Shown piece after piece: positions 1 through 64,000 of a stretch of 64,000 nt of DNA (position 1 is its first letter; each line of letters begins with the position of its first letter). A program made the translations under genes and the position numbers. The notes beneath the pieces were generated by a model. It saw only the letters and a list, made by a program, of their open reading frames with translations. It did not search any database and was not told the DNA's origin. This DNA comes from Duncaniella dubosii (GTDB lineage: Bacteria > Bacteroidota > Bacteroidia > Bacteroidales > Muribaculaceae): positions 1,178,001 to 1,242,000 of the forward strand of contig NZ_CP039396.1 of NCBI RefSeq assembly GCF_004803915.1. Direction: 5' to 3'.

Positions 1-875
1 GTGGAAAAGAATACACCGTCCGTCACCTCCAGCACAACGATGATTTCAAGGGTGTCGACTTCGCCTTTGTATCAGCAGGTGCCGGTGTGTCGCGTGAATT
101 TGCCGAGACAATAACCAAGCACGGAGCTGTGATGATCGACAATTCAAGCGCCTTCCGCATGGACGAGGATGTGCCTCTGGTAGTCCCCGAAGTCAACGGC
201 GAGGATGCCTTTGACGCTCCCCGCGGAATCATAGCCAATCCCAACTGTACCACTGCGATCATGGTCGTGGCACTCAAACCCATCAACGACATCTCACCTA
301 TCAAGCGAGTACACGTAGCCACCTATCAGGCGGCTTCGGGAGCAGGCGCGGTAGCCATGCAGGAACTTGAAAACCAGTATGCGGAACTTGCTGAAGGGAA
401 AGAACCTACAGTCGAGAAATTCGCCTATCAGCTGGCCTACAACCTCATCCCCCACATCGATGTGTTCCTCGACAACGATTACACAAAGGAGGAGATGAAA
501 ATGTATAACGAGACAAAAAAGATCATGCACGCTCCGAATCTCGAAGTGAGCGCCACATGTATCCGTGTCCCGGTCATGCGCGCACACAGCGAGGCCGTAT
601 GGGTTGAAACAGAGAACCCTGTCAGCGTTGACGACGCACGCCGTGCATTCGAAAACGCCGAAGGTCTCGTGGTCATCGACGAACCCGCAGCTAAGAAATA
701 TCCGATGCCCCTTGACGCAGCCGGAAAAGACCCCGTCTACGCCGGACGTCTCCGTAAGGATCTCGCCAATCCCAATGGCCTCACATTCTGGCTCGTAGGC
801 GACCAGATCAAGAAAGGCGCAGCACTCAACGCAGTGCAGATCGCACAGTATATGATAGCTCATCCGCGCAACTGA
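1..875 (+). CDS. asd: Aspartate-semialdehyde dehydrogenase, 5'-truncated by window edge
   Basis: Makes L-aspartate 4-semialdehyde from aspartyl phosphate with NADPH, the branch point to lysine/diaminopimelate, threonine and methionine. The frame is open from base 3, so the N-terminal nucleotide-binding part lies upstream of the window. Visible family marks are the catalytic cysteine in NPNCTT (Cys codon at 246-248), the QAASGAGA loop, and the [11 protein letters not shown] segment with the active-site histidine. The gene ends in AHPRN and is followed by a strong terminator hairpin. dapB of the same pathway lies at 16.2 kb but is not linked to it in an operon. Identification is secure; only the true start is unseen. 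Confidence 0.95.
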
Positions 876-956
876 TCCAATGCCGGAAAATTCCAATCAT
901 ATCTGACAAACTCTTTGAGACAGCCACAACCGCTGTCCGAAAATCCATAAAAATAT

Positions 957-1006
957 AAATATGTAGAGGCTGCCGGCAGGGCAGGTTCTACATATTTATT
1001 TTTTTT
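957..1006 (+). terminator. Rho-independent terminator after asd
   Basis: Perfect 11-bp stem (957-967 with 987-997) with a GC-rich loop, followed by a run of T to 1006. It separates asd from the nifJ promoter. Confidence 0.85.
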
Positions 1007-1070
1007 GCTATTTTTCACTGTCTATTAGGTTTTTTACAATAAGTATACCGATGTTTTCCAAAGTTTTTCG

Positions 1071-1078
1071 TATCTTTG
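1071..1078 (+). promoter_or_regulatory. Bacteroidetes -7 box upstream of nifJ
   Basis: TATCTTTG fits the Bacteroidetes sigma-ABfr consensus TAnnTTTG and lies 68 bases before the nifJ ATG, giving a leader of about 60 nt. The -33 element is weak. Confidence 0.7.
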
Positions 1079-1131
1079 CGGGTAACATTTTACACATACC
1101 ATAGGAAACTTAAACTCAATTCTTTAAATAG

Positions 1132-4702
<3,571 letters not shown>

Positions 4703-4726
4703 GAGTAAATCTTATTTATAACCGTC

Positions 4727-4774
4727 AACAGAGTCTTTCCCTGCGGAATTCAGCAGAGAAAGACTCTGTTTTAT
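4727..4774 (+). terminator. Rho-independent terminator after nifJ
   Basis: Perfect 13-bp stem, 4727-4739 with 4758-4770, followed by a short T run. It lies between nifJ and the purC promoter. Confidence 0.85.
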
Positions 4775-4896
4775 TCTCCGTATAACGTTAACAGACAAAA
4801 GTGTTCATATAAATACGGCCGACCGTTTTTAATCATTATTAAAATGTTTCGGTCAAACTCGCTATAAATGTTGTTGACGCTATGATGAATTTTTTG

Positions 4897-4904
4897 TAAT
4901 TTTG
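4897..4904 (+). promoter_or_regulatory. -7 box upstream of purC
   Basis: TAATTTTG matches TAnnTTTG, with TTGTTG at 4871-4876 about 20 bases upstream as a -33 element. It lies 39 bases before the purC ATG. Confidence 0.75.
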
Positions 4905-4942
4905 CCTCAGTATATAACCCAACCAATACCAAATCATAACTC

Positions 4943-5893
4943 ATGGCTACAACTTTGGTTAACACCGATTTTCATTTCCCCGGACAGACTGCGGTCTATC
5001 ACGGAAAAGTGCGTGACGTCTATACCATCAACGACGACCTCCTCGTCATGGTCGCAACCGACCGCATCTCGGCCTTCGACGTAATCCTCCCCAAAGGCAT
5101 CCCCTACAAGGGACAGGCCCTCAACCAGATAGCAGCATCGTTCCTCGACGCTACCGCCGACATCGTTCCCAACTGGAAAATCGCAGTCCCCGACCCTATG
5201 GTCACCGTAGGCTATCGTTGCGAAGGTCTGCGCCTCGAAATGATTATCCGTGGCTATCTCGCCGGCAGCGCATGGCGCGACTACAAGAACGGCATGCGTG
5301 AAATCTGCGGAGTGAAACTTCCTGAAGGCATGGTTGAGAATCAGGCGTTCCCCGAACCCATTATAACCCCCACCACCAAAGCCGATGCCGGACACGACGA
5401 GAACATCTCACGTGAAGAAGCCATCGCTCAGGGCATCGTGACCGAAGAACAGTTCGACACAATGGCAGCCTATACCCGTGCCCTCTTCAAACGCGGTTCG
5501 GAGATGGCAGCCGAAAAGGGTCTGATCCTTGTCGACACCAAATATGAATTCGGCCTCCGCGAAGGCAAGGTAATCCTTATCGACGAAATCCACACACCCG
5601 ACTCATCGCGCTATTTCTACGCCGAAGGCTATGAGGAGCGTCTCGCCAAGGGCGAACCACAGCGTCAGCTCTCAAAGGAATTTGTGCGCGAATGGCTTAT
5701 GGCCAACGGATTCATGGGCAAGGAAGGCCAGCAGGTGCCTGAAATGACCGACGCTTTCTGCGAAGAGGTTTCCGAACGCTACATTGAGCTTTACGAACAC
5801 ATCACAGGCAAGAAATTCGAGAAAGCACCCGAAGCACATCTCGAAGACCGCATAGCCAAAAACGTGCTCGACTGCCTCACAAATCTCAAGTAA
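4943..5893 (+). CDS. purC: SAICAR synthetase
   Basis: Phosphoribosylaminoimidazole-succinocarboxamide synthase joins aspartate to CAIR with ATP in purine synthesis. The protein has 316 residues, usual for the longer Bacteroidetes form. It opens with the typical [11 protein letters not shown] and ATDRISAFD strands of the ATP-grasp-like fold, and contains the [11 protein letters not shown] and DTKYEFG blocks seen across the family. The ATG start is supported by the TAATTTTG promoter 39 bases upstream. ubiE follows after 36 bases in the same direction and may be cotranscribed. No anomalies seen. Confidence 0.97.
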
Positions 5894-5929
5894 GGCCACC
5901 GGCCAACCATCAAAAAAGAAAGCTGTCAA

Positions 5930-6667
5930 GTGCAAGTAGAACAGATCAATCCCTACACCGACGATTCGCGCCACAAGACCGAACAGGTCCGCGAGATGTT
6001 CGACTCCATTGCCCCGGCCTACGACTTTATGAACCGGGCAATGACATTCGGCATCGACCGCCTGTGGCGCAGACGCGCCGTGAAGATGATGCGTGATGTC
6101 GCCCACAGCGATGTCCTTGACATCGCTACCGGGACAGGAGATCTCGCAATCATGATGGCAAAGACCATGACTGATGCAAAAATCACCGGGCTCGACCTCT
6201 CGGAAGGGATGATTGAAATCGGACGGCGGAAAGTGGCCGAAAGCAGACTTGACGACCGAATCTCGTTCCAGACCGGCGACTGCCTCGCACTCCCGTTTGC
6301 CGACAATTCGTTTGACTGCATAACCTGTGCATACGGAGTCAGGAATTTCGAAAATCTGGCGGCGGGCTACAAGGAAATGCGCCGTGTGCTGCGTCCGGGC
6401 GGTCTGCTCGTCATCATCGAGCTGTCGACCCCTCCCTCCGCTTTAGTCAAGCCGTTCTACGATCTTTACACGCGCTATCTGATACCGGCCGTAGGCAGAA
6501 TGGTATCGAAAGACACCCGCGCCTACAGTTATCTGCCGGAATCCATCGCAGCTGTCCCCCAGCGCGAACGGATGTGTCAGATCATGGGCGAGGCCGGCCT
6601 GACCGACTGCCGCTATCTGCCCCTGACCTTCGGGACATGCACTATCTACACAGCTTCGACAAAATGA
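5930..6667 (+). CDS. ubiE: Demethylmenaquinone methyltransferase
   Basis: SAM-dependent C-methyltransferase for the last step of menaquinone synthesis, also called MenG. The protein has 245 residues, a normal length. Visible marks are the VREMFDSIAPAYDFMNR opening, the SAM-binding DIATGTGDLA loop (about residues 64-73), and the CITCAYGVRNF and RVLRPGGLLVIIE segments. The start is a GTG at 5930 reading MQVEQINPYTDD; no ATG offers a better beginning. It lies 36 bases behind purC and 44 bases before the DUF3467 gene. Since Bacteroidales make menaquinone rather than ubiquinone, the menaquinone role is inferred. Confidence 0.94.
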   Translation: MQVEQINPYTDDSRHKTEQVREMFDSIAPAYDFMNRAMTFGIDRLWRRRAVKMMRDVAHSDVLDIATGTGDLAIMMAKTMTDAKITGLDLSEGMIEIGRRKVAESRLDDRISFQTGDCLALPFADNSFDCITCAYGVRNFENLAAGYKEMRRVLRPGGLLVIIELSTPPSALVKPFYDLYTRYLIPAVGRMVSKDTRAYSYLPESIAAVPQRERMCQIMGEAGLTDCRYLPLTFGTCTIYTASTK

Positions 6668-6711
6668 CAACAATCCATTAAATTACAAACCCTTATAAAC
6701 TCAAAAGTCTT

Positions 6712-7053
6712 ATGTCAAACAACAACAATAATCCCAACGAAATAAAGATTGAACTTTCACCCGACGTTGCCCGTGGAATCTACTCAAATCTCGCTGTGAT
6801 TTCACACGGCGCCAACGAATTTTTCATCGACTTCATCACCATGGCTCCCAACATGCCGCAGGCCAAGGTGCAGTCACGCATCATCATGACTCCCGAAAAT
6901 GCCAAGAATCTACTCGGCGCACTCATGGAGAATGTGAAGAAGTATGAATCAACTTTCGGTGAAATCCGTCCGAAGCGTCCCGTAAACATGGGCGGAAACA
7001 ACGGCGGAAACGGAGAAATCCCCAACCCGTTCATCATGGGCGGAAAGGCATAA
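6712..7053 (+). CDS. DUF3467 family protein
   Basis: A 113-residue soluble protein of the DUF3467 family, whose function is not established. It has an Asn-rich N-terminus (MSNNNNNPNE), a core reading IELSPDVARGIYSNLAVISHG and SRIIMTPENAKNLLGALMEN, and a Gly/Asn-rich tail with NMGGNNGGNG. These blocks recur in small Bacteroidetes proteins of this size. It is probably cytoplasmic because no signal peptide is present. It sits between ubiE and cysS and is followed by an AT-rich inverted-repeat region. Family assignment is from recognition of the core; no function is claimed. Confidence 0.85.
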   Translation: MSNNNNNPNEIKIELSPDVARGIYSNLAVISHGANEFFIDFITMAPNMPQAKVQSRIIMTPENAKNLLGALMENVKKYESTFGEIRPKRPVNMGGNNGGNGEIPNPFIMGGKA

Positions 7054-7060
7054 ATTCCTA

Positions 7061-7185
7061 TTTCATAGTTGCATAATTCATAATAATCGCATAATTTATC
7101 ATTGAAGGCCGATCCGGCAAAAGAAATTTTGCCGGCAGACTGAAATGAAATATGCAATTATGGGTTATGCAATTAAATTTTTATG
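7061..7185. repeat. AT-rich imperfect inverted repeat with central hairpin
   Basis: Arms at about 7063-7098 and 7145-7182 are imperfect reverse complements built from GCATAATT/AATTATGC words. Between them lies a perfect 9-bp stem, CCGGCAAAA at 7114-7122 with its complement at 7127-7135. The right arm overlaps the first in-frame ATGs of cysS. It could end the DUF3467 transcript or be a small palindromic repeat. Confidence 0.5.
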
Positions 7186-7189
7186 GCTT

Positions 7190-8674
7190 ATGATTGACAA
7201 CAATTTTACTATCTACAACACACTCACCCGCACAAAGGAACTTTTCACATCCATCCATGAGGGAAAAGTGGGAATGTATGTGTGCGGACCGACCGTTTAC
7301 GGCGACGGACATCTCGGACACGCACGTCCGGCCATCACATTCGATGTCCTTTTCCGCTATCTTAACCATCTGGGCTACAAGGTGCGCTATGTCCGCAACA
7401 TAACCGATGTCGGCCATCTCGAACACGATGCTGACGACGGAGAGGACAAGATAGCGAAGAAAGCACGTCTCGAACAGCTCGAACCGATGGAAGTCGTGCA
7501 GCACTATCTGACACGCTACCACAAGGCAATGGACGCGCTCAACGTGCTTCCTCCTTCAATCGAACCACATGCTTCGGGCCATATCATCGAGCAGATCGAA
7601 TATATCAAAAAAATCCTTGACAGCGGATATGCCTATATCTCCGACGGTTCGGTCTACTTCGATGTTCCCAAATTCAACAAGGAACACCCCTACGGCAAGC
7701 TTTCAGGCCGAAACATCGACGAGCTTTACGCCAACACCCGCACCCTCGACGGACAGGACCAGAAACACCATCCGGCCGACTTCGCACTCTGGAAAAAGGC
7801 TGCCCCCGAACACATCATGCACTGGCCTTCGCCTTGGAGCGAGGGATTTCCCGGCTGGCACCTCGAATGCTCGACAATGGGCGAGAAATATCTCGGCGAG
7901 ACTTTCGACATACACGGAGGCGGCATGGATCTCATGTTCCCCCACCACGAGTGTGAGATAGCTCAGTCTGTCGCCCACAACGGGCACGATACCGTCCACT
8001 ACTGGATGCACAACAACATGATCACCATCAACGGTAAGAAGATGGGAAAATCGCTCGGCAACTTCATTACGCTCGACGAATTCTTCAACGGGACGCATCC
8101 GCTGCTCGAACAGGCATATTCGCCGATGACAATCCGTTTCTTCATCCTTCAGGCACATTACAGAGGGACGGTCGACTTCTCCAACGAAGCTCTCAAAGCC
8201 TCTGAAAAAGCGCTCGGACGCATGCTCGAAGGCTATCGCAGACTTCAGGAACTAACTCCTTCGGAGGAATCGACCATCGATGTCAGCAACATCCGCCACA
8301 AATGCTACGAGGCGATGGACGACGACATGAACACTCCGATTGTCATCGCAAACCTCTTCGATGCGCTCCGCCTTGTCAATCAGGTGAAGGACGGTCATGC
8401 AAAAGCCACACAGGCCGACATCGACGAACTTAAAGCCGTGTTCGACATCTTCCTTGTCGACATTCTCGGCGTGCGCACGGAAATGGCCGGAAGCGGTGAC
8501 AACGGCGAGGCTCTGCGCCCATTCGAGCAGGCAATGGACCTTCTGCTTGAAATGCGTGCCAAGGCGAAGGCCAATAAGGACTGGGCTACGTCCGACCTTA
8601 TACGCGACCGCCTCGCAGCCATCGGATTTACGGTCAAGGACACTAAAGACGGTGCCGAGTGGAAACTAAGCTGA
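7190..8674 (+). CDS. cysS: Cysteinyl-tRNA synthetase
   Basis: Charges tRNA-Cys. This class I synthetase has the HIGH-type motif GHLGHARPA (about residues 40-48), the zinc-site Cys/His positions in [16 protein letters not shown] and HHECEIAQ, and the KMSKS-type sequence [10 protein letters not shown] start it at the ATG at 7190 ([13 protein letters not shown]), which matches the usual N-terminus. The in-frame ATG at 7145 would add 15 residues that lie inside an AT-rich inverted repeat. The last 16 bases overlap the following MscS-type gene, so the two are translationally coupled. The catalytic blocks look intact. Confidence 0.96.
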
Positions 8675-9879
8675 TTGCCAGTTATCTCAACTGGACCACA
8701 GAAACACTGCGCGGTTGGGGAGTAGGCGAAAGTCTGCTCCACTTCTGCGCAACTATTTTGATTGCCGGAGGCGCTCTGCTTCTGGCTTGGCTGCTGTATT
8801 TTGTCGTCACCAGATATGTGATTCCGGCAGTGTTGAAACTCGTCAGAATAACCGATGCCAGCTGGGACGATATCCTGTTCAACGAACGTCTGCTAAGGGT
8901 CGTAGCTGAACTTGCCTGTGTGATGCTCATGCAGGCCACCATCCCCGACGGACTGACCTATTATCCGACACTTCACGGTCTGGCGGTGCTGACATTCCGG
9001 ATACTGATAGTCTGTGTCGCCGTCCATCTGATCAACCGCTTCCTGCTCGCTGTCTACGAGCTTATCGAGAGGTCGTCGTCGGGACGTGCGTCATCGCTGA
9101 AAGGCATACGCCAGATGCTACAGGTGATATCGGTGTCAATAGGTGTCATCATCATAATCTCCATTCTCGCCAACAAAAATCCTCTGACGGTCATCACCGG
9201 TCTGGGAGCAGCCGCCACCGTGCTCATGTTGGTGTTCAAGGACTCGATCATGGGTGTTGTGGCAGGTGTACAGCTTACACTTAACGACATGCTCCGTCCC
9301 GGTGACTGGATAACTGTCCCCGCGCGCAACATCAACGGCACCGTGCTTGAAGTCGGGCTTACGACAGTCAAGGTCCAGAATTTCGACATGACGATTGTCA
9401 CAATCCCGCCATACGCCCTCGTAAGCGAATCGTTCCAGAACTGGCGCGGAATGACGGATTCACGCGGCCGACGCATCAACCGAGCCGTGACCATAGATGT
9501 GAACAGTGTAAGGTTCTGTGATGAAGAGACCATACGTGAGCTTAAAAACGAAGAATGGTGGAATCAGCTCGACCACTCTACTCCACACGTCAATCTCACA
9601 CTTTTCAGGAAGTATCTCGAACACTATATCTCGACGCTTCCCGAAATGAAGACAGATGCCAATATGGTCTATATGGTGCGCGAGCTTGCCCCGACCCCGG
9701 AAGGAATACCGCTTGAACTGTATTTCTTCACATCGCTCACATCGTGGAAGCCATACGAACATTTTCAGGCTCAGGTCATAGACCACGTGCTTGCCTCGGT
9801 CCACCGTTTCGGACTCCGTATCTATCAGGCACCCTCCGGACGTGACGTTGCGATGCTTGCAAACGCAAGAAACGCATAA
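8659..9879 (+). CDS. MscS-family mechanosensitive channel (YbdG-like)
   Basis: Inner-membrane small-conductance channel that releases solutes on osmotic downshock. It has 406 residues with about five hydrophobic segments, at roughly residues 26-54, 80-95, 108-130, 152-172 and 178-205. The pore-lining and beta-domain blocks read [16 protein letters not shown] and [15 protein letters not shown], and the [18 protein letters not shown] stretch is characteristic of the YbdG type. It starts at a GTG that overlaps the end of cysS by 16 bases. It is followed by a hairpin terminator. Subfamily is by resemblance. Confidence 0.88.
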
Positions 9880-9887
9880 AAAACAAA

Positions 9888-9916
9888 CGAGAAGATGATA
9901 TCACATCGTCTTCTCG
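9888..9916 (+). terminator. Hairpin terminator after MscS gene
   Basis: A 12-bp stem with one mismatch (9888-9899 with 9905-9916) lies 9 bases past the stop codon; the T tail is weak. The rest of the 324-base gap to recA is AT-rich. It holds a possible upstream -7 box at 10044-10051 (TATTTTTG) and the recA promoter; I see no gene. Confidence 0.6.
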
Positions 9917-10158
9917 CTTAGATAATAAACCAATCATTATCACATTTCTTGCAATGGAAAAAGTAATTTTGCTATGTACTTATAAAACGTGTCATGTCTA
10001 AAAAGGTTCAATGCAAAATGAAAAAATATTTATTTTATTCCAATATTTTTGTCAACTCTCCGAAAATAGCTAACTTAGCATTCGGAATAAAATTCAAGGC
10101 AAACTGAAGTTAACAGATTTTTCATGCAGTGCGCACACTTGTTGCCCACGTCGCGCGT

Positions 10159-10166
10159 TAACTTTG
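10159..10166 (+). promoter_or_regulatory. -7 box upstream of recA
   Basis: TAACTTTG matches TAnnTTTG 38 bases before the recA ATG, with TTGTTG around 10139-10144 as a possible -33. I see no obvious LexA-type operator palindrome. Confidence 0.7.
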
Positions 10167-10203
10167 CAATGTTAATGATTGAAATATAAACTACAAAATA
10201 TCT

Positions 10204-11409
10204 ATGGCTAAAAAGGAAACAACCATAAAAGCTTCGAAGGAAAAGGAAACCGATCCCGCAAAAGCCAAACTTAACGCTCTCGCACAGGCCCTCGGCAACA
10301 TCGAGAAAAATTTCGGACGCGGAGCCATCATGAAGCTCGGCGACGAAAATATCGAAAACGTCGAAGTCATCCCGACCGGCTCGATCGGGCTCAACCACGC
10401 CCTCGGCGTAGGCGGTTATCCACGTGGACGTATCATTGAAATCTACGGCCCGGAATCATCAGGTAAGACCACTCTTGCAATCCACGCTATTGCCGAAGCC
10501 CAGAAAGCCGGAGGAATCGCAGCAATCATCGACGCCGAGCATGCCTTTGACCGCTTCTATGCAGAAAAGCTCGGAGTAGATGTCAACAACCTCCTTATGG
10601 CACAGCCCGACAACGGAGAGCAGGCTCTTGAAATAGCCGAGCAGCTGATCCGCTCATCGGCAATCGATATTCTTGTAGTCGACTCGGTGGCCGCCCTCAC
10701 TCCAAAAAGTGAAATCGACGGTGATATGGGCGACAAGAACGTAGGCGTTCAGGCAAGACTTATGTCACAGGCTATGCGTAAGCTCACAGGTACAATCTCA
10801 CGCACAAACACCACCTGTATTTTCATCAATCAGCTCCGTGAGAAAATCGGTGTGATGTTCGGTCCGTCGGAAACAACCACCGGCGGCAACGCCCTCAAAT
10901 TCTACGCCTCGGTGCGTATCGATATCCGCCCGAGCACAGCCATAAAGGACGGTGACGACGTGCTTGGCAAACTTACCAAGGTCAAGGTTGTCAAAAACAA
11001 GGTCGCGCCTCCATTCAAACGCGCGGAATTCGACATCATGTTCGGCGAAGGAATCTCGCGGAGCGGTGAAATCATCGATCTCGGCGTAGAACTCGGAATC
11101 ATCAAGAAAAGCGGGTCATGGTTCTCATACAACGATTCGAAAATCGCACAGGGACGCGACGCGGCCAAGCGTGTGATTCAGGACAATCCCGAACTCGCCG
11201 ACGAACTTGAGGGGCTCATCATGGAAGCTCTAAAGAATCAGGACAACCGTAACGGAAAGAAAGAAGCCCCGAAGAAAAAAGACAAGGAAACCCCGACTTC
11301 CGCCGACGATGCCGACGAGCCTACAGCAGCAGACCTTAAGGCCGTTGACGATAGCCTCTTTGACGACGAGGATCTGCCCGACGACTTCTCTATAGAAGAA
11401 GACATCTGA
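10204..11409 (+). CDS. recA: Recombinase RecA
   Basis: DNA-dependent ATPase that pairs homologous strands and drives SOS signalling. The protein has 401 residues, longer than the 350-residue norm because of a charged tail. The Walker A motif GPESSGKTT is at about residues 82-90, followed by the family blocks [21 protein letters not shown], the Walker B strand [10 protein letters not shown], the L1/L2 DNA-binding region and the [14 protein letters not shown] block. The C-terminus after residue 345 is Lys- then Asp/Glu-rich (DDEDLPDD), as in other Bacteroidetes RecA. It stands alone between its own promoter and a strong terminator. Confidence 0.98.
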
Positions 11410-11439
11410 TCATCACCATAAAGGTAAGACACAAAACGC

Positions 11440-11490
11440 GCCCGGTAAAATCAGCCGTAAGAGTCGGTTGATTTTACCGGGCATGCTTTT
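11440..11490. terminator. Terminator between recA and DUF2851 gene
   Basis: Perfect 14-bp stem (11440-11453 with 11469-11482) followed by a T-rich tail on the + strand. Since the gene on the right is convergent, the hairpin may serve both strands. Confidence 0.85.
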
Positions 11491-11508
11491 ATTCTTTCAT
11501 CCATCATG

Positions 11509-12789
11509 TCAGCGCCGGGCTTTCATGGCAAGCAGCCGGTGGCCCAGACGGCAATACAGACATTTACGGGTCTGGCAATAATTGCGTCGCAGATGTATCA
11601 GCGCCTGCGAGGTAAATGCGTCCTTACACGCCATTCCTGCATTCAAAAACAATGTCACTATCGAATTACTCTCAGCCGGAATCTCCTGCAGAAGCTCTAC
11701 CGCACGCCCGCAAAGCGCCTCATCGCCATGCCTGATGCCATAGGCCATCATCAACGGCGCGGCTACATTGATCAGAAGAATATCAACCGAGTTCCTGCTC
11801 AGACATTCATACGTGCGCTCACTTCCCGGACCGAAAGTAAAATGGGTTGCCCAATATCCCGTCAGAGGCTCGTTAAACATTTTCCTCAGCTCCTCAAGTC
11901 CGTCGGCCTTTATTATCCTGCTGACAAGTCGCGAGTCATTGGCAATAAGACGGGCAAGGAGTGCGATGCGTCGGTGAGGGAAATTATGCGGACGCATCCG
12001 CGCCATCTTCCAGCCCAGAGGCTGCAGCGGTTTCAGTGAAAATTTATGTGCAAAAAAACGATGTTCTTTTTGAAGCATCTCCATGTATGGGTCTGTCACA
12101 AACGCTTTTTCAAGAAAACCGCCCTGTCCGAACATAAGAGCCTCAATCGCCACGTCGGAATCACTGTGCTTGCGTAGAAAATGTAACGGCAACGACATTG
12201 CCAGACGTTCCATAGGCTCTGAATTGGTGCTGAAACCAAGCGCACGGGCAAGAATCACATAGCATGTCTGTTCCCAGTCTCCGGCATATTGCCTCATCAG
12301 GTTCTCAATGTGATCGACCTTTGAATACAGACGCTCATAGGCAAGCGATGTAATCCAGTCGGCAAGATGCAATGGTGACAGTCCCCGGATTTCACGCGCA
12401 CACGGCAGATCGATGTCAGCGCGGTCGACCAGCTCATGGTAACGCCTGTGAAATTCAGGCGAACAGCTCATGCGCATCTGAGGAATCACCTCACCGTTCG
12501 ACCGGCATATCTGAGCGTCATCACGGTCAACGACATGAAGTACCACCGAATCATAAGCCTTGTCGCCGTCGTGACGATGGCGATGCCAGTCGCTCGCCCG
12601 CACATGGACTTCGACATCACCCGCCCACAGGTGCTCACCTATTTTCACCTTTGCATTGAAAAAGTCAGGCCCCGCATCGGTGTTTAGCCGACCGGGGTCT
12701 ATTATCGACAGTCTGCGACCGTCCACAGTGACAAGGTCGGTCTGCACCAGCAGCCGATGCTGCCACACGTATTGCATCAGTCGCTCCAT
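11509..12789 (-). CDS. DUF2851 family protein
   Basis: A 426-residue cytoplasmic protein of the DUF2851 family, common in Bacteroidetes and of unknown function. Family text includes MQYVWQHRLL at the start, GRRLSIIDPGRLNTDAGPDF, the AGDVEVHVRASDWHRH block with clustered His and Asp residues, and VVLHVVDRDDA. The acidic/His-rich N-terminal third looks enzyme-like, but no reaction is known to me. The C-terminus carries several cysteines (CQTRKCLYCRLGHRLL), a possible metal site. It is the last gene of a five-gene minus-strand run beginning at 15924, 54 bases after ribH. Confidence 0.88.
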   Translation of the reverse strand: MERLMQYVWQHRLLVQTDLVTVDGRRLSIIDPGRLNTDAGPDFFNAKVKIGEHLWAGDVEVHVRASDWHRHRHDGDKAYDSVVLHVVDRDDAQICRSNGEVIPQMRMSCSPEFHRRYHELVDRADIDLPCAREIRGLSPLHLADWITSLAYERLYSKVDHIENLMRQYAGDWEQTCYVILARALGFSTNSEPMERLAMSLPLHFLRKHSDSDVAIEALMFGQGGFLEKAFVTDPYMEMLQKEHRFFAHKFSLKPLQPLGWKMARMRPHNFPHRRIALLARLIANDSRLVSRIIKADGLEELRKMFNEPLTGYWATHFTFGPGSERTYECLSRNSVDILLINVAAPLMMAYGIRHGDEALCGRAVELLQEIPAESNSIVTLFLNAGMACKDAFTSQALIHLRRNYCQTRKCLYCRLGHRLLAMKARR

Positions 12790-12843
12790 GGAGAGAATGG
12801 ATTAAGAGTTTGTAATCGAGGAGAAGAAATACAGAAGGCTTTT

Positions 12844-13323
12844 TTAAAGTTCGTCGACAGCACGGTTGAGCGCCACCATCTTGAGGGCAGTCTCGGCAGC
12901 CTCCGTGCCTTTGTTTCCGAGCGCACCACCTGCACGGTCAAGAGCCTGCTGCTCTTCGTTGACTGTCAGCACTCCGAATATGACGGGAATATCGCAATCA
13001 GCATTCAGCGAGGTCATACCCTGAGTGACACTCTGACATACATAGTCAAAATGAGGTGTATCACCCTTGATTACACATCCGATAATAATTACAGCGTCAA
13101 AGTTGCCGGTCTCGATAAGCTTTGAGGCGGCAAACGTAAGCTCGACCGCACCGGGCACGCTTACGACAGCGATGTCCTCATCCTTAAGACCGTTTGACTT
13201 AAGAAGCGATACAGCTCCATCGCGTAGAGCCGAGGTGATATGACCGTTCCATTCAGCCACGGCGATTGCGATTCTTACATCTTCAAGTTTCGGGAGAGCG
13301 CTTTGGGGTGTAAACTGTGACAT
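12844..13323 (-). CDS. ribH: 6,7-dimethyl-8-ribityllumazine synthase
   Basis: Condenses 5-amino-6-ribitylaminouracil with dihydroxybutanone phosphate in riboflavin synthesis and forms a 60-mer capsid-like shell in many bacteria. The protein has 159 residues. It shows the substrate-binding VAEWNGHIT strand, the VPGAVELTFAA segment, the GCVIKGDTPHFDYVC loop with the catalytic His, and PVIFGVLTVNEEQQAL. It lies between a TPR protein (60 bases upstream) and the DUF2851 gene. No other riboflavin gene is present in the window. Confidence 0.96.
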   Translation of the reverse strand: MSQFTPQSALPKLEDVRIAIAVAEWNGHITSALRDGAVSLLKSNGLKDEDIAVVSVPGAVELTFAASKLIETGNFDAVIIIGCVIKGDTPHFDYVCQSVTQGMTSLNADCDIPVIFGVLTVNEEQQALDRAGGALGNKGTEAAETALKMVALNRAVDEL

Positions 13324-13383
13324 TGTTTGATTTTAATTTGATTATTCAGTCTGTCCGGCAACTTCGGGCGCAGGACAATATAT

Positions 13384-14400
13384 TTACTTCGGGAACACCT
13401 TATGCCACAGCCCGAGGATATCAAGTGAAGAGCTTCGGGCATTGAACAGGATATCGACAATCTGACGGTGTTCCTCCGTCGCGTTTATCTTTGTTGCCTT
13501 GTGGAGCATGGTGTTGAGCAGATGGATGCCTTTTTCTTTCATCGCATTGACACGCAGCATAGCCTCTCCGAGCGAGATTGATAGCTGTAGCTGTTTCAGG
13601 GTAAATTCAGGCTCGATTTTTGTGAGATATTTCAATGCTCTGGTATAATACTGCATGGCCTCTCTGTGACGGCCCATCTGAGCAAGAGTGTCCCCTTCAG
13701 ATTTGATAGAGTCGACAAGACGTCCCGTTGCCTCGCTGACCCCTGAATTGACAAGCTGGAGATAGGTCGATGTCGCCACCTGATAGTGGGCGAGAAGCTC
13801 AGCCTGTTTCACCCGGTTGCGATAGGTGGCTGTAGTCGCATTCAGAGCCATGACATGCGGTGTGGCATAGCGTTCGGGATTCGTCTTTGCCAGACGCTCA
13901 TAAATTTTCAGAGCCTTTGACAGCTCACGCTCTGCCTGCTTGTATTCCTTGCGCCGGGTATGTAGGAAAGCGATGTCATAGAGAAGAGCGCCGAGTATCT
14001 GCAAAAAAGGATCATCCTTTCTCTTGGCCTCCTGCGACAGCAGAGTGAGTGTCGACGCGGCCGACGACATTGCCGACTCCATGTCGTCTTTTTCAATAAA
14101 CAGAGCCGTCAGAATCTGCATCAGGGCGGCATGAATATCGAGCAGATGGCGGTCGTTCTCGCCCGAACGGGTAATCAGGGCATCGATTTCCTCAAGTCCT
14201 CTGATTGCACGGTCGATTTCACCGCTTCCCACCATCTCGATTGCGGTGGAACGCAGAAAATCATAGGCCGTATCGAATTCAACCTCACCTATGGCATGGC
14301 GTAGTTCCGACATCGAACGGTTGCGCCTCACGAGCGCACGCAGTGAAGAAATATCTGTGGTCGGTTTGGCGAACACATCTTCAAGAGAAATAGCTTTCAT
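13384..14400 (-). CDS. Uncharacterised TPR-like helical protein
   Basis: A 338-residue, probably cytoplasmic protein without signal peptide or membrane segment. It is almost entirely predicted helix. TPR-like spacing is visible in ALLYDIAFLHTRRKEYKQAE (about residues 160-180) and in the GRHREAMQYYTRALKYL segment (about 245-262). I do not recognise a catalytic domain, so a scaffolding role is the most that can be inferred. It sits between the PfkB-like gene (40 bases upstream) and ribH (60 bases downstream) and is probably cotranscribed with them. A gene-specific function cannot be given. Confidence 0.75.
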   Translation of the reverse strand: MKAISLEDVFAKPTTDISSLRALVRRNRSMSELRHAIGEVEFDTAYDFLRSTAIEMVGSGEIDRAIRGLEEIDALITRSGENDRHLLDIHAALMQILTALFIEKDDMESAMSSAASTLTLLSQEAKRKDDPFLQILGALLYDIAFLHTRRKEYKQAERELSKALKIYERLAKTNPERYATPHVMALNATTATYRNRVKQAELLAHYQVATSTYLQLVNSGVSEATGRLVDSIKSEGDTLAQMGRHREAMQYYTRALKYLTKIEPEFTLKQLQLSISLGEAMLRVNAMKEKGIHLLNTMLHKATKINATEEHRQIVDILFNARSSSLDILGLWHKVFPK

Positions 14401-14440
14401 CTTTTTTCCTTAATGCAGAAATGTGGTTCGTTTAGAGGCT

Positions 14441-15304
14441 TCAATGGATGCAGGGATGGCTGATAGCGGAGGCAAGCTCACTGTGGGCAGTCTCGTTTCC
14501 GTATTCCATAATCTCGTCGGCATCACGTTTTCCTTCCGTCAGTGCGCGGACAATACCGGCAAGCGCTCCTGCGCTCCACTGGAAATCCGTATTGTCGCTC
14601 GGATGGCATTCCTTCATCCAGCTTTTGTCGCCGTCGAAGAAACGCATGATTTTGGCAGCAGGCTCAAGATCAAGAAAACGCGGACAATAGAAGTGTATAT
14701 GGTCCTTGAATATTGAGTCAATGTCATGGTCGGGGAATATAGCCGCGATTTCGTCATTTCTGGCCACGACAAGATCGGCAAGTTCGAGACAATCGAAAAC
14801 CGAAGGCATCACCCTTGTGATGCGAGGCACCTGATGCCATTCGAAGTATGGCAGATATACGAGATATGCCTTACGGCTCTTGGCATGCTTCAGCAGATCG
14901 ATGACGCGGGAATGGTTACGGGCCTCAAGAGCCATATATGAACCGTAGACGACAATGTCGCCTTCGTCAATGCGTGGCCACAGAGCGTTGACCGGCTCTT
15001 TTGGATAATCCTTGTGGTCAACCGCCGTCGATTTGTCATTTCCTGCAAATACTCTCACAGGGCTGACTCCTTCAGAGAAACGGTCGACAGAATCAGTCCC
15101 GACGTTTGCCTTGCGTAGATAGTCAATGATGTGGTCGCCGACAGTTCCGTCGGCGGCTTCCCCGACCCAGATGGTCGGAAGCCCCATTTGTCCGTCAAGC
15201 ACAGCTGCATTAACAGCCCAGTCGCCCACGCCGGTATCGGCGTGACCGTCGGCACACAACGAAACGTTGAGTGCCAGTTCTCCAATGTAGATAGTCTTGT
15301 TCAT
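14441..15304 (-). CDS. PfkB-like sugar kinase lacking the GAGD motif
   Basis: A 287-residue ribokinase/PfkB-fold protein. The N-terminal half fits the family: GELALNVSL, the GVGDWAVNAAVLDGQMG block corresponding to the GGxxxNxA substrate site, and the WVGEAADGTVGDHI strand. In the C-terminal half, where active members carry the anion-hole and catalytic-base motif GAGD, this protein reads TDFQWSAGALAG, with no Asp in the usual place. It may be a pseudokinase or use a shifted Asp (the one in TDFQW). It overlaps the SIS-domain gene upstream by 4 bases, so the two proteins are made together and probably act on related sugar phosphates. Confidence 0.78.
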   Translation of the reverse strand: MNKTIYIGELALNVSLCADGHADTGVGDWAVNAAVLDGQMGLPTIWVGEAADGTVGDHIIDYLRKANVGTDSVDRFSEGVSPVRVFAGNDKSTAVDHKDYPKEPVNALWPRIDEGDIVVYGSYMALEARNHSRVIDLLKHAKSRKAYLVYLPYFEWHQVPRITRVMPSVFDCLELADLVVARNDEIAAIFPDHDIDSIFKDHIHFYCPRFLDLEPAAKIMRFFDGDKSWMKECHPSDNTDFQWSAGALAGIVRALTEGKRDADEIMEYGNETAHSELASAISHPCIH

Positions 15305-15924
15305 ATATTATCTGCTTCATTTCGAGATTTGAAACCGAGGAAACCGCCATGATGACGTTTTGCATAATCCTCGGCTGTAAAGCTTGTCCGACGGGTGACA
15401 TTGACCACAAGCACATCGCCAATGACGCTCATGACCGTCGTCGACGTGGTGGGTGTAAGCCCTAACGGACACACCTCTTCAGCACCACCCGTCAAAAGTG
15501 TAACGTCTGCGACCCGTGTAAGTTCACTTTCAGCACGGCCGGTAACCGCGATCACAGGAATTGCCGGATAGAGACGCCGGGCGAGTGTCACAAGCTCGAT
15601 GACTTCACGAGTAGAACCGGAATTCGACACAAGGAGCAAAATGTCGTCGGGCTGCAGCACACCGATGTCGCCATGCTGCGCCTCGCTCGGATGGAGACTC
15701 ACAGCCGGAGTTCCGGTCGAGGAAAACTTTGTCGCGATATTCAGGGCGATCTGCCCTGCCTTGCCCATCCCCGAGGCCACAAGCTTTCCTCCGCGACGGT
15801 GTACATGTTCGAGGATAAGCCCTACGGCCTTGTCGTAGGCGTCGCTGTATGGAATCGCGTGAAGCGCACGGGCCTCTGCCTCTACTATCTGCCTCATCGA
15901 CTCCTCTATGCTGAGTTGATGCAT
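15301..15924 (-). CDS. SIS-domain sugar isomerase, probable arabinose-5-phosphate isomerase
   Basis: Single SIS domain of 207 residues, resembling KdsD/GutQ without the CBS pair. Such enzymes convert ribulose-5-P to arabinose-5-P for Kdo, a lipopolysaccharide sugar; CBS-free forms are known in Bacteroides. Visible blocks are VASGMGKAGQIA, FSSTGTPAVSLHPSEAQHGDIG and the LVSNSGSTREV phosphate loop, plus GLTPTTSTTVM near the C-terminus, all typical of arabinose-5-P isomerases. It is the first gene of the minus-strand run and overlaps the PfkB-like gene by 4 bases. The specific substrate is inferred from these motifs, not proven. Confidence 0.82.
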   Translation of the reverse strand: MHQLSIEESMRQIVEAEARALHAIPYSDAYDKAVGLILEHVHRRGGKLVASGMGKAGQIALNIATKFSSTGTPAVSLHPSEAQHGDIGVLQPDDILLLVSNSGSTREVIELVTLARRLYPAIPVIAVTGRAESELTRVADVTLLTGGAEEVCPLGLTPTTSTTVMSVIGDVLVVNVTRRTSFTAEDYAKRHHGGFLGFKSRNEADNI

Positions 15925-16165
15925 TGACTTTTGGGTTACCTTATCTAACTTAATAAAATTGTGCTTTTATTGAAAACTCGGAGCGTGTTTACCACCTGTT
16001 TCTGTCATGATTCCAGAGTGAGTTTCCTATACTGTTTTTATTCTCCTGAAAAAGTTGTCGCAACGACTTTCCGGAAATAACATACAAACCCGGACAACTC
16101 TGAAAATTCAACGTCGAAAAAAAGTAAACCGACTCCCGGAAGCCTGTAAGCGGTGCTTCTCCCTG

Positions 16166-16173
16166 CAAATGTA
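16166..16173 (-). promoter_or_regulatory. -7 box for the SIS/PfkB/TPR/ribH run
   Basis: On the minus strand the sequence reads TACATTTG, with TTTG at 16194-16197 exactly 20 bases upstream: a good -33/-7 pair. It implies a leader of about 235 nt before the gene at 15924. That leader (15925-16165) contains a GTTG-CAAC mini-hairpin but no gene I can support. Confidence 0.65.
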
Positions 16174-16214
16174 CGGATTTTAACCTAACCCTACAAACTA
16201 AACGGATTTTTTTG

Positions 16215-16222
16215 TAATTTTG
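16215..16222 (+). promoter_or_regulatory. -7 box upstream of dapB
   Basis: TAATTTTG matches TAnnTTTG 23 bases before the dapB ATG, giving a short leader. It is back to back with the minus-strand promoter at 16166-16173. Confidence 0.7.
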
Positions 16223-16245
16223 CACTTTATGTTAATTATAAAATT

Positions 16246-17036
16246 ATGAAAATCGCTCTAATAGGATATGGAAAGATGGGACATGCGATTGAGCGCATAG
16301 CCCGCGAACGGGGTCATGAAATAGTCTCGATTATAGATGTCGACAACAACGCTGACATCGACAGCGACGCATTCGCCTCGGCTGATGCTGCAATAGAATT
16401 CACCACTCCGGCAACCGCCCCCGACAATGTGATGCGCGCCGCAGCCGCAGGTGTGCCTGTTATATGCGGCTCTACAGGATGGGCGTCCCGGCGCGAAGAA
16501 GTCGAGAAACGTGTCAGCGAACTCGACGGCGCTCTTCTTGCCTCAAGCAACTTTTCAATCGGTGTCAATGTTTTCAATATCGTCAACCGTAAGCTCGCAG
16601 CACTGATGAGCCATCTCCCGCAATATATGCCACACATGTATGAGACTCACCACGTCCACAAGCTTGACCATCCGTCAGGTACAGCCATCACACTCGCCGA
16701 AGGCATCATCGCTGATAACAGCCGGATCAACTCTTGGCCGACGAAGGCATCGTGTGGATTGACGAGAACAACGCCTCCATGACCCCGCAGGAAATCGAAG
16801 CCACTATAGAGAAACCAGCGATGGATACCGACGCACTCCCCGTGCTCAGTTTCCGTGAAGGCGAAGTCCCCGGGACACACACCATCGACTGGGATTCTGC
16901 CGTCGACTGCATTTCAATCACCCACCGCGCAAAAAGCCGCGACGGTTTCGCACTTGGCGCGGTAATGGCAGCCGAATGGATCGCAGGACGCAAAGGAATC
17001 TTCACCATTGAGACCATGATGGAGGAACTGCTCTAA
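16246..17036 (+). CDS. dapB: 4-hydroxy-tetrahydrodipicolinate reductase, one frameshift
   Basis: Reduces 4-hydroxy-tetrahydrodipicolinate with NAD(P)H on the way to diaminopimelate and lysine. The Rossmann motif GYGKMGHAI is at about residues 7-15, followed by STGW and the catalytic/substrate block ETHHVHKLDHPSGTA. The frame breaks near 16733: one missing T restores DNSRINSLADEGIVW, and the following frame finishes the protein with ITHRAKSRDGFALGA. The restored length of 263 residues is normal. lepB follows after 91 bases, a common Bacteroidales arrangement. The indel is probably an assembly error. Confidence 0.94.
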
Positions 17037-17127
17037 AAACAAGCCGTAATCCCCAAAACCACAACAGACCTCTCCCCTTTTCTGCAACATAAACTTCAAT
17101 CCTCTTTTCCCAGACCTGAATTCTGCA

Positions 17128-18597
17128 ATGACAATGACAACCGATTCCCGACAGGAAGCAAAAAGCTTTACCGACGATTTTATCCGCCGTGTCAAAGCCA
17201 ACCGCAAAACACGCTGGATACGATTCGCCCTCGTGTCGCTCTTATTTTTTCTATGGGTGGCATGGCTCGGAAGCTGGTGGGTGCTTATCTTCTGGTTTCT
17301 TCTATTTGACATCTACATCACCGGCTATATCCCTCTGACATGGTGGAAAAGCTCTAAAAATCCCGTTGTACGCGGAATCATGAGCTGGGTGGATGCCATA
17401 GTCTATGCCCTTATACTCGTATATTTCGTATTTACGTTCATAGGACAGAACTATCAGATACCATCCTCGTCGCTTGAAAAGTCACTGCTTGTCGGCGATT
17501 ATCTGTGGGTCAACAAGATGGCCTATGGGCAGAGAGTCCCGATGACCCCGGTCCATTTCCCCTTGGTACAGAACACGTTCCCAATCATCAATACCAAGTC
17601 ATATCTCGAATCACCCCAGTGGGAATACAAACGTCTCAAAGGATTCGGCAATGTGAAGCGTGGCGACATCGTAGTGTTCAACTTCCCGGCGGGAGACACT
17701 GTTGCAGTCAAAGTCCAGAATCCCGACTACTACACTCTCGTCAAAATGTATGGCCGTGATGCCATCTACAACAATCCTCAGACTTTCGGCGAGGTTATTT
17801 ACCGGCCGGTCGACCGCAGAGAAAACTATGTGAAACGCTGCGTAGGTCTGCCGGGCGACAGAATCAAAATTGTCGACGGTGTGATCTATATAAACGGGGA
17901 AGCTATGAAACAGCCTGAAAACGTCCAGTTCAACTACTACTTCCAGATGAAAAAGGGAAGCATGTCGGAGGCTGACTGGAATGAACTCGGAATCTCTGTC
18001 GATGACCGTCATGAAGTCCCTGTCACAGCTGAAGATGTCCCCGGACTGCGGTCTCTCGGTTTCACCGTGAATCCCGACGGATCTGTGCCCTCAATCTACG
18101 CATCGCCTCTCACCCCGGCCATGATTGAAGCGCTCAACAGCAATCCGAATATCGCAAAACTGATGAAAATGCCCGCTCCGAAGGGCGAACCGCTCTATCC
18201 GGACATCGTAAGCGAAGACTGGACACGTGCCGACTACGGCGAACTGTGGATTCCAAAGAAAGGTGCAAGCCTTAAGATGGGACCGCGGGCATGGCAGATA
18301 TACGGACGCGTAATCCGTGACTACGAAGGCAATCACGATGCTCAGTTCCGCGACGGTAAACTCTACATCAACGGTCAACCGCAAGACAGCTATACGTTCA
18401 AGATGGACTACTATTTCATGATGGGCGACAACCGTGACAACTCGCTCGACTCACGTTACTGGGGCTTCGTTCCCGAAGATCACATAGTCGGCCGTCCCGA
18501 AAGAGTGCTTATCTCATTCGACAAGGACAAATCCATTCTGAACGGCGGCATCCGCTGGAACAGAATCTTCCGTGAGGCCAACGTCGATAAATATTAA
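17128..18597 (+). CDS. lepB: Signal peptidase I, long form
   Basis: Membrane serine protease that removes signal peptides from exported proteins. The N-terminus has two to three hydrophobic segments (about residues 30-62 and 86-108). Box B IPSSSLEKSL holds the catalytic Ser at about residue 114, and the catalytic Lys is in NYVKRCVGLPGD at about residue 235. Box E reads MGDNRDNSLDSRYWG. With 489 residues it is much longer than the E. coli enzyme because of a large insertion between boxes D and E (about residues 255-415), a known Bacteroidetes trait. It lies between dapB and a WbqC-family gene. Confidence 0.95.
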   Translation: MTMTTDSRQEAKSFTDDFIRRVKANRKTRWIRFALVSLLFFLWVAWLGSWWVLIFWFLLFDIYITGYIPLTWWKSSKNPVVRGIMSWVDAIVYALILVYFVFTFIGQNYQIPSSSLEKSLLVGDYLWVNKMAYGQRVPMTPVHFPLVQNTFPIINTKSYLESPQWEYKRLKGFGNVKRGDIVVFNFPAGDTVAVKVQNPDYYTLVKMYGRDAIYNNPQTFGEVIYRPVDRRENYVKRCVGLPGDRIKIVDGVIYINGEAMKQPENVQFNYYFQMKKGSMSEADWNELGISVDDRHEVPVTAEDVPGLRSLGFTVNPDGSVPSIYASPLTPAMIEALNSNPNIAKLMKMPAPKGEPLYPDIVSEDWTRADYGELWIPKKGASLKMGPRAWQIYGRVIRDYEGNHDAQFRDGKLYINGQPQDSYTFKMDYYFMMGDNRDNSLDSRYWGFVPEDHIVGRPERVLISFDKDKSILNGGIRWNRIFREANVDKY

Positions 18598-18627
18598 TCC
18601 TCTGTCCGCTCCACGTCTCTGATTCTG

Positions 18628-19289
18628 ATGGAAAACAAAACTATCACCGGCAATATCACAGTGCTCCCTCCCGTATTCTGCGGGTCAGTGGAGCACTATG
18701 TGAATGTCAGTGCAGCCGAAACTACAGCCGTTGACTGGAAGAGGCGTTTCGACAAACGGTTCAAGGTCACACATCGTTTTGCAATCGCCGACACACGCGG
18801 ACGGCTCGAACTGACCGTTCCTATAGCCAAACCGCCGAGCAGCCAATGCTGCTGGGGGGATATTGAAATATCAACCCACGGCAACTGGTGGGATATCCAT
18901 CGTATCTCCCTTGAAAGCGCCTACGGCCGTACACCATTTTTCGAGTATTACGCAGATTCGCTGCTCCCGATGCTGACTGCCGGAGTCGAGGAGCGCTTTC
19001 CGCTTCTGAAGAATCTCTCAGACGCATGGACGGATGGATAAGAAACAGACTGATGTTGCCATTGCCGGTTGACATATCAGCTGCCGGAGAAACCATCTCT
19101 CCGCTTACTGCCCCCATTAAACCCGGACGGACTGACACTGAATGTGAAACGCATGACCTACCTCATTACTGGCAGGTGCGTGCCGACAAAATCGGTTTCA
19201 TCAGTAATCTTTCTGTTCTCGACCTGATCTTCAACCTCGGCCCGGAAGCCGTAATATATCTTGATCGCGTAGCCGGACGAGAATTCTGA
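18628..19289 (+). CDS. WbqC-family protein, one frameshift
   Basis: Restored length about 220 residues. The first frame ends in YGRTPFFEYYADSLLPML, and the second carries HYWQVRADKIGFISNLSVLDLIFNLGPE. Both blocks are typical of WbqC-like proteins, a family tied to surface-polysaccharide or glycan loci whose precise reaction is unsettled. The frame changes by one missing base between about 19015 and 19035, and the two ORFs overlap there. It starts 30 bases after lepB, so dapB-lepB-wbqC probably form one transcript. Family membership is well supported; function is only a guess from the family name. Confidence 0.85.
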
Positions 19290-19384
19290 AAGTTCCCTAT
19301 TCCTTGCTTCTCCTCAACTCCAAAAACATCCCCTACACCCCCTTAACACATCTCACATAAACTAACGTCAAATTTATAAACGCC

Positions 19385-20337
19385 ATGAGAGTCATCGACC
19401 ATCTCAGATCCAATCCCGGCTCTACAGCATTCTCGTTCGAGATTCTTCCTCCGATCAAGGGCAACAGCATCCTCAAAGTCTACAACATCATAGACAAACT
19501 GCGTGAATTTGAGCCCAAATACATCAACATCACCTCCCATCGCAGCGAGATGATATTCAAAGAGATGCCCGACGGTTCATTCCGCCCTCAAAAGATGCGC
19601 AAACGGCCCGGATCAGTAGCAATAGCCTCGGCCATACAGAATAAATACGGGATTACAGCTGTCCCACATATCATCTGCAAAGGTTTCACACGTGAAGAGA
19701 CGGAATATGCTCTGATTGACCTCAATTTTCTCGGTGTCCACGACCTTCTTCTTCTCCGCGGCGACACAAAGGGGCCCGAAAAATCCGATGATCCGGCTAA
19801 GATAAACCTCCATGCCACCGACCTCCAGCAACAGGTCAACAATTTCAATCTCGGCATATATGCCGACGGAGAGAGATTCGAAGCCAATGAGACACCATTT
19901 TCCTATGGCATGGCCTGCTACCCGGAAAAACATGAAGAAGCGCCAAATATGGAATCAGACATCTACTATGCCAAACAGAAAGTAGATGCGGGCGCAGACT
20001 ATCTTGTCACCCAGATGTTTTTCGACAATGAAAAATACTACGCATATGTCAAGCGTTGCCGAAAGGCCGGCATAACCGTCCCCATCATTCCGGAATCAAG
20101 CCAATTGTATTTAAAAACCAGCTCAATGTCCTCCCGAAAATTTTCCGCTCAGAAATTCCTGAGCCGCTCGCTGCCGAACTGCGCGGATGCGAATCAGACG
20201 CTCAGGTCAAAGAAGTAGGAATCGAATGGTGCATAGCCCAATGTCGCGACCTTATGGCGAATGGCGTGCCAAGTCTACATTTCTATACCCTTATGGCCTC
20301 CGACTCCGTGCGCCGCATCGCACAGGCAATCTATTAG
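19385..20337 (+). CDS. metF: Methylenetetrahydrofolate reductase, one frameshift
   Basis: FAD enzyme reducing 5,10-methylene-THF to 5-methyl-THF for methionine synthesis. Visible marks are FSFEILPP with the catalytic Glu, the HIICKGFTREE strand, DLLLLRGDTKG, and QMFFDNEKYYAY. The frame breaks at about 20092-20094: one missing G restores VPIIPGIKPIVFKNQLN and the family C-terminus VPSLHFYTLM. Restored length is about 317 residues, normal for MetF. It has an intergenic gap of 95 bases upstream and a strong bidirectional terminator downstream. Confidence 0.94.
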
Positions 20338-20357
20338 GACTACGGTATTACAAAAAC

Positions 20358-20425
20358 AACAGACCTGCTGTTCCCGGTCATAGGAAACAATTCCGAACCG
20401 GTTGAACAGCAGGTCTGTTATTTTT
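20358..20425. terminator. Bidirectional terminator between metF and the pectinase gene
   Basis: Perfect 15-bp stem, 20358-20372 with 20405-20419, with T runs on the right (+ strand) and, as A runs, on the left (- strand). The flanking genes converge on it. Confidence 0.88.
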
Positions 20426-20449
20426 ACCGTCGCTCAGGGCGAAGCGATA

Positions 20450-23400
20450 TTAACGCTTGACCTTGAGGACTACGGGTGTAATGCTGTCAGAGCTGATGCG
20501 CAGGAGATAAACTGAGTTGTTGAGATGTTCGAGCGAAGTTTCTCCGCCTCTGATCTTCATCATATCGACCATACGGCCGTCAAGGCCATAGATTTCAAGA
20601 AGAGCGCCATCGGCCTCATAGCCGGTAAGCAGTCTGTGGGAAACCGGGTCATAGACAACTTCGGTAGAAACCAACACTTTGTCAATTCCGCTCGTCTGGA
20701 AGTCATTCGTAAGGACTTCGCCCATGAGTGAGCTGAGGTATACCTCAAGAGCTGTGTAGCCTTCAGAATTCACACGATTGTTGTCTGCCACGTTCGGGTC
20801 AAGATTGTTGGCCTTTTCCCATTCGTCAGGCATACCGTCACCGTCACTGTCTACAGGCACTGTATAGTTCCCGTCATATTCAAAGAAGCCTTCGACATCA
20901 TTCTCTGTGTCAATAATGCCATTGTTTCCATTCGATGCCTTACCATCGCGAACCTCAGTGGCGACACGTCTTTCCACCGCGTCACGGTTGATTGTTCCGG
21001 CCTTCTCGACCACAGTCTTGAAGGCTTCTTCGGCACTTTCGATTTCATAAAGCATATATTCTTCAGGGACATACTGTCCGAGCGGGCTGACGACACTGTA
21101 TTTATACCACGGAGTCTTTGTCACAATGCGCTCGTCGACACGTATATCATCAAGCTTATAGGTCTCTACGGCCATACCCTTCCAGTTGTCGGCATTAGCG
21201 GCATCTATGCCCTCAGCGATATTGCCGTTTACATACCACTTGGCAGGTGCCCACGAAGTAGCGCCTTTGCGGGCATAGCTTGAATTTACAAATTCAACCC
21301 TGTTCTTATCCGATGCAGGTCCGGGCTTGTAGTAATTGTTCATGAAGTTACATTCATGGGCTGAGTTCAGACCGTTGTATGACGAAATATTGGCTGTGTT
21401 CTCGCCACCGTAGCATCCACCACGCTTACCGTAGTTATAGTTCACATTATTGATATACTCCATGAACACCACGAAGTCCTCTCCACGCGCACCATTCAGA
21501 CGGGCAGATCGCGAGTTGTTATGGGCGAGAAGATTATGATGGTATGTGGCAGGCGAACCGCCCCACTGGCAACCATATCCGCGAGCACCCTTCGAATGGC
21601 CGGCATTATAGAGGCCTTCATGAATCATCGAGTACTGCACGGTAAGGAAGTGGGAGTCGGCTGTGTTCATATTCTCTTCCACAGACCATCCGAACGAACA
21701 GTGGTCAATGATAAAATTGGCACAGTTTTCAGCGCCGAGAGCATTTACAGCGTTGATTGTACCGGCAAGGTTCTTCTGGCCGACGCGGAAACGAATATTA
21801 CGCACGATGAAGTTCTGCGAACCACCGAAGTTGACTTTATTGTGTGTGATTACAATGCCTTCGCCCGGAGCTGTCTGTCCGGCAAGAGTCCAGTTCTTGC
21901 GGTTGACACGCAAATCAGATGCAAGACGAATTTCACCGCTTACCTCAAACACAATGGTTATAGGTTCATCCTTATATTGCTGGAATGCCCAGCGCAGAGT
22001 GCCTTCCGATGTATTGTCGGCAAGGCTTGTAACCTTGACCACTTTACCGCCACGGCCACCGGTGGCATATTTACCGAAACCTTCAGCTGTCGGGAATGCG
22101 AGAGGACGCTGCGACTTGGATACCCTTACAGGGTCGGAAGTCACGCCGTGGCGTGAAACAGCAGCCACACTATAGTCAGAGGCAGAATCACCTTCCGGCA
22201 ACTCAAAATTGTTGTCAGATGTAATCTTGACAAATTTGCCGTCGCGGTAAACTATATAACCGGCCGCAGAACCGTCGCTTTCCCAAGAAAAAGCCGAGGG
22301 AGTGACAGTGAACTTTTCAGGAGCGGACACTCCGGCAAGAATGGAGGAATAATCAAACGGAACGTTCGAAGCCTTGGAGAAAAGGAATTCGGGATTCATA
22401 TATTTCTCAAATTCCTCATCGTTGGCCTGACGGCTGAACGATGCACGAGAGTCTGTAGCTATAAGATTGCCCGACGCATCGGTATTCTTATACTCATAGA
22501 GCGACGATGTGTTTTCAGCTCCGCTCCAGTCCTTCCACCCAAGTTTGTTGATGTGAGAGCCGAGACGGCATCTGATGAACATCGAACCTGATTTCTCTTT
22601 CCACGGGCGGCCGAGATAATAAGCACCTGCGGCCACACCGTCCTCAGCTGTAATATCGCAGTCGCGGAAGAAGAGACCGGCATAGAACTTGGCATCCGTA
22701 AGCTCGGGATATACCGCACGCGAGAGCGTAAGCCATGCGTCGGCCGGAGCTGTAATGTAACCGCCACCCTTCACACAAACAATCTTACAATTCTCAAACC
22801 ATTCGAGACCTCCGTCATAGATGAAATCTGTAGCACCGGAAATTGTACAGCCGGTGAAATAGCCTCGGCCACCGACGTTGGATTTATACGTATCCTGATA
22901 GCCCGACAAGATGCAGTCTTTCAGAATGTGGGCGTCAGCGCAGATATAGAGAGCCTCTGCCTGACCGACATTGCCGGAGGTGTTGCGGATGGTCAGATTT
23001 TCAGCATAGAAACGTGAAGTAAACACGTTGAGTGCCGCACAATCGGTGTATTTGTTACCTTTGTTTGCCGATCCTCTGTCAACCGACGATGTGAGAATTG
23101 TCGATTCTGCATCCTCTCCGATAAGCGAAATGAATTTATCATGCTTCTGCTTGGTCCCGCAATAAATGTTCTCGTCATAGACTCCGGGGGCTATGTAGAT
23201 GATTCCTCTGTTGCCGTCAGGCACAGCATTGATGGCAGCCTGAATGGTAGTGTAATCGCCACTGCCGTCCTGATTGACATAAAGCAGAGTGATTTCCGCG
23301 TCATCGTCGGGAGCCGGTGTTCCTGAGACATTTCCGCCATTGCCATTAAACTTTGACAGGTCGGTAAGCTCACCTACATCCCCGACAGGATTGGCCTTTG

Positions 23401-24331
23401 CATAGGCAGCCTGCTCGGCGGTGATCTTATCGCCGAAAATCTGAAGTTTATGCACGCGCGGAGCCTGACGCTGTGTAAGAGGATTGATTGCCTCCCAGTT
23501 AAACGGAGCTACCTGAACCTGCGCATCGGTCTTCATCGCCCCGTCTCCGTCCCACACTCTCCAGCGCAGCGACACATCTTTCTTATCAATTACGTTCTCC
23601 ATGAAATAGCCTTGGTCCGAGAATATTGTCCATCCGCTTTTATGCTTCTCGGAACCCATCCATACGAGAGGCTCCCAGTCACCGTCGCCTACCTTGATGT
23701 CACACTTGATACCGCGCCCCCAAGAAGTCGATGACCAAGACCACTGTATGCGCTCCACATAGGGGATATGGTCGATTTCCATCCAGCCGTGGAGCGAGTT
23801 GACGCGGTCGGTCGATGCGTTGCGGCACATCTGTACGAATCCGGCCTCTCCTTTGACCGGCTTGCCTCCTTCCATGACAATATTATCCTCCAGATAGACC
23901 GTATGGCCCGGCTGCGTCCAATCGTTATAAGTTGTGGCATTTGCAAACTCGTAATACTGGCGTGCAAAAGCTGCGGTTGATGCCGCTGCGCCATTGCTCG
24001 AAGCTTTTGTAGCAAACGTGCAGTTATGGAAAAGCACCGGATATGCCACACCGTCACTTCCGAGCACCGGTGTTGACAGGACGGCATTTACATAAACGCC
24101 GGAATCGAACTCCGGACAATTAATGGCAGTGCCGCTGTCCCCCCATGTATTCGGCCATGAGGTTTCCGAAAAGTTAATGTCGATGATTTTAGGAGAAGGT
24201 GAAGCATCGCTCCACTTCTCGACGACACATGCGGGGTCATTCTCACCAAGCTGCTGGGCAGACAATGGCATAGAGAACCATCCTGCCGACATGAAAGTCG
24301 CCACTGCAAGATAGCGGTAGATTTGTTTCAT
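20450..24331 (-). CDS. Secreted pectinesterase-pectate lyase fusion (CE8 + PL1)
   Basis: A 1293-residue exported enzyme that should de-esterify pectin and cleave the exposed polygalacturonate. A signal peptide covers about residues 1-25. Residues 26-345 form an unassigned, possibly carbohydrate-binding region. A CE8 pectinesterase domain spans about 347-660, starting VNQDGSGDYTTIQAAINAVP and carrying SGYQDTYK and ATDFIYDGG with its active-site Asp residues. An Fn3-like linker follows. A PL1-type pectate lyase domain spans about 740-1100 (AFPTAEGFGKYATGGRGG, FIIDHCSFGWS). Near 1160 lies an Asp-rich DSDGDGMPDEWE calcium-type motif. The last 70 residues resemble a type IX secretion sorting domain, which would suggest export or surface anchoring. 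Its own promoter lies at 24366-24373. Domains are clear; the CE8 motif is slightly divergent. Confidence 0.9.
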   Translation of the reverse strand: MKQIYRYLAVATFMSAGWFSMPLSAQQLGENDPACVVEKWSDASPSPKIIDINFSETSWPNTWGDSGTAINCPEFDSGVYVNAVLSTPVLGSDGVAYPVLFHNCTFATKASSNGAAASTAAFARQYYEFANATTYNDWTQPGHTVYLEDNIVMEGGKPVKGEAGFVQMCRNASTDRVNSLHGWMEIDHIPYVERIQWSWSSTSWGRGIKCDIKVGDGDWEPLVWMGSEKHKSGWTIFSDQGYFMENVIDKKDVSLRWRVWDGDGAMKTDAQVQVAPFNWEAINPLTQRQAPRVHKLQIFGDKITAEQAAYAKANPVGDVGELTDLSKFNGNGGNVSGTPAPDDDAEITLLYVNQDGSGDYTTIQAAINAVPDGNRGIIYIAPGVYDENIYCGTKQKHDKFISLIGEDAESTILTSSVDRGSANKGNKYTDCAALNVFTSRFYAENLTIRNTSGNVGQAEALYICADAHILKDCILSGYQDTYKSNVGGRGYFTGCTISGATDFIYDGGLEWFENCKIVCVKGGGYITAPADAWLTLSRAVYPELTDAKFYAGLFFRDCDITAEDGVAAGAYYLGRPWKEKSGSMFIRCRLGSHINKLGWKDWSGAENTSSLYEYKNTDASGNLIATDSRASFSRQANDEEFEKYMNPEFLFSKASNVPFDYSSILAGVSAPEKFTVTPSAFSWESDGSAAGYIVYRDGKFVKITSDNNFELPEGDSASDYSVAAVSRHGVTSDPVRVSKSQRPLAFPTAEGFGKYATGGRGGKVVKVTSLADNTSEGTLRWAFQQYKDEPITIVFEVSGEIRLASDLRVNRKNWTLAGQTAPGEGIVITHNKVNFGGSQNFIVRNIRFRVGQKNLAGTINAVNALGAENCANFIIDHCSFGWSVEENMNTADSHFLTVQYSMIHEGLYNAGHSKGARGYGCQWGGSPATYHHNLLAHNNSRSARLNGARGEDFVVFMEYINNVNYNYGKRGGCYGGENTANISSYNGLNSAHECNFMNNYYKPGPASDKNRVEFVNSSYARKGATSWAPAKWYVNGNIAEGIDAANADNWKGMAVETYKLDDIRVDERIVTKTPWYKYSVVSPLGQYVPEEYMLYEIESAEEAFKTVVEKAGTINRDAVERRVATEVRDGKASNGNNGIIDTENDVEGFFEYDGNYTVPVDSDGDGMPDEWEKANNLDPNVADNNRVNSEGYTALEVYLSSLMGEVLTNDFQTSGIDKVLVSTEVVYDPVSHRLLTGYEADGALLEIYGLDGRMVDMMKIRGGETSLEHLNNSVYLLRISSDSITPVVLKVKR

Positions 24332-24365
24332 TAAGTATGATTTAAGTTAGTTAGTTAATTAGCTG

Positions 24366-24373
24366 CAAATATA
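24366..24373 (-). promoter_or_regulatory. -7 box for the CE8-PL1 gene
   Basis: The minus strand reads TATATTTG 34 bases before the start codon, matching TAnnTTTG. Confidence 0.65.
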
Positions 24374-24490
24374 CTAATTATATCATTACACACATCAGCA
24401 ACAACTAAAATTTAACGAATGTTTAGCAACAAAAATGCCCAATTTACGTTTAATATTTAAAACATATTATACCAACAAACACGTTTTACG

Positions 24491-24944
24491 ATGAAAAAAT
24501 CTATTTATTACTTATGCTGTGCGTATTTTCATGTGTTACTTGGAGCTGTTCCGATGACGATGACAAGGATGATATCCGCATTCCTGTCAAGGATCTGCCA
24601 TCAAGGGCACAGAGTTTCATATCTGATTTCTTCGGCGAAGATGAAGTCATAAAGGTTACCAAGGAAACATCACCGGAGCATCCTCCTACGATGTATTGTT
24701 TGCCAGCGGTCTCGAAATTGATTTCGATGCCGACGGAAACTGGACCGATGTCGATGCCCCGCGTGGAAAAGTCCTTCCGGCAGGTATAGTGCCTCTTGAA
24801 ATTGAAGAACAGCTACCAGACCTCTCAACCACCACTGGTGTCAACGAGATTTCACGCGATATATACGGTTATGAACTCGAACTGATTAACGGTCAGGAGC
24901 TCGCGTTTGACACAACCTATAAATTCCTCGGTTTCCTCGATTAA
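24491..24944 (+). CDS. PepSY-like (DUF2874-type) lipoprotein, two frameshifts
   Basis: Restored, this is a lipoprotein of about 151 residues. Adding one A to the A run after the ATG at 24491 gives MKKIYLLLMLCVFSC, and the signal ends in TWSCSDDDD, with the lipobox Cys followed by an Asp-rich spacer. A second missing base near 24670 restores STGASSYDVLFASGLEIDFDADGNW. This text, and the repeated ISRDIYGYELELINGQELAFD, matches the PepSY-like/BLIP-like fold of small Bacteroidetes periplasmic or surface proteins with unknown ligands. It lies divergent from the CE8-PL1 gene. The family call is by motif resemblance. Confidence 0.75.
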
Positions 24945-24976
24945 ACTTTTACAATACATCTCATTTCCATACGGTC

Positions 24977-25012
24977 AGCGTCTCATCCCGGGGAGGGAGA
25001 GGCGCTTTTTTC
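24977..25012 (+). terminator. Terminator after the PepSY-like lipoprotein
   Basis: An imperfect stem (AGCG..TCTC paired with GAGAGGCGCT) is followed by six T. It is the first feature in the 545-base gap before the SusC fragment. The remainder of that gap is AT-rich and holds the G8 tract and leader described below. Confidence 0.65.
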
Positions 25013-25241
25013 GCGATAGTTTCAAACTTATCGTTGTTTTACTGACATAACCCGACTTTACTACCAATCAATTAATGGTATCTTGCAGTGGCAATCCTTT
25101 TTTAAGCCTGAAATCAAGACCAAACAAGCATACAAACCGACTAATTTCCAAATAACATATATAATACACGTAAGACCTATCCTGTATCGAGACCTCTGTT
25201 TAATCATTATTAACATATTTCATTAATATATTTTAATATTC

Positions 25242-25287
25242 GGGGGGGGTAATTTTTAGGTATTATTAATTTTTATTTGTTCCTTTG
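25242..25287 (+). promoter_or_regulatory. G8 tract and near-consensus promoter before the SusC fragment
   Basis: Eight G at 25242-25249 are followed 30 bases later by TTCCTTTG (25280-25287), one mismatch from TAnnTTTG. The leader to the ATG at 25490 is about 195 nt, AT-rich and without a gene. The same kind of G tract precedes the short-RNA promoters at 46.9-47.5 kb. Confidence 0.5.
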
Positions 25288-25489
25288 CAAAGTATAAAAC
25301 AAACAAATTGAAACTTATAACCCACAAATAACGACTTTTTGTCACAAACAGCCCCGCAAAAACAACAATATGCAGTTTTGCAAATGTCAGTTTCAATCAA
25401 TAAATCATCATTAGATAATAATTATCATTTAATGTTTTTATGTTAATAAAAGTTTTATCGCAGTTTATATATGTTTAATTCCAATTAGT

Positions 25490-25897
25490 ATGAAAAAGCT
25501 ATTTTTCTTGCTGATGACACTCCTTGCCCTTACTCTGAGCGCCAGCGCACAGAACAGGACCGTAAAAGGAATTGTCATTTCAGGCGACGATGAAGAACCC
25601 GTCGTGGGAGCATCCGTCACGGTTGTGGGAACCCAATTGGGCGCAAACACAGACCTCGACGGAAAATTCGTCATCGCAAACGTGCCACAGAGTGCAAAAT
25701 CACTTCGCGTAAGTTATGTCGGGATGACCTCTCAGGAAGTACCGATTACAAACGGCGAAATACGAATTGTCCTCGGACTTAATTCCGAACTCCTTGACGA
25801 AGTAGTGGTTACAGCCCTCGGCATCTCACGCTCCGAAAAGTCACTCGGATACTCGGCCACTACTCAAGAAAAGACATCTACATCATCACATTTATAA
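25490..25897 (+). pseudogene. SusC/RagA-type TonB-dependent receptor, N-terminal fragment only
   Basis: The 135-residue ORF has a signal peptide (MKKLFFLLMTLLALTLSASA) followed by the carboxypeptidase-regulatory-like domain of SusC proteins, with VKGIVISGDDEEPVVGASV and the end-of-domain hallmark LDEVVVTALGISRSEKSLGYS. A real SusC has about 1000 residues with a TonB plug and a 22-strand barrel. Here the homology stops just after GYSATT, and a short unrelated tail ends in a stop at 25897. No SusD partner follows. Only 13 bases later lies an inverted-repeat element. It could be a deletion remnant, an assembly join, or an orphan 5' cassette for recombination. Confidence 0.8.
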
Positions 25898-25910
25898 TGT
25901 AGTGCTACAT

Positions 25911-26048
25911 AATTACAACAGTTCGGTAATTTTTGAGCAGGCATAGCTGTATCGCACTGATACACAATAGTTTGCATTGATATTGAATTGTTGTTGTATC
26001 TTATTGATATTCAATTGAATATGCAAATTTTACCGAACTATTGTAATT
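25911..26048. mobile_element. MITE-like element with 26-bp terminal inverted repeats
   Basis: The 138-bp stretch begins at 25911 and ends at 26048 with near-identical inverted ends sharing AGTTCGGTAA and flanking AATTACAA (about 3-4 mismatches in 26). Inside are a GTATC/GATAC hairpin and a direct repeat of TTGATATTSAATTG. It encodes no transposase, so any mobility would be in trans. No clear target duplication was found. Confidence 0.5.
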
Positions 26049-26076
26049 AGAAACAGCATCTTAATTATGTGTATCA

Positions 26077-26225
26077 AGGGAATCTCCGGGCGTGATGCCT
26101 ACGAGATTCCCTACTTATTTAAAGGTCGTTTTAATAACGGATATGAAATCACATGAGACGGATTCTTGAACCAGCCTATTCACAATGTTCAGTCTCTATG
26201 TCAGAGCATGGAGGCCGAACATTGT
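26077..26225. other. Hairpin-rich intergenic region of unknown nature
   Basis: Contains a perfect 10-bp stem (26077-26086 with 26103-26112) enclosing a GGC/GCC inner stem, and a 9-bp stem (26182-26190 with 26217-26225) enclosing a CTCT/AGAG stem. No convincing reading frame is present. It could be a structured RNA or decayed DNA between the SusC fragment and the terminator at 26328. Confidence 0.3.
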
Positions 26226-26327
26226 AAAGACATTCATGCCTTTCACATTTCCCATATCGTTGTCTTTACGTCCCCTTGCTCTAATCGGTAGAGAGACACG
26301 CAGAGAAGACTATATAAATAGCGAAAA

Positions 26328-26390
26328 TAATAAAGACGGCTGTCTGGTTTCATCTGTCCAGACAGCCGTCTTTATTATTTTATTTTTCAG
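26328..26390. terminator. Long bidirectional terminator downstream of the TPR membrane protein gene
   Basis: Perfect 22-bp stem (26328-26349 with 26360-26381) with a T-rich + strand tail. The minus-strand gene at 26408-27088 ends 18 bases away. Confidence 0.85.
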
Positions 26391-26407
26391 TTTTAAGCCT
26401 CGTCGAC

Positions 26408-27088
26408 TTATTTTGCAGCGTCCTGAGCGCGTTCAAGATACTTTTTGATATCTACGCCGATTTCAGAACCATAAGTGGGATAATCCTTGAGAATCTGCTC
26501 ATAGACGGCAGCCTCAGCCTTGAAATCTTTCTGTTCGCGGAGCACTGTTGCCTCTTTCAGAAGGAAAGCCGGAGTGTAGTGGGGATTATTGTCAGAAATC
26601 TTGACAGCCTGCTTAAAGCAGTCGATAGCCTGAGGATATTGCTTGAGATTGACATAGCAGTCACCTTCAAGCGACTTTGCAGAAGCACCGATTACTGATT
26701 CCGATGCTGAATAGTTCTTAAGATAGCCGATAGCCTCTTCATACTTGCCTTCCTTGTAGAGAATGATAGCGGCGTTGAGGTTTGCGAGATTGCCGGCATC
26801 ATAACCGTGGTCGGCGGCAACCTGCTGATATTTGGCGAGAGCCACTGAATCGTTGCCCATGAGAAGCTCGATATCGGCCTGACCGAGAGCATTGTTGGCG
26901 GCGTTCTGACCCGGCTGGCGGATTGCATAGACATAAATGAGGATGACAGCAACAACTGCAGCGACTGCGATGCAGCCCCAGACTATTACTTTTGGATTGC
27001 TCTGGACTTTTTCACCGATACCGGTAAGAGTGTCATTTACCTCGTCGATCGAGGTACGGGTTTCTTCTACGGGCTTGTTATTTGCCAT
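26408..27088 (-). CDS. TPR-containing membrane-anchored protein
   Basis: A 226-residue protein. Residues 1-32 are soluble, one membrane helix (VIVWGCIAVAAVVAVILIYV) spans about 33-55, and the rest carries TPR repeats, e.g. AAIILYKEGKYEEAIGYLK and QYPQAIDCFKQAVKIS. This architecture recurs in Bacteroidales and resembles YfgM-type TPR proteins that work near the translocon, but I cannot assign a role. The topology is probably N-in with the TPR domain periplasmic. It has its own promoter at 27170-27177 and a strong terminator. Confidence 0.85.
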   Translation of the reverse strand: MANNKPVEETRTSIDEVNDTLTGIGEKVQSNPKVIVWGCIAVAAVVAVILIYVYAIRQPGQNAANNALGQADIELLMGNDSVALAKYQQVAADHGYDAGNLANLNAAIILYKEGKYEEAIGYLKNYSASESVIGASAKSLEGDCYVNLKQYPQAIDCFKQAVKISDNNPHYTPAFLLKEATVLREQKDFKAEAAVYEQILKDYPTYGSEIGVDIKKYLERAQDAAK

Positions 27089-27169
27089 TTTTATGTGATT
27101 AGTTTGATTTATTTAACTTAAAAATATGCTAAAATGCGGATTTAAAAGCGGTTATCCGCTTCCAATGTG

Positions 27170-27177
27170 CAAAATTA
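27170..27177 (-). promoter_or_regulatory. -7 box for the TPR membrane protein
   Basis: The minus strand reads TAATTTTG. The leader of about 75 nt contains a GCGGAT/ATCCGC hairpin near 27136-27160. A further minus-strand match (TATCTTTG) lies at 27266-27273. Nothing else is seen in the 308-base gap before lutA. Confidence 0.6.
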
Positions 27178-27396
27178 GGGAATATTCTCCAATAAATGAA
27201 ATTTATATGAGGGAATTTTAATGACATACCCCTACAAACATCTCACCTTTAACCGTTACAGGGCACAAAGATACGTCTCAGGCCATGCACGGAGACTGAC
27301 TGCAGAACAAAACGGAAAGGATCTTGCATCGCAAGGTGAACTTTCGGTCGAGATGGAGCGTAATAAATGTTAAGTTTCAATTATTGTTCTTAGAAA

Positions 27397-28143
27397 ATGA
27401 AAGTAGGATTCTTCGTGCCATGCTATGTGGATATGCTTGCGCCACAGGCTGCAATCGCGAGCTATGAGCTTCTTAAAAGGTTCGGTCTGAATGTCTGTTA
27501 CATAGAGCAGGCTTCATGCTGCGGACTGCCCATGACCGATATGGGCTATGAACGTAAAGCATGCCACATAGAGCAGAACCTCGTCAAATACTTCAGTGGT
27601 TATGACTATGTGGTGATTCCATCGGGGATATGCACTGATCAGGTCCGTTATCATCTCGACTCAATCGAAAAGACTCCCGAAGTGCAGCATATTCTCGACA
27701 CTACCCACGATGTGGTTGACTTCCTGCATGATATTTTGCAGGTCAAAAGTCTTCCGTGGGCGAAATTTCCTCACAGGGTCGCTCTCCACAACGGATGCCA
27801 TTCGCTTCGCTTTCTGCATCAGGCCAGACCGACTGAACTGATGATTCCCAACTATTCGAAGACAGCCGACCTCCTGAATCTCGTAGAAGGACTCGAAGTC
27901 TGCTACGCTACACGCCGCGACGAATGCTGCGGTTTCGGAGGCACGTTTGCCATCTGGGACCAGAGTTGCGCATGCCAGCAGGGTCTGGACAAAGTGAGCG
28001 ACTATGCGAAAAACGGTCTTAAATATGTCACAAGCGCCGATTTCTCATGTCTGATGCACCAGCAGGGCATAGCCCGTAAATTCGGTATTGACATCAAAAC
28101 TTACTACATAGCCGAAATCCTCAACGGAACGGCAGCCGAATAA
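27397..28143 (+). CDS. lutA: L-lactate utilization Fe-S protein LutA
   Basis: A 248-residue subunit of the LutABC L-lactate oxidation system that feeds electrons from lactate into the respiratory chain. It carries two CCG domains with the cysteine-rich signatures CCGLPMTDMGYE (about residues 47-58) and CCGFGGTFA (about 180-188), which bind Fe-S clusters or the heterodisulfide-reductase-type cofactor. It opens MKVGFFVPCYVDML, typical of LutA/LldE. lutB follows after 25 bases, and the three genes form one transcript. Confidence 0.93.
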   Translation: MKVGFFVPCYVDMLAPQAAIASYELLKRFGLNVCYIEQASCCGLPMTDMGYERKACHIEQNLVKYFSGYDYVVIPSGICTDQVRYHLDSIEKTPEVQHILDTTHDVVDFLHDILQVKSLPWAKFPHRVALHNGCHSLRFLHQARPTELMIPNYSKTADLLNLVEGLEVCYATRRDECCGFGGTFAIWDQSCACQQGLDKVSDYAKNGLKYVTSADFSCLMHQQGIARKFGIDIKTYYIAEILNGTAAE

Positions 28144-28168
28144 TAACAGCCTCTTAACAATTCGATAT

Positions 28169-29551
28169 ATGAGTCAGGTCAATCAAGTCAAACTCGGAGC
28201 TAAGTTCATCGCCGACACACCGCATCGCATCAGCCACGACCGCTGTCTGTGGGCTGCACGCATGCGCCGCGACAAAACAGCATCACAGATTCCTGAATGG
28301 GAGGAAATGCGCAATCTCGCATCTCAGATAAAACTCCACACCCTCACACATCTCGACCGCTATCTGGAGCAGTTTGAAACACGGATGAAGGAGAACGGAA
28401 TCCACGTCCACTGGGCCGAGGACGCCGAGGAGCATAACAGGATTATCTATGAAATTTTCAGTTCACACGGAGTCAAGACAGTCACCAAAGGAAAATCCAT
28501 GCTAATGGACGAATGCGGGATGAGAGAGTATCTCGAAAAGCGCGGCATCGACATCTATGAGGCTGACCTCGGCGAGAGAATACAGCAACTCGACAACCAG
28601 CGACCCTCACATATCGTAATGCCGGCCATCCATAAACTGCGCGGAGACGTGGCAAAACTTTTTGCCGAGAAACTCGGAAGCGACCCTGACATCGACGACC
28701 CTCATTATCTCAACAGTGTCATGCGCAAAGACATGCGACAACACTACATCAAGGCTGACGCCGGTATGTGTGGCGTAAATTTCGCTATCGCCGAAACGGG
28801 AACTATAGTTGTGGCTACCAATGAAGGGAATGCCGATATCAGCGCAAACATCCCTCCGCTTTTCGTGGCAAGCATGGGCATTGAAAAACTTATCCCACGC
28901 CAGCGTGACCTGCCGCTTTTCATCAGACTCCTGTCGCGCAGCGCACTCGGATTCGACATAACCCAATATACATCCCACTACACCCGTCCGCGCAAAGGAC
29001 AGGAAATGCACGTGGTCATAGTCGACAACGGGCGTTCGAAGCGTCTCGCCGCCGACTATTTCGAAGTGCTGAAATGTATACGCTGCGGAGCCTGCATGAA
29101 CACATGTCCTGTGTTCCGCCGCACATCAGGCATCAGCTACGATGCCACATACATGGGACCGATAGGCATAGTGCTTGAGCCGAGCTACGATCTCCACCGC
29201 TATGCCCGGCTGCCATATTCATGCACCCACTGCGGGTCATGCGGAAATGTGTGCCCTGTAAAAGTCCCGATTCCAAACTATGTGTTCTATTGGCGTACTG
29301 AAATCGTGGAGCACCATGAGGACGAACTTATCCACAGACTCGAAGAAAGCGGAATGGCACTCGTGCTCCGCAACGCTACCAATCTTTCCCATGCTGAAAA
29401 ACTCGGACTATGGGCACTGCGGACTCTTCCGAAATGGCTGCTCAATTCATCTGTCAATCCGTGGGCGAAAGACCATGCCAATCCCGATCCTCCAAAGGAA
29501 ACTTTCAGGGAATATTATAAAAGGACGAAAAATCAGGGGAACGCCAATTAA
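28169..29551 (+). CDS. lutB: L-lactate utilization Fe-S protein LutB
   Basis: A 460-residue subunit of the lactate dehydrogenase complex. The N-terminal LUD domain (about residues 60-300) contains TKGKSMLMDECGMREYLE and the GVNFAIAETGTIV block. Two 4Fe-4S ferredoxin motifs follow, CIRCGACMNTCPVFRR (about 306-321) and CTHCGSCGNVCPVKVP (about 354-369). The C-terminus has the usual helical cap. It sits 25 bases after lutA and 10 bases before lutC. No frame problem seen. Confidence 0.94.
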   Translation: MSQVNQVKLGAKFIADTPHRISHDRCLWAARMRRDKTASQIPEWEEMRNLASQIKLHTLTHLDRYLEQFETRMKENGIHVHWAEDAEEHNRIIYEIFSSHGVKTVTKGKSMLMDECGMREYLEKRGIDIYEADLGERIQQLDNQRPSHIVMPAIHKLRGDVAKLFAEKLGSDPDIDDPHYLNSVMRKDMRQHYIKADAGMCGVNFAIAETGTIVVATNEGNADISANIPPLFVASMGIEKLIPRQRDLPLFIRLLSRSALGFDITQYTSHYTRPRKGQEMHVVIVDNGRSKRLAADYFEVLKCIRCGACMNTCPVFRRTSGISYDATYMGPIGIVLEPSYDLHRYARLPYSCTHCGSCGNVCPVKVPIPNYVFYWRTEIVEHHEDELIHRLEESGMALVLRNATNLSHAEKLGLWALRTLPKWLLNSSVNPWAKDHANPDPPKETFREYYKRTKNQGNAN

Positions 29552-29561
29552 TAATTAAGTT

Positions 29562-30186
29562 ATGGAAAGGAATGACGTGCTTTCGGCTTCAGTGCAGGAG
29601 TCGGCGAGAGACAGGATTATGAACCGTATCAAAACCGGCGCAGCGCGCCACCGCGAAGTGGCGCTCCCCGATGTCCCGATGTTCGATATACAGGGCGACC
29701 CGGTTGAAAATTTCATTGCCCGGCTTGAAAGTTTTGATGGAAAAGCCGTCAGAGTGAAATCCGGGGAGGATGCTCTGAAATGGCTGCATGAAAACATCAG
29801 CACTGAAGGAAAGACTGTCTACTCAAACGTTGCGGGATTCGAGGGCAATTTCGATGTGACAGACGAGACCGACCCTCATACGGCGAATGTGGTTGACATC
29901 TGTGTGGCCAAGGGAGTCATCGGTGTGGGGGAGACAGGTTCAATATGGGTGACGGAGGAATCGCTCGGGCTGACAGCCTGTGCGCTTTTCTCGACAGACC
30001 TGTATCTCATTCTGGATGCCGGAAAAATCTACAGCGGACTCCATCAGGCTTATTCCGCACTCGATCTCTCGACCGGCCGATATGGCTCGTTTTTTCACAG
30101 GACCGTCGGCCACAGCCGACATCGAGGCAGTACACATTACGGGAGCACAAGGTGAAATCTCGCTGACTGCAATCATAGTCGGATGA
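29562..30186 (+). CDS. lutC: L-lactate utilization protein LutC, one frameshift
   Basis: A LUD-domain protein of about 207 residues once restored. The visible text includes GVIGVGETGSIWVTEESLG, typical of LutC. Near 30090 the run of six T should be five: removing one T gives RYGSFFTGPSATADIE and the conserved ending HITGAQGEISLTAIIVG, with the stop at 30184-30186. As sequenced, the frame ends early at 30155. This is one of only two apparent insertions in the window; the others are deletions. It ends the lutABC run. Confidence 0.9.
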
Positions 30187-30265
30187 CAGCCCATCCGTCC
30201 ACACTAGAAGGAATTCTCATAACTGCCCCCTGAAAAATATAATTGGAAATACGGCGAGAGTTGCG

Positions 30266-30273
30266 TATCTTTG
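30266..30273 (+). promoter_or_regulatory. -7 box that makes the next gene leaderless
   Basis: TATCTTTG with a TTG at about 30243-30245 as -33. The box ends only 5 bases before the ATG at 30279, so transcription should begin at or within a base or two of the start codon. Confidence 0.7.
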
Positions 30274-30278
30274 GAGTC

Positions 30279-31223
30279 ATGGAAAAAATTGTTATTCTCG
30301 ACGGCTATGTGGCCAACAGCGGAGACCTCTCATGGAATGCTCTCGAAAATCTCGGAGAAGTGACAGTGTATGACCGCACTGCTCCCGGTGAAGTGGTGGA
30401 ACGTGCCAACGACGCGACCGCCATATACACAAACAAGGTCGTTATCACCGATGAAATAATGGAGGCGTTGCCCGCGCTTAAATTCATCGGAGTCCTTGCC
30501 ACAGGCTATAATAATGTCGACATAGAGGCGGCCCACCGTCGCGAAATCGCCGTATGCAATGTGCCGGCTTACTCAACCGATTCCGTGGCTCAGCTTGTGT
30601 TCGCCCATCTGCTGCATATCATAAATACAATCGGCGACTATGCCGAATCGGTCAATAAAGGAGAATGGTCAGGGAACAAGGATTTCAGCTACCGCCTCAC
30701 ACCATTCAACGAACTTGCCGGCATGACCATCGGGATAATCGGAATGGGCAACATCGGCAGACGGGTGGCAGCCATCGCGCAGGCTTTCGGCATGAAGGTC
30801 ATTACAAATTCAAAGCGCGAGCTACCCGAAGGGGTAGAGCGTGTAAGCCTCGACACACTTTTCAGCCAAAGCGATGTCATATCTCTCAACTCCGCCCTGA
30901 CTCCGACGACAAAAGGAATTGTCAACCGTGAGGCTATTGCAAAAATGAAACCTTCGGCCATTCTCATCAACACATCGCGAGGCCCGCTCGTCGATGAAGA
31001 AGCCCTTGCCGAAGCTCTCCGTGAGGAACGCATTGCCGCAGCCGGAATCGATGTCCTCTGCGAAGAACCTCCACGTCACGGCTCTCCACTTATAGGATGT
31101 CCGCGATGCTATGTCACACCCCATATCGCATGGCAGTCGACACAGGCAAGAAAAAGACTCATCGACATATCAATCGAGAACCTGAAATCGTCAATCGGGA
31201 ACAATCCACAAAATTTAGTGTGA
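30279..31223 (+). CDS. D-2-hydroxyacid dehydrogenase (glycerate dehydrogenase-like)
   Basis: NAD-dependent dehydrogenase of the D-isomer 2-hydroxyacid family, 314 residues. Marks are LATGYNNVDIEAA, the NAD-binding GIIGMGNIGRRVAAIA (about residues 150-165), NTSRGPLVDEEAL with the substrate-binding region, and GIDVLCEEPP followed by VTPHIAWQS, where the catalytic His sits. An upstream in-frame ATG-like start at 30243 would overlap the promoter, so I use the ATG at 30279. It could reduce hydroxypyruvate or glyoxylate; the exact substrate cannot be read from the sequence. Confidence 0.9.
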   Translation: MEKIVILDGYVANSGDLSWNALENLGEVTVYDRTAPGEVVERANDATAIYTNKVVITDEIMEALPALKFIGVLATGYNNVDIEAAHRREIAVCNVPAYSTDSVAQLVFAHLLHIINTIGDYAESVNKGEWSGNKDFSYRLTPFNELAGMTIGIIGMGNIGRRVAAIAQAFGMKVITNSKRELPEGVERVSLDTLFSQSDVISLNSALTPTTKGIVNREAIAKMKPSAILINTSRGPLVDEEALAEALREERIAAAGIDVLCEEPPRHGSPLIGCPRCYVTPHIAWQSTQARKRLIDISIENLKSSIGNNPQNLV

Positions 31224-31263
31224 GATATGCGATGAAAGTATTGCATAAATAATTTTTTGTAAC

Positions 31264-31271
31264 TACCTTTG
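31264..31271 (+). promoter_or_regulatory. -7 box for tRNA-Pro
   Basis: TACCTTTG lies 35 bases before the tRNA, with TTG at 31241-31243 about 20 bases upstream. Confidence 0.65.
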
Positions 31272-31305
31272 CACTTGTCAAAGCTTGAAGAGAGCTTCCG
31301 ACAAT

Positions 31306-31378
31306 CGGGCGTAGCGCAGTCCGGTAGCGCACCTGGTTTGGGACCAGGTGGTCGCAGGTTCGAATCCTGTCACCCCGA
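31306..31378 (+). tRNA. tRNA-Pro (anticodon TGG), acceptor stem one base short
   Basis: A cloverleaf with D-loop TAGCGCAGTCCGGTAGCGCA, anticodon stem CCTGG/CCAGG enclosing TTTGGGA (anticodon TGG), and T arm CGCAGGTTCGAATCCTGT. The 3' acceptor strand reads CACCCCG, which calls for a 5' strand CGGGGTG, but the sequence has CGGGCG. One G of a G run appears missing, plus a C for T, so the stem does not close properly. No CCA is encoded. A one-base assembly deletion is the likely cause. Confidence 0.9.
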
Positions 31379-31381
31379 CGC

Positions 31382-31425
31382 AAAAAAACGAGAGCGGAAT
31401 TTTGAATTCCGCTCTCGTTTTTTTA
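31382..31425. terminator. Bidirectional terminator between tRNA-Pro and the GH28 gene
   Basis: A stem of about 20 bp with A7 on the left and T7 on the right, loop TTG, so that both strands end in T runs. Confidence 0.88.
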
Positions 31426-31454
31426 TTTGTCATCAGTCTGTTTAAGTAAGGTTT

Positions 31455-32951
31455 TCATTTCACGCTTACGTTTTTCACGCCTTCGCCTTTCTTGATAGTT
31501 TCCCCGGGAACTGTTATACGGACGTTCTCAAGAGTAAGACCGTCGACATGATTAAGCTCTATTCCGGAATCGGCGCGGAAATGAGAATTGCGTATCACGA
31601 CGTTCTTCATCGGCATTTCCGGCAGACCGTTGAAAAGTGCTGCACGCTTGGCTGAACGGCATGTCACATCATCAATGTAGATGTTGCGGAACGAGGGAGT
31701 CTCTTCAGTCACAGGAGGGACAGGTGCACCCGGCTTGATGCCATAGTAAAGGTCAAAGATGAGGGCATCGCCGGCAATGTCGGTCATCTTTATATTGTCG
31801 ACATAAATGTCCTCGACCACGCCGCCACGGCCACGTGTAGACTTGAAACGTAGTCCGACATCAGTGCCGATGAAAACACAGTTATTGACAATGATGTCCT
31901 TGCAGCCGCCCGACATTTCCGATCCGATTACAAATCCTCCATGACCATGATAAACCGTACATCCGTCAATGAGTACGTTGGTACACGGTATGCCTCTGTC
32001 GCGTCCGTCCTTGTCCTTACCTGATTTGATACAGATGGCATCGTCGCCCACGTCAAAGCGGCTGTTTGCGACGAGGACGTTGCGGCATGACTCAATGTCG
32101 ACACCGTCACCGTTCTGTGCATACCACGGATTGCGTACATTCACATTATCTATGATAAGATTCTCGCAGAGGAGGGGATGAAGATTCCATGCGGGTGAAT
32201 TCTCAAAAGTAGCGTCCTTGAGCATCACGTTGCGGCAATTGATGAACGACAACAGCACCGGGCGCAGAAAATCGTGGGCATAGTCGACAAGTTCTTTATC
32301 GCCATGATGGACCTTGGCCTGAAGAGCCTTGTCCTCGTAAACCTCACGGATACGCTCGTTAGGAAACCAGACATCGCCCTTGGCATTGACACATCCTGTC
32401 TTGATTAGCTTTTTCCATTGGTCGGCTGTCATCTTGCTTTTCTTGACAGGACGCCACTTCTGGCCATTGCCGTTGAAAGTGCCGTCGCCCGTGATGGCTA
32501 TGTCGTGCTTGTCGCGGGCTGATAGAGGCGAAGTCGCACGGTGGGTAGACAGTCCTTCCCAGTCGGAAGCGACAGCAGGATAGTCGGCCAGATTCTCGCT
32601 GAAAAGGACGAGTGCCCCCCGGTCGAGATGAAGTTCCACATTACTTTCAAAAAGAATCGGGCCGGTGTACCAGATACCTTCGGGAACTACAAGACGTCCG
32701 CCGCCTTTGTCTGCAAGATGCGCCATAGCTTTTGCAAAAGCTTCGGTGTTGAGAGTGACACCGTCGTTGACTCCGCCAAACGCAGTGATGTCAACTTCGT
32801 ATGAAGGGATTGACGGCGGAGTTACCGGCGATAGTTCTATCGGCAGATTTTTGTAAAAGCTACTGTAGTCGGAAGCCTCGATTGAGGTTGCAAAACCTGA
32901 AAGCGAAAGGATAGCCCCGGCAAGCAGAGTGCAGCTTGAACAGATTTTCAT
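31455..32951 (-). CDS. Exported GH28 polygalacturonase
   Basis: A 498-residue glycoside hydrolase family 28 enzyme that hydrolyses polygalacturonate or related pectin backbones. A signal peptide covers about residues 1-26. The right-handed beta-helix carries the catalytic and conserved motifs NGDGVDIES (about 283-291), VGDDAICIKSG (about 302-312), GHGGFVIGSEMSGG (about 336-349) and GLRFKSTRGRGG (about 365-376), all intact. It lies downstream of an MFS transporter gene on the same strand and has its own promoter at 33021-33028. With the CE8-PL1 and CE8 genes it suggests pectin use. Confidence 0.93.
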   Translation of the reverse strand: MKICSSCTLLAGAILSLSGFATSIEASDYSSFYKNLPIELSPVTPPSIPSYEVDITAFGGVNDGVTLNTEAFAKAMAHLADKGGGRLVVPEGIWYTGPILFESNVELHLDRGALVLFSENLADYPAVASDWEGLSTHRATSPLSARDKHDIAITGDGTFNGNGQKWRPVKKSKMTADQWKKLIKTGCVNAKGDVWFPNERIREVYEDKALQAKVHHGDKELVDYAHDFLRPVLLSFINCRNVMLKDATFENSPAWNLHPLLCENLIIDNVNVRNPWYAQNGDGVDIESCRNVLVANSRFDVGDDAICIKSGKDKDGRDRGIPCTNVLIDGCTVYHGHGGFVIGSEMSGGCKDIIVNNCVFIGTDVGLRFKSTRGRGGVVEDIYVDNIKMTDIAGDALIFDLYYGIKPGAPVPPVTEETPSFRNIYIDDVTCRSAKRAALFNGLPEMPMKNVVIRNSHFRADSGIELNHVDGLTLENVRITVPGETIKKGEGVKNVSVK

Positions 32952-33020
32952 GTTTTAAGGATTTAATTTATTAAATTGTTAATTGTTTTTTATTGTCACT
33001 TTTGAAAAGTCGTATAAGTG

Positions 33021-33028
33021 CAAAGATA
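33021..33028 (-). promoter_or_regulatory. -7 box for the GH28 gene
   Basis: The minus strand reads TATCTTTG about 70 bases before the start codon. Confidence 0.65.
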
Positions 33029-33051
33029 CGAAAAATCCTTGTTAATCCTTA

Positions 33052-34215
33052 TCACTCCTTGTAGCTTCTGGCCGGAAGATAACAGAAAAGCGCAAAGAGA
33101 GCTGCGGCGAGAGCAATCGTTCCGCCTACGTAACCGATATCGGCCATCATCCCGTGTTCACAGACGATGCCACCTGCAAACGCGCCCGCACCGATGCCAA
33201 GATTGAATATACCGGAATATATGCTCATGGCCACTGCCGAATTGTGGGGAGAAAGCACAATGATTTCATTCTGAAATGCGATATTGTAGACAGTGATCGC
33301 AAGTCCCCACAAAACACATATCAGCGAAAGGGCCACCAGACCAAGCCGCGCGCCCGGAAGCAGAAAAAGCATAATCACCGGCAATGATATGCAGGCGGCG
33401 GAAATTATGAAACGCGGATGGCGGGGAAAATAGCGTGTCATAAGGAAACTGCCCGCAAGCCCGGCGATGCCAAAAAGACATAGCGTAAAAGTAATCGCCT
33501 TGGCCTCGATGTGCAGAATACTGTCCATGAACGGCTCGATGTAGCTGTAGCCGGTGTAGTGGCCTGTAACAATCACAGCCGTGATAAAGTAGACCATCAG
33601 AAGTGGACGCGACTTAAGAATATCTTTGAGCATCCGGCCTCGGGATTCATCCTGACCGCTGCGTGCAATCCTTGGGAAAAAGAAATAAAGCCCTATAAGT
33701 ATCAGAAAAGAGAGCAAGCCGAGAAATCCGAGTGTCACTCTCCAACCGGCAAGCAGACCCAGCACACGACCGAGAGGAAGACCGATGACGAGAGCCACAC
33801 CTCCGCCGGCGACAAGGGCACTCAACGCTGTCGAACGACGGCCGTCAGGACTTACTGCTACAGCCATAGTCGGAGCGATAGACCAGAACAGGGAATGAGC
33901 CGTAGCGACACCGATGCGCGACAACATGAGAGTCCAGAAACCGATGGATAATACCGAGCCGATGTGACTGACGAAAAACAATGCCACTACGTAGAGAAGC
34001 AGCCGACGAAAATCCATCCTCGCACACCAAAGCATCAAGGGCAATGACAGACAGGCAACAACCCAAGCATAGATGGTTATCAATAACCCGGCGTGAGCCT
34101 CGGTCACACCGAAGTCTGTTGCAATATCACTGAGAAGTCCGATAGGTGTAAGTTCGGATGTGTTGAAAGTAAAACCTGCGATAGTCAGCAGAATCAAGGG
34201 GAGAAAACGTTTCAC
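33052..34215 (-). CDS. MFS transporter of the DHA1/SotB-like type
   Basis: A 387-residue inner-membrane transporter with about twelve hydrophobic segments spread over the whole length. The N-terminus (LILLTIAGFTFNTSELTPIGLL) and the loop with ARMDFRRLLLY between TM2 and TM3 fit the drug:H+/sugar-efflux DHA1 group (SotB, YdhP types). The substrate cannot be told from sequence; export of arabinose or drugs is known for relatives. Promoter at 34267-34274. It precedes the GH28 gene by 100 bases, but the latter has its own promoter. Confidence 0.88.
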   Translation of the reverse strand: MKRFLPLILLTIAGFTFNTSELTPIGLLSDIATDFGVTEAHAGLLITIYAWVVACLSLPLMLWCARMDFRRLLLYVVALFFVSHIGSVLSIGFWTLMLSRIGVATAHSLFWSIAPTMAVAVSPDGRRSTALSALVAGGGVALVIGLPLGRVLGLLAGWRVTLGFLGLLSFLILIGLYFFFPRIARSGQDESRGRMLKDILKSRPLLMVYFITAVIVTGHYTGYSYIEPFMDSILHIEAKAITFTLCLFGIAGLAGSFLMTRYFPRHPRFIISAACISLPVIMLFLLPGARLGLVALSLICVLWGLAITVYNIAFQNEIIVLSPHNSAVAMSIYSGIFNLGIGAGAFAGGIVCEHGMMADIGYVGGTIALAAALFALFCYLPARSYKE

Positions 34216-34266
34216 AATTTGCTACCTTAGAAATTTTAGATCTTTTTCCTTAAAAAATTTGAGGTG

Positions 34267-34274
34267 CAAAAATA
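34267..34274 (-). promoter_or_regulatory. -7 box for the MFS gene
   Basis: The minus strand reads TATTTTTG about 50 bases before the start codon. Confidence 0.6.
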
Positions 34275-34356
34275 CAAAAAAATCCACACCCGACGACTCT
34301 AATTTTATTATAGAAATCATCGGATGCGGATTCAGGTTCTTACGATTAGTTCTATA

Positions 34357-34746
34357 TCACATTTTATAGTTCGGAAGGCGGGTGAGCAGAGAAATAATAT
34401 TGGTGAGAATCTGTCGCAGATCGCCTTTTTCATCCGAACGTTCGCAAATGCTTTTTACTTCAATCAATGCGAGTGAAAGCGCTCCGCAGGATGTCAGATA
34501 AGGAAAGACCGGGACAATCATGATGCCGGATTCCTTTAGGAAATCAAGCGAAAATAAGAGCATGATATCGATGACGGTCATGGAGAACAATGCAAGGTAG
34601 TAACGGCCGATTTTATCAACCGTTCGTCTAAGGCCGGAGGAAGTGCATTTTTCACCGCGCAGTCTTGCTTTACGCAGACCGCTGATGAGATCGGCTATGA
34701 CGGAAGCCAAAACACAGAGATAGTCAATAAGCAGGAGAAAAAACAT
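34357..34746 (-). CDS. Phage-holin-family membrane protein, orphan
   Basis: About 129 residues with two to three hydrophobic segments (FFLLLIDYLCVLASVIADLISG, YLALFSMTVIDIMLLF and IMIVPVFPYLTSCGALSLAL). The intervening GLRRTVDKIGRYY block matches the Bacteroidetes holin-4 family, which forms membrane holes for phage lysis. No lysin, portal or other phage gene is nearby, so this is a remnant or a domesticated protein. I prefer the ATG at 34746; an in-frame start at 34779 would add MKFQSPNSPLN. It lies 102 bases downstream of uvrC on the same strand. Confidence 0.75.
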   Translation of the reverse strand: MFFLLLIDYLCVLASVIADLISGLRKARLRGEKCTSSGLRRTVDKIGRYYLALFSMTVIDIMLLFSLDFLKESGIMIVPVFPYLTSCGALSLALIEVKSICERSDEKGDLRQILTNIISLLTRLPNYKM

Positions 34747-34881
34747 GTTGAGTGGAGAATTGGGAGATTGAAATTTCAAGGAGACAGGAGAGAAAATTTT
34801 ATGGCATGGGCATGGAAAAGGGATGCTGCAAAGTTAGTGATTGCAACATCCCTTTTTGGTGCGATAATACAAAAGATAATC

Positions 34882-36699
34882 TCAATTCTCGTCAACAGCA
34901 TGGAGCGCGCCATAGACTATCGAAGCTTTGGCCGGTCCGATAAGTTCGGCTATAGTGTCGAGATCAGCCTCGCGCAGACGCTTGACACTTTTGAAATGTG
35001 TCAGCAAAGCAGTACGTGTCTTCTCGCCGACACCCTTTATCCCGTCAAGCTCCGACACGGCCTGCGACTTGCTGCGACGGTTGCGATGGTGTGTTATGCC
35101 GAAGCGGTGAGCTTCGTCGCGCAGATGCTGGACGACACGCAGAGTCTCGCTGTTCTTGTCAATGTAGAGGGGTATGCTGTCACCGGGGAAATAGATTTCT
35201 TCAAGACGCTTGGCTATGCCCACGACGGCAATTCTACCACGCAGTCCCATGTCATCGAGCGCTTCGACGGCTGCCGACAACTGTCCCTTGCCACCATCGA
35301 CCACTATAAGCTGTGGAAGCGGTTTGTCCTCGCTTACCAGACGTGAATAACGACGCGTCAGAACCTCTTTCATGGAAGCGAAATCGTCAGGTCCGACAAC
35401 CGTCTTGATATTGAAATGACGGTAGTCTTTCTTGCTCGGCTTTGCATCCTTGAAAACGACACACGATGCCACAGGATTCGTACCCTGTATGTTCGAGTTA
35501 TCGAAACACTCTATATGGTGAGGAAGCTCGGAGAGATGAAAATCGGACTGCATACGTTGGAGTATTCGCTCGGTTCTTGTCTCAGGGTTTCTCTTCTCCA
35601 TAGTATTGATACGGTCGACACGATGCTGGCGTGCATTCTTCTGAGAAACTTCCAGCAGCTTTGCCTTGTCGCCACGCTGTGGAATGACAAACTTGACCGA
35701 AGGCATCTCGACATCCGGCTCTTCGGCAACAATCACTTCATCGAATTTCACACCAAGCGACTCGGCGATCTCCGACATCGCATATCCCAGAAGCTGTGCC
35801 CGCGATTCATCGAGACGGCGTTTGAATTCCAATGTGACAGATTTCACGACTGCTCCGCGACGGACGTGCATATAGTTAATGTAGACATCGGAATCCTCGT
35901 CGTCAATGCCAAAAACATCAATATCCTCTATGGTCTGTGAGACAATCACGCTCTTGGCCTGATAACGCTTTATGAGGTCATACTGCTCCTTCAGTTCCTG
36001 TGCCTCCTCAAAGCGGAGCTCCATGGAAAGTTTCTCCATTTCGCCGCGCAGATAAGCGAGCAGTTCGCCAGTCTCACCGCGCAGGATCGCACGTATCCTG
36101 TCAATGTCGCGGTTATATTCTTCAGAGGAAACAAGCCCGTTGCAGCAGCCTTTGCAGCGCTTCAGATGATAGTCGAGACACAGACGCCCCTTGCCGGCCT
36201 TTATCCAGTCAAGGGTCATCGGCTGACGGCAGGAGCGCACACAATATATTTTTCTGACAAGTTCGAGTATTGCGCGTGCGGAACCCGAGTCAGTGTAAGG
36301 TCCATAATATTTCGAGCCATCCTTGATACGCTGACGGGTCATGAAAACTTTAGGAAAAGGCTCGTTTGTCACCACTATCCAAGGGTAGGATTTATCATCT
36401 TTAAGAAGGACATTGTAGCGAGGCTGATATTCCTTTATCATGGATGCTTCCAGATTAAGCGCATCCTGCTCGGTCGGGACTACAATGTAGCTCATGTCGA
36501 CAATCGCACGGACAAGGAGATTTGTGCGCAGACTGTCATGAGTCCTGTTGAAATAGGAGCTGACACGTCTTTTCAGATTCTTGGCCTTGCCGACATAGAT
36601 GACTGTACCCTCGGAGTCATAATACATGTAGACACCGGGAGTATCGGGAAGTATTGAAATTTTTTCTGTAAGGGAAGCTGATTTCTTATGCTTGGCCAT
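34882..36699 (-). CDS. uvrC: UvrABC system protein C
   Basis: Dual-incision nuclease of nucleotide excision repair, about 605 residues. The GIY-YIG domain is at about residues 15-100 (GVYMYY, IYVGKAKNLKRRVSSYF), with the conserved ECTI-like EYQPRYN. The cysteine cluster CRQPM..CLDYHLKRCKGCC is at about 155-180, the UVR domain at about 205-240, the RNase H-like domain contains HIECFDNSNIQGT (about 395-408), and the C-terminal helix-hairpin-helix reads LDGIKGVGEKTRTALL. The ATG at 36699 gives MAKHKK; another in-frame ATG at 36705 is possible. apt lies upstream on the same strand, a conserved pairing. Confidence 0.96.
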   Translation of the reverse strand: MAKHKKSASLTEKISILPDTPGVYMYYDSEGTVIYVGKAKNLKRRVSSYFNRTHDSLRTNLLVRAIVDMSYIVVPTEQDALNLEASMIKEYQPRYNVLLKDDKSYPWIVVTNEPFPKVFMTRQRIKDGSKYYGPYTDSGSARAILELVRKIYCVRSCRQPMTLDWIKAGKGRLCLDYHLKRCKGCCNGLVSSEEYNRDIDRIRAILRGETGELLAYLRGEMEKLSMELRFEEAQELKEQYDLIKRYQAKSVIVSQTIEDIDVFGIDDEDSDVYINYMHVRRGAVVKSVTLEFKRRLDESRAQLLGYAMSEIAESLGVKFDEVIVAEEPDVEMPSVKFVIPQRGDKAKLLEVSQKNARQHRVDRINTMEKRNPETRTERILQRMQSDFHLSELPHHIECFDNSNIQGTNPVASCVVFKDAKPSKKDYRHFNIKTVVGPDDFASMKEVLTRRYSRLVSEDKPLPQLIVVDGGKGQLSAAVEALDDMGLRGRIAVVGIAKRLEEIYFPGDSIPLYIDKNSETLRVVQHLRDEAHRFGITHHRNRRSKSQAVSELDGIKGVGEKTRTALLTHFKSVKRLREADLDTIAELIGPAKASIVYGALHAVDEN

Positions 36700-36853
36700 A
36701 ATCAAAAAGAGTGTTTATATACGAGGCAAAATGAGAATCATCCCGATGAATGATCTCACTTATACCTTACATCATAATATTATTTACCCCACACCTTGCG
36801 ACACTACAGACCGAAAATCTGTACCACTCGCTAATTGTGGGGTTATAATCGCA

Positions 36854-36873
36854 CATAGTCTCAAAAGACTATG
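36854..36873. repeat. Small hairpin between apt and uvrC
   Basis: Perfect 8-bp stem CATAGTCT/AGACTATG with a 4-base loop. No T run is seen on either strand, so a terminator role is doubtful. The rest of the 209-base gap holds nothing recognisable. Confidence 0.35.
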
Positions 36874-36914
36874 CAGGGAAATAAAGTCGGAAGAAATCTT
36901 GGAAACGAAGTAAA

Positions 36915-37433
36915 TCAATATGTAATCAAAGATGTCACCTCGGCTTCTGCCGGAAGATTTTCGCGACCTTTAAGGTCGAGCAGCTCAATGATAAAATTGA
37001 TGTAAATTTTCTTCGGATTCATTGACTTCACAAGCTCATAGGCAGCCGCCATCGTACCGCCTGTGGCAAGGACGTCGTCATGAATCACAACCACATCGTC
37101 GGGGGTGATGGCATCACGATGAATCTCTATCACGTCTTTGCCATATTCCTTGTCGTAGGAAGTGCTGATAGTATCGGCAGGAAGCTTGCCGGGCTTACGT
37201 ACGGGGACAAATCCGGCACCAAGTTCGAAGGCAAGAATCGAACCGCCGATAAAACCACGGGACTCAATTCCGACTACTTTAGTAACGCCTTTGTCGCGGT
37301 AAAGTTGAGAAAGATCCCACCCGATGATATGAAGACCGCGCGGATCTTTAAGAAGAGTTGTGATGTCGCGGAATATGACTCCTTTCTGCGGGAAATCATA
37401 GACATCACGAATGCGTCGCTTTAAATATTCCAT
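36915..37433 (-). CDS. apt: Adenine phosphoribosyltransferase
   Basis: Converts adenine and PRPP to AMP in purine salvage. The protein has 172 residues. It opens with IRDVYDFPQKGVIFRDITTLL, typical of Apt, and has the PRPP-binding loop VVIHDDVLATGGTMAAA at about residues 115-131. GIESRGFIGG and VRKPGKLPADTIS are also diagnostic. It lies between mnmG, separated by 143 bases that contain a parS site, and uvrC. No anomalies. Confidence 0.96.
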   Translation of the reverse strand: MEYLKRRIRDVYDFPQKGVIFRDITTLLKDPRGLHIIGWDLSQLYRDKGVTKVVGIESRGFIGGSILAFELGAGFVPVRKPGKLPADTISTSYDKEYGKDVIEIHRDAITPDDVVVIHDDVLATGGTMAAAYELVKSMNPKKIYINFIIELLDLKGRENLPAEAEVTSLITY

Positions 37434-37554
37434 ATATTATATAAGTATTAAGTTTTAAGTATTAAGCAGCAGGTATTAAATAGAAAGGATAGAAGAATAT
37501 CGCTTTGTATTATCACAGTTTTCTACGGGAAATCTCACGCGATTTTACCCGTTT

Positions 37555-37570
37555 TGTTTCACGTGAAACA
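37555..37570. other. parS site, perfect palindrome
   Basis: The 16 bases TGTTTCACGTGAAACA are identical to the classical ParB-binding parS consensus, found near chromosome origins. It sits just past the mnmG stop, between mnmG and apt. No second copy was found in this window by reading. ParA and ParB genes are not in the window. Confidence 0.88.
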
Positions 37571-37576
37571 ATGATT

Positions 37577-39457
37577 TTATCGCCCTAACATAAGCAACAG
37601 AATGTTTATATCCGCCGGGGAGATACCGGGAATACGGGAAGCCTGAGCGATTGTTTCGGGATTGATTTTTTCAAGTTTCTGGCGTGCCTCAGTCGACAGG
37701 GTGGTAAGTTTCGAATAGTCAATCTTACCTCGGAGAGCAAGGTTTTCAAGACGACGAAGTTTGTCGGCAATCTGGCTTTCGCGCTGAATGTATCCCTGAT
37801 ATTTTATAAGGATTTCGGCAGCTTCGATAATTTCCTCCCGACGGCTTTCCTCTATATTTTCAGCAATGAAGTCACCTAAGGGTGTTATCACTTCCGATAG
37901 CTTCTGAATGTTCAGCGCAGGACGCAGGATAAGGTCATAAAGTTTCACACCCTGCTTCAACGGCTGCTCACCGATTGATTCAAGATATGGATTTACAAAC
38001 GCGCTTTTCACCGAAAAGTCTTTGCAGAACTCAATCAGAGCATCGCGCTGACGACGTTTGCTCTCCATGATTTCAAAGCGGTAATCGGTAGCCAGTCCGA
38101 TGGCGTGACCACGCGGAGTCAGGCGCATATCTGCATCATCCTGACGGAGAAGAATGCGATATTCTGCACGCGAAGTAAACATGCGATAAGGTTCGTCGAC
38201 TCCCTTTGTGACAAGGTCGTCGATAAGCACTCCGATATAAGCTTCATCGCGCGCAAGAGTGAAGGGGGCTTCTCCTTTGACCTTCAACGCAGCGTTGATT
38301 CCGGCAACCAGCCCCTGTCCGGCAGCTTCTTCATAGCCGGTCGTTCCGTTGACCTGTCCGGCAAAATATAAGCCTGAAATGAGCTTTGTCTCTAATGTGT
38401 GATAGAGCTGCGTGGGATCAAAAAAGTCATATTCGATAGCGTAGCCCGGACGGTAGATCTGCACATTTTTGAGAGCCGGTACAGTCTCAAGCGCCCGGAT
38501 CTGTATGTCGACAGGAAGAGAGGAAGAGAATCCGTTTAGATAGTATTCATTGGTCACTTCTCCTTCGGGTTCGAGGAAAAGCTGATGTTCGTTCTTGTCG
38601 GCAAAGGTGACAATCTTGGTCTCGATGCTGGGACAGTAGCGAGGCCCGATGCTCTTGATCTGACCGTTGTAGAGCGGAGAATCAGGAAGCCCCTCACGCA
38701 AAATCCGATGTGTCTCGGGATTTGTATAGACAGTGTGACACGGACGCTGATGCAGTCTGCGACGGACATTCGAGAGATAAGAGAATTTGTGGAAATCATC
38801 GTCACCCTCCTGAAGAGTCGTAAGACTCCAGTCAACCGAGCGGCCGTCAATGCGCACCGGTGTACCTGTCTTCATGCGGTCGGTTGCAAAACCGAGTTCG
38901 CGCAACTGCTCTGTGAGACCATATGATGCAGGTTCTGACACACGTCCGCCGGGAAGTTTCACCGGGCCTGTGTGCATTAGTCCGTTAAGAAAAGTACCGG
39001 CTGTCAGGACAACGGTTTTCGCATTGAAAGTCACTCCGAGACAAGTCCTGACACCAGCCACGCACCCGTCTTTTATAACAAGTTCATTGGCAGAATCCTG
39101 CCAGATGTCAAGGTTTGGAGTATTCTCAAGAATCTCGCGCCACAGACGGGAAAAAGCCATGCGGTCGCTCTGTGCACGCGGACTCCACATTGCCGGCCCT
39201 TTCGAGCGGTTAAGCATGCGGAACTGTATGGCACTTTCATCAGTGACAATGCCCATCATTCCGCCGAGCGCATCAATTTCTCTTACAATCTGTCCTTTTG
39301 CAATGCCCCCGACGGCCGGATTACAACTCATCTGGGCAATCTTGTTCATGTCAATAGTCATAAGAAGGGTGCTGACACCAAGACGTGCAGCAGCGTGAGC
39401 AGCCTCACATCCGGCATGACCCGCTCCTATGACAATGAGGTCGTAGTCAAATCTCAT
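37577..39457 (-). CDS. mnmG: tRNA uridine-5-carboxymethylaminomethyl modification enzyme MnmG
   Basis: FAD enzyme that, with MnmE, modifies U34 of several tRNAs; also called GidA. The protein has 626 residues. The FAD-binding GAGHAGCEAA motif is at about residues 12-21, followed by SCNPAVGGIAKGQIVREIDALGG, the TGTPVRIDGRS stretch, GQVNGTTGYEEAAGQG and FTSRAEYRILLRQDDAD. The C-terminal tRNA-binding domain is complete. It overlaps the end of ybeY by 11 bases. Its 3' end is next to a parS site, as expected for a gene often found near oriC. Confidence 0.97.
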   Translation of the reverse strand: MRFDYDLIVIGAGHAGCEAAHAAARLGVSTLLMTIDMNKIAQMSCNPAVGGIAKGQIVREIDALGGMMGIVTDESAIQFRMLNRSKGPAMWSPRAQSDRMAFSRLWREILENTPNLDIWQDSANELVIKDGCVAGVRTCLGVTFNAKTVVLTAGTFLNGLMHTGPVKLPGGRVSEPASYGLTEQLRELGFATDRMKTGTPVRIDGRSVDWSLTTLQEGDDDFHKFSYLSNVRRRLHQRPCHTVYTNPETHRILREGLPDSPLYNGQIKSIGPRYCPSIETKIVTFADKNEHQLFLEPEGEVTNEYYLNGFSSSLPVDIQIRALETVPALKNVQIYRPGYAIEYDFFDPTQLYHTLETKLISGLYFAGQVNGTTGYEEAAGQGLVAGINAALKVKGEAPFTLARDEAYIGVLIDDLVTKGVDEPYRMFTSRAEYRILLRQDDADMRLTPRGHAIGLATDYRFEIMESKRRQRDALIEFCKDFSVKSAFVNPYLESIGEQPLKQGVKLYDLILRPALNIQKLSEVITPLGDFIAENIEESRREEIIEAAEILIKYQGYIQRESQIADKLRRLENLALRGKIDYSKLTTLSTEARQKLEKINPETIAQASRIPGISPADINILLLMLGR

Positions 39458-39875
39458 CTAACTTTTTTAGTGCTTTATTTTCAAAAGATTCCATTATCTC
39501 ACGTTCGCCCGGCCCTTTATCGTTTATGCCGCATAAATGGAGCACTCCATGAATAATCACCCGCAACAGTTCACGGGTATATGTCGCTCCGACTAAAACT
39601 GAATTGGACTCGACGGTGTCAAGTGAAATAAACATATCGCCTGAAATCATCCTTCCGCGAGAGTAGTCGAAAGTGATGATATCCGTAAAATAATCATGAT
39701 TGAGAAACTGACGGTTGACCTCGATAATCTTGGGGTCATCGCAAAAGATATAGGTCAAGGGGCCGACAATACGATTGTGAGAAGCAGCCACCGCTACAAT
39801 CCACTCTTCGAGCCGTGCGGTGTCAAAATCAGGCATTTTTGTAGTGCCGTCGGTCAGCCACTCTATTTTCTTCAT
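39447..39875 (-). CDS. ybeY: Endoribonuclease YbeY
   Basis: Zinc-dependent endoribonuclease for 16S rRNA maturation and ribosome quality control, 142 residues. It has the metal-binding signature HGVLHLCGINDKG with three ligands (HGxLHLxGxDH-like; the last His position reads Lys-Gly here, with Asp retained), preceded by TDIITFDY. The shortened end of the motif is common in Bacteroidetes. It overlaps mnmG by 11 bases. The promoter at 39890-39897 places the transcript start only a few bases before the ATG. Confidence 0.93.
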   Translation of the reverse strand: MKKIEWLTDGTTKMPDFDTARLEEWIVAVAASHNRIVGPLTYIFCDDPKIIEVNRQFLNHDYFTDIITFDYSRGRMISGDMFISLDTVESNSVLVGATYTRELLRVIIHGVLHLCGINDKGPGEREIMESFENKALKKLDEI

Positions 39876-39889
39876 GTTACAAAGTTAGT

Positions 39890-39897
39890 CAATTTTT
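39890..39897 (-). promoter_or_regulatory. -7 box for ybeY-mnmG
   Basis: The minus strand reads TAACTTTG, 14 bases before the ybeY ATG, giving a leader of under 10 nt. The rest of the 272-base gap up to 40147 is AT-rich with two weak stems (39969-39992 and 40017-40032) and no gene. Confidence 0.65.
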
Positions 39898-40147
39898 CAT
39901 TTAACGTCAAAATTTTTAGATTCGTCATTTTCCCGAACATAAAAATTGAGCTTATTTTACTAAATAAAAGCCTTTTACGCCAATTTTAAGGCTCTGAGAT
40001 TTTAATATTTTCAATCGCCCGCATAAACGGGCACGAATTTTACAACCTCAAAAGGCAAAATCGACAATAACTAAAAATAAAGACACTAAATTTTAAATAT
40101 TAGACAATATATTCTATATTTTAATTTTCAAAAACAGTCCCCCTCCC

Positions 40148-41062
40148 CTACCCTATCGTTGAAAGCAGAGTCGTATCCGAAGAAACATCAAGTGCTACTT
40201 CCGACGAACAGGTCATGGGGATGTTGTGGTCAACATGGCCAATCGGGAAACCGAATGCGACAGGGAAATCGAATGGCTCGACAATTCGTGAAATCATGGC
40301 CTCCATTGTCGGGGAATTGCGGTCAGGAGCATAATCGGTAAACTGTCCGACAATAAGTCCGCCCAACGAACCGAGCGCTCCGCTCAGTCGGAGAGTGTAG
40401 AGTATACGCTCCACCTTATATATAGGCTCGGCAATATCTTCAATGAAGAGGATAGTTCCGGGACGGATCACATCAAAGGGAGTCGAAACCAGTCCGGCAA
40501 TCACTGCGAGATTTCCTCCCGCCAACAAACCTTCTGCTTTGCCGGGACGATTCAAGGGATGAGCCTCCACCTCCACTTCAGGTACCGCTCCTTCAAGTTT
40601 CTCAAAGAGCAACTGCGAATCACCGTCTTTGCCTGAAAACTGCGCTATGTGTTTTGTCATCGGAGCATGGAGCGATTTGATTCCTTTACGGGTCATCAGC
40701 GCATGGAGAGCAGAGATGTCACTGTAGCCGACAACCCATTTCGGATCGTCGCGCAACGGCAGGCGGTCAAGACGGTCGAGAAGATGCACAGCTCCATAGC
40801 CACCCCTCGCGCAGATGATGGCACGTGTATCAGGATCGAGAAAGGCTGTCTCCAGATCGGAATAGCGCTCGTCGTCAGTGCCGGCATAAGTACCTTCGCG
40901 ATTAAAGGTGTTCTCGCCGACATAAGGAATCCATCCCCGGTCAGCAAGGACAGGGAGACAGTTGTAGACAATCTGCGGCTTGATGATTCCGGCTGGTGAG
41001 ACTATGGCTATACGGTCACCGCGTCGAAGCGGACGGGGAGTCAGAATGGAAAGCTCTGCCAT
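40148..41062 (-). CDS. LD-carboxypeptidase (peptidase family S66)
   Basis: A 304-residue serine peptidase of the S66 family, which trims the terminal D-Ala from murein tetrapeptides during peptidoglycan recycling (LdcA type) or inactivates microcin C (MccF). Visible are GDRIAIVSPAG at the start, ICARGGYGAVHLLDRLD, the nucleophile block VGYSDISALHALM with the catalytic Ser, and the C-terminal FPVAFGFPIGHVDHNIPM region with the catalytic His. It has no signal peptide, consistent with cytosolic recycling. LdcA rather than MccF is an inference. Confidence 0.92.
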   Translation of the reverse strand: MAELSILTPRPLRRGDRIAIVSPAGIIKPQIVYNCLPVLADRGWIPYVGENTFNREGTYAGTDDERYSDLETAFLDPDTRAIICARGGYGAVHLLDRLDRLPLRDDPKWVVGYSDISALHALMTRKGIKSLHAPMTKHIAQFSGKDGDSQLLFEKLEGAVPEVEVEAHPLNRPGKAEGLLAGGNLAVIAGLVSTPFDVIRPGTILFIEDIAEPIYKVERILYTLRLSGALGSLGGLIVGQFTDYAPDRNSPTMEAMISRIVEPFDFPVAFGFPIGHVDHNIPMTCSSEVALDVSSDTTLLSTIG

Positions 41063-41110
41063 GAGAAAATATATTATTCACGAGGCCGTGACGGCCACTT
41101 GTTTTTTACA

Positions 41111-41890
41111 TTACGCGACCTGAACCGGGATTCCTGTTTCAGACGCTATGCGCTCCCCTATCCTCTCAAGCTCCTGACGGTCGATTTTTTCAAGAGTCTC
41201 GGCCGGAGTCTTGCGGTCGATGGAGTAGATCATGATTTCACGGGGAGCTATGGTCGTGTAGGCTTTGACAAGGGCATCGACTTCCGCCGTGGTAGTGTTG
41301 TCGATTTTCACTCCGTCATATTCTCCACGCAGAAACATAGTCTGGACAATACACTGGCCGTGAAACTTGGCAATGTCAGCTATTGCTTTTTCAGATGTGA
41401 ATGCCGGATTGTTCGGGCGGTCGATCACTTTCATTGTATCCGTAACAGCCGAATCGAGTTTAAGAATATTGTTGTCGACTTTCCTTAAAGCCTCCTCGAC
41501 CGAGGGACGGTCAAGACGAGTGGAATTGCTCAGTACACTGACCTTGGCCGACGGATAATACTCGTCGCGGATGCGCAGAGTGTCGTCGATCACTCCTCCG
41601 AAATCAGGATGGAGCGTAGGCTCGCCATTACCCGAAAAGGTAATCACATCAAGCGGCTCTCCGGCAGCACTCATGTTTTTCAGACGCGATTCAAGCTGTC
41701 GTGCCACCTGCTCGCGTGGAGGAAAGCCTGTTGTCCCCTGTCCCTGCGCATTAAAACCGGCCTCACAATACAAGCAGTCGAACGAACATATCTTACCGTC
41801 ATCGGGGGTGAGATTGACACCGAGCGACACACCAAGACGCCGCGAACGTATAGGGCCGAAAATAGTGGAATGGAAAAGTACAGTCTGCAT
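41111..41890 (-). CDS. Radical SAM protein
   Basis: A 259-residue radical SAM enzyme with the cluster motif CSFDCLYC (CxxxCxxC) at about residues 35-42 and the SAM-binding TFSGNGEPTLHPD at about 86-98. The N-terminal IFGPIRSRRLGVSLGVNL is typical of a widespread family seen in anaerobes whose reaction is not established to my knowledge. It lies 48 bases upstream of the LD-carboxypeptidase gene on the same strand. A promoter sits at 41978-41985. A small GTCTGC/GCAGAC hairpin near 41944-41966 lies in its leader. Confidence 0.9.
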   Translation of the reverse strand: MQTVLFHSTIFGPIRSRRLGVSLGVNLTPDDGKICSFDCLYCEAGFNAQGQGTTGFPPREQVARQLESRLKNMSAAGEPLDVITFSGNGEPTLHPDFGGVIDDTLRIRDEYYPSAKVSVLSNSTRLDRPSVEEALRKVDNNILKLDSAVTDTMKVIDRPNNPAFTSEKAIADIAKFHGQCIVQTMFLRGEYDGVKIDNTTTAEVDALVKAYTTIAPREIMIYSIDRKTPAETLEKIDRQELERIGERIASETGIPVQVA

Positions 41891-41977
41891 GATCTTATAT
41901 TATGAAACCATTGGTTGGACCTACCGATAATTATTTATAGAGAGTCTGCAAATATGGCTTCGCAGACACTTGAATAG

Positions 41978-41985
41978 CAAAATTA
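41978..41985 (-). promoter_or_regulatory. -7 box for the radical SAM gene
   Basis: The minus strand reads TAATTTTG about 88 bases before the start codon. A divergent near-match (CATCTTTG, about 42031-42038) may serve the DUF4254 gene. Confidence 0.6.
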
Positions 41986-42081
41986 AGCATTTTTTTCGGG
42001 GCTCTCCTTTGTTTTCGGGATAAAAATCACCATCTTTGCATTTATTAAATCATCCAACTCTTTAACCAAACACCATATCCC

Positions 42082-42684
42082 ATGAATTTCGCACGTGACT
42101 CTTTCAGAATTTTCGCTGACACGACAGCTCTCTACCACAAGACTGACGATGTTGATGCCCGCGTTGCAAACCCCTATCAGGATGGCACAATCGAAGCTAC
42201 CCTCTTTGCCAAGAACTGGATTGATGCCGTGCAGTGGCATCTTGAAGATATAATCCGCGACCCCAACATTGATCCCGTCGCAGCGCTTGCCCTAAAACGC
42301 CGCATCGACAAGTCAAATCAGGACCGCACAGATATGGTAGAGGAGATAGACACTTATTTCCGCGAGAAATATGCCGATGTGACACCATTGGCCGATGCAA
42401 CGATCAACACCGAAAGCCCGGCGTGGGCGCTTGACCGCCTGTCAATTCTCGCACTGAAAATCTATCACATGGCTCGCGAAGTAGAACGCACCGACGCTTC
42501 GCCCGAGCACATTGCCAAGTGTCAGGCTAAACTCAACGTGCTTCTCCAGCAGGAAAACGACCTGACAACTGCCATCGACCAGTTGCTCGATGACATCGCT
42601 GCAGGTCGCAAATACATGAAAGTATACCGCCAGATGAAAATGTATAACGATCCGTCGACCAATCCCGTCCTCTACAAAAAATAA
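42082..42684 (+). CDS. DUF4254 family protein
   Basis: A 200-residue, wholly helical cytoplasmic protein of the DUF4254 family. In other Bacteroidetes this family is often found beside glycosyltransferases for lipopolysaccharide, but its own function is unknown. The text shows the typical beginning FRIFADTTALYHKTDDVD, the LFAKNWIDAVQWHLEDIIRD helix and the NTESPAWALDRLSILALKIYHM region. It has no signal peptide. A long perfect terminator follows directly after its stop. Confidence 0.87.
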   Translation: MNFARDSFRIFADTTALYHKTDDVDARVANPYQDGTIEATLFAKNWIDAVQWHLEDIIRDPNIDPVAALALKRRIDKSNQDRTDMVEEIDTYFREKYADVTPLADATINTESPAWALDRLSILALKIYHMAREVERTDASPEHIAKCQAKLNVLLQQENDLTTAIDQLLDDIAAGRKYMKVYRQMKMYNDPSTNPVLYKK

Positions 42685-42697
42685 ATCCGAGATAGAT

Positions 42698-42756
42698 GTG
42701 AAACACAAAAACAGCAGGAGCGACATTATGTCATTCCTGCTGTTTTTGTGTTTCAC
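42698..42756. terminator. Very long bidirectional terminator between DUF4254 and frr
   Basis: Perfect stem of 22 bp, arms 42698-42719 and about 42735-42756, with A- and T-runs inside the arms. Both flanking genes point into it. Confidence 0.85.
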
Positions 42757-42805
42757 CGCTCCCATCCTCTCTCACAGAAAGAAGCAGAGGCGGAATACAA
42801 TATTT

Positions 42806-43363
42806 TTACACAGTGAGGATTTCTTTTTCCTTAGCTGCGAAAAGTTCATCAATCTTCTTGAGATATTTATCGTGGAGTTTCTGGACATCGTTTTCTGCAT
42901 CCTTTTCCACATCTTCGCTCATACCCTGCTTCACAGCCTTCTTAAGACCGTCGATAGCATCACGGCGTGCGTTACGCACACTAACTTTCGCAGTCTCGGC
43001 CTCGGCCTTGGACTGCTTTACGAGAGCGCGGCGGCGTTCCTCGGTCAGCGGGGGAATGGAAATACGAATAATTTCACCGTTGTTTTCAGGAGTAATGCCC
43101 AGTTCGGAATTTATGATGGCTTTTTCAATTTCCTTGAACATAGCCTTTTCCCACGGAGTGATGGTGATGGTACGAGCATCGGGAACAGCTACGTTGGCAA
43201 CCTGAGATACAGGCACGTTTGAACCATAGTAGCTCACGCGTACTGAATCGAGAATCTTCGGATTAGCCTTGCCTGCACGGATGTGGGCAAGTGCCTCATC
43301 GAGATAAGCCACGGCCAACTCCATCTTTTCTTGGGCCGGATTTAAGTAATCAGAGGGTTCCAT
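42806..43363 (-). CDS. frr: Ribosome recycling factor
   Basis: Splits post-termination ribosomes together with EF-G. The protein has 185 residues and shows the full family core: the [22 protein letters not shown] helix, [47 protein letters not shown], and the long C-terminal three-helix bundle ending in EKEILTV. It lies 54 bases after pyrH, the usual order, and ends before the long bidirectional terminator at 42698-42756. No anomaly seen. Confidence 0.97.
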
Positions 43364-43417
43364 TTTATAAGTATTAAGTTTTAAGTGTCAAATATCGGGG
43401 TCATGGAGACTATCCTG

Positions 43418-44128
43418 TTAATAGACGAGTGTGCCGATCGGTTCGCCCTTGATGACTTTCAGGAGATTGCCGGGGGTATCCATGTCGAACACAACGATAG
43501 GAAGATGATTTTCCTTGCAGAGAGCAGTAGCCGTGAGATCCATCACTTTAAGTCCGCGGTTGTAGACTTCGTCATAAGTGATTTTATCAAATTTGGTTGC
43601 TGTGGGATCTTTTTCAGGATCGGCGGTATAGATGCCGTCGACACGTGTGCCCTTGAGCATGACATCAGCTTCGACTTCTATGCCTCGGAGCGCACTGCCG
43701 GTGTCGGTAGTGAAAAACGGATTGCCTGTTCCTCCGGCAATGACAGCGACCTCGCCGCGCTGGAGGGCTTCTATGGCCACGCGGTTTGAATAATAATCGC
43801 CGATCGGATACATGTTGAGAGCTGTGAAAACTTTTGCTGGCTGACCGATAGCATCGAGTGCCGACGAAAGGGCGAGCGAGTTGATGACAGTGGCAAGCAT
43901 ACCCATCTGGTCGCCCTTCACACGGTTGAAACCTTTGGCCGCACCTGAAACCCCACGGAAGATGTTACCTCCGCCGATTACGATAGCCACTTGAACACCC
44001 ATCGAACAGATTTCCATAATCTGACGGGCATATTCATTCAGACGGTCAGTGTCGATGCCATAGCCCTGCTTTCCCATCAGCGATTCACCGCTGAGCTTGA
44101 GGAGGACTCTTCTGTATTTTGGTTCCAT
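43418..44128 (-). CDS. pyrH: UMP kinase
   Basis: Phosphorylates UMP to UDP in pyrimidine nucleotide synthesis; bacterial type, hexameric and regulated by GTP and UTP. The protein has 236 residues. Family blocks are RVLLKLSGESLMG at the start, VAIVIGGGNIFRG, DQMGMLATVINSLAL, and VIAGGTGNPFFTTDT with the LKGTRVDGIY segment. It is the first gene of a pyrH-frr operon with a promoter at 44171-44178. Confidence 0.97.
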   Translation of the reverse strand: MEPKYRRVLLKLSGESLMGKQGYGIDTDRLNEYARQIMEICSMGVQVAIVIGGGNIFRGVSGAAKGFNRVKGDQMGMLATVINSLALSSALDAIGQPAKVFTALNMYPIGDYYSNRVAIEALQRGEVAVIAGGTGNPFFTTDTGSALRGIEVEADVMLKGTRVDGIYTADPEKDPTATKFDKITYDEVYNRGLKVMDLTATALCKENHLPIVVFDMDTPGNLLKVIKGEPIGTLVY

Positions 44129-44170
44129 TGTTTTTAATGAATTTTATACCGTTGTTTATTGATGTTTCAA

Positions 44171-44178
44171 CAAAGGTA
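44171..44178 (-). promoter_or_regulatory. -7 box for pyrH-frr
   Basis: The minus strand reads TACCTTTG about 43 bases before the pyrH start. Confidence 0.7.
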
Positions 44179-44327
44179 ATGATTATTCCCGCAATAACAC
44201 AACCATTGGACGCTAAAAATTAAAATACACATATTTTATATGTGGAAAACGCCGCAATATTCATGACAATTTGATTTCAAACTTTACACAATTTGGTTAC
44301 AAATTTTCTCAAAAGATAAATATCCCC

Positions 44328-44335
44328 TATTTTTG
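44328..44335 (+). promoter_or_regulatory. -7 box for the response regulator
   Basis: TATTTTTG lies 51 bases before the GTG at 44387. Its presence argues against the earlier in-frame TTG at 44333, which would lie inside it. Confidence 0.6.
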
Positions 44336-44386
44336 CATATAAAGTCAACCGTATACTATCAGTTATTCTTTCTCCTTACTACATTC

Positions 44387-45097
44387 GTGAGTAATTTTGA
44401 ATCAAAAACCATACCCGCTATTCTGCTCATAGATGACGACAGAAACATCACAGCCCTGCTCGAAAGTAACCTTCAGAGCGAGGGTTATCGTGTCACATCT
44501 GTAGTCCGGGCGGAAGATGCGCTAACCCTGCCGCTTGACACATTCAATCTCGTCATAACAGAAGTCAGACTACCCGGAGAGATCGACGGACTTGAACTAC
44601 TTGAAAGAATGAAGGACGACCGCATGACCCAACATATCCCGGTGGTCTTCTGTACAGTTCTTGACGGTGAAAACGACATTATAGCCGGACTCAATTCCGG
44701 AGCAGACGATTATGTAATCAAGCCATTCTCACTGCGTGAATTCATGGCAAGAGTCCGCTCAGTGCTGCGCCGGCACAGAAATTTCGCACCTGCTTCAAAT
44801 GCCCGGACAATCGAATACCGCACGCTTATACTCAATGTCGATTCACGCGGACTTATCATCGACGGAGATTCCATTTCGCTCTCACCGACCGAATTTTCCA
44901 TACTTACCCAGTTACTGCGCTCACGCAACAAGCTCTTCACACGTGAAGAAATATTCACGACCGCTTGGCCCGGCGAGGAAATGAACAATCCGCGTCTCGT
45001 TGATGTCAACATCTCCCGACTGCGTAAAAAGCTTGGCAGCTACGGTCAGAATATTGTCAACCGTTCGGGACTTGGCTACGGATTCATGGACATCTGA
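44387..45097 (+). CDS. OmpR/PhoB-type response regulator with Glu at the phosphorylation site
   Basis: About 236 residues. The receiver domain (about residues 8-125) has the acidic cluster LLIDDDRN, the Thr in VFCTVLDG and the Lys in YVIKPFS. The phospho-acceptor strand reads LVITEVRLPGEIDGLEL, with Glu where Asp is expected (family: LDVMLPG). Glu can mimic a phosphorylated Asp, so it may be constitutively active or regulated otherwise. The C-terminal winged helix (about 140-233) has RGLIIDGDSISLSPTEFSIL and the RLVDVNISRLRKKLG recognition helix. No histidine kinase is adjacent. I chose the GTG at 44387 because an earlier TTG falls inside the promoter. rnhB follows after 22 bases. Confidence 0.9.
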   Translation: MSNFESKTIPAILLIDDDRNITALLESNLQSEGYRVTSVVRAEDALTLPLDTFNLVITEVRLPGEIDGLELLERMKDDRMTQHIPVVFCTVLDGENDIIAGLNSGADDYVIKPFSLREFMARVRSVLRRHRNFAPASNARTIEYRTLILNVDSRGLIIDGDSISLSPTEFSILTQLLRSRNKLFTREEIFTTAWPGEEMNNPRLVDVNISRLRKKLGSYGQNIVNRSGLGYGFMDI

Positions 45098-45119
45098 CAA
45101 CGGTAACGCACATCTGAAT

Positions 45120-45773
45120 ATGAAAAAATCAAGTGCCATAAATAAAAGTCAGTCCGCACCGCTTCCGTCATCGACAACGCCGTTCATCCTTGAGGCCGGA
45201 TGTGATGAAGCCGGTCGCGGATGTCTCGCCGGACCTGTATTCGCTGCAGCCGTAATTCTTCCTGACGGTTATACAAACGAACTTCTCAACGACTCAAAAA
45301 AACTGACGGCCCGTCAGCGGGAACTTCTCCGCCCTATCATCGAGCGCGACGCTGTGGCTTGGGCTGTAGCGTCGTGTGACCACAGCGAGATTGACAGCAT
45401 TAATATTCTCAATGCCTCCATACTGGCAATGCACCGTGCGCTCGACAAACTCGAAGTCGTTCCCGGCGCTATAGCTGTCGACGGCAACAGATTCAAAGCC
45501 TACAAGGATATCCCCCATGCCACAGTAGTGAAAGGTGATGCCAGATTCGGCAACATCGCTGCAGCATCAATTCTCGCGAAAACTTACCGCGACGAATTTA
45601 TGGATAATGCAGCAAAGAAATATCCCGGCTACAACTGGGAAGTCAACAAGGGCTATCCGACACGTGACCACAGAGCGGCCATTGCAGAGTTAGGACCTAC
45701 CCCAATCCACAGAATGACTTTCAGACTGCTCCCTGACGAAGCTGCCCAAAAGAAGAGCAAGAAAGAAATCTGA
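45120..45773 (+). CDS. rnhB: Ribonuclease HII
   Basis: Cleaves the RNA strand of RNA-DNA hybrids and removes misincorporated ribonucleotides. About 217 residues from the ATG at 45120; an upstream extension of the frame to 45000 overlaps the regulator gene and looks spurious. Catalytic motifs are AGCDEAGRGCLAGPV (DEAG) near residue 26 and VDGNRF with the later VVKGDARFGNIAAASILAKTYRD block. The C-terminus has the usual YPTRDHRAAI and Lys-rich end. It lies 22 bases after the response regulator. Confidence 0.96.
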   Translation: MKKSSAINKSQSAPLPSSTTPFILEAGCDEAGRGCLAGPVFAAAVILPDGYTNELLNDSKKLTARQRELLRPIIERDAVAWAVASCDHSEIDSINILNASILAMHRALDKLEVVPGAIAVDGNRFKAYKDIPHATVVKGDARFGNIAAASILAKTYRDEFMDNAAKKYPGYNWEVNKGYPTRDHRAAIAELGPTPIHRMTFRLLPDEAAQKKSKKEI

Positions 45774-45820
45774 TTTTTCAACAGCAGTTTCAATAAGCTG
45801 TCAATAACTTCCCACAGCAC

Positions 45821-46603
45821 TTATTTCCGATCATCCTTGCTTTGGCCGTTACCGGCTTTCAGCTTTCTCGCGGTAGTGTAGGCAAGAAGTTCCGATCTGT
45901 AGGATTGCATTGAAATTTCACGGCCGACTTTACCTTCAAAAATACCCCCTTCTCTGACAAAACTGTGCCAGAATGCTTTAAGGCCGTGGATAAATGGCGA
46001 AACAACACTTATATTCTCATCGCGCACAGAAAGGACTTTGGCCTTCATTGCGGCGTGTGAAGCCACTACTCTTTCATATTGCTCGCGTGTGTCACAACGA
46101 TGGTGAAGTATGTCGCCGTCAATAAACTCAGGTCTGACGGAATCACGGAAAATGACCGTCTCCGAAACATCACGCAAATTCCAGTTGGCATAACGCTTGT
46201 CAAAAAGTCTTATCTGACGGTCGGGATACCATCCGCAACGTCTCACAGGTATACCGCAATAAAAGTTCAAGCGGGAGATACTATAGACCCTGTGGCCGAA
46301 ACCATCATCTTTCAACTTTTTTATCGACTCCTGAAGTGCCGGCGACAAAAGCTCGTCGGCATCAATAGAAAGTATATATTGATGTGTCGTAAGGGATGTC
46401 GCATACTGCCGCTGCGCACCGAAACCGTCAAACTTACGAGTGCTGACACGACAGCCGAATTTTTCACAGATCTCAACCGTATGGTCGGTAGAGCCGGAAT
46501 CGACCACTATTATCTCATCAGCCACACCGCGCAATGATTCCAGACAAGCACCTATATGCTTCTCTTCATTATATGCAAGTATGGTAGCTGATATTTTATT
46601 CAT
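45821..46603 (-). CDS. Family 2 glycosyltransferase (WaaE-like)
   Basis: A 260-residue GT2 enzyme, resembling the WaaE/KdtX beta-glucosyltransferases that build lipopolysaccharide cores. The family motifs are the N-terminal SATILAYNEEKHIGACLESL, VDSGSTDHT, the DxD-like SIDADEL at about 87-93, and YGIPVRRCGWYPDRQIRLFDK-like text in the acceptor part. I begin at the ATG at 46603; an ORF extension starting at 46633 overlaps a -7 box at 46616-46623. The acceptor cannot be named from sequence. Confidence 0.88.
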   Translation of the reverse strand: MNKISATILAYNEEKHIGACLESLRGVADEIIVVDSGSTDHTVEICEKFGCRVSTRKFDGFGAQRQYATSLTTHQYILSIDADELLSPALQESIKKLKDDGFGHRVYSISRLNFYCGIPVRRCGWYPDRQIRLFDKRYANWNLRDVSETVIFRDSVRPEFIDGDILHHRCDTREQYERVVASHAAMKAKVLSVRDENISVVSPFIHGLKAFWHSFVREGGIFEGKVGREISMQSYRSELLAYTTARKLKAGNGQSKDDRK

Positions 46604-46615
46604 TAATGACAAGTG

Positions 46616-46623
46616 CAAACTTA
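46616..46623 (-). promoter_or_regulatory. -7 box for the glycosyltransferase
   Basis: The minus strand reads TAAGTTTG 13 bases before the ATG at 46603; a second match (TACATTTG) lies at 46631-46638. This pins the shorter start. Between it and the array at 46.86 kb there is AT-rich sequence with a 14-bp palindrome at 46744-46757 and no gene. Confidence 0.6.
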
Positions 46624-46866
46624 CCAACCACAAATGTAAAATAAATATTTCAAACGAGAGATATTTTAGCTAAAAAAACGCATCTGTAACCGATAATAAA
46701 TCTTTTTTCATTATTTAATCCGCATTACAGATAGCTGTATTTAAGATTTCGAAATCTATCGGATACATATTATCTAAAAAATTAACAATTTCTTTTTACG
46801 TATAAATCACCTGTTTAAAAACAAAAAGCTACAAAATCGACTCCTATTAACCTATTTTAACTTAAC

Positions 46867-46902
46867 GGGGGGGGGGATTTTGATAATTACTTATTACCTT
46901 TG
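46867..46902 (+). promoter_or_regulatory. G10 tract plus -7 box of short RNA unit 1
   Basis: Ten G at 46867-46876 and TACCTTTG at 46895-46902, with 18 bases between: the G tract sits where a Bacteroidetes -33 element would be. Confidence 0.7.
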
Positions 46903-47198
46903 CATCACTTAATGTCAGTAGGCTTATAGCTACTATCAAAGCAACGCATAACACAAAGTCAACTAAAAAGTTAGGTTAAATGCGGTGAGGGGTCTGTGAA
47001 GTTCCCTCATCTTTTTTTATGTTCCTATTCGAACCGAGCGTGTCGCACTCACGGACAATATGCTTTTTCTTTGGCCTTCCGTTTGACATGGTCATTGATG
47101 CACAATAAAGTGGTAAAAAAAACAAAATGGCAAAATGCCAGCAAACGACACTTTATTAACAAAAATTAACTAATGGGGGGGGGTAGTTTCAAACTTTA
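46891..47198 (+). repeat. Tandem repeat unit 1 (308 bp)
   Basis: Spans from just before the -7 box, through the short RNA, its terminator, a TGGCA/TGCCA hairpin inside an ATAAAGTG/CACTTTAT stem, to the next G tract. By reading, it is identical to unit 2 apart from the G tract length (9 here, 7 there). Confidence 0.9.
46909..47018 (+). ncRNA. Putative small RNA, copy 1
   Basis: About 110 nt from the inferred start to the end of the T run. It has a GTAG/CTAC hairpin near the 5' end, a 46-nt core (46937-46982) identical in all three copies, and a terminator stem (GTGAGGGG paired with TTCCCTCAT-side bases) followed by seven T. No conserved start codon or reading frame is found. Confidence 0.65.
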
Positions 47199-47210
47199 TT
47201 ATTACCTTTG
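47175..47210 (+). promoter_or_regulatory. G9 tract plus -7 box of short RNA unit 2
   Basis: Nine G at 47175-47183, then TACCTTTG at 47203-47210, 19 bases apart. Confidence 0.7.
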
Positions 47211-47504
47211 CATCACTTAATGTCAGTAGGCTTATAGCTACTATCAAAGCAACGCATAACACAAAGTCAACTAAAAAGTTAGGTTAAATGCGGTGAGGGG
47301 TCTGTGAAGTTCCCTCATCTTTTTTTATGTTCCTATTCGAACCGAGCGTGTCGCACTCACGGACAATATGCTTTTTCTTTGGCCTTCCGTTTGACATGGT
47401 CATTGATGCACAATAAAGTGGTAAAAAAAACAAAATGGCAAAATGCCAGCAAACGACACTTTATTAACAAAAATTAACTAATGGGGGGGTAGTTTCAAAC
47501 TTTA
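47199..47504 (+). repeat. Tandem repeat unit 2 (306 bp)
   Basis: Second tandem copy, two bases shorter because its terminal G tract has 7 instead of 9 G. A divergent third copy starts at 47505. Confidence 0.9.
47217..47326 (+). ncRNA. Putative small RNA, copy 2
   Basis: Identical by reading to copy 1 over the whole transcript, with the same terminator and T run (47320-47326). Confidence 0.65.
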
Positions 47505-47516
47505 TTATTATATTTG
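47483..47516 (+). promoter_or_regulatory. G7 tract plus -7 box of short RNA unit 3
   Basis: Seven G at 47483-47489, then TATATTTG at 47509-47516, 19 bases apart. Confidence 0.65.
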
Positions 47517-47522
47517 CAACAC

Positions 47523-47635
47523 TTAAAAGTCAGTAGTTTATAGCTACGACCAAAGCAAAGCAACGCATAACACAAAGTCAACTAAAAAGTTAGGTTAAAT
47601 GTGATGAGGGGACTGTGAAGTTCTCTCATTTTTTT
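47523..47635 (+). ncRNA. Putative small RNA, divergent copy 3
   Basis: About 113 nt. The 5' 35 nt differ from copies 1 and 2, but the GTAG/CTAC hairpin, the 46-nt core (47556-47601) and the terminator remain. The terminator arms show changes on both sides that keep the stem paired (e.g. G-T to A-T at its base), followed by seven T. The ATG of copies 1-2 is absent, so a short peptide is unlikely. Confidence 0.6.
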
Positions 47636-47736
47636 ATCTATATTCTTAAAATTCACCAATATCGGCTGTTAAATTTAATATTCATCATCAGTTATTGACA
47701 ACGGCGACAAGTGTTCAAAGCCTATTAGAAAAATAT

Positions 47737-48369
47737 CTAAAGCTTATAGCCAACTCCAATCCAGACCGAATGTGTGTTGCCGGGATTATCCACATCTATT
47801 CCGTGATGGGTGTATGGATGACCGTCAAGAAGACTATAATTCGAATAGCTGTAACCGAGATAAAACACATACCTGTCAATGGTGGCATTGATTCCTGCGC
47901 TGACATTCCAATAGGCCCATGAAGCGTTCCGACTACCTAAAGCCGGGACGGCGAGAGTTAATCCCGGAGAGGCAAAAAGATGAATCCCGAGATCCTGCGA
48001 CTCGAATCTTAACAGGGCCGGCGAACGGAATACCACCGACGGTTTAAGCAACAATCTTGTGCAGTAATCATAATCACTGTCATCTATGAAATCATAGTCC
48101 AAGACATCGCCGATACCGTTTCCCCACCAGTCGGAAAACTCATGAATTTCGGAGTCGAGGCCGAGTGTTGCGCTCAACCCAACGTAGGGTACAGGCATCC
48201 ACATGACACCGCCGTGAGCCTCCCAGCCATTGGAGTTGAGCCCTCCTAAAAACAGCCCCTCCCATATGTAATTTTCCGAGCCGTCGCGGGCATCAGACAC
48301 GCTCGGAAACAACAGGCAGACGAGAGCAGGAAGCGACCGCAAGATAGATGTTTTTTTCAGTTTTTCCAT
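47737..48369 (-). CDS. Outer-membrane-barrel-like protein, uncharacterised
   Basis: A 210-residue exported protein. The signal peptide covers about residues 1-27 (ILRSLPALVCLLFPSVSDA). The rest alternates aromatic and polar residues as in a small beta barrel, e.g. GLNSNGWEAHGGVMWMPVPYVGLSATLGL, and ends in SVWIGVGYKL, a barrel-like C-terminus with a hydrophobic last residue. I do not recognise a family. It is transcribed away from the candidate origin and lies just right of the short RNA array, which points toward it on the opposite strand. Confidence 0.7.
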   Translation of the reverse strand: MEKLKKTSILRSLPALVCLLFPSVSDARDGSENYIWEGLFLGGLNSNGWEAHGGVMWMPVPYVGLSATLGLDSEIHEFSDWWGNGIGDVLDYDFIDDSDYDYCTRLLLKPSVVFRSPALLRFESQDLGIHLFASPGLTLAVPALGSRNASWAYWNVSAGINATIDRYVFYLGYSYSNYSLLDGHPYTHHGIDVDNPGNTHSVWIGVGYKL

Positions 48370-48963
48370 TGACGAAATCCGACTTGTTTTTTACAAACTA
48401 ATAAAATAATGAAGGTTTTCAACACAAGCCTGACGACAGCCGGCGCAGCGTAGAGAAGCCCTTTTCATATATGACTTGACAACGCAAAAATAATACTATT
48501 CCAAGACCTGAAAAAATCTCATCCGATAGTTTTCAACACTGTTAAAAACAATGTTGAAAACTGTAAATAACAAATCAAAGACTTTTTAAAGAATAACCTT
48601 GCATATATTATCACCCTGCTGATATATGACTTATATCATTTCCTCAAAATAAGTTATATTGAATCTGTCAAACGGTTTTCAATACCCTTTTCAACATAAA
48701 ACGGTTGGAAATGACATGAAAAGTTTTTAACTTTGCACATTATTAACACAATGTTAATAAACTCGGTAAGTAGCCGAAATCAAGAGAGTTAATATGTAGA
48801 TAACTATGAATAAAATGTAAGTCAGACATCAATAACCCATAATAGCAAGAAAATGGCTTAAAAGTTATCAAGCTTATTAACATCAACTATATTTACTCTT
48901 TAGAAGTTTTGATAAAAAATTTTTTCCACAAAATAAAACATAGAAATAAATGAATGTTGAAAA
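48370..48963. other. Candidate chromosomal replication origin (oriC)
   Basis: A mostly AT-rich, gene-free stretch between divergent genes, running 14 bases into nadA. DnaA-box-like 9-mers: TTTTCAACA at 48416, 48530 and 48688, its complement at 48552 and 48955, TTTTCAATA at 48676, TTATTAACA at 48740 and 48874 with its complement at 48752, and the near-canonical TTTTCCACA at 48922. Two pairs form inverted repeats (48529-48538 with 48552-48561; 48740-48748 with 48752-48760). It also holds a -7 box (TAACTTTG, 48728-48735) pointing to nadA. Sampled strand composition changes here, and a parS site lies 11 kb to the left. Confidence 0.68.
48728..48735 (+). promoter_or_regulatory. Possible -7 box for nadA inside the origin region
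   Basis: TAACTTTG, about 215 bases before the nadA ATG. It may drive nadA or produce a transcript through the origin region. Confidence 0.5.
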
Positions 48964-49915
48964 CGGGTTTGTAGATGTCCCGGTCAAAGCCGGTCTTGAC
49001 CTCCCCGCCGAAATCAGGAAATTGAAGGAGGAAAAGAATGCAGCAATTCTGGCCCACTACTACACGGTTGGAGAGATTCAGGATCTGGCCGATTTCGTCG
49101 GCGACTCCCTTGCTCTCGCACGGATTGCCGAGACGCTCGACAATGACATAATAGTTATGTGTGGAGTCCACTTCATGGGAGAGACTGTTAAGATTCTCTG
49201 CCCCGGAAAAAAGGTGCTTGTTCCCGACCTCAATGCCGGATGTTCGCTTGCCGACAGCTGCCCCGCCGACGAGTTCGAAAAGTTTGTCAGGTCTCATCCC
49301 GACCACACCGTAGTCAGCTATGTCAACACCTCTGCGGCGGTGAAGGCTCTCACGGATATAGTCGTGACTTCGGGCAATGCGATGAAGGTTGTCTCGTCGC
49401 TTCCGGCCGATGAAAAAATCATCTTCGGTCCAGACCGTAATCTCGGCAATTACATCAATTCGCAGACCGGACGCGAGATGTTGCTTTGGAGGGCGCTTGC
49501 CATGTCCACGAACAGTTCTCGCTCGAAAAGATTCTTGAACTTAAAAAAGAACATCCGCAGGCGAAGATTCTCGTTCACCCGGAATGTCCGAAGCCTATCC
49601 GGCTCGTGGCCGATAAACTCGGCTCGACAGCCGTGTTGCTCGAATATGCGGTCAACGATGATGCCGATGAATTTTATAGTTGCCACCGAAAGCGGCATTC
49701 TGCATGAAATGCGCCGCCGTTGTCCTGAGAAAACATTCATCCCTGCTCCGCCCAACGATTCGACCTGTGCCTGCAACGACTGTTCGTTCATGAAGCTCAA
49801 TACTCTTGAGAAGCTCTACAATACGCTTGTCTACGAGCAGCCTGAGGTTCACGTCGACGAGAGCATCATTGACGAAGCCCGCAAACCGATCACCCGGATG
49901 CTTCAGCTCAGCTAA
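48950..49915 (+). CDS. nadA: Quinolinate synthase, two compensating frameshifts
   Basis: 4Fe-4S enzyme that condenses iminoaspartate with DHAP to quinolinate for NAD synthesis. The N-terminal domains are clear: [37 protein letters not shown] with the first cluster Cys, and ADSCPADEF. At about 49489 a missing G shifts the frame out of [17 protein letters not shown], and at about 49672-49675 an extra T shifts it back at [15 protein letters not shown]. The frame is open throughout but encodes about 62 wrong residues between. The last cluster Cys is in [12 protein letters not shown]. Net length is 321 residues, normal. Both indels lie in homopolymers. Confidence 0.93.
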
Positions 49916-49935
49916 CCATCATTATCCACGCAATC

Positions 49936-52710
49936 ATGGAATACAATCATAAAGACATCGAGTCACGTTGGCAGAATTACTGGCGTGACAATAAGGTCTA
50001 CAAGACCTCAATTGATCAGTCGCGCCCGAAATACTATGTGCTCGACATGTTCCCCTACCCTTCAGGCGCAGGTCTGCATGTCGGTCATCCCTTAGGCTAC
50101 ATCGCGTCTGACATCTATTCGCGTTACAAACGTCTCCGTGGATTCAACGTTCTCCACCCGATGGGTTATGATGCCTACGGTCTGCCCGCCGAGCAATATG
50201 CGATCCAGACCGGACAGCATCCCGAAAAGACCACCACAGAAAATATCGCGCGCTATCGTCAGCAGCTCGACCGCATCGGTTTCTGCTATGACTGGGACCG
50301 TGAGGTGCGCACATGTGATCCCAAGTTCTACAAATGGACTCAGTGGGCTTTCATGAAGATGGTCGAAAGCTACTATGACACCGAGCTTAACAAGGCTCAG
50401 CCCATTGCCAAGCTCGTGGAACATTTCGAAAAGGATGGCAGCAAGGGAATCCACGCAGCCTGCTCAGAGGAACTCGATTTCACAGCCGACCAGTGGAAGG
50501 CTATGTCGGAAAAAGAGAAAAGCGATGTGCTCATGAACTATCGCATCGCCTATCTTGGCAATACGATGGTCAACTGGTGTCCGCAGCTCGGAACAGTGCT
50601 TGCCAACGATGAAGTCAGCGAGGGGCTTTCAATCCGAGGCGGCTATCCTGTTGAACAGAAACTGATGTATCAATGGTGTCTCCGTGTCTCAGCATACGCA
50701 CAGCGTCTGCTTGACGGTCTTGACGATCTTGACTGGACCGATTCGCTCAAGGAGACCCAGCGCAACTGGATCGGACGCTCCGAGGGCGCTGAGATGCGCT
50801 TCCCGATTGTAGGCTCTGACATCGAGCTTGAAATATTCACTACCCGCGCAGACACCGTATTCGGTGTGACTTTCATGGTCATGGCACCCGAAAGCGAATA
50901 TGTCGACATGGTGACCACTCCCGAACAGCGTAAGGCTGTCGATGAATATCTCGAAAGCATCAAGCACAAGACCGAGCGTGAACGCATGATCGACAAGAAG
51001 GTGTCAGGTGTGTTTACAGGCAGTTATGCCGTGAATCCGCTTACGGGCAAGGAAATACCCATCTGGATCAGTGATTATGTACTTGCCGGCTACGGAACCG
51101 GAGCTATCATGGCTGTACCTGCCCACGATAGCCGCGACTATGCTTTCGCCCGTCATTTCAATCTTCCTATTATACCTCTTATAGAGGGATGTGATGTTTC
51201 AGAACAGAGTTTCGAGGCGAAGAGCGGCAAGATGATCAACTCAGCTTCAGCGGACTTCTCGCTCAACGGTCTTGAAGTGCCTGAAGCTATCGCCGCAACG
51301 AAGAAGTATATTGCAGAGAAGGGAATCGGCAAAGTGAAAGTCAATTATCGTCTGCGCGATGCTATTTTCAGCCGTCAGCGTTATTGGGGAGAGCCTTTCC
51401 CTGTGTATTACAAGGACGGCATACCTCATCTGATGGACGAATCGGCTCTTCCTGTCCTTCTTCCTGAAGTTGATAAGTATCTTCCAACAGAAACAGGCGA
51501 ACCGCCGTTAGGACGCGCTAAAAACTGGGTGACACCCGATGGATATCCTATCGAACTTAACACAATGCCCGGTTTCGCCGGCTCGTCGGCATATTATCTC
51601 CGCTACATGGATCCCGACAACAACGAGGCTCTCGTATCGAAGGAAGCTGATGAATACTGGCGTAATGTTGACCTCTATATCGGAGGAACAGAGCATGCTA
51701 CCGGCCACCTCATCTATTCGCGTTTCTGGAACAAGTTCCTCTATGATCTCGGCTATGTCGTGGAACACGAGCCTTTCAAGAAGCTTATCAACCAAGGTAT
51801 GATTCAGGGCCGTACAAACTTCGTGTACCGCATAAAGGATACCAATACATTCGTTTCGCTCGGTCTCAAGGATCAGTATGACACCACACCTATCCGTGTC
51901 GACGTTAACCGTGTCAGCAACGATGTGCTTGACCTCGATGCTTTCCGTGCATGGCGTCCTGAATTCAAGGATGCGGAGTTTATACTCGAAGACGGCAAGT
52001 ACATCTGTGGATGGGCTGTTGAAAAAATGTCGAAATCTATGTTCAATGTTGTCAATCCCGATGATATCGTGGAGCGTTACGGCGCTGACACATTGCGTCT
52101 CTATGAGATGTTCCTCGGCCCTATCGAGCAGAGCAAGCCTTGGGATACAAACGGTATCGACGGCGTGAACCGCTTTATAAAGAAACTGTGGGGACTTTTC
52201 TACAAGGGCGATAGCTGCCTCGTGGACGATAGCAAGGCTTCTCCCGATGCACTCAAGGCCGTCCACAAGCTTATCAAGAAAGTTACAGGCGACATTGAGA
52301 ATTTCTCTTACAACACATCTGTCGCAGCTTTCATGATCTGTGTCAACGAACTTTCTTCGCTCAAATGCCACAGTCGCGAGGTTCTTGAACCGCTTGTAAT
52401 ACTCCTTGCTCCGTTTGCTCCCCACGTAGCAGAAGAGCTCTGGCACAGCGCTCTCGGTCACGACACTACTGTCAACGATGCTAAGTGGCCGGAATGGAAT
52501 GAGGAATATCTGAAAGAGAACACTGCCAATTATGCCGTTTCTTTCAACGGTAAGGCTCGTTTCACCATTCAGGTACCTGCCGATATGCCCAAGGAAGAAG
52601 TAGAGAAACTCGCGCTCTCACACGAATCCTCGGCCAAGTGGCTTGACGGAAAGACTGTCCGCAAGATAATCGTCGTCCCCAACAAGATTGTCAATATAGT
52701 AATCGGATAA
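49936..52710 (+). CDS. leuS: Leucyl-tRNA synthetase
   Basis: Class I synthetase charging tRNA-Leu, 924 residues, long as usual because of the CP1 editing domain. The HIGH-type signature is HVGHPLGY at about residues 49-56. The editing domain contains the [13 protein letters not shown] motif (about 297-309) and [16 protein letters not shown] with the conserved Asp. The KMSKS motif [14 protein letters not shown] is at about 700. The C-terminal anticodon-binding helices are present. It starts 20 bases after nadA and is intact. A 106-nt perfect inverted repeat follows. Confidence 0.97.
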
Positions 52711-52735
52711 TATATTAACCTGACGAAAGACAGGT

Positions 52736-52841
52736 AAAGGGTACAAAAATTCAGAAATGCCATAAATTACATATTTTTATTAGCCTGAAACTAATAATAA
52801 GTGTATGTAATTTATGGCATTTCTGAATTTTTGTACCCTTT
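52736..52841. repeat. 38-bp perfect inverted repeat between leuS and pectinesterase
   Basis: Arms 52736-52773 and 52804-52841 are perfect reverse complements over 38 bp. The 30-nt centre holds a further TTATTAG/CTAATAA stem. It lies between convergent genes and may end both transcripts, but the stem is far longer than a normal terminator. It shares the 13-14-base word AAAAATTCAGAAAT with the element near 57930-58006. Confidence 0.9.
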
Positions 52842-52900
52842 ATTCCTATACCCTTTATTAACGAGAATCAAAGCACGATTCTCTGAGGGCACGATATGTA

Positions 52901-53863
52901 TTAGAGTTCCAGTGGATTCCAGCCGTCCTCGCCGGCGAGGACGGTGGTTATTGCGTATGGTGTCGGGTCGGAGAGCTGACGTGAGTATGATACGCGGGCC
53001 GATGGGTTTGCACCCTCGCCTGTGCTGTTGTATTCGGCGTAAGTGACAGTCTTTTCGTTGGATTCCTTGCCCCAGTTGTTCCAGCCTGCGGGTGAGATGT
53101 GCTTGCCTAACTCACAATTGATGAATATAGCCTGTGCGTATGGTCTCCACGGGCGCGAAAGAGGCACGTTTGTCACTCCATTTTCAGCGGTCAGCTTGCA
53201 GTCGTGGAACACATAGCCATATTTGCTGTCTTCGGGGGTTGCGGGAGCTGTCACATATCCTTTTCCACGGCTGTGGATCTGACAGCGGTTGAAGACAGCT
53301 GTCGCCTTACCGAAAATAAAGTCTACAGTGCCCTCTATGTAGCAGTCCTCGTAGTATTGACGTGTAGGATAGCCGTAGGTGTAAAGAGTGTCCTGACAGC
53401 CGAGGAAACGGCATTTACGAAAGATTGCACGGTCGCCGCTGACAAAGCATGCCACAGCCTGCCCTACAGGTCCGGAGCTGTTTTCGAAAGTGAGGTTCTC
53501 AGCGATGAAATCGGGTGCATAGATATAGCATGATGCAGAGCCTGAGGTCGATTTTTCCTCGCCGAAACGATTGGGTTTCGAGGCATAGTCATCGTAAGTG
53601 ATGACCGCACCGTCTTCTCCTGTGAGAGTAAGATTGATCTTGCATTCAGGAATGATAAGTTTTTCCTTGTAGCTGCCCTTTTTGATGAGTATGTTCGTAC
53701 GGTTAGCCTTCCGGAAATCAGGCACTGCGTTTATTGCCTCCTGTATGGTTGTGAAGTCGCCGCTGCCGTCCTGAGCTACTACAAAATCATATTTGCGTTC
53801 GGTTGCACAGGCGGAAACGATGCTTACGAGAAGCATCAGTAGGGATAATGATTTTCTTAACAT
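52901..53863 (-). CDS. Pectinesterase (CE8), exported, probable lipoprotein
   Basis: A 320-residue carbohydrate esterase family 8 enzyme that removes methyl esters from pectin. The signal peptide ends in VSIVSACATE; the VSAC box could be a lipobox. Catalytic motifs are intact: VAQDGSGDFTTIQEAI, SSGPVGQAVACFVSG, the GCQDTLYTYG block with one catalytic Asp, and GTVDFIFGKATAVF with the other, followed by SRPWRPYAQAIF with the conserved Arg. It is compact, lacking the extra domains of the 20.4-kb homologue. It lies 34 bases after trmD and appears to end the recF run. Confidence 0.94.
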   Translation of the reverse strand: MLRKSLSLLMLLVSIVSACATERKYDFVVAQDGSGDFTTIQEAINAVPDFRKANRTNILIKKGSYKEKLIIPECKINLTLTGEDGAVITYDDYASKPNRFGEEKSTSGSASCYIYAPDFIAENLTFENSSGPVGQAVACFVSGDRAIFRKCRFLGCQDTLYTYGYPTRQYYEDCYIEGTVDFIFGKATAVFNRCQIHSRGKGYVTAPATPEDSKYGYVFHDCKLTAENGVTNVPLSRPWRPYAQAIFINCELGKHISPAGWNNWGKESNEKTVTYAEYNSTGEGANPSARVSYSRQLSDPTPYAITTVLAGEDGWNPLEL

Positions 53864-53897
53864 GGGATGAAGTAAGGTTAAAAATATTGTTTATAAG

Positions 53898-54581
53898 TTA
53901 TTCGATACCTTTGAGGAGGTCGGGACGGAGGCGGCGTGTGCGTTCGAGAGCCTGTTCGTGCTTCCAGTCGTCAATCTTGGCCTTGTGACCTGACAGGAGT
54001 ATGTCGGGGACGCGCCATCCTTTGTATTCTGCCGGACGAGTGTAGACCGGCGGAGCGAGGAGATTGTCCTGATAGGAATCACTAAGGGCACTCTGTTCGT
54101 CGCCTATAGCGCCGGGAATCAGTCTGATAACGGCATCGGCGATGACTACTGCAGGAATTTCTCCGCCTGTCAGCACATAGTCTCCGATAGAGATTTCCTT
54201 TGTAATCAGGTGTTCGCGTATGCGGTAGTCGATTCCTTTGTAGTGACCGCAGAGTATAATAAGATTTTGTGCAAGAGATAGGTAATTGGCCATCGGCTGG
54301 TCAAACTGTTCGCCATCAGGTGATGTGAAAATTACCTCGTCATAGTCGCGCTGCGATTTCAGGTCGGCAATGGCACGGTCGACGGGTTCAATCTGCATAA
54401 CCATTCCGGCCTCTCCACCGAAAGGATAGTCGTCGACTTTGCGATGTTTGTTGGTTGTGTATTCACGGAGATTGTGAACCACGATTTCAGCCAGACCCTT
54501 GTCCTGTGCGCGCTTTAATATCGAACAGTTAAGGGGAGATTCAATCATCTCGGGGAGTACGGTGAGGATATCGATTCTCAT
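53898..54581 (-). CDS. trmD: tRNA (guanine-N1)-methyltransferase
   Basis: Methylates G37 of tRNAs reading CUN, CCN and CGG; SPOUT family with a trefoil knot. The protein has 227 residues. Marks are [16 protein letters not shown] at the start, the [15 protein letters not shown] block, the knot segment with [16 protein letters not shown] (about 113-128) and [16 protein letters not shown]. The C-terminal domain has [21 protein letters not shown]. It sits 20 bases after the rRNA methyltransferase gene and 34 before the pectinesterase gene in one run. Confidence 0.97.
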
Positions 54582-54601
54582 ATTTCAATCTATCGTTTGA
54601 T

Positions 54602-55983
54602 TCAGTTAATCTTTGATTTGATGCGCCAAGGTGTTGGATAGAGGTTATTGGAACGGTTGCCGATGTTCTTGACGAAGCCGAGTGGACGGTCTCGGTGGGT
54701 GAGCAGGATGAATCCGCGCGGAGTGCCGTCAGGAAGTGTGATGGCATCACCAGAAAGATGGGAAATGGCTGTCTGACTGTCGATTTCTACTGTAGGGAAG
54801 GCATCTTTACGCAGACAAGGTGATAATGCCAGTGATTGCGAAGGGATGAGGTCGCGGCCTTTGACATTGCCCATAAGTATTCCTTCGTGGATGACATCAA
54901 GCTCTTTTTTTATTTTTCGGAGAGTGTCGGCATGCAGACTTGGAAAAGCATTGATGCGGTCCTCATCAGCATATATTTCCATCTCTGCGGCGGCTTCGTC
55001 TGTCAGCCATGATTTGGCAGACGTGAGCTGCGGTGTGGATTTGGCGTTTTTTGTCTTGTTTTTGCCTTTCTGTCTTTCACAGCGCATTTCGCCGGGCTTG
55101 CGGAGTATTGCGACAAAAAGTCCCTCGCCGCGAAGACGATGTGGCATAAAACGGTAGCAGTTTGCATCTGTACCTATTCCGCCGGCTATCCCCCATTCGG
55201 GGGCAATGTCAATAGCGATGCTTTCAGCTCCGAACTCATTGATGATTCTTTCGACCATTTCTTCATTCTCGCTGCGGTTGAAGGTGCATGTGCTGTAAAT
55301 CATGATTCCGCCCGGTTTCAGGGATGACCAAAGATTGTTGACTATATCCCATTGGCGTTCGGTGCATTCGTGGATCAGACCTGCCGACCATTGCGATATG
55401 GCATCGGCATCTTTTCTCATCATACCTTCTCCCGAACATGGGACATCGGCTACGATGAGGTCGAAAGTATCTTTGAGACGGCGGAATGCAGCTGTGTCTC
55501 CCGGGTTACGACACACGACGGATAGGACCATTTTATAAGATTCTCACGCAGCACAGCAGCCCGCGAGGGAACATATTCATTTGCCACCACCAGTGAGCCG
55601 GCCGGTAGTGAGTCAATGACACCTGTCGTTTTGCCTCCGGGGGCAGCACACGAATCAAGGACGCGGACAGGAGAACCGGCATTACCGAACATTTTTTTCA
55701 CAATGTAGCCGTGAAACATCGATGAAGCCTCCTGAACGTAGTAGCATCCCTGATGTAAGGCAGGGTCAAATGTGAATCGCGGGCGTTGGTCAAGATACAA
55801 TCCGGCTTCACACCAAGGAATTCTGCTTCCTTTAAACAGGATATCTTCCTCGGTTACATTCTTGATGACGTTGAGCCTCACTGACGTGCATGGTTCACCT
55901 TCGGTGAGAGCAGCCTTTAGCTCGTCAAGACCAAGATCGGCAAGAATTGCAAGAAATTGTTCAGGTAGAATGCGTGAAGGCAT
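54602..55983 (-). CDS. RsmB/NOP-type rRNA m5C methyltransferase (RsmF-like), one frameshift
   Basis: Restored length about 460 residues. The SAM domain has the loop LDSCAAPGGKTTGVIDSLP, the catalytic VADVPCSGEGMMRK with the Cys, and IYSTCTFNRSENEEMV with the second Cys. The N-terminus shows the family GEPCTSVRLN and FKGSRIPWCEAGLYL. The C-terminal RsmF-specific domain includes AKSWLTDEAAAE. A one-base deletion near 55520 splits it after WSYPS; the continuing frame reads SVVCRNPGDTAAF. It lies between the thioesterase gene and trmD, with gaps of 22 and 20 bases. The target site is inferred from the family. Confidence 0.9.
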
Positions 55984-56005
55984 AAGAACAGTGTTATTGG
56001 ATAGC

Positions 56006-56470
56006 TTATTTTTTAAGTTTTACCAGTTGACGGCCTTCGTATGACTCGAATTTTTTAACCCATTCCTCTGAAATCGGCATTGATGTGTTGGTCTTTATAT
56101 CGAATCCGGCCATGATGGTGCGACAGGAGCATTTGACCTGATGGTCAGGAACGGAATAGATGCGTTGTTCGAGGGTTATGCTTTTTTCGCCGATAGCCAC
56201 GGCCGCTGTCTCGACTGCGATTTCCTCATTAAAAAATGTCGGGACACAGAAATTGGCGTTAATATTGACAATCACCACCCCCATCTTACGTATATCGACT
56301 TCCTTGTCGCCGTTGACGGCCTTGAAATAACGGGCTTTTGCAAGATCCATAAAGGTCAGGTAGACGCTGTTGTTGAGATGGCCAAGCATATCAATGTCAT
56401 TGAATCTCATCTGGAGAGGCATGTGGTGTCGGAATGTCTCGATACCTGCTTCACATCGGTTTGTGCTCAT
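56006..56470 (-). CDS. Acyl-CoA thioesterase of the hotdog (4HBT) family
   Basis: A 154-residue hotdog-fold protein with the 4-hydroxybenzoyl-CoA thioesterase signature MRFNDIDMLGHLNNSVYLTFMDLARARYF-like segment (here FNDIDMLGHLNNSVYL, about residues 22-37) and the strand VVIVNINANFCVPTFFNEEIAV. The Asp in the DxDxxGHxNN motif is the usual catalytic residue. Substrates cannot be told. It lies 17 bases after the DUF721 gene and 22 bases before the rRNA methyltransferase gene. Confidence 0.9.
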   Translation of the reverse strand: MSTNRCEAGIETFRHHMPLQMRFNDIDMLGHLNNSVYLTFMDLAKARYFKAVNGDKEVDIRKMGVVIVNINANFCVPTFFNEEIAVETAAVAIGEKSITLEQRIYSVPDHQVKCSCRTIMAGFDIKTNTSMPISEEWVKKFESYEGRQLVKLKK

Positions 56471-56487
56471 TGTTATGATTAATGAAA

Positions 56488-56778
56488 TTAGTGAAACTGA
56501 ACATCATTGATAACATCGGCACCTACCATACGGTTGATAGCCGATATAAGTCTGTCGCGATTGAAGGAGAGTTCGTTTTTGAGAGGTGCTGAAGTCATGT
56601 AGACATGGAGCACGCCATGATCCACGAAACGGCGTGTGGTATAGCGGTTTATTGACGGCCCAACAACGTCGACCCACGCAGCAGCCGCACGCTGTTCGTT
56701 GAGAGAATCGGTCAGACCTGCGCGTGCCATAGCTTCGTCGATTATTCCGGCTATATGTTTGGGATAGGTACGTTTCAT
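56488..56778 (-). CDS. DUF721 protein (DciA-like)
   Basis: A 96-residue protein whose reading frame I begin at the ATG at 56778 (MKRTYPKHIAGIIDEAMARAGL). A longer ORF up to 57051 is an overlap of recF. The middle AAAAWVDVVGPSINRYTTRRFVDHGVLHVYMTSAPLKNELSFNRDRL region has the DUF721 pattern (W..VVG..i...T.....G.L.v.v.s..w..EL). DUF721 proteins include DciA, the ancestral helicase loader of chromosome replication. The 4-base overlap with recF supports coupling. Gene length is typical. Confidence 0.82.
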   Translation of the reverse strand: MKRTYPKHIAGIIDEAMARAGLTDSLNEQRAAAAWVDVVGPSINRYTTRRFVDHGVLHVYMTSAPLKNELSFNRDRLISAINRMVGADVINDVQFH

Positions 56779-57878
56779 GATTCTGTCGGGGTGAAAATAC
56801 CGTTTTCGACACTCCACATGCGGTAGTCGCCGCCTGTGCGGTGCATTATTTCGTCGAGATGTGTGCGGTTGGTATCGGTTATGAATATCTGGCCGAATGA
56901 ATCGGAGGTGACAAGTTCCATTATCCGTTCGACACGCGAGGCATCGAGTTTGTCGAATATGTCGTCGAGCAGTAATATTGGGCGCATACCTGTTGCAGAA
57001 TGGAGGAAATCGTATTGTGCGAGGCGCAAAGCTATGGTGAATGTCTTGCATTGCCCCTGTGAACCTATTCGTCTCATAGGCATTCCTTCAAGTTCCATGC
57101 CTATATCGTCGCGGTGAATGCCGACCGAGGTGTGTTTCACAATCTCGTCATGCCGGCGTGCTTCGTCAAGAAGTGTCTGCATTGTCGCACCCTCACGGTT
57201 AAGTCCGCTCTGATAACTGAGCGTCACAGTCTCTGAGCTTCCGGCGATTGCCTTGTAGTAACGGTCGAAAATTTCGGTCAGGGCGGCTATACGTTCTCTG
57301 CGCACCTCATGGATATAGCTTGCCGACATGTCCATGACTATCTCGACGGCAGCGTAGAGATTGGCATCTACCACGCCTTCACGCAAGAGTTTATTGCGTT
57401 GTTCGAGAGCGCGGGTATATCGGATAAGATTGTCAAGATATATCGGGTCGCTCTGCGAGATTACAACATCCATCCAGTGACGGCGTTCCTCTCCGCTTTC
57501 GCGTATAAGGTCAATATCCTGTGGTGCTACCATCACGAGAGGAAAGCAGCCTATGTGTGAGCTAAGGCGGTCATATTCTTTCCCTCCGCGTTTGAGGGTC
57601 TTCCGACGCGATGAGGAGAGTCCGAGGACCAGTTCTTCGTCAATGCCTTTGCGGACGTAGCGCCCGCGCGCGATTGCAAAATCTTCATCACGTCTGATAA
57701 GCATTTTATCAGGCACTCGCGAAAAGCTTTTGCAGAAGCTGAGAAAATATATGGCATCGAGCATGTTGCTTTTGCCCATGCCGTTGTTGCCAAGAAAACA
57801 GTTGACTTTACCCGAAAACTCCAGCCGGGCTTCAGGTATGTTCTTAAAATTGGTAAGTGATAGTTCCTCCAGCCTCAT
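56775..57878 (-). CDS. recF: DNA replication and repair protein RecF
   Basis: SMC-like ATPase that helps load RecA on gapped DNA, 367 residues. The Walker A motif GNNGMGKSN is at about residues 30-38, the Q-loop region follows, the ABC signature region contains SQGQCKTFTIALRLA (about 275-289), and Walker B reads PILLLDDIFDKLD (about 302-314). The first gene of a minus-strand run: recF, DUF721, thioesterase, rRNA methyltransferase, trmD, pectinesterase. Its -7 box lies 8 bases before the start. recF near the origin is a classic arrangement. Confidence 0.96.
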   Translation of the reverse strand: MRLEELSLTNFKNIPEARLEFSGKVNCFLGNNGMGKSNMLDAIYFLSFCKSFSRVPDKMLIRRDEDFAIARGRYVRKGIDEELVLGLSSSRRKTLKRGGKEYDRLSSHIGCFPLVMVAPQDIDLIRESGEERRHWMDVVISQSDPIYLDNLIRYTRALEQRNKLLREGVVDANLYAAVEIVMDMSASYIHEVRRERIAALTEIFDRYYKAIAGSSETVTLSYQSGLNREGATMQTLLDEARRHDEIVKHTSVGIHRDDIGMELEGMPMRRIGSQGQCKTFTIALRLAQYDFLHSATGMRPILLLDDIFDKLDASRVERIMELVTSDSFGQIFITDTNRTHLDEIMHRTGGDYRMWSVENGIFTPTES

Positions 57879-57885
57879 ATTGCTA

Positions 57886-57893
57886 CAAAAATA
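57886..57893 (-). promoter_or_regulatory. -7 box immediately before recF
   Basis: The minus strand reads TATTTTTG, ending 8 bases before the recF ATG, so the transcript should be almost leaderless. Confidence 0.6.
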
Positions 57894-57944
57894 CTCATTT
57901 TCCGCGTGACGGATATAAAAATAGAACCTAAAAATTCAGAAATA

Positions 57945-58006
57945 ACAAAAATTACAGATTTACAGTCCGCTTTTATTTATTACGGAAGTAAATCTGTAAT
58001 TTTTGT
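57945..58006. terminator. Nested hairpin after the alkaline phosphatase gene
   Basis: Outer perfect 18-bp stem (57945-57962 with 57989-58006) and inner TCCG/CGGA stem. The flanking T-rich minus-strand tail suits termination of the phosphatase transcript. It shares the AAAAATTCAGAAAT word with the repeat at 52736. Confidence 0.7.
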
Positions 58007-58047
58007 ATCTCAAATATGGATATTTAATAATTAGCTATGTGAGTTGA

Positions 58048-59438
58048 TTATTTCCCGTTGACGATTTCCATGATTATTTTGGGAAGGTCTGTGTTATCGT
58101 TGAATGATGCGAATTTCTCAGCTCCCACGCCGACTGCGTAGACAGGTACGAGTCCTCCGCTGTGGCCATTGGTGGTCCATCCGAGACCGGTAAAGCTGTC
58201 GAGCACTCTGAACACCTTGACTGTGAATTCGTCAAAATTCTTGTAGAGCGTTTTCTGGTCAGATCCGCTTTGGTTGAGAATGCAGCGTTCGAAATCCTCC
58301 TTTAACATGGCGGTCTGTTCAGGTGTGACAGGGACATGTGACCAGAATCCGAGTTTATCTTTGAGGAATTCTTCCATGTCGTCCCAACGGTAGGCACGGC
58401 GACTGCGGGCGAGACTTCGGCAATAGTCAGAAAATTCATCCTTTGAAATCTTCTGATAGTCGTAGTAGTTGAGATGGAGGTCATAGCCGACGGCATTGTT
58501 TCCGAGCCCATACCGCCTGTCTCATGGTCGGCAGTCACGACTATAAGAGTCTCGTCGGGGTGAGCGAGATAGAAATCGTAGGCAATTTTGAGAGCCTCTT
58601 GAAAATTAAGCACTTCCTTAATGATTGTCCCGCCGTCGTTGGCATGTCCGGCATGATCGATATTACCGCCTTCGACCATCATGAAGAAGCGGTCACGGCC
58701 GTTGCGTTCGAGATGCTTTATGCAAGCTTCGGTCATTGCCGGGAGAGTGAGTGCGCCGGGAATGGAGTCGATGGTATAACCTATGTTTGAAGTACGGTCT
58801 TCGAATGGAGAAAGCATGAGTACACGGCGTGAAGTGATTGTGTCGAATCCCTCAGTCCCACGGATGACACGGACATTGTTTTCAGCAAATATGTCCATGA
58901 GATCTGTTTTTTCACCGGTCTTTTTGTTTTTTATTCCACGAAGATTCGAACCTCCGATAAAATCATATCCGCATGAGGCGGCATCCTTTCCGATTTCATA
59001 GTACATTGAACGTGATGGGACATGCGTATAGAATGCTCCCGGCGTTGCGTCATCGGGATAGACTGAGGTGACAAGACCTATTCCATATCCGTCATCGAAA
59101 AGAGTCTTGGCAATAGAGGTGACAGAAGTGGAGTCAGGGGTCATTCCGAGCATTCCGTTGTTTGTTTTATTGCCTGTTGCAAGAGCAGTTCCGGCAGCTG
59201 CGGAATCAGTGACAGGTGAGGATGCCGAAAATGTTGTAGATACGGCTGAGACAGGGAATTGCATCATCAGCAGATGGTCGTTATTGCCGAGTACGGTGCG
59301 GTTGTAGGCTTCCGCTCCCATCACCTGTCCCATACCCATGCCGTCACCGATATAGTAGAATATGTATTTCGGTGAGTTGGCGAACAGTGAACCTGCGACG
59401 AGAACTGACGCAAGGGCTGAAATAAATCTGTGTTTCAT
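58048..59438 (-). CDS. Alkaline phosphatase, exported, one frameshift
   Basis: About 463 residues once restored. The signal peptide covers about residues 1-21 (FISALASVLVAGSLFA). The PhoA-like metal site starts with YYIGDGMGMGQ, the catalytic Ser is in VTDSAAAGTALATGNKT, and further ligands are in EGGNIDHAGHANDGG and TADHETGG. A one-base deletion in a C run at 58507-58509 (G run on the coding strand) breaks the frame after HETGGMG; the other frame continues LGNNAVGYDLHLNYYDYQ to WTTNGHSGGLVPVYAVGVG, the last metal-binding His block. Substrate range cannot be read. Confidence 0.92.
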
Positions 59439-59457
59439 CAGTCGGTAATGATTAAAT

Positions 59458-60972
59458 TTAAATATTGTTGAATTTTAGAATTTCGTCAATCGGATGGCGG
59501 GAATTTGACAGCCGTGGCACTTTGCGCTGGCCTCCGAGCTTGCCTGTCGAAGCAAGCCATGCCTCGAACACCCCGGGTCGGCCTTTAACAACTGTCAGCG
59601 GATCAAGAAATATGCCGTGGCTACGTTTGGCCTCATAATCGCTGTTCTCATGTTGCAAGGCAATATCGAGTTTTGACGCGAACTCATTCATTGACACGGG
59701 TTCGCGGTTGAATTCAATGAGCCATTCGTGCCGTCCGCGTGAATGGTCTGAGGCATAGACCGGAGCTGCCGTATAGTTTGCAATATCGCAGTCAAGTTCC
59801 CGGCACACTTTAGTCAGAGCCGCCTCTGCATTCTGTACCATAAGTTCCTCACCAAATGCGTTGATATAGCTTTTGGTGCGTCCTGAGATAGTGATTTTAA
59901 GAGGATTGGCCGATTCTATTCTGACGGTATCGCCTATCGGATAGCGCCATAGGCCGTTGCATGAACTGATGACCATTGCATAGTTCTCACCTTCCTCAAC
60001 CTCCCATGACGGTATGATTTCGGGCCGGTCGCTTTCGGCATCGTCGACATGGATAAATTCAAAGAACGTCCCGCAATCGAGCAATAAGAGGAGCGATGGG
60101 TCGTCGATGGCATTCTGAAGTGCAAAGAAGCCCTCCGAGGCGTTGTAACATTCAAGATACCTCATCTTCGGAGATGTGATGTGGCTATATTGCTCATGAT
60201 ACGGTCCCATTGAGATGCCTCCGTGAAAAAAGACTTCGAGATTCGGCCAGACATCATGGATGCTTGAGACACCTTCCTGTGCGATAATCTGTTTCAGGAC
60301 TGTGAGAAACCACGACGGGACTCCGGATATGTTAGTTATGTTCTTGGCCGCCGCAGCTTTGACCAAAGCGGGGAGTTTTACGGACCAGTCTTCGAGAAGC
60401 GCCACCTGCTTCGACGGAATACGGAATAGGTTGGCGACAGGATTTATATTGTCAATGAGGTTGGCTGAAAGATCACCGACTTTTACACCCGCTCTGAGAT
60501 TAAGCTCGTTGGCAAAACTGCCGCCGAGAATGAAACTCTTACCTGAAAATATGCGGCTGTCGGGGTAGAGACTGAGATAATGAGCCACCACGTCTGCTCC
60601 GCCTTTGTAGTGCGATCTTGCAAATGACTCACGTGTTACCGGGATATATTTGCTTTTTCCGTCGGATGTGCCGGATGATTGTGCGAAATTGCGGGTCGTT
60701 CCGGGCCATAAGACATCTTTCTCTCCCTCGATCATTCTCATAATCCAAGGACGTAGCTCCGAATAGGGGACAGTTGCCGGCAATGCCGTACGGTACTCGT
60801 CGTATGTTCTCACTTCAGAGAGTCCCTTCCCGGCTGCCCACTTTGTTTTTCTTAGGGAGCTTAGCAGCCGTTCAAGTTCTGATAGCTGTACCTCCCGCGT
60901 GTGGCCTGTCCATGACCGGGAAGCGTTGACACGCCTGCCAAACAGCGCACGTGCAAAGGGTGTGAAGTCCAT
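59458..60972 (-). CDS. GH3-family protein (acyl-acid amido synthetase-like)
   Basis: A 504-residue protein of the GH3 (auxin-responsive promoter) family, which in plants joins amino acids to hormones through an acyl-adenylate; the bacterial role is unknown. Motifs in order are GTTRNFAQSSGTSDGKSKYIPVT (ATP-binding P-loop-like, about residues 95-117), YLECYNASEGFFAL (about 273-286) and WRYPIGDTVRIES (about 345-357). The C-terminus has RTKSYINAFGEELMVQNAE, where the cap domain closes. It has no signal peptide, and lies 19 bases before the phosphatase gene. Confidence 0.9.
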   Translation of the reverse strand: MDFTPFARALFGRRVNASRSWTGHTREVQLSELERLLSSLRKTKWAAGKGLSEVRTYDEYRTALPATVPYSELRPWIMRMIEGEKDVLWPGTTRNFAQSSGTSDGKSKYIPVTRESFARSHYKGGADVVAHYLSLYPDSRIFSGKSFILGGSFANELNLRAGVKVGDLSANLIDNINPVANLFRIPSKQVALLEDWSVKLPALVKAAAAKNITNISGVPSWFLTVLKQIIAQEGVSSIHDVWPNLEVFFHGGISMGPYHEQYSHITSPKMRYLECYNASEGFFALQNAIDDPSLLLLLDCGTFFEFIHVDDAESDRPEIIPSWEVEEGENYAMVISSCNGLWRYPIGDTVRIESANPLKITISGRTKSYINAFGEELMVQNAEAALTKVCRELDCDIANYTAAPVYASDHSRGRHEWLIEFNREPVSMNEFASKLDIALQHENSDYEAKRSHGIFLDPLTVVKGRPGVFEAWLASTGKLGGQRKVPRLSNSRHPIDEILKFNNI

Positions 60973-61038
60973 TTCGTGAGTTTTTATCGTTAAGGATTGA
61001 TAGATTAGTGGCCGGTTTGGTATTCGTCTGCAGTAAGA

Positions 61039-61740
61039 CTAAAGTTCGTCGGGATGTTTCCGATAATATTCCTTCAGCAACGGCCCTATGTTGAAATAAA
61101 ATCCGCCTTTAGGCTTACCTTCTGAGTCTTTGACCGTTATATATTCGTATGACGGATCGTAGAACACGTGGTCAGCGACAGTATAGTCCATCATGTTGAG
61201 CAATACATATTCGTGTTGAGGTTCTATGACATACCATGCGTTTTCTTCATCCTCGCCTGTTCCGGTCGACACGATGGCCATAAGGAGATAGTTGAGTTTA
61301 TATTGCCATATATTTGCAAGATTGGTTTTGCCTTTTTCGCGGAGAGCGTTTATTAGCATCACCATTTCTCCGAGATTGAATGGATTGTCGGCGAGAGCCT
61401 TTTCGGCATAAGCTATCACAGAGTCGCACTCCTGACGTGTGAGTTTTGATGAACGGTTAAGTACGTTGTAGTGTATGTCGCGCTGCGATGAGCGATACGG
61501 GTTGTAATCTTCCTGAAAAATGTAGCCGAGATAAAGGTGACGGTATTTGTCAATCTTCATCAGCGTGTCGTTGCGTTGGAACTCCTGCATGAGCCTTGGA
61601 TAATAGTAGGGTGATTTAGTGTCGAGAGTTTCCATTCTTATTTTCTCAAGATCAGGCTTTTCGCGTTTGAGCTTGTTTATCTGGGCAGAAGCGCCTGTGA
61701 TAAGGAATAGTGAGAATATGATTGAGATAAGAGTTCGCAT
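61039..61740 (-). CDS. DUF4919 family protein, exported
   Basis: A 233-residue protein with a signal peptide (LISIIFSLFLITGASA). The mature part contains NAWYVIEPQHEYVLLNMM and GFYFNIGPLLKEYY and matches DUF4919, found in Bacteroidetes and of unknown function. Helical repeats such as CDSVIAYAEKALADNPFNLGEMVMLINALREKG look TPR-like. It is probably periplasmic. It is followed by the GH3-family gene after 66 bases, and preceded by a membrane protein gene at 42 bases. Confidence 0.85.
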   Translation of the reverse strand: MRTLISIIFSLFLITGASAQINKLKREKPDLEKIRMETLDTKSPYYYPRLMQEFQRNDTLMKIDKYRHLYLGYIFQEDYNPYRSSQRDIHYNVLNRSSKLTRQECDSVIAYAEKALADNPFNLGEMVMLINALREKGKTNLANIWQYKLNYLLMAIVSTGTGEDEENAWYVIEPQHEYVLLNMMDYTVADHVFYDPSYEYITVKDSEGKPKGGFYFNIGPLLKEYYRKHPDEL

Positions 61741-61782
61741 ATCGGAGAAACAGTTGTTGTTTGTTGGGAGAATTGGAGATTA

Positions 61783-62337
61783 TTACTGATTGAGGATTGC
61801 CGCAAGCCAGAGGACTGAAGTCCCGACCATGCACATGGTGACCACGGCAGGAAGTCCTTTGGCACAAAGATAGTTTAAAAATTTGGAAGATGGAAATTCC
61901 ATAATCCTTCCTGCCGGTGTACGGCTATATGCTATACCGCCGAGCGTCGCACCGGCTACCGCCCCTATAATCATCCATTCATGGGACATTGCCAGCCCTA
62001 CGAACGTTCCTGCAAGAGCTGCTCCGGCTATATAGCCTACTCCCCGGCGCGATGATGTGATCTTTTTAGGCAGCATGTATTCGAGGCACATGACTATACC
62101 TGTGGATATTCCCCAGAATGCAAGAGGCGTAGCAGAAATATTGACTACCGTCAGTCCGATGCCGAGAAGACCGAGATATGTAGTTACACAAGCCAGACGG
62201 CTTGACATGAAAGTTAGTATTATTCCTGCTATCAGCAGAAGAATACACACCACTGTGATGGCTATTATAACAGTTGCGGCAGTTCCCATAAGGCGTATAG
62301 TTGAAATATGAGTGTAAGGGATTGATGATGTCATCAT
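61783..62337 (-). CDS. Uncharacterised inner-membrane protein
   Basis: A 184-residue protein with about four or five hydrophobic segments (AATVIIAITVVCILLLIAGI, CVTTYLGLLGIGLTVVNI, FWGISTGIVMCLEYML, VGYIAGAALAGTFVGLAM and AVVTMCMVGTSVLWLAAI). Glycines are frequent in the helices. I do not recognise the family. The frame begins at 62337, but a later ATG (MGTAATVII, at 62289) is an equal candidate. It heads the minus-strand run 62337-58048 and is divergent from the LPG-synthase-like gene. Confidence 0.7.
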   Translation of the reverse strand: MMTSSIPYTHISTIRLMGTAATVIIAITVVCILLLIAGIILTFMSSRLACVTTYLGLLGIGLTVVNISATPLAFWGISTGIVMCLEYMLPKKITSSRRGVGYIAGAALAGTFVGLAMSHEWMIIGAVAGATLGGIAYSRTPAGRIMEFPSSKFLNYLCAKGLPAVVTMCMVGTSVLWLAAILNQ

Positions 62338-62452
62338 CCTTTCAGTTTTTTAACGTTGATTCTATGCTTATTGTTGCTTCTTTCAATTGCTATTGTTTAA
62401 AATTTGTTTGTTAAAGTAACGGTCTGATTTTTGCATGACAAGTATTTTTATG

Positions 62453-62460
62453 TAAATTTG
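62453..62460 (+). promoter_or_regulatory. -7 box for the LPG-synthase-TM-like gene
   Basis: TAAATTTG with TTTTTG at 62428-62433 nineteen bases upstream: a good -33/-7 pair. The ATG at 62513 follows after 52 bases. Confidence 0.7.
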
Positions 62461-62512
62461 TAGGTTGAAGGATAATTTTGTAAATCCGCTGCAATTTCTT
62501 TGGTTGATAAAA

Positions 62513-63576
62513 ATGGATAGCAAGACCGACGATAGTTCTTTGTTGAGTCCCGGAACGGCTAAAAAACGTCTTGGGTCATATTTGCTGAAATACGGTGTGC
62601 CACTTGTTATTTCAGTTGGCTTGTGTTGGCTATTGTTTCATAACGAAGATATTAATCCATCTAAGATGTGGAACATTATCCGGCGTGATTGTGATTTCAG
62701 GTGGATTGTACTGAATATATTTTTCGGGATTATGGCTCAGGTTTTTCGTGCGGCCCGCTGGCAGATACAATTGCGTGCCCTCGGAATCCGTCCGTCTTTC
62801 TGGCAGTTGGTTCTGAGTATTCTCGGTACTTATTCCGTCAATCTTGTCTTTCCTCGTCTTGGTGAAGTATGGCGTACAGGTTATATAGCCAATAAGGAAA
62901 AAGCACCCTTCACGACTGTTTTCGGATCAATGGTCGCTGACCGTCTGGCTGATACGTTGGCTGTGTTCATTCTGCTCCTGCTTACTTTCATTCCGGCCGG
63001 AACACAGCTCAGATCCTATCTCAGTCAGGATGGAGGAATGCTGTCAAAACTCTTTGATCTTCTTGAATCTCCCGTGCTTTGGGGGCGCTGATTGCTACTC
63101 TTGTAGTCTGCGTATGGATTTTTGTCCGTTATCCCGAGCAGAAAATCATGATGAGAATCAAGGGGATATGGGCAGGTCTGTGGAAGGGCTTTGCTGTGAT
63201 TGTGAAGATGCGCGGCAAGGGACTTTGGCTATGTTACACAATTTTGCTCTGGGGTTCGTATATCACGGCTCTATACTGTGCTTTCTTGTCTTTTCCGCTG
63301 ACAGCCGAGATGATGGCGCGTTACGGAATTGCAGCCCTTGCGGTATGTTTCGTGTTTACAAGTATCTCGATGGGAGTGCCTTCAAACGGCGGTATCGGCC
63401 CTTATCAGTGGGCCATGATGTTTGGAATAACTCTTTTTTCAGGAGGCATTTCGGGGCTTACACGTGAATATGCCCTGACATTTGCAAATATGCTGATGGG
63501 AGTGCAGACTCTCGTGCTTATCATACAGGGATTGCTTACATTCGGATGTATTGCACTATCTAAACGACATAAATAA
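62513..63576 (+). CDS. LPG-synthase-TM (UPF0104) family membrane protein, one frameshift
   Basis: A membrane protein of about 354 residues once restored. It resembles the flippase-like N-terminal domain of lysylphosphatidylglycerol synthases (UPF0104), with RAARWQIQLRALGI, LGTYSVNLVFPRLGEVWRTGYIA and GVPSNGGIGPYQWAMMFGI, plus about seven hydrophobic helices. A G run near 63078-63082 has five G, and one more restores WGALIATLVVCVW. No catalytic tRNA-binding domain follows, so lipid or glycan flipping is likelier than aminoacylation. The ATG at 62513 fits the promoter; an upstream TTG extension (62465) does not. Confidence 0.85.
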
Positions 63577-63589
63577 TTGAAGATTAGGA

Positions 63590-64000
63590 ATGAAATTTAA
63601 CGATAGCGACAAGGATTATTTCCTGCATGACTTTTCAAAAGATAACGGAAGCGACGGCGGAAGTCCTGACACGTCCGGCCGGAACGTAATGGATGATTCA
63701 ACCGATTCACGGTCGCCGGCTTTTGACTTCGGGGAAAATGCCGGCCATGATTACGAATCGATGTCGGTGAAGCCGCGCCGCCGTGGCAGACGCATATTGA
63801 TATGGTTTTTCATCATAGTCATATGCGCGTTGGGGCTGACGGTATGGATAAGATATTTCGTCCCTTATGTGACCGAATCACAGACGACCGGTTTTGTCAC
63901 GCTTGTGGAGAAAAGAGGCATTATATTCCATACGTTTGAAGGAGAGATGGTTAGCGAATCGCAACTTGCCGATACACAGCGTGTCTATTCCCGTGACGTA
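63590..64000 (+). CDS. Membrane-anchored protein of unknown function, 3'-truncated
   Basis: Open to the window end; at least 137 residues visible. Residues 1-60 are acidic and polar with runs such as SDGGSPDTSG, then a basic stretch (KPRRRGRR) precedes one membrane helix at about residues 68-90 (IWFFIIVICALGLTVWI). The part after the helix reads TTGFVTLVEKRGIIFHTFEGEM, a pattern conserved in a Bacteroidales family I know only as hypothetical. Topology is N-in, C-out by the positive-inside rule. It starts 13 bases after the preceding gene. Confidence 0.7.
   Translation, partial: MKFNDSDKDYFLHDFSKDNGSDGGSPDTSGRNVMDDSTDSRSPAFDFGENAGHDYESMSVKPRRRGRRILIWFFIIVICALGLTVWIRYFVPYVTESQTTGFVTLVEKRGIIFHTFEGEMVSESQLADTQRVYSRDV

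Follow-up and report, generated by a model that had tools for sequence, protein, structure and literature searches.

Judged by its layout, the closest described device to the poly-G tracts reported here is the poly-C tract in the fim promoter of Bordetella pertussis. In fim, the length of the homopolymer sets the spacing for a factor bound upstream, and one base more or fewer can switch the gene; with a tract that is too long or too short, polymerase is left without contact to the promoter-proximal activator (PMC10172299, from the part of the article that was available). For gut Bacteroidales, the accessible part of PMC11868660 describes phase variation as occurring mainly through DNA inversion, and the literature searched, in the portions of text that could be obtained, yielded no paper on homopolymer promoters in these bacteria. 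On the RNA side, FopS (RF04319) is a family of paralogous sRNAs with an RRM partner, RbpB, in Bacteroides thetaiotaomicron (PMC11697453, available in part).

Here, we describe an array of three head-to-tail units on the + strand of Duncaniella dubosii DNA. The window, which is the whole stretch of 64,000 nt that was analysed, places the array between a glycosyltransferase gene (45821-46633, - strand) and an ORF (47737-48369, - strand), upstream of nadA and leuS. Conservation, synteny and terminator covariation, together with the lack of a stable ORF, give good support to the view that this is a small-RNA array. Its promoters resemble fim in architecture only, in that a homopolymer lies within the promoter, between an upstream site and the -10 or -7 box. 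The differences are that G is here on the sense strand, that the promoter is of the TAnnTTTG type, and that the tract is shorter (mode 8); moreover, the poly-G class would drive sRNAs and exported proteins, and belongs to another phylum. A further comparison is with the GibS sRNA and promoter motif PM2 of Bacteroides thetaiotaomicron (PMC7366714, in the part available). By description, GibS is also an intergenic sRNA with conserved, unstructured 5' seeds, but its promoter is non-canonical, with elements at -10 and -30.

Layout of the Array

The elements of the array and its conserved neighbours are as follows, with the 5' ends of the RNAs being estimates from the -7 boxes.

45821-46633, - strand: glycosyltransferase family 2 gene (PF00535), conserved neighbour (synteny)
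46847-46860, + strand: TTAA-N6-TTAA box of promoter 1, second TTAA 38 bp before the -7 box
46867-46876, + strand: G tract of promoter 1 (10 G)
46895-46902, + strand: -7 box TACCTTTG of promoter 1, 18 bases after the tract
46906-47018, + strand: sRNA copy 1, 5' end estimated from the -7 box; terminator stem 46984-47011
47156-47169, + strand: TTAA-N6-TTAA box of promoter 2, second TTAA 37 bp before the -7 box
47175-47183, + strand: G tract of promoter 2 (9 G)
47203-47210, + strand: -7 box TACCTTTG of promoter 2, 19 bases after the tract
47214-47326, + strand: sRNA copy 2, same letters as copy 1, 5' end estimated; terminator stem 47292-47319
47464-47477, + strand: TTAA-N6-TTAA box of promoter 3, second TTAA 35 bp before the -7 box
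47483-47489, + strand: G tract of promoter 3 (7 G)
47509-47516, + strand: -7 box TATATTTG of promoter 3, 19 bases after the tract
47520-47635, + strand: sRNA copy 3, 5' end estimated; terminator stem 47603-47630
48950-49915, + strand: nadA (PF02445), conserved neighbour (synteny), followed by leuS at 49936-52710

The G tracts of 10, 9 and 7 that the original prediction described, with a TAnnTTTG box 18, 19 and 19 bases further on, are borne out in the sequence. The pattern G7-N15-24-TAnnTTTG gives no match in 100 shuffles of the window. Runs of at least seven G or C occur four times in the window, three of these being the array, versus twice in 240 kb of other stretches of the genome. The fourth run is a G8 tract at 25242-25249, which follows a TTAA-N6-TTAA box at 25223 and precedes an imperfect -7 box (TAATTTTT); it is upstream of an ORF (25490-25894, + strand) for an exported-looking protein of 135 aa with a CarbopepD_reg_2 domain (Pfam). 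Separately, the cumulative GC skew of the window falls to its minimum in the bin of 48-52 kb, and the DNA ahead of nadA includes an AT-rich stretch; this region (window about 48460-52000) may be the origin mentioned with the original prediction.

Units 1 and 2 (308 and 306 bp) had been read as identical but for the G tract, which turns out to be incorrect, as their promoters differ before the tract and just after it. At its longest, the exact repetition covers 291 nt (46891-47181 = 47199-47489); it opens shortly ahead of the -7 box of promoter 1, takes in RNA 1 and the spacer, and reaches into promoter 2. When two Gs are removed from the first copy, 46891-47204 (314 nt) is the same as 47199-47510 (312 nt). 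The pair that is alike except for the number of Gs is the spacer with promoter 2 (G9) and the spacer with promoter 3 (G7), and promoter 1 has a different sequence. Such a pattern would fit an unequal crossover in an older array of two units.

Core and Terminator of the RNA

The 46-nt core that was expected to be common to the three units is present in identical form at 46937, 47245 and 47556. An alignment of 25 copies shows GUCAAC and AAAAGUUAGGUUAA without any variation, while the number of As in the run that separates them changes, and no reading frame is therefore kept. The expectation that no ORF is conserved stands as well, since insertions and deletions in the core disrupt the frames from copy to copy, and the ORFs found within the units (at most 57 aa) were rejected as genes for the same reason. 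Nor does a coding gene follow on the + strand, again as anticipated, the next recognised gene on that strand being nadA at 48950.

A terminator hairpin follows each unit, as seen in folds of copies 1 and 3 and with copy 2 having the letters of copy 1; a simple terminator consensus scan listed the hairpin of copy 3 only. The paired changes that had been ascribed to the terminator of copy 3 hold in part: pairing is kept there through a change on one side or the repair of a mismatch, but changes on both sides are absent within the array. Both-side changes are seen only across relatives, where they affect 9 of the 10 terminator pairs. In the alignment of these 10 pairs, 95.9% of cells are paired, and four of five measures, including the covariation score, are above 500 of 500 shuffles; for the remaining measure, the number of further pair types, 52 of 500 shuffles are as high. 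Slid versions of the terminator all score far lower than the real one. The consensus fold of the aligned copies shows no structure 5' of the terminator.

At Rfam gathering scores, the sole match in the window is a tRNA elsewhere, which agrees with the earlier statement that no named RNA family fits; FopS is close in kind. Rfam matches below threshold (L20 leader, miRNAs, SNORA61, CrcZ and others) were put down to chance or to resemblance to terminators. We regard the array RNA as an undescribed noncoding family.

Distribution of the RNA Family

BLAST with unit 1 finds relatives in 21 of the 27 genomes of the genus to which Duncaniella muris also belongs, and a covariance model of the 3' module likewise gives at least 58 bits in 21 of the 27. 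In 220 other genomes of the family the same model gives no strong match, with scores of at most 40.6 bits, the filters of the covariance search losing some weak matches. A search for the core in relatives by covariance models had been proposed with the original prediction; the core is present there, and its absence is excluded. Twenty stretches with weak R1 matches (28-42 bits) were inspected, several of which were FopS copies and several plain terminators after a conserved gene. The only weak R1 match accepted as a member is a variant in G017, inside the genus, whose flank on one side is common with locus 2 (see below). The array RNA has no match in phage and plasmid collections, viral contigs searched with two core patterns gave none either, and no paper listed by a literature search on small RNA in Duncaniella mentions the genus.

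Assemblies carry one to three copies, and some of the arrays are at contig ends. In Duncaniella muris DSM 103720, a single copy was found, and its tract is G8. At locus 1, that of the window, the flanks examined show a glycosyltransferase homologue adjoining the RNA in 15 of the 20 other genomes that carry a copy there; nadA or leuS is near the RNA in 5 of those 15 genomes, the flanks often being short. At locus 2, the RNA has a different 5' part and the same 3' module, and it precedes an ORF that we label sirtuin-like by eye in three genomes (G011, G001 and G002).

Promoters of the RNA Copies

The promoter is built of TTAA-N6-TTAA, about 9 bases to the tract, G7-10, about 19 bases, and TAnnTTTG. 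With one genome per species, 29 of 31 sRNA copies have TTAA-N6-TTAA, the two TTAA being exactly 10 bp apart, and a G tract is found in 17 of the 31 (2 of G7, 7 of G8, 5 of G9 and 3 of G10). Since the other 14 copies are without a tract, it is dispensable. The distance from the second TTAA to the -7 box is 37-39 bp in all 14 tractless copies and 35-39 bp in 15 of the 17 tract-bearing copies, namely those having the box; the array in the window has spacings of 38 bp (G10), 37 bp (G9) and 35 bp (G7). In the two-copy arrays of G026, G009 and G005, one copy has the tract and one is without it. At locus 2 the tract is retained and its length differs, being G8, G9, G10 and G10 in four species.

The original prediction had a tract at the -33 position setting promoter strength. 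That idea is strengthened, and also reshaped, by the upstream box and by class membership (below): as part of a recurrent class of promoters in which TTAA-N6-TTAA lies upstream, the tract would set the spacing from box to -7 through its length. We consider the chances to be about even that the whole reading is correct, that is, a trans-acting sRNA for which the length of the tract determines promoter strength and the spacing from box to promoter.

A Wider Class of Poly-G Promoters

The pattern G7-TA-N15-19-TAnnTTTG has matches in 136 of 198 genomes of the family, in 25 of its 30 genera, and the reversed-pattern control has 3 matches in total. A looser pattern within the genus matches 25 of 27 genomes, and in the source genome all matches are those of the array. 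In an order-wide scan, 42 of 247 genomes match, with four Muribaculaceae genomes having 4 to 11 matches each (nested starts counted). Outside the family the counts are mostly 0 to 3, similar to the control, and reach 13 in G161. This genome, from another family, is rich in poly-G promoters, and its genus mates have none (G047) or one (G258), a patchy spread. For G168, 3 matches compare with 2 in the control, and one site (L202) has the full architecture.

Among the matches listed, 82 sites have a TTAA within the 30 upstream bases, as was required for this set. Their tracts are mostly 7 to 10 long with a mode of 8 (33 of 82), the distance from TTAA box to tract is 9 in 35 of 82, and that from tract to -7 is 19 in 37 of 82. 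A second count among the matches listed, from 66 sites with the 22 that have no TTAA in 25 upstream bases left out, gives 2 G6, 10 G7, 19 G8, 9 G9 and 4 G10 in the remaining 44.

These regularities bear on an alternative that we hold to be unlikely, in which the tract is a fixed recognition element of about eight Gs, for a regulator or a form of polymerase, that replaces the -33 TTTG and is selected with no switch involved. The modal length and the set distances given above both favour it, each among the matches listed. So do the two orthologous promoter pairs of G003 and G025, which have G8 in both members, and the interrupted 8-mers found in some relatives (GGGGGGAG, GGAGGGGG and GGGGAGGG), as an interrupted 8-mer leaves no free slippage and the modal length is nevertheless retained. 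A fixed element is, however, harder to square with the other lengths at 49 of the 82 sites among the matches listed, which are not clearly compensated by the flanks, with the 14 of 31 sRNA copies that are tractless at unchanged geometry, or with the tracts of locus 2 noted above, which are G8, G9, G10 and G10 at one locus in four species.

The degree of compensation was measured among the matches listed with 64 of the 82 sites and, starting from 64 sites with the tandem box, with the 56 that remain after near-duplicates are dropped. Before de-duplication, rho between tract and 3' spacer is -0.38 (p=0.002), a weak negative correlation that hints at compensation; after it, rho is -0.23 (p=0.08). 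In the 56 sites, tract length is not significantly compensated by the flanks, so that a longer tract means a longer spacing. The slope is 1.1 bp of spacing per G among the matches listed, a value that is partly built in since the distance contains the tract.

Exported-looking proteins follow 27 of 29 non-sRNA sites among the matches listed versus 145 of 288 background genes, with the same crude export rule applied to both sets (Fisher p 2.7e-6). The 29 were counted from 42 sites among the matches listed with an ORF required within 400 nt, 10 sRNA sites and 3 with neither sRNA nor ORF being left out; they include orthologous pairs (e.g., L100/L244, L101/L242 and L080/L240), along with a few sites in other families that probably match by chance (L208 and L216). 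A Pfam scan of nine class proteins found DUF3575 in three, one of them with OmpA below cut-off, and VWA, PD40 and a lipocalin-like domain in one protein each; three proteins had no match. The DUF3575 proteins are those after the poly-G promoters L079, L080 and L101 (Pfam), and L242 is the L101 ortholog by sequence. DUF3575 genes occur in fimbria loci of Bacteroidales.

That all of this forms a slippage regulon, with a poly-G spacing switch in many promoters of exported or surface proteins as well as in the tandem array of trans-acting sRNAs, is a proposal we make tentatively, its probability being somewhat short of even. Under it, slips of one base would alter surface genes and a post-transcriptional regulator through a common device. 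If the class does switch by slippage, it would be a second switching system in gut Bacteroidales, where DNA inversion is the main known form of phase variation, and one measurable by counting Gs in reads. It would also place an sRNA under a homopolymer switch.

Tract Lengths and Assembly Quality

Another explanation, which we judge improbable, accepts that the tracts exist and takes the lengths 10, 9 and 7 to be homopolymer errors of sequencing or assembly, the true tracts being alike and stable. G runs are error-prone in sequencing. In the same genome, about eight susC-like genes are split into adjacent matches (G000:C1, e.g., 1106035-1108976, 772253-775419, 2239234-2242361 and 1799548-1802816), which suggests indel errors in the assembly; these splits may be such errors or real frameshifts, and because of them the G counts of the array are provisional. 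Against this explanation, lengths of 7 to 10 recur in many other assemblies of the genus, both fragmented and contiguous, and tract lengths differ between species at orthologous loci, one orthologous protein promoter having G8 in G004 and G7 in G023. Were this explanation true, only the evidence of 9 versus 7 would be lost, not the promoter class.

Proposed Mechanism

In the reading we prefer, with an sRNA under a spacing switch, each unit would be a gene in its own right. Its product would be a trans-acting sRNA of about 110 nt that ends at an intrinsic terminator and is made from a primary-sigma-type promoter (TAnnTTTG). The RNA would consist of the invariant GUCAAC-(A run)-GUUAGGUUAA core followed by a terminator with a GUGA loop, and its conserved, little-structured 5' part would pair with target mRNAs; it is this build that suggests trans action by base pairing. 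The TTAA-N6-TTAA box, about 37-39 bp from -7, would be the site of a bound factor, probably a regulator or polymerase itself. The G tract would occupy the -33 position between the box and -7, and each G slipped in living cells would therefore shift the spacing, and with it the strength, by one bp. For the genome as assembled, copies 1 and 2 (38 and 37 bp) are predicted to be strong and copy 3 (35 bp) weak.

Duplex energies of the array RNA with 21 susC-like starts are no better than with 243 other genes (p=0.54 for the whole 5' part and p=0.09 for the core), and those of FopS with the same susC-like starts are marginal (p=0.058). The comparison is weakened because several of the 21 starts are inside split genes and are probably wrong. 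A role of the RNA as leader or by-product rather than trans-acting regulator, for instance in relation to the sirtuin-like ORF that begins downstream of it at locus 2 in the same orientation, would agree with the lack of a target in this comparison, but we find it improbable, given that locus 1 has no + strand gene for 1.3 kb in the window and that the three units in tandem are each equipped with a separate promoter and terminator.

Relation to FopS

The array RNA and FopS have several features in common: both occur in several copies per genome, in tandem in some genomes, and both have a conserved single-stranded 5' part, AGGUUAA just before an intrinsic terminator, and a primary-sigma-type promoter. 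The GUGA loop, also common to the two, was dropped as evidence, as unrelated terminators have GUGA too. In contrast, the array RNA is far below the FopS cut-off, copy 3 having 18.3 bits versus a gathering score of 56. Copy 3 is the best below-cut-off FopS match in the genome, and copies 1 and 2 are absent from the FopS matches up to E 10. The units are, furthermore, without the R1 seed, which is seen in FopS loci as UUUUCAUGGUAUUAGAUUUAAGG, and have other 5' sequence; the array RNA matches strongly in one genus only, and 17 of its 31 copies have G tracts.

The source genome has seven FopS copies above the cut-off, three of them tandem. These three genes are at G000:C1:929618-930144 (L189) with a spacing of 227-229 bp, and closely spaced FopS copies are also present in G245 (four, about 289 bp) and G159. 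An RRM_1 protein, the domain of RbpB, was found at E<=0.001 in 0 of 27 genus genomes, some of them incomplete, with the control Bacteroides ihuae being positive; FopS copies thus occur in the source genome despite the absence of RRM_1 hits in the genus.

TTAA-N6-TTAA is present in 14 of 47 FopS promoter regions versus a mean of 1.0 (largest 8) in shuffles, which were mononucleotide shuffles only, and other spacings of the two TTAA occur 0 to 3 times. In FopS promoters the box is 52-54 bp from -7 in 8 of 13 measurable cases, and not 37-39 bp. Promoters with the box include L037, L040, L048, L054 and L060. It is possibly a regulator site of FopS, and a box common to the array and part of the FopS promoters would be a handle on the regulator of those sRNAs. 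A further conserved element, AAGCATAATGTGATGAATGGAGAGAGAGGCAG...CCCCCTCTCT with a terminator hairpin, is found at L183-L186, L173 and L188 in two genera, downstream of what is apparently one conserved gene.
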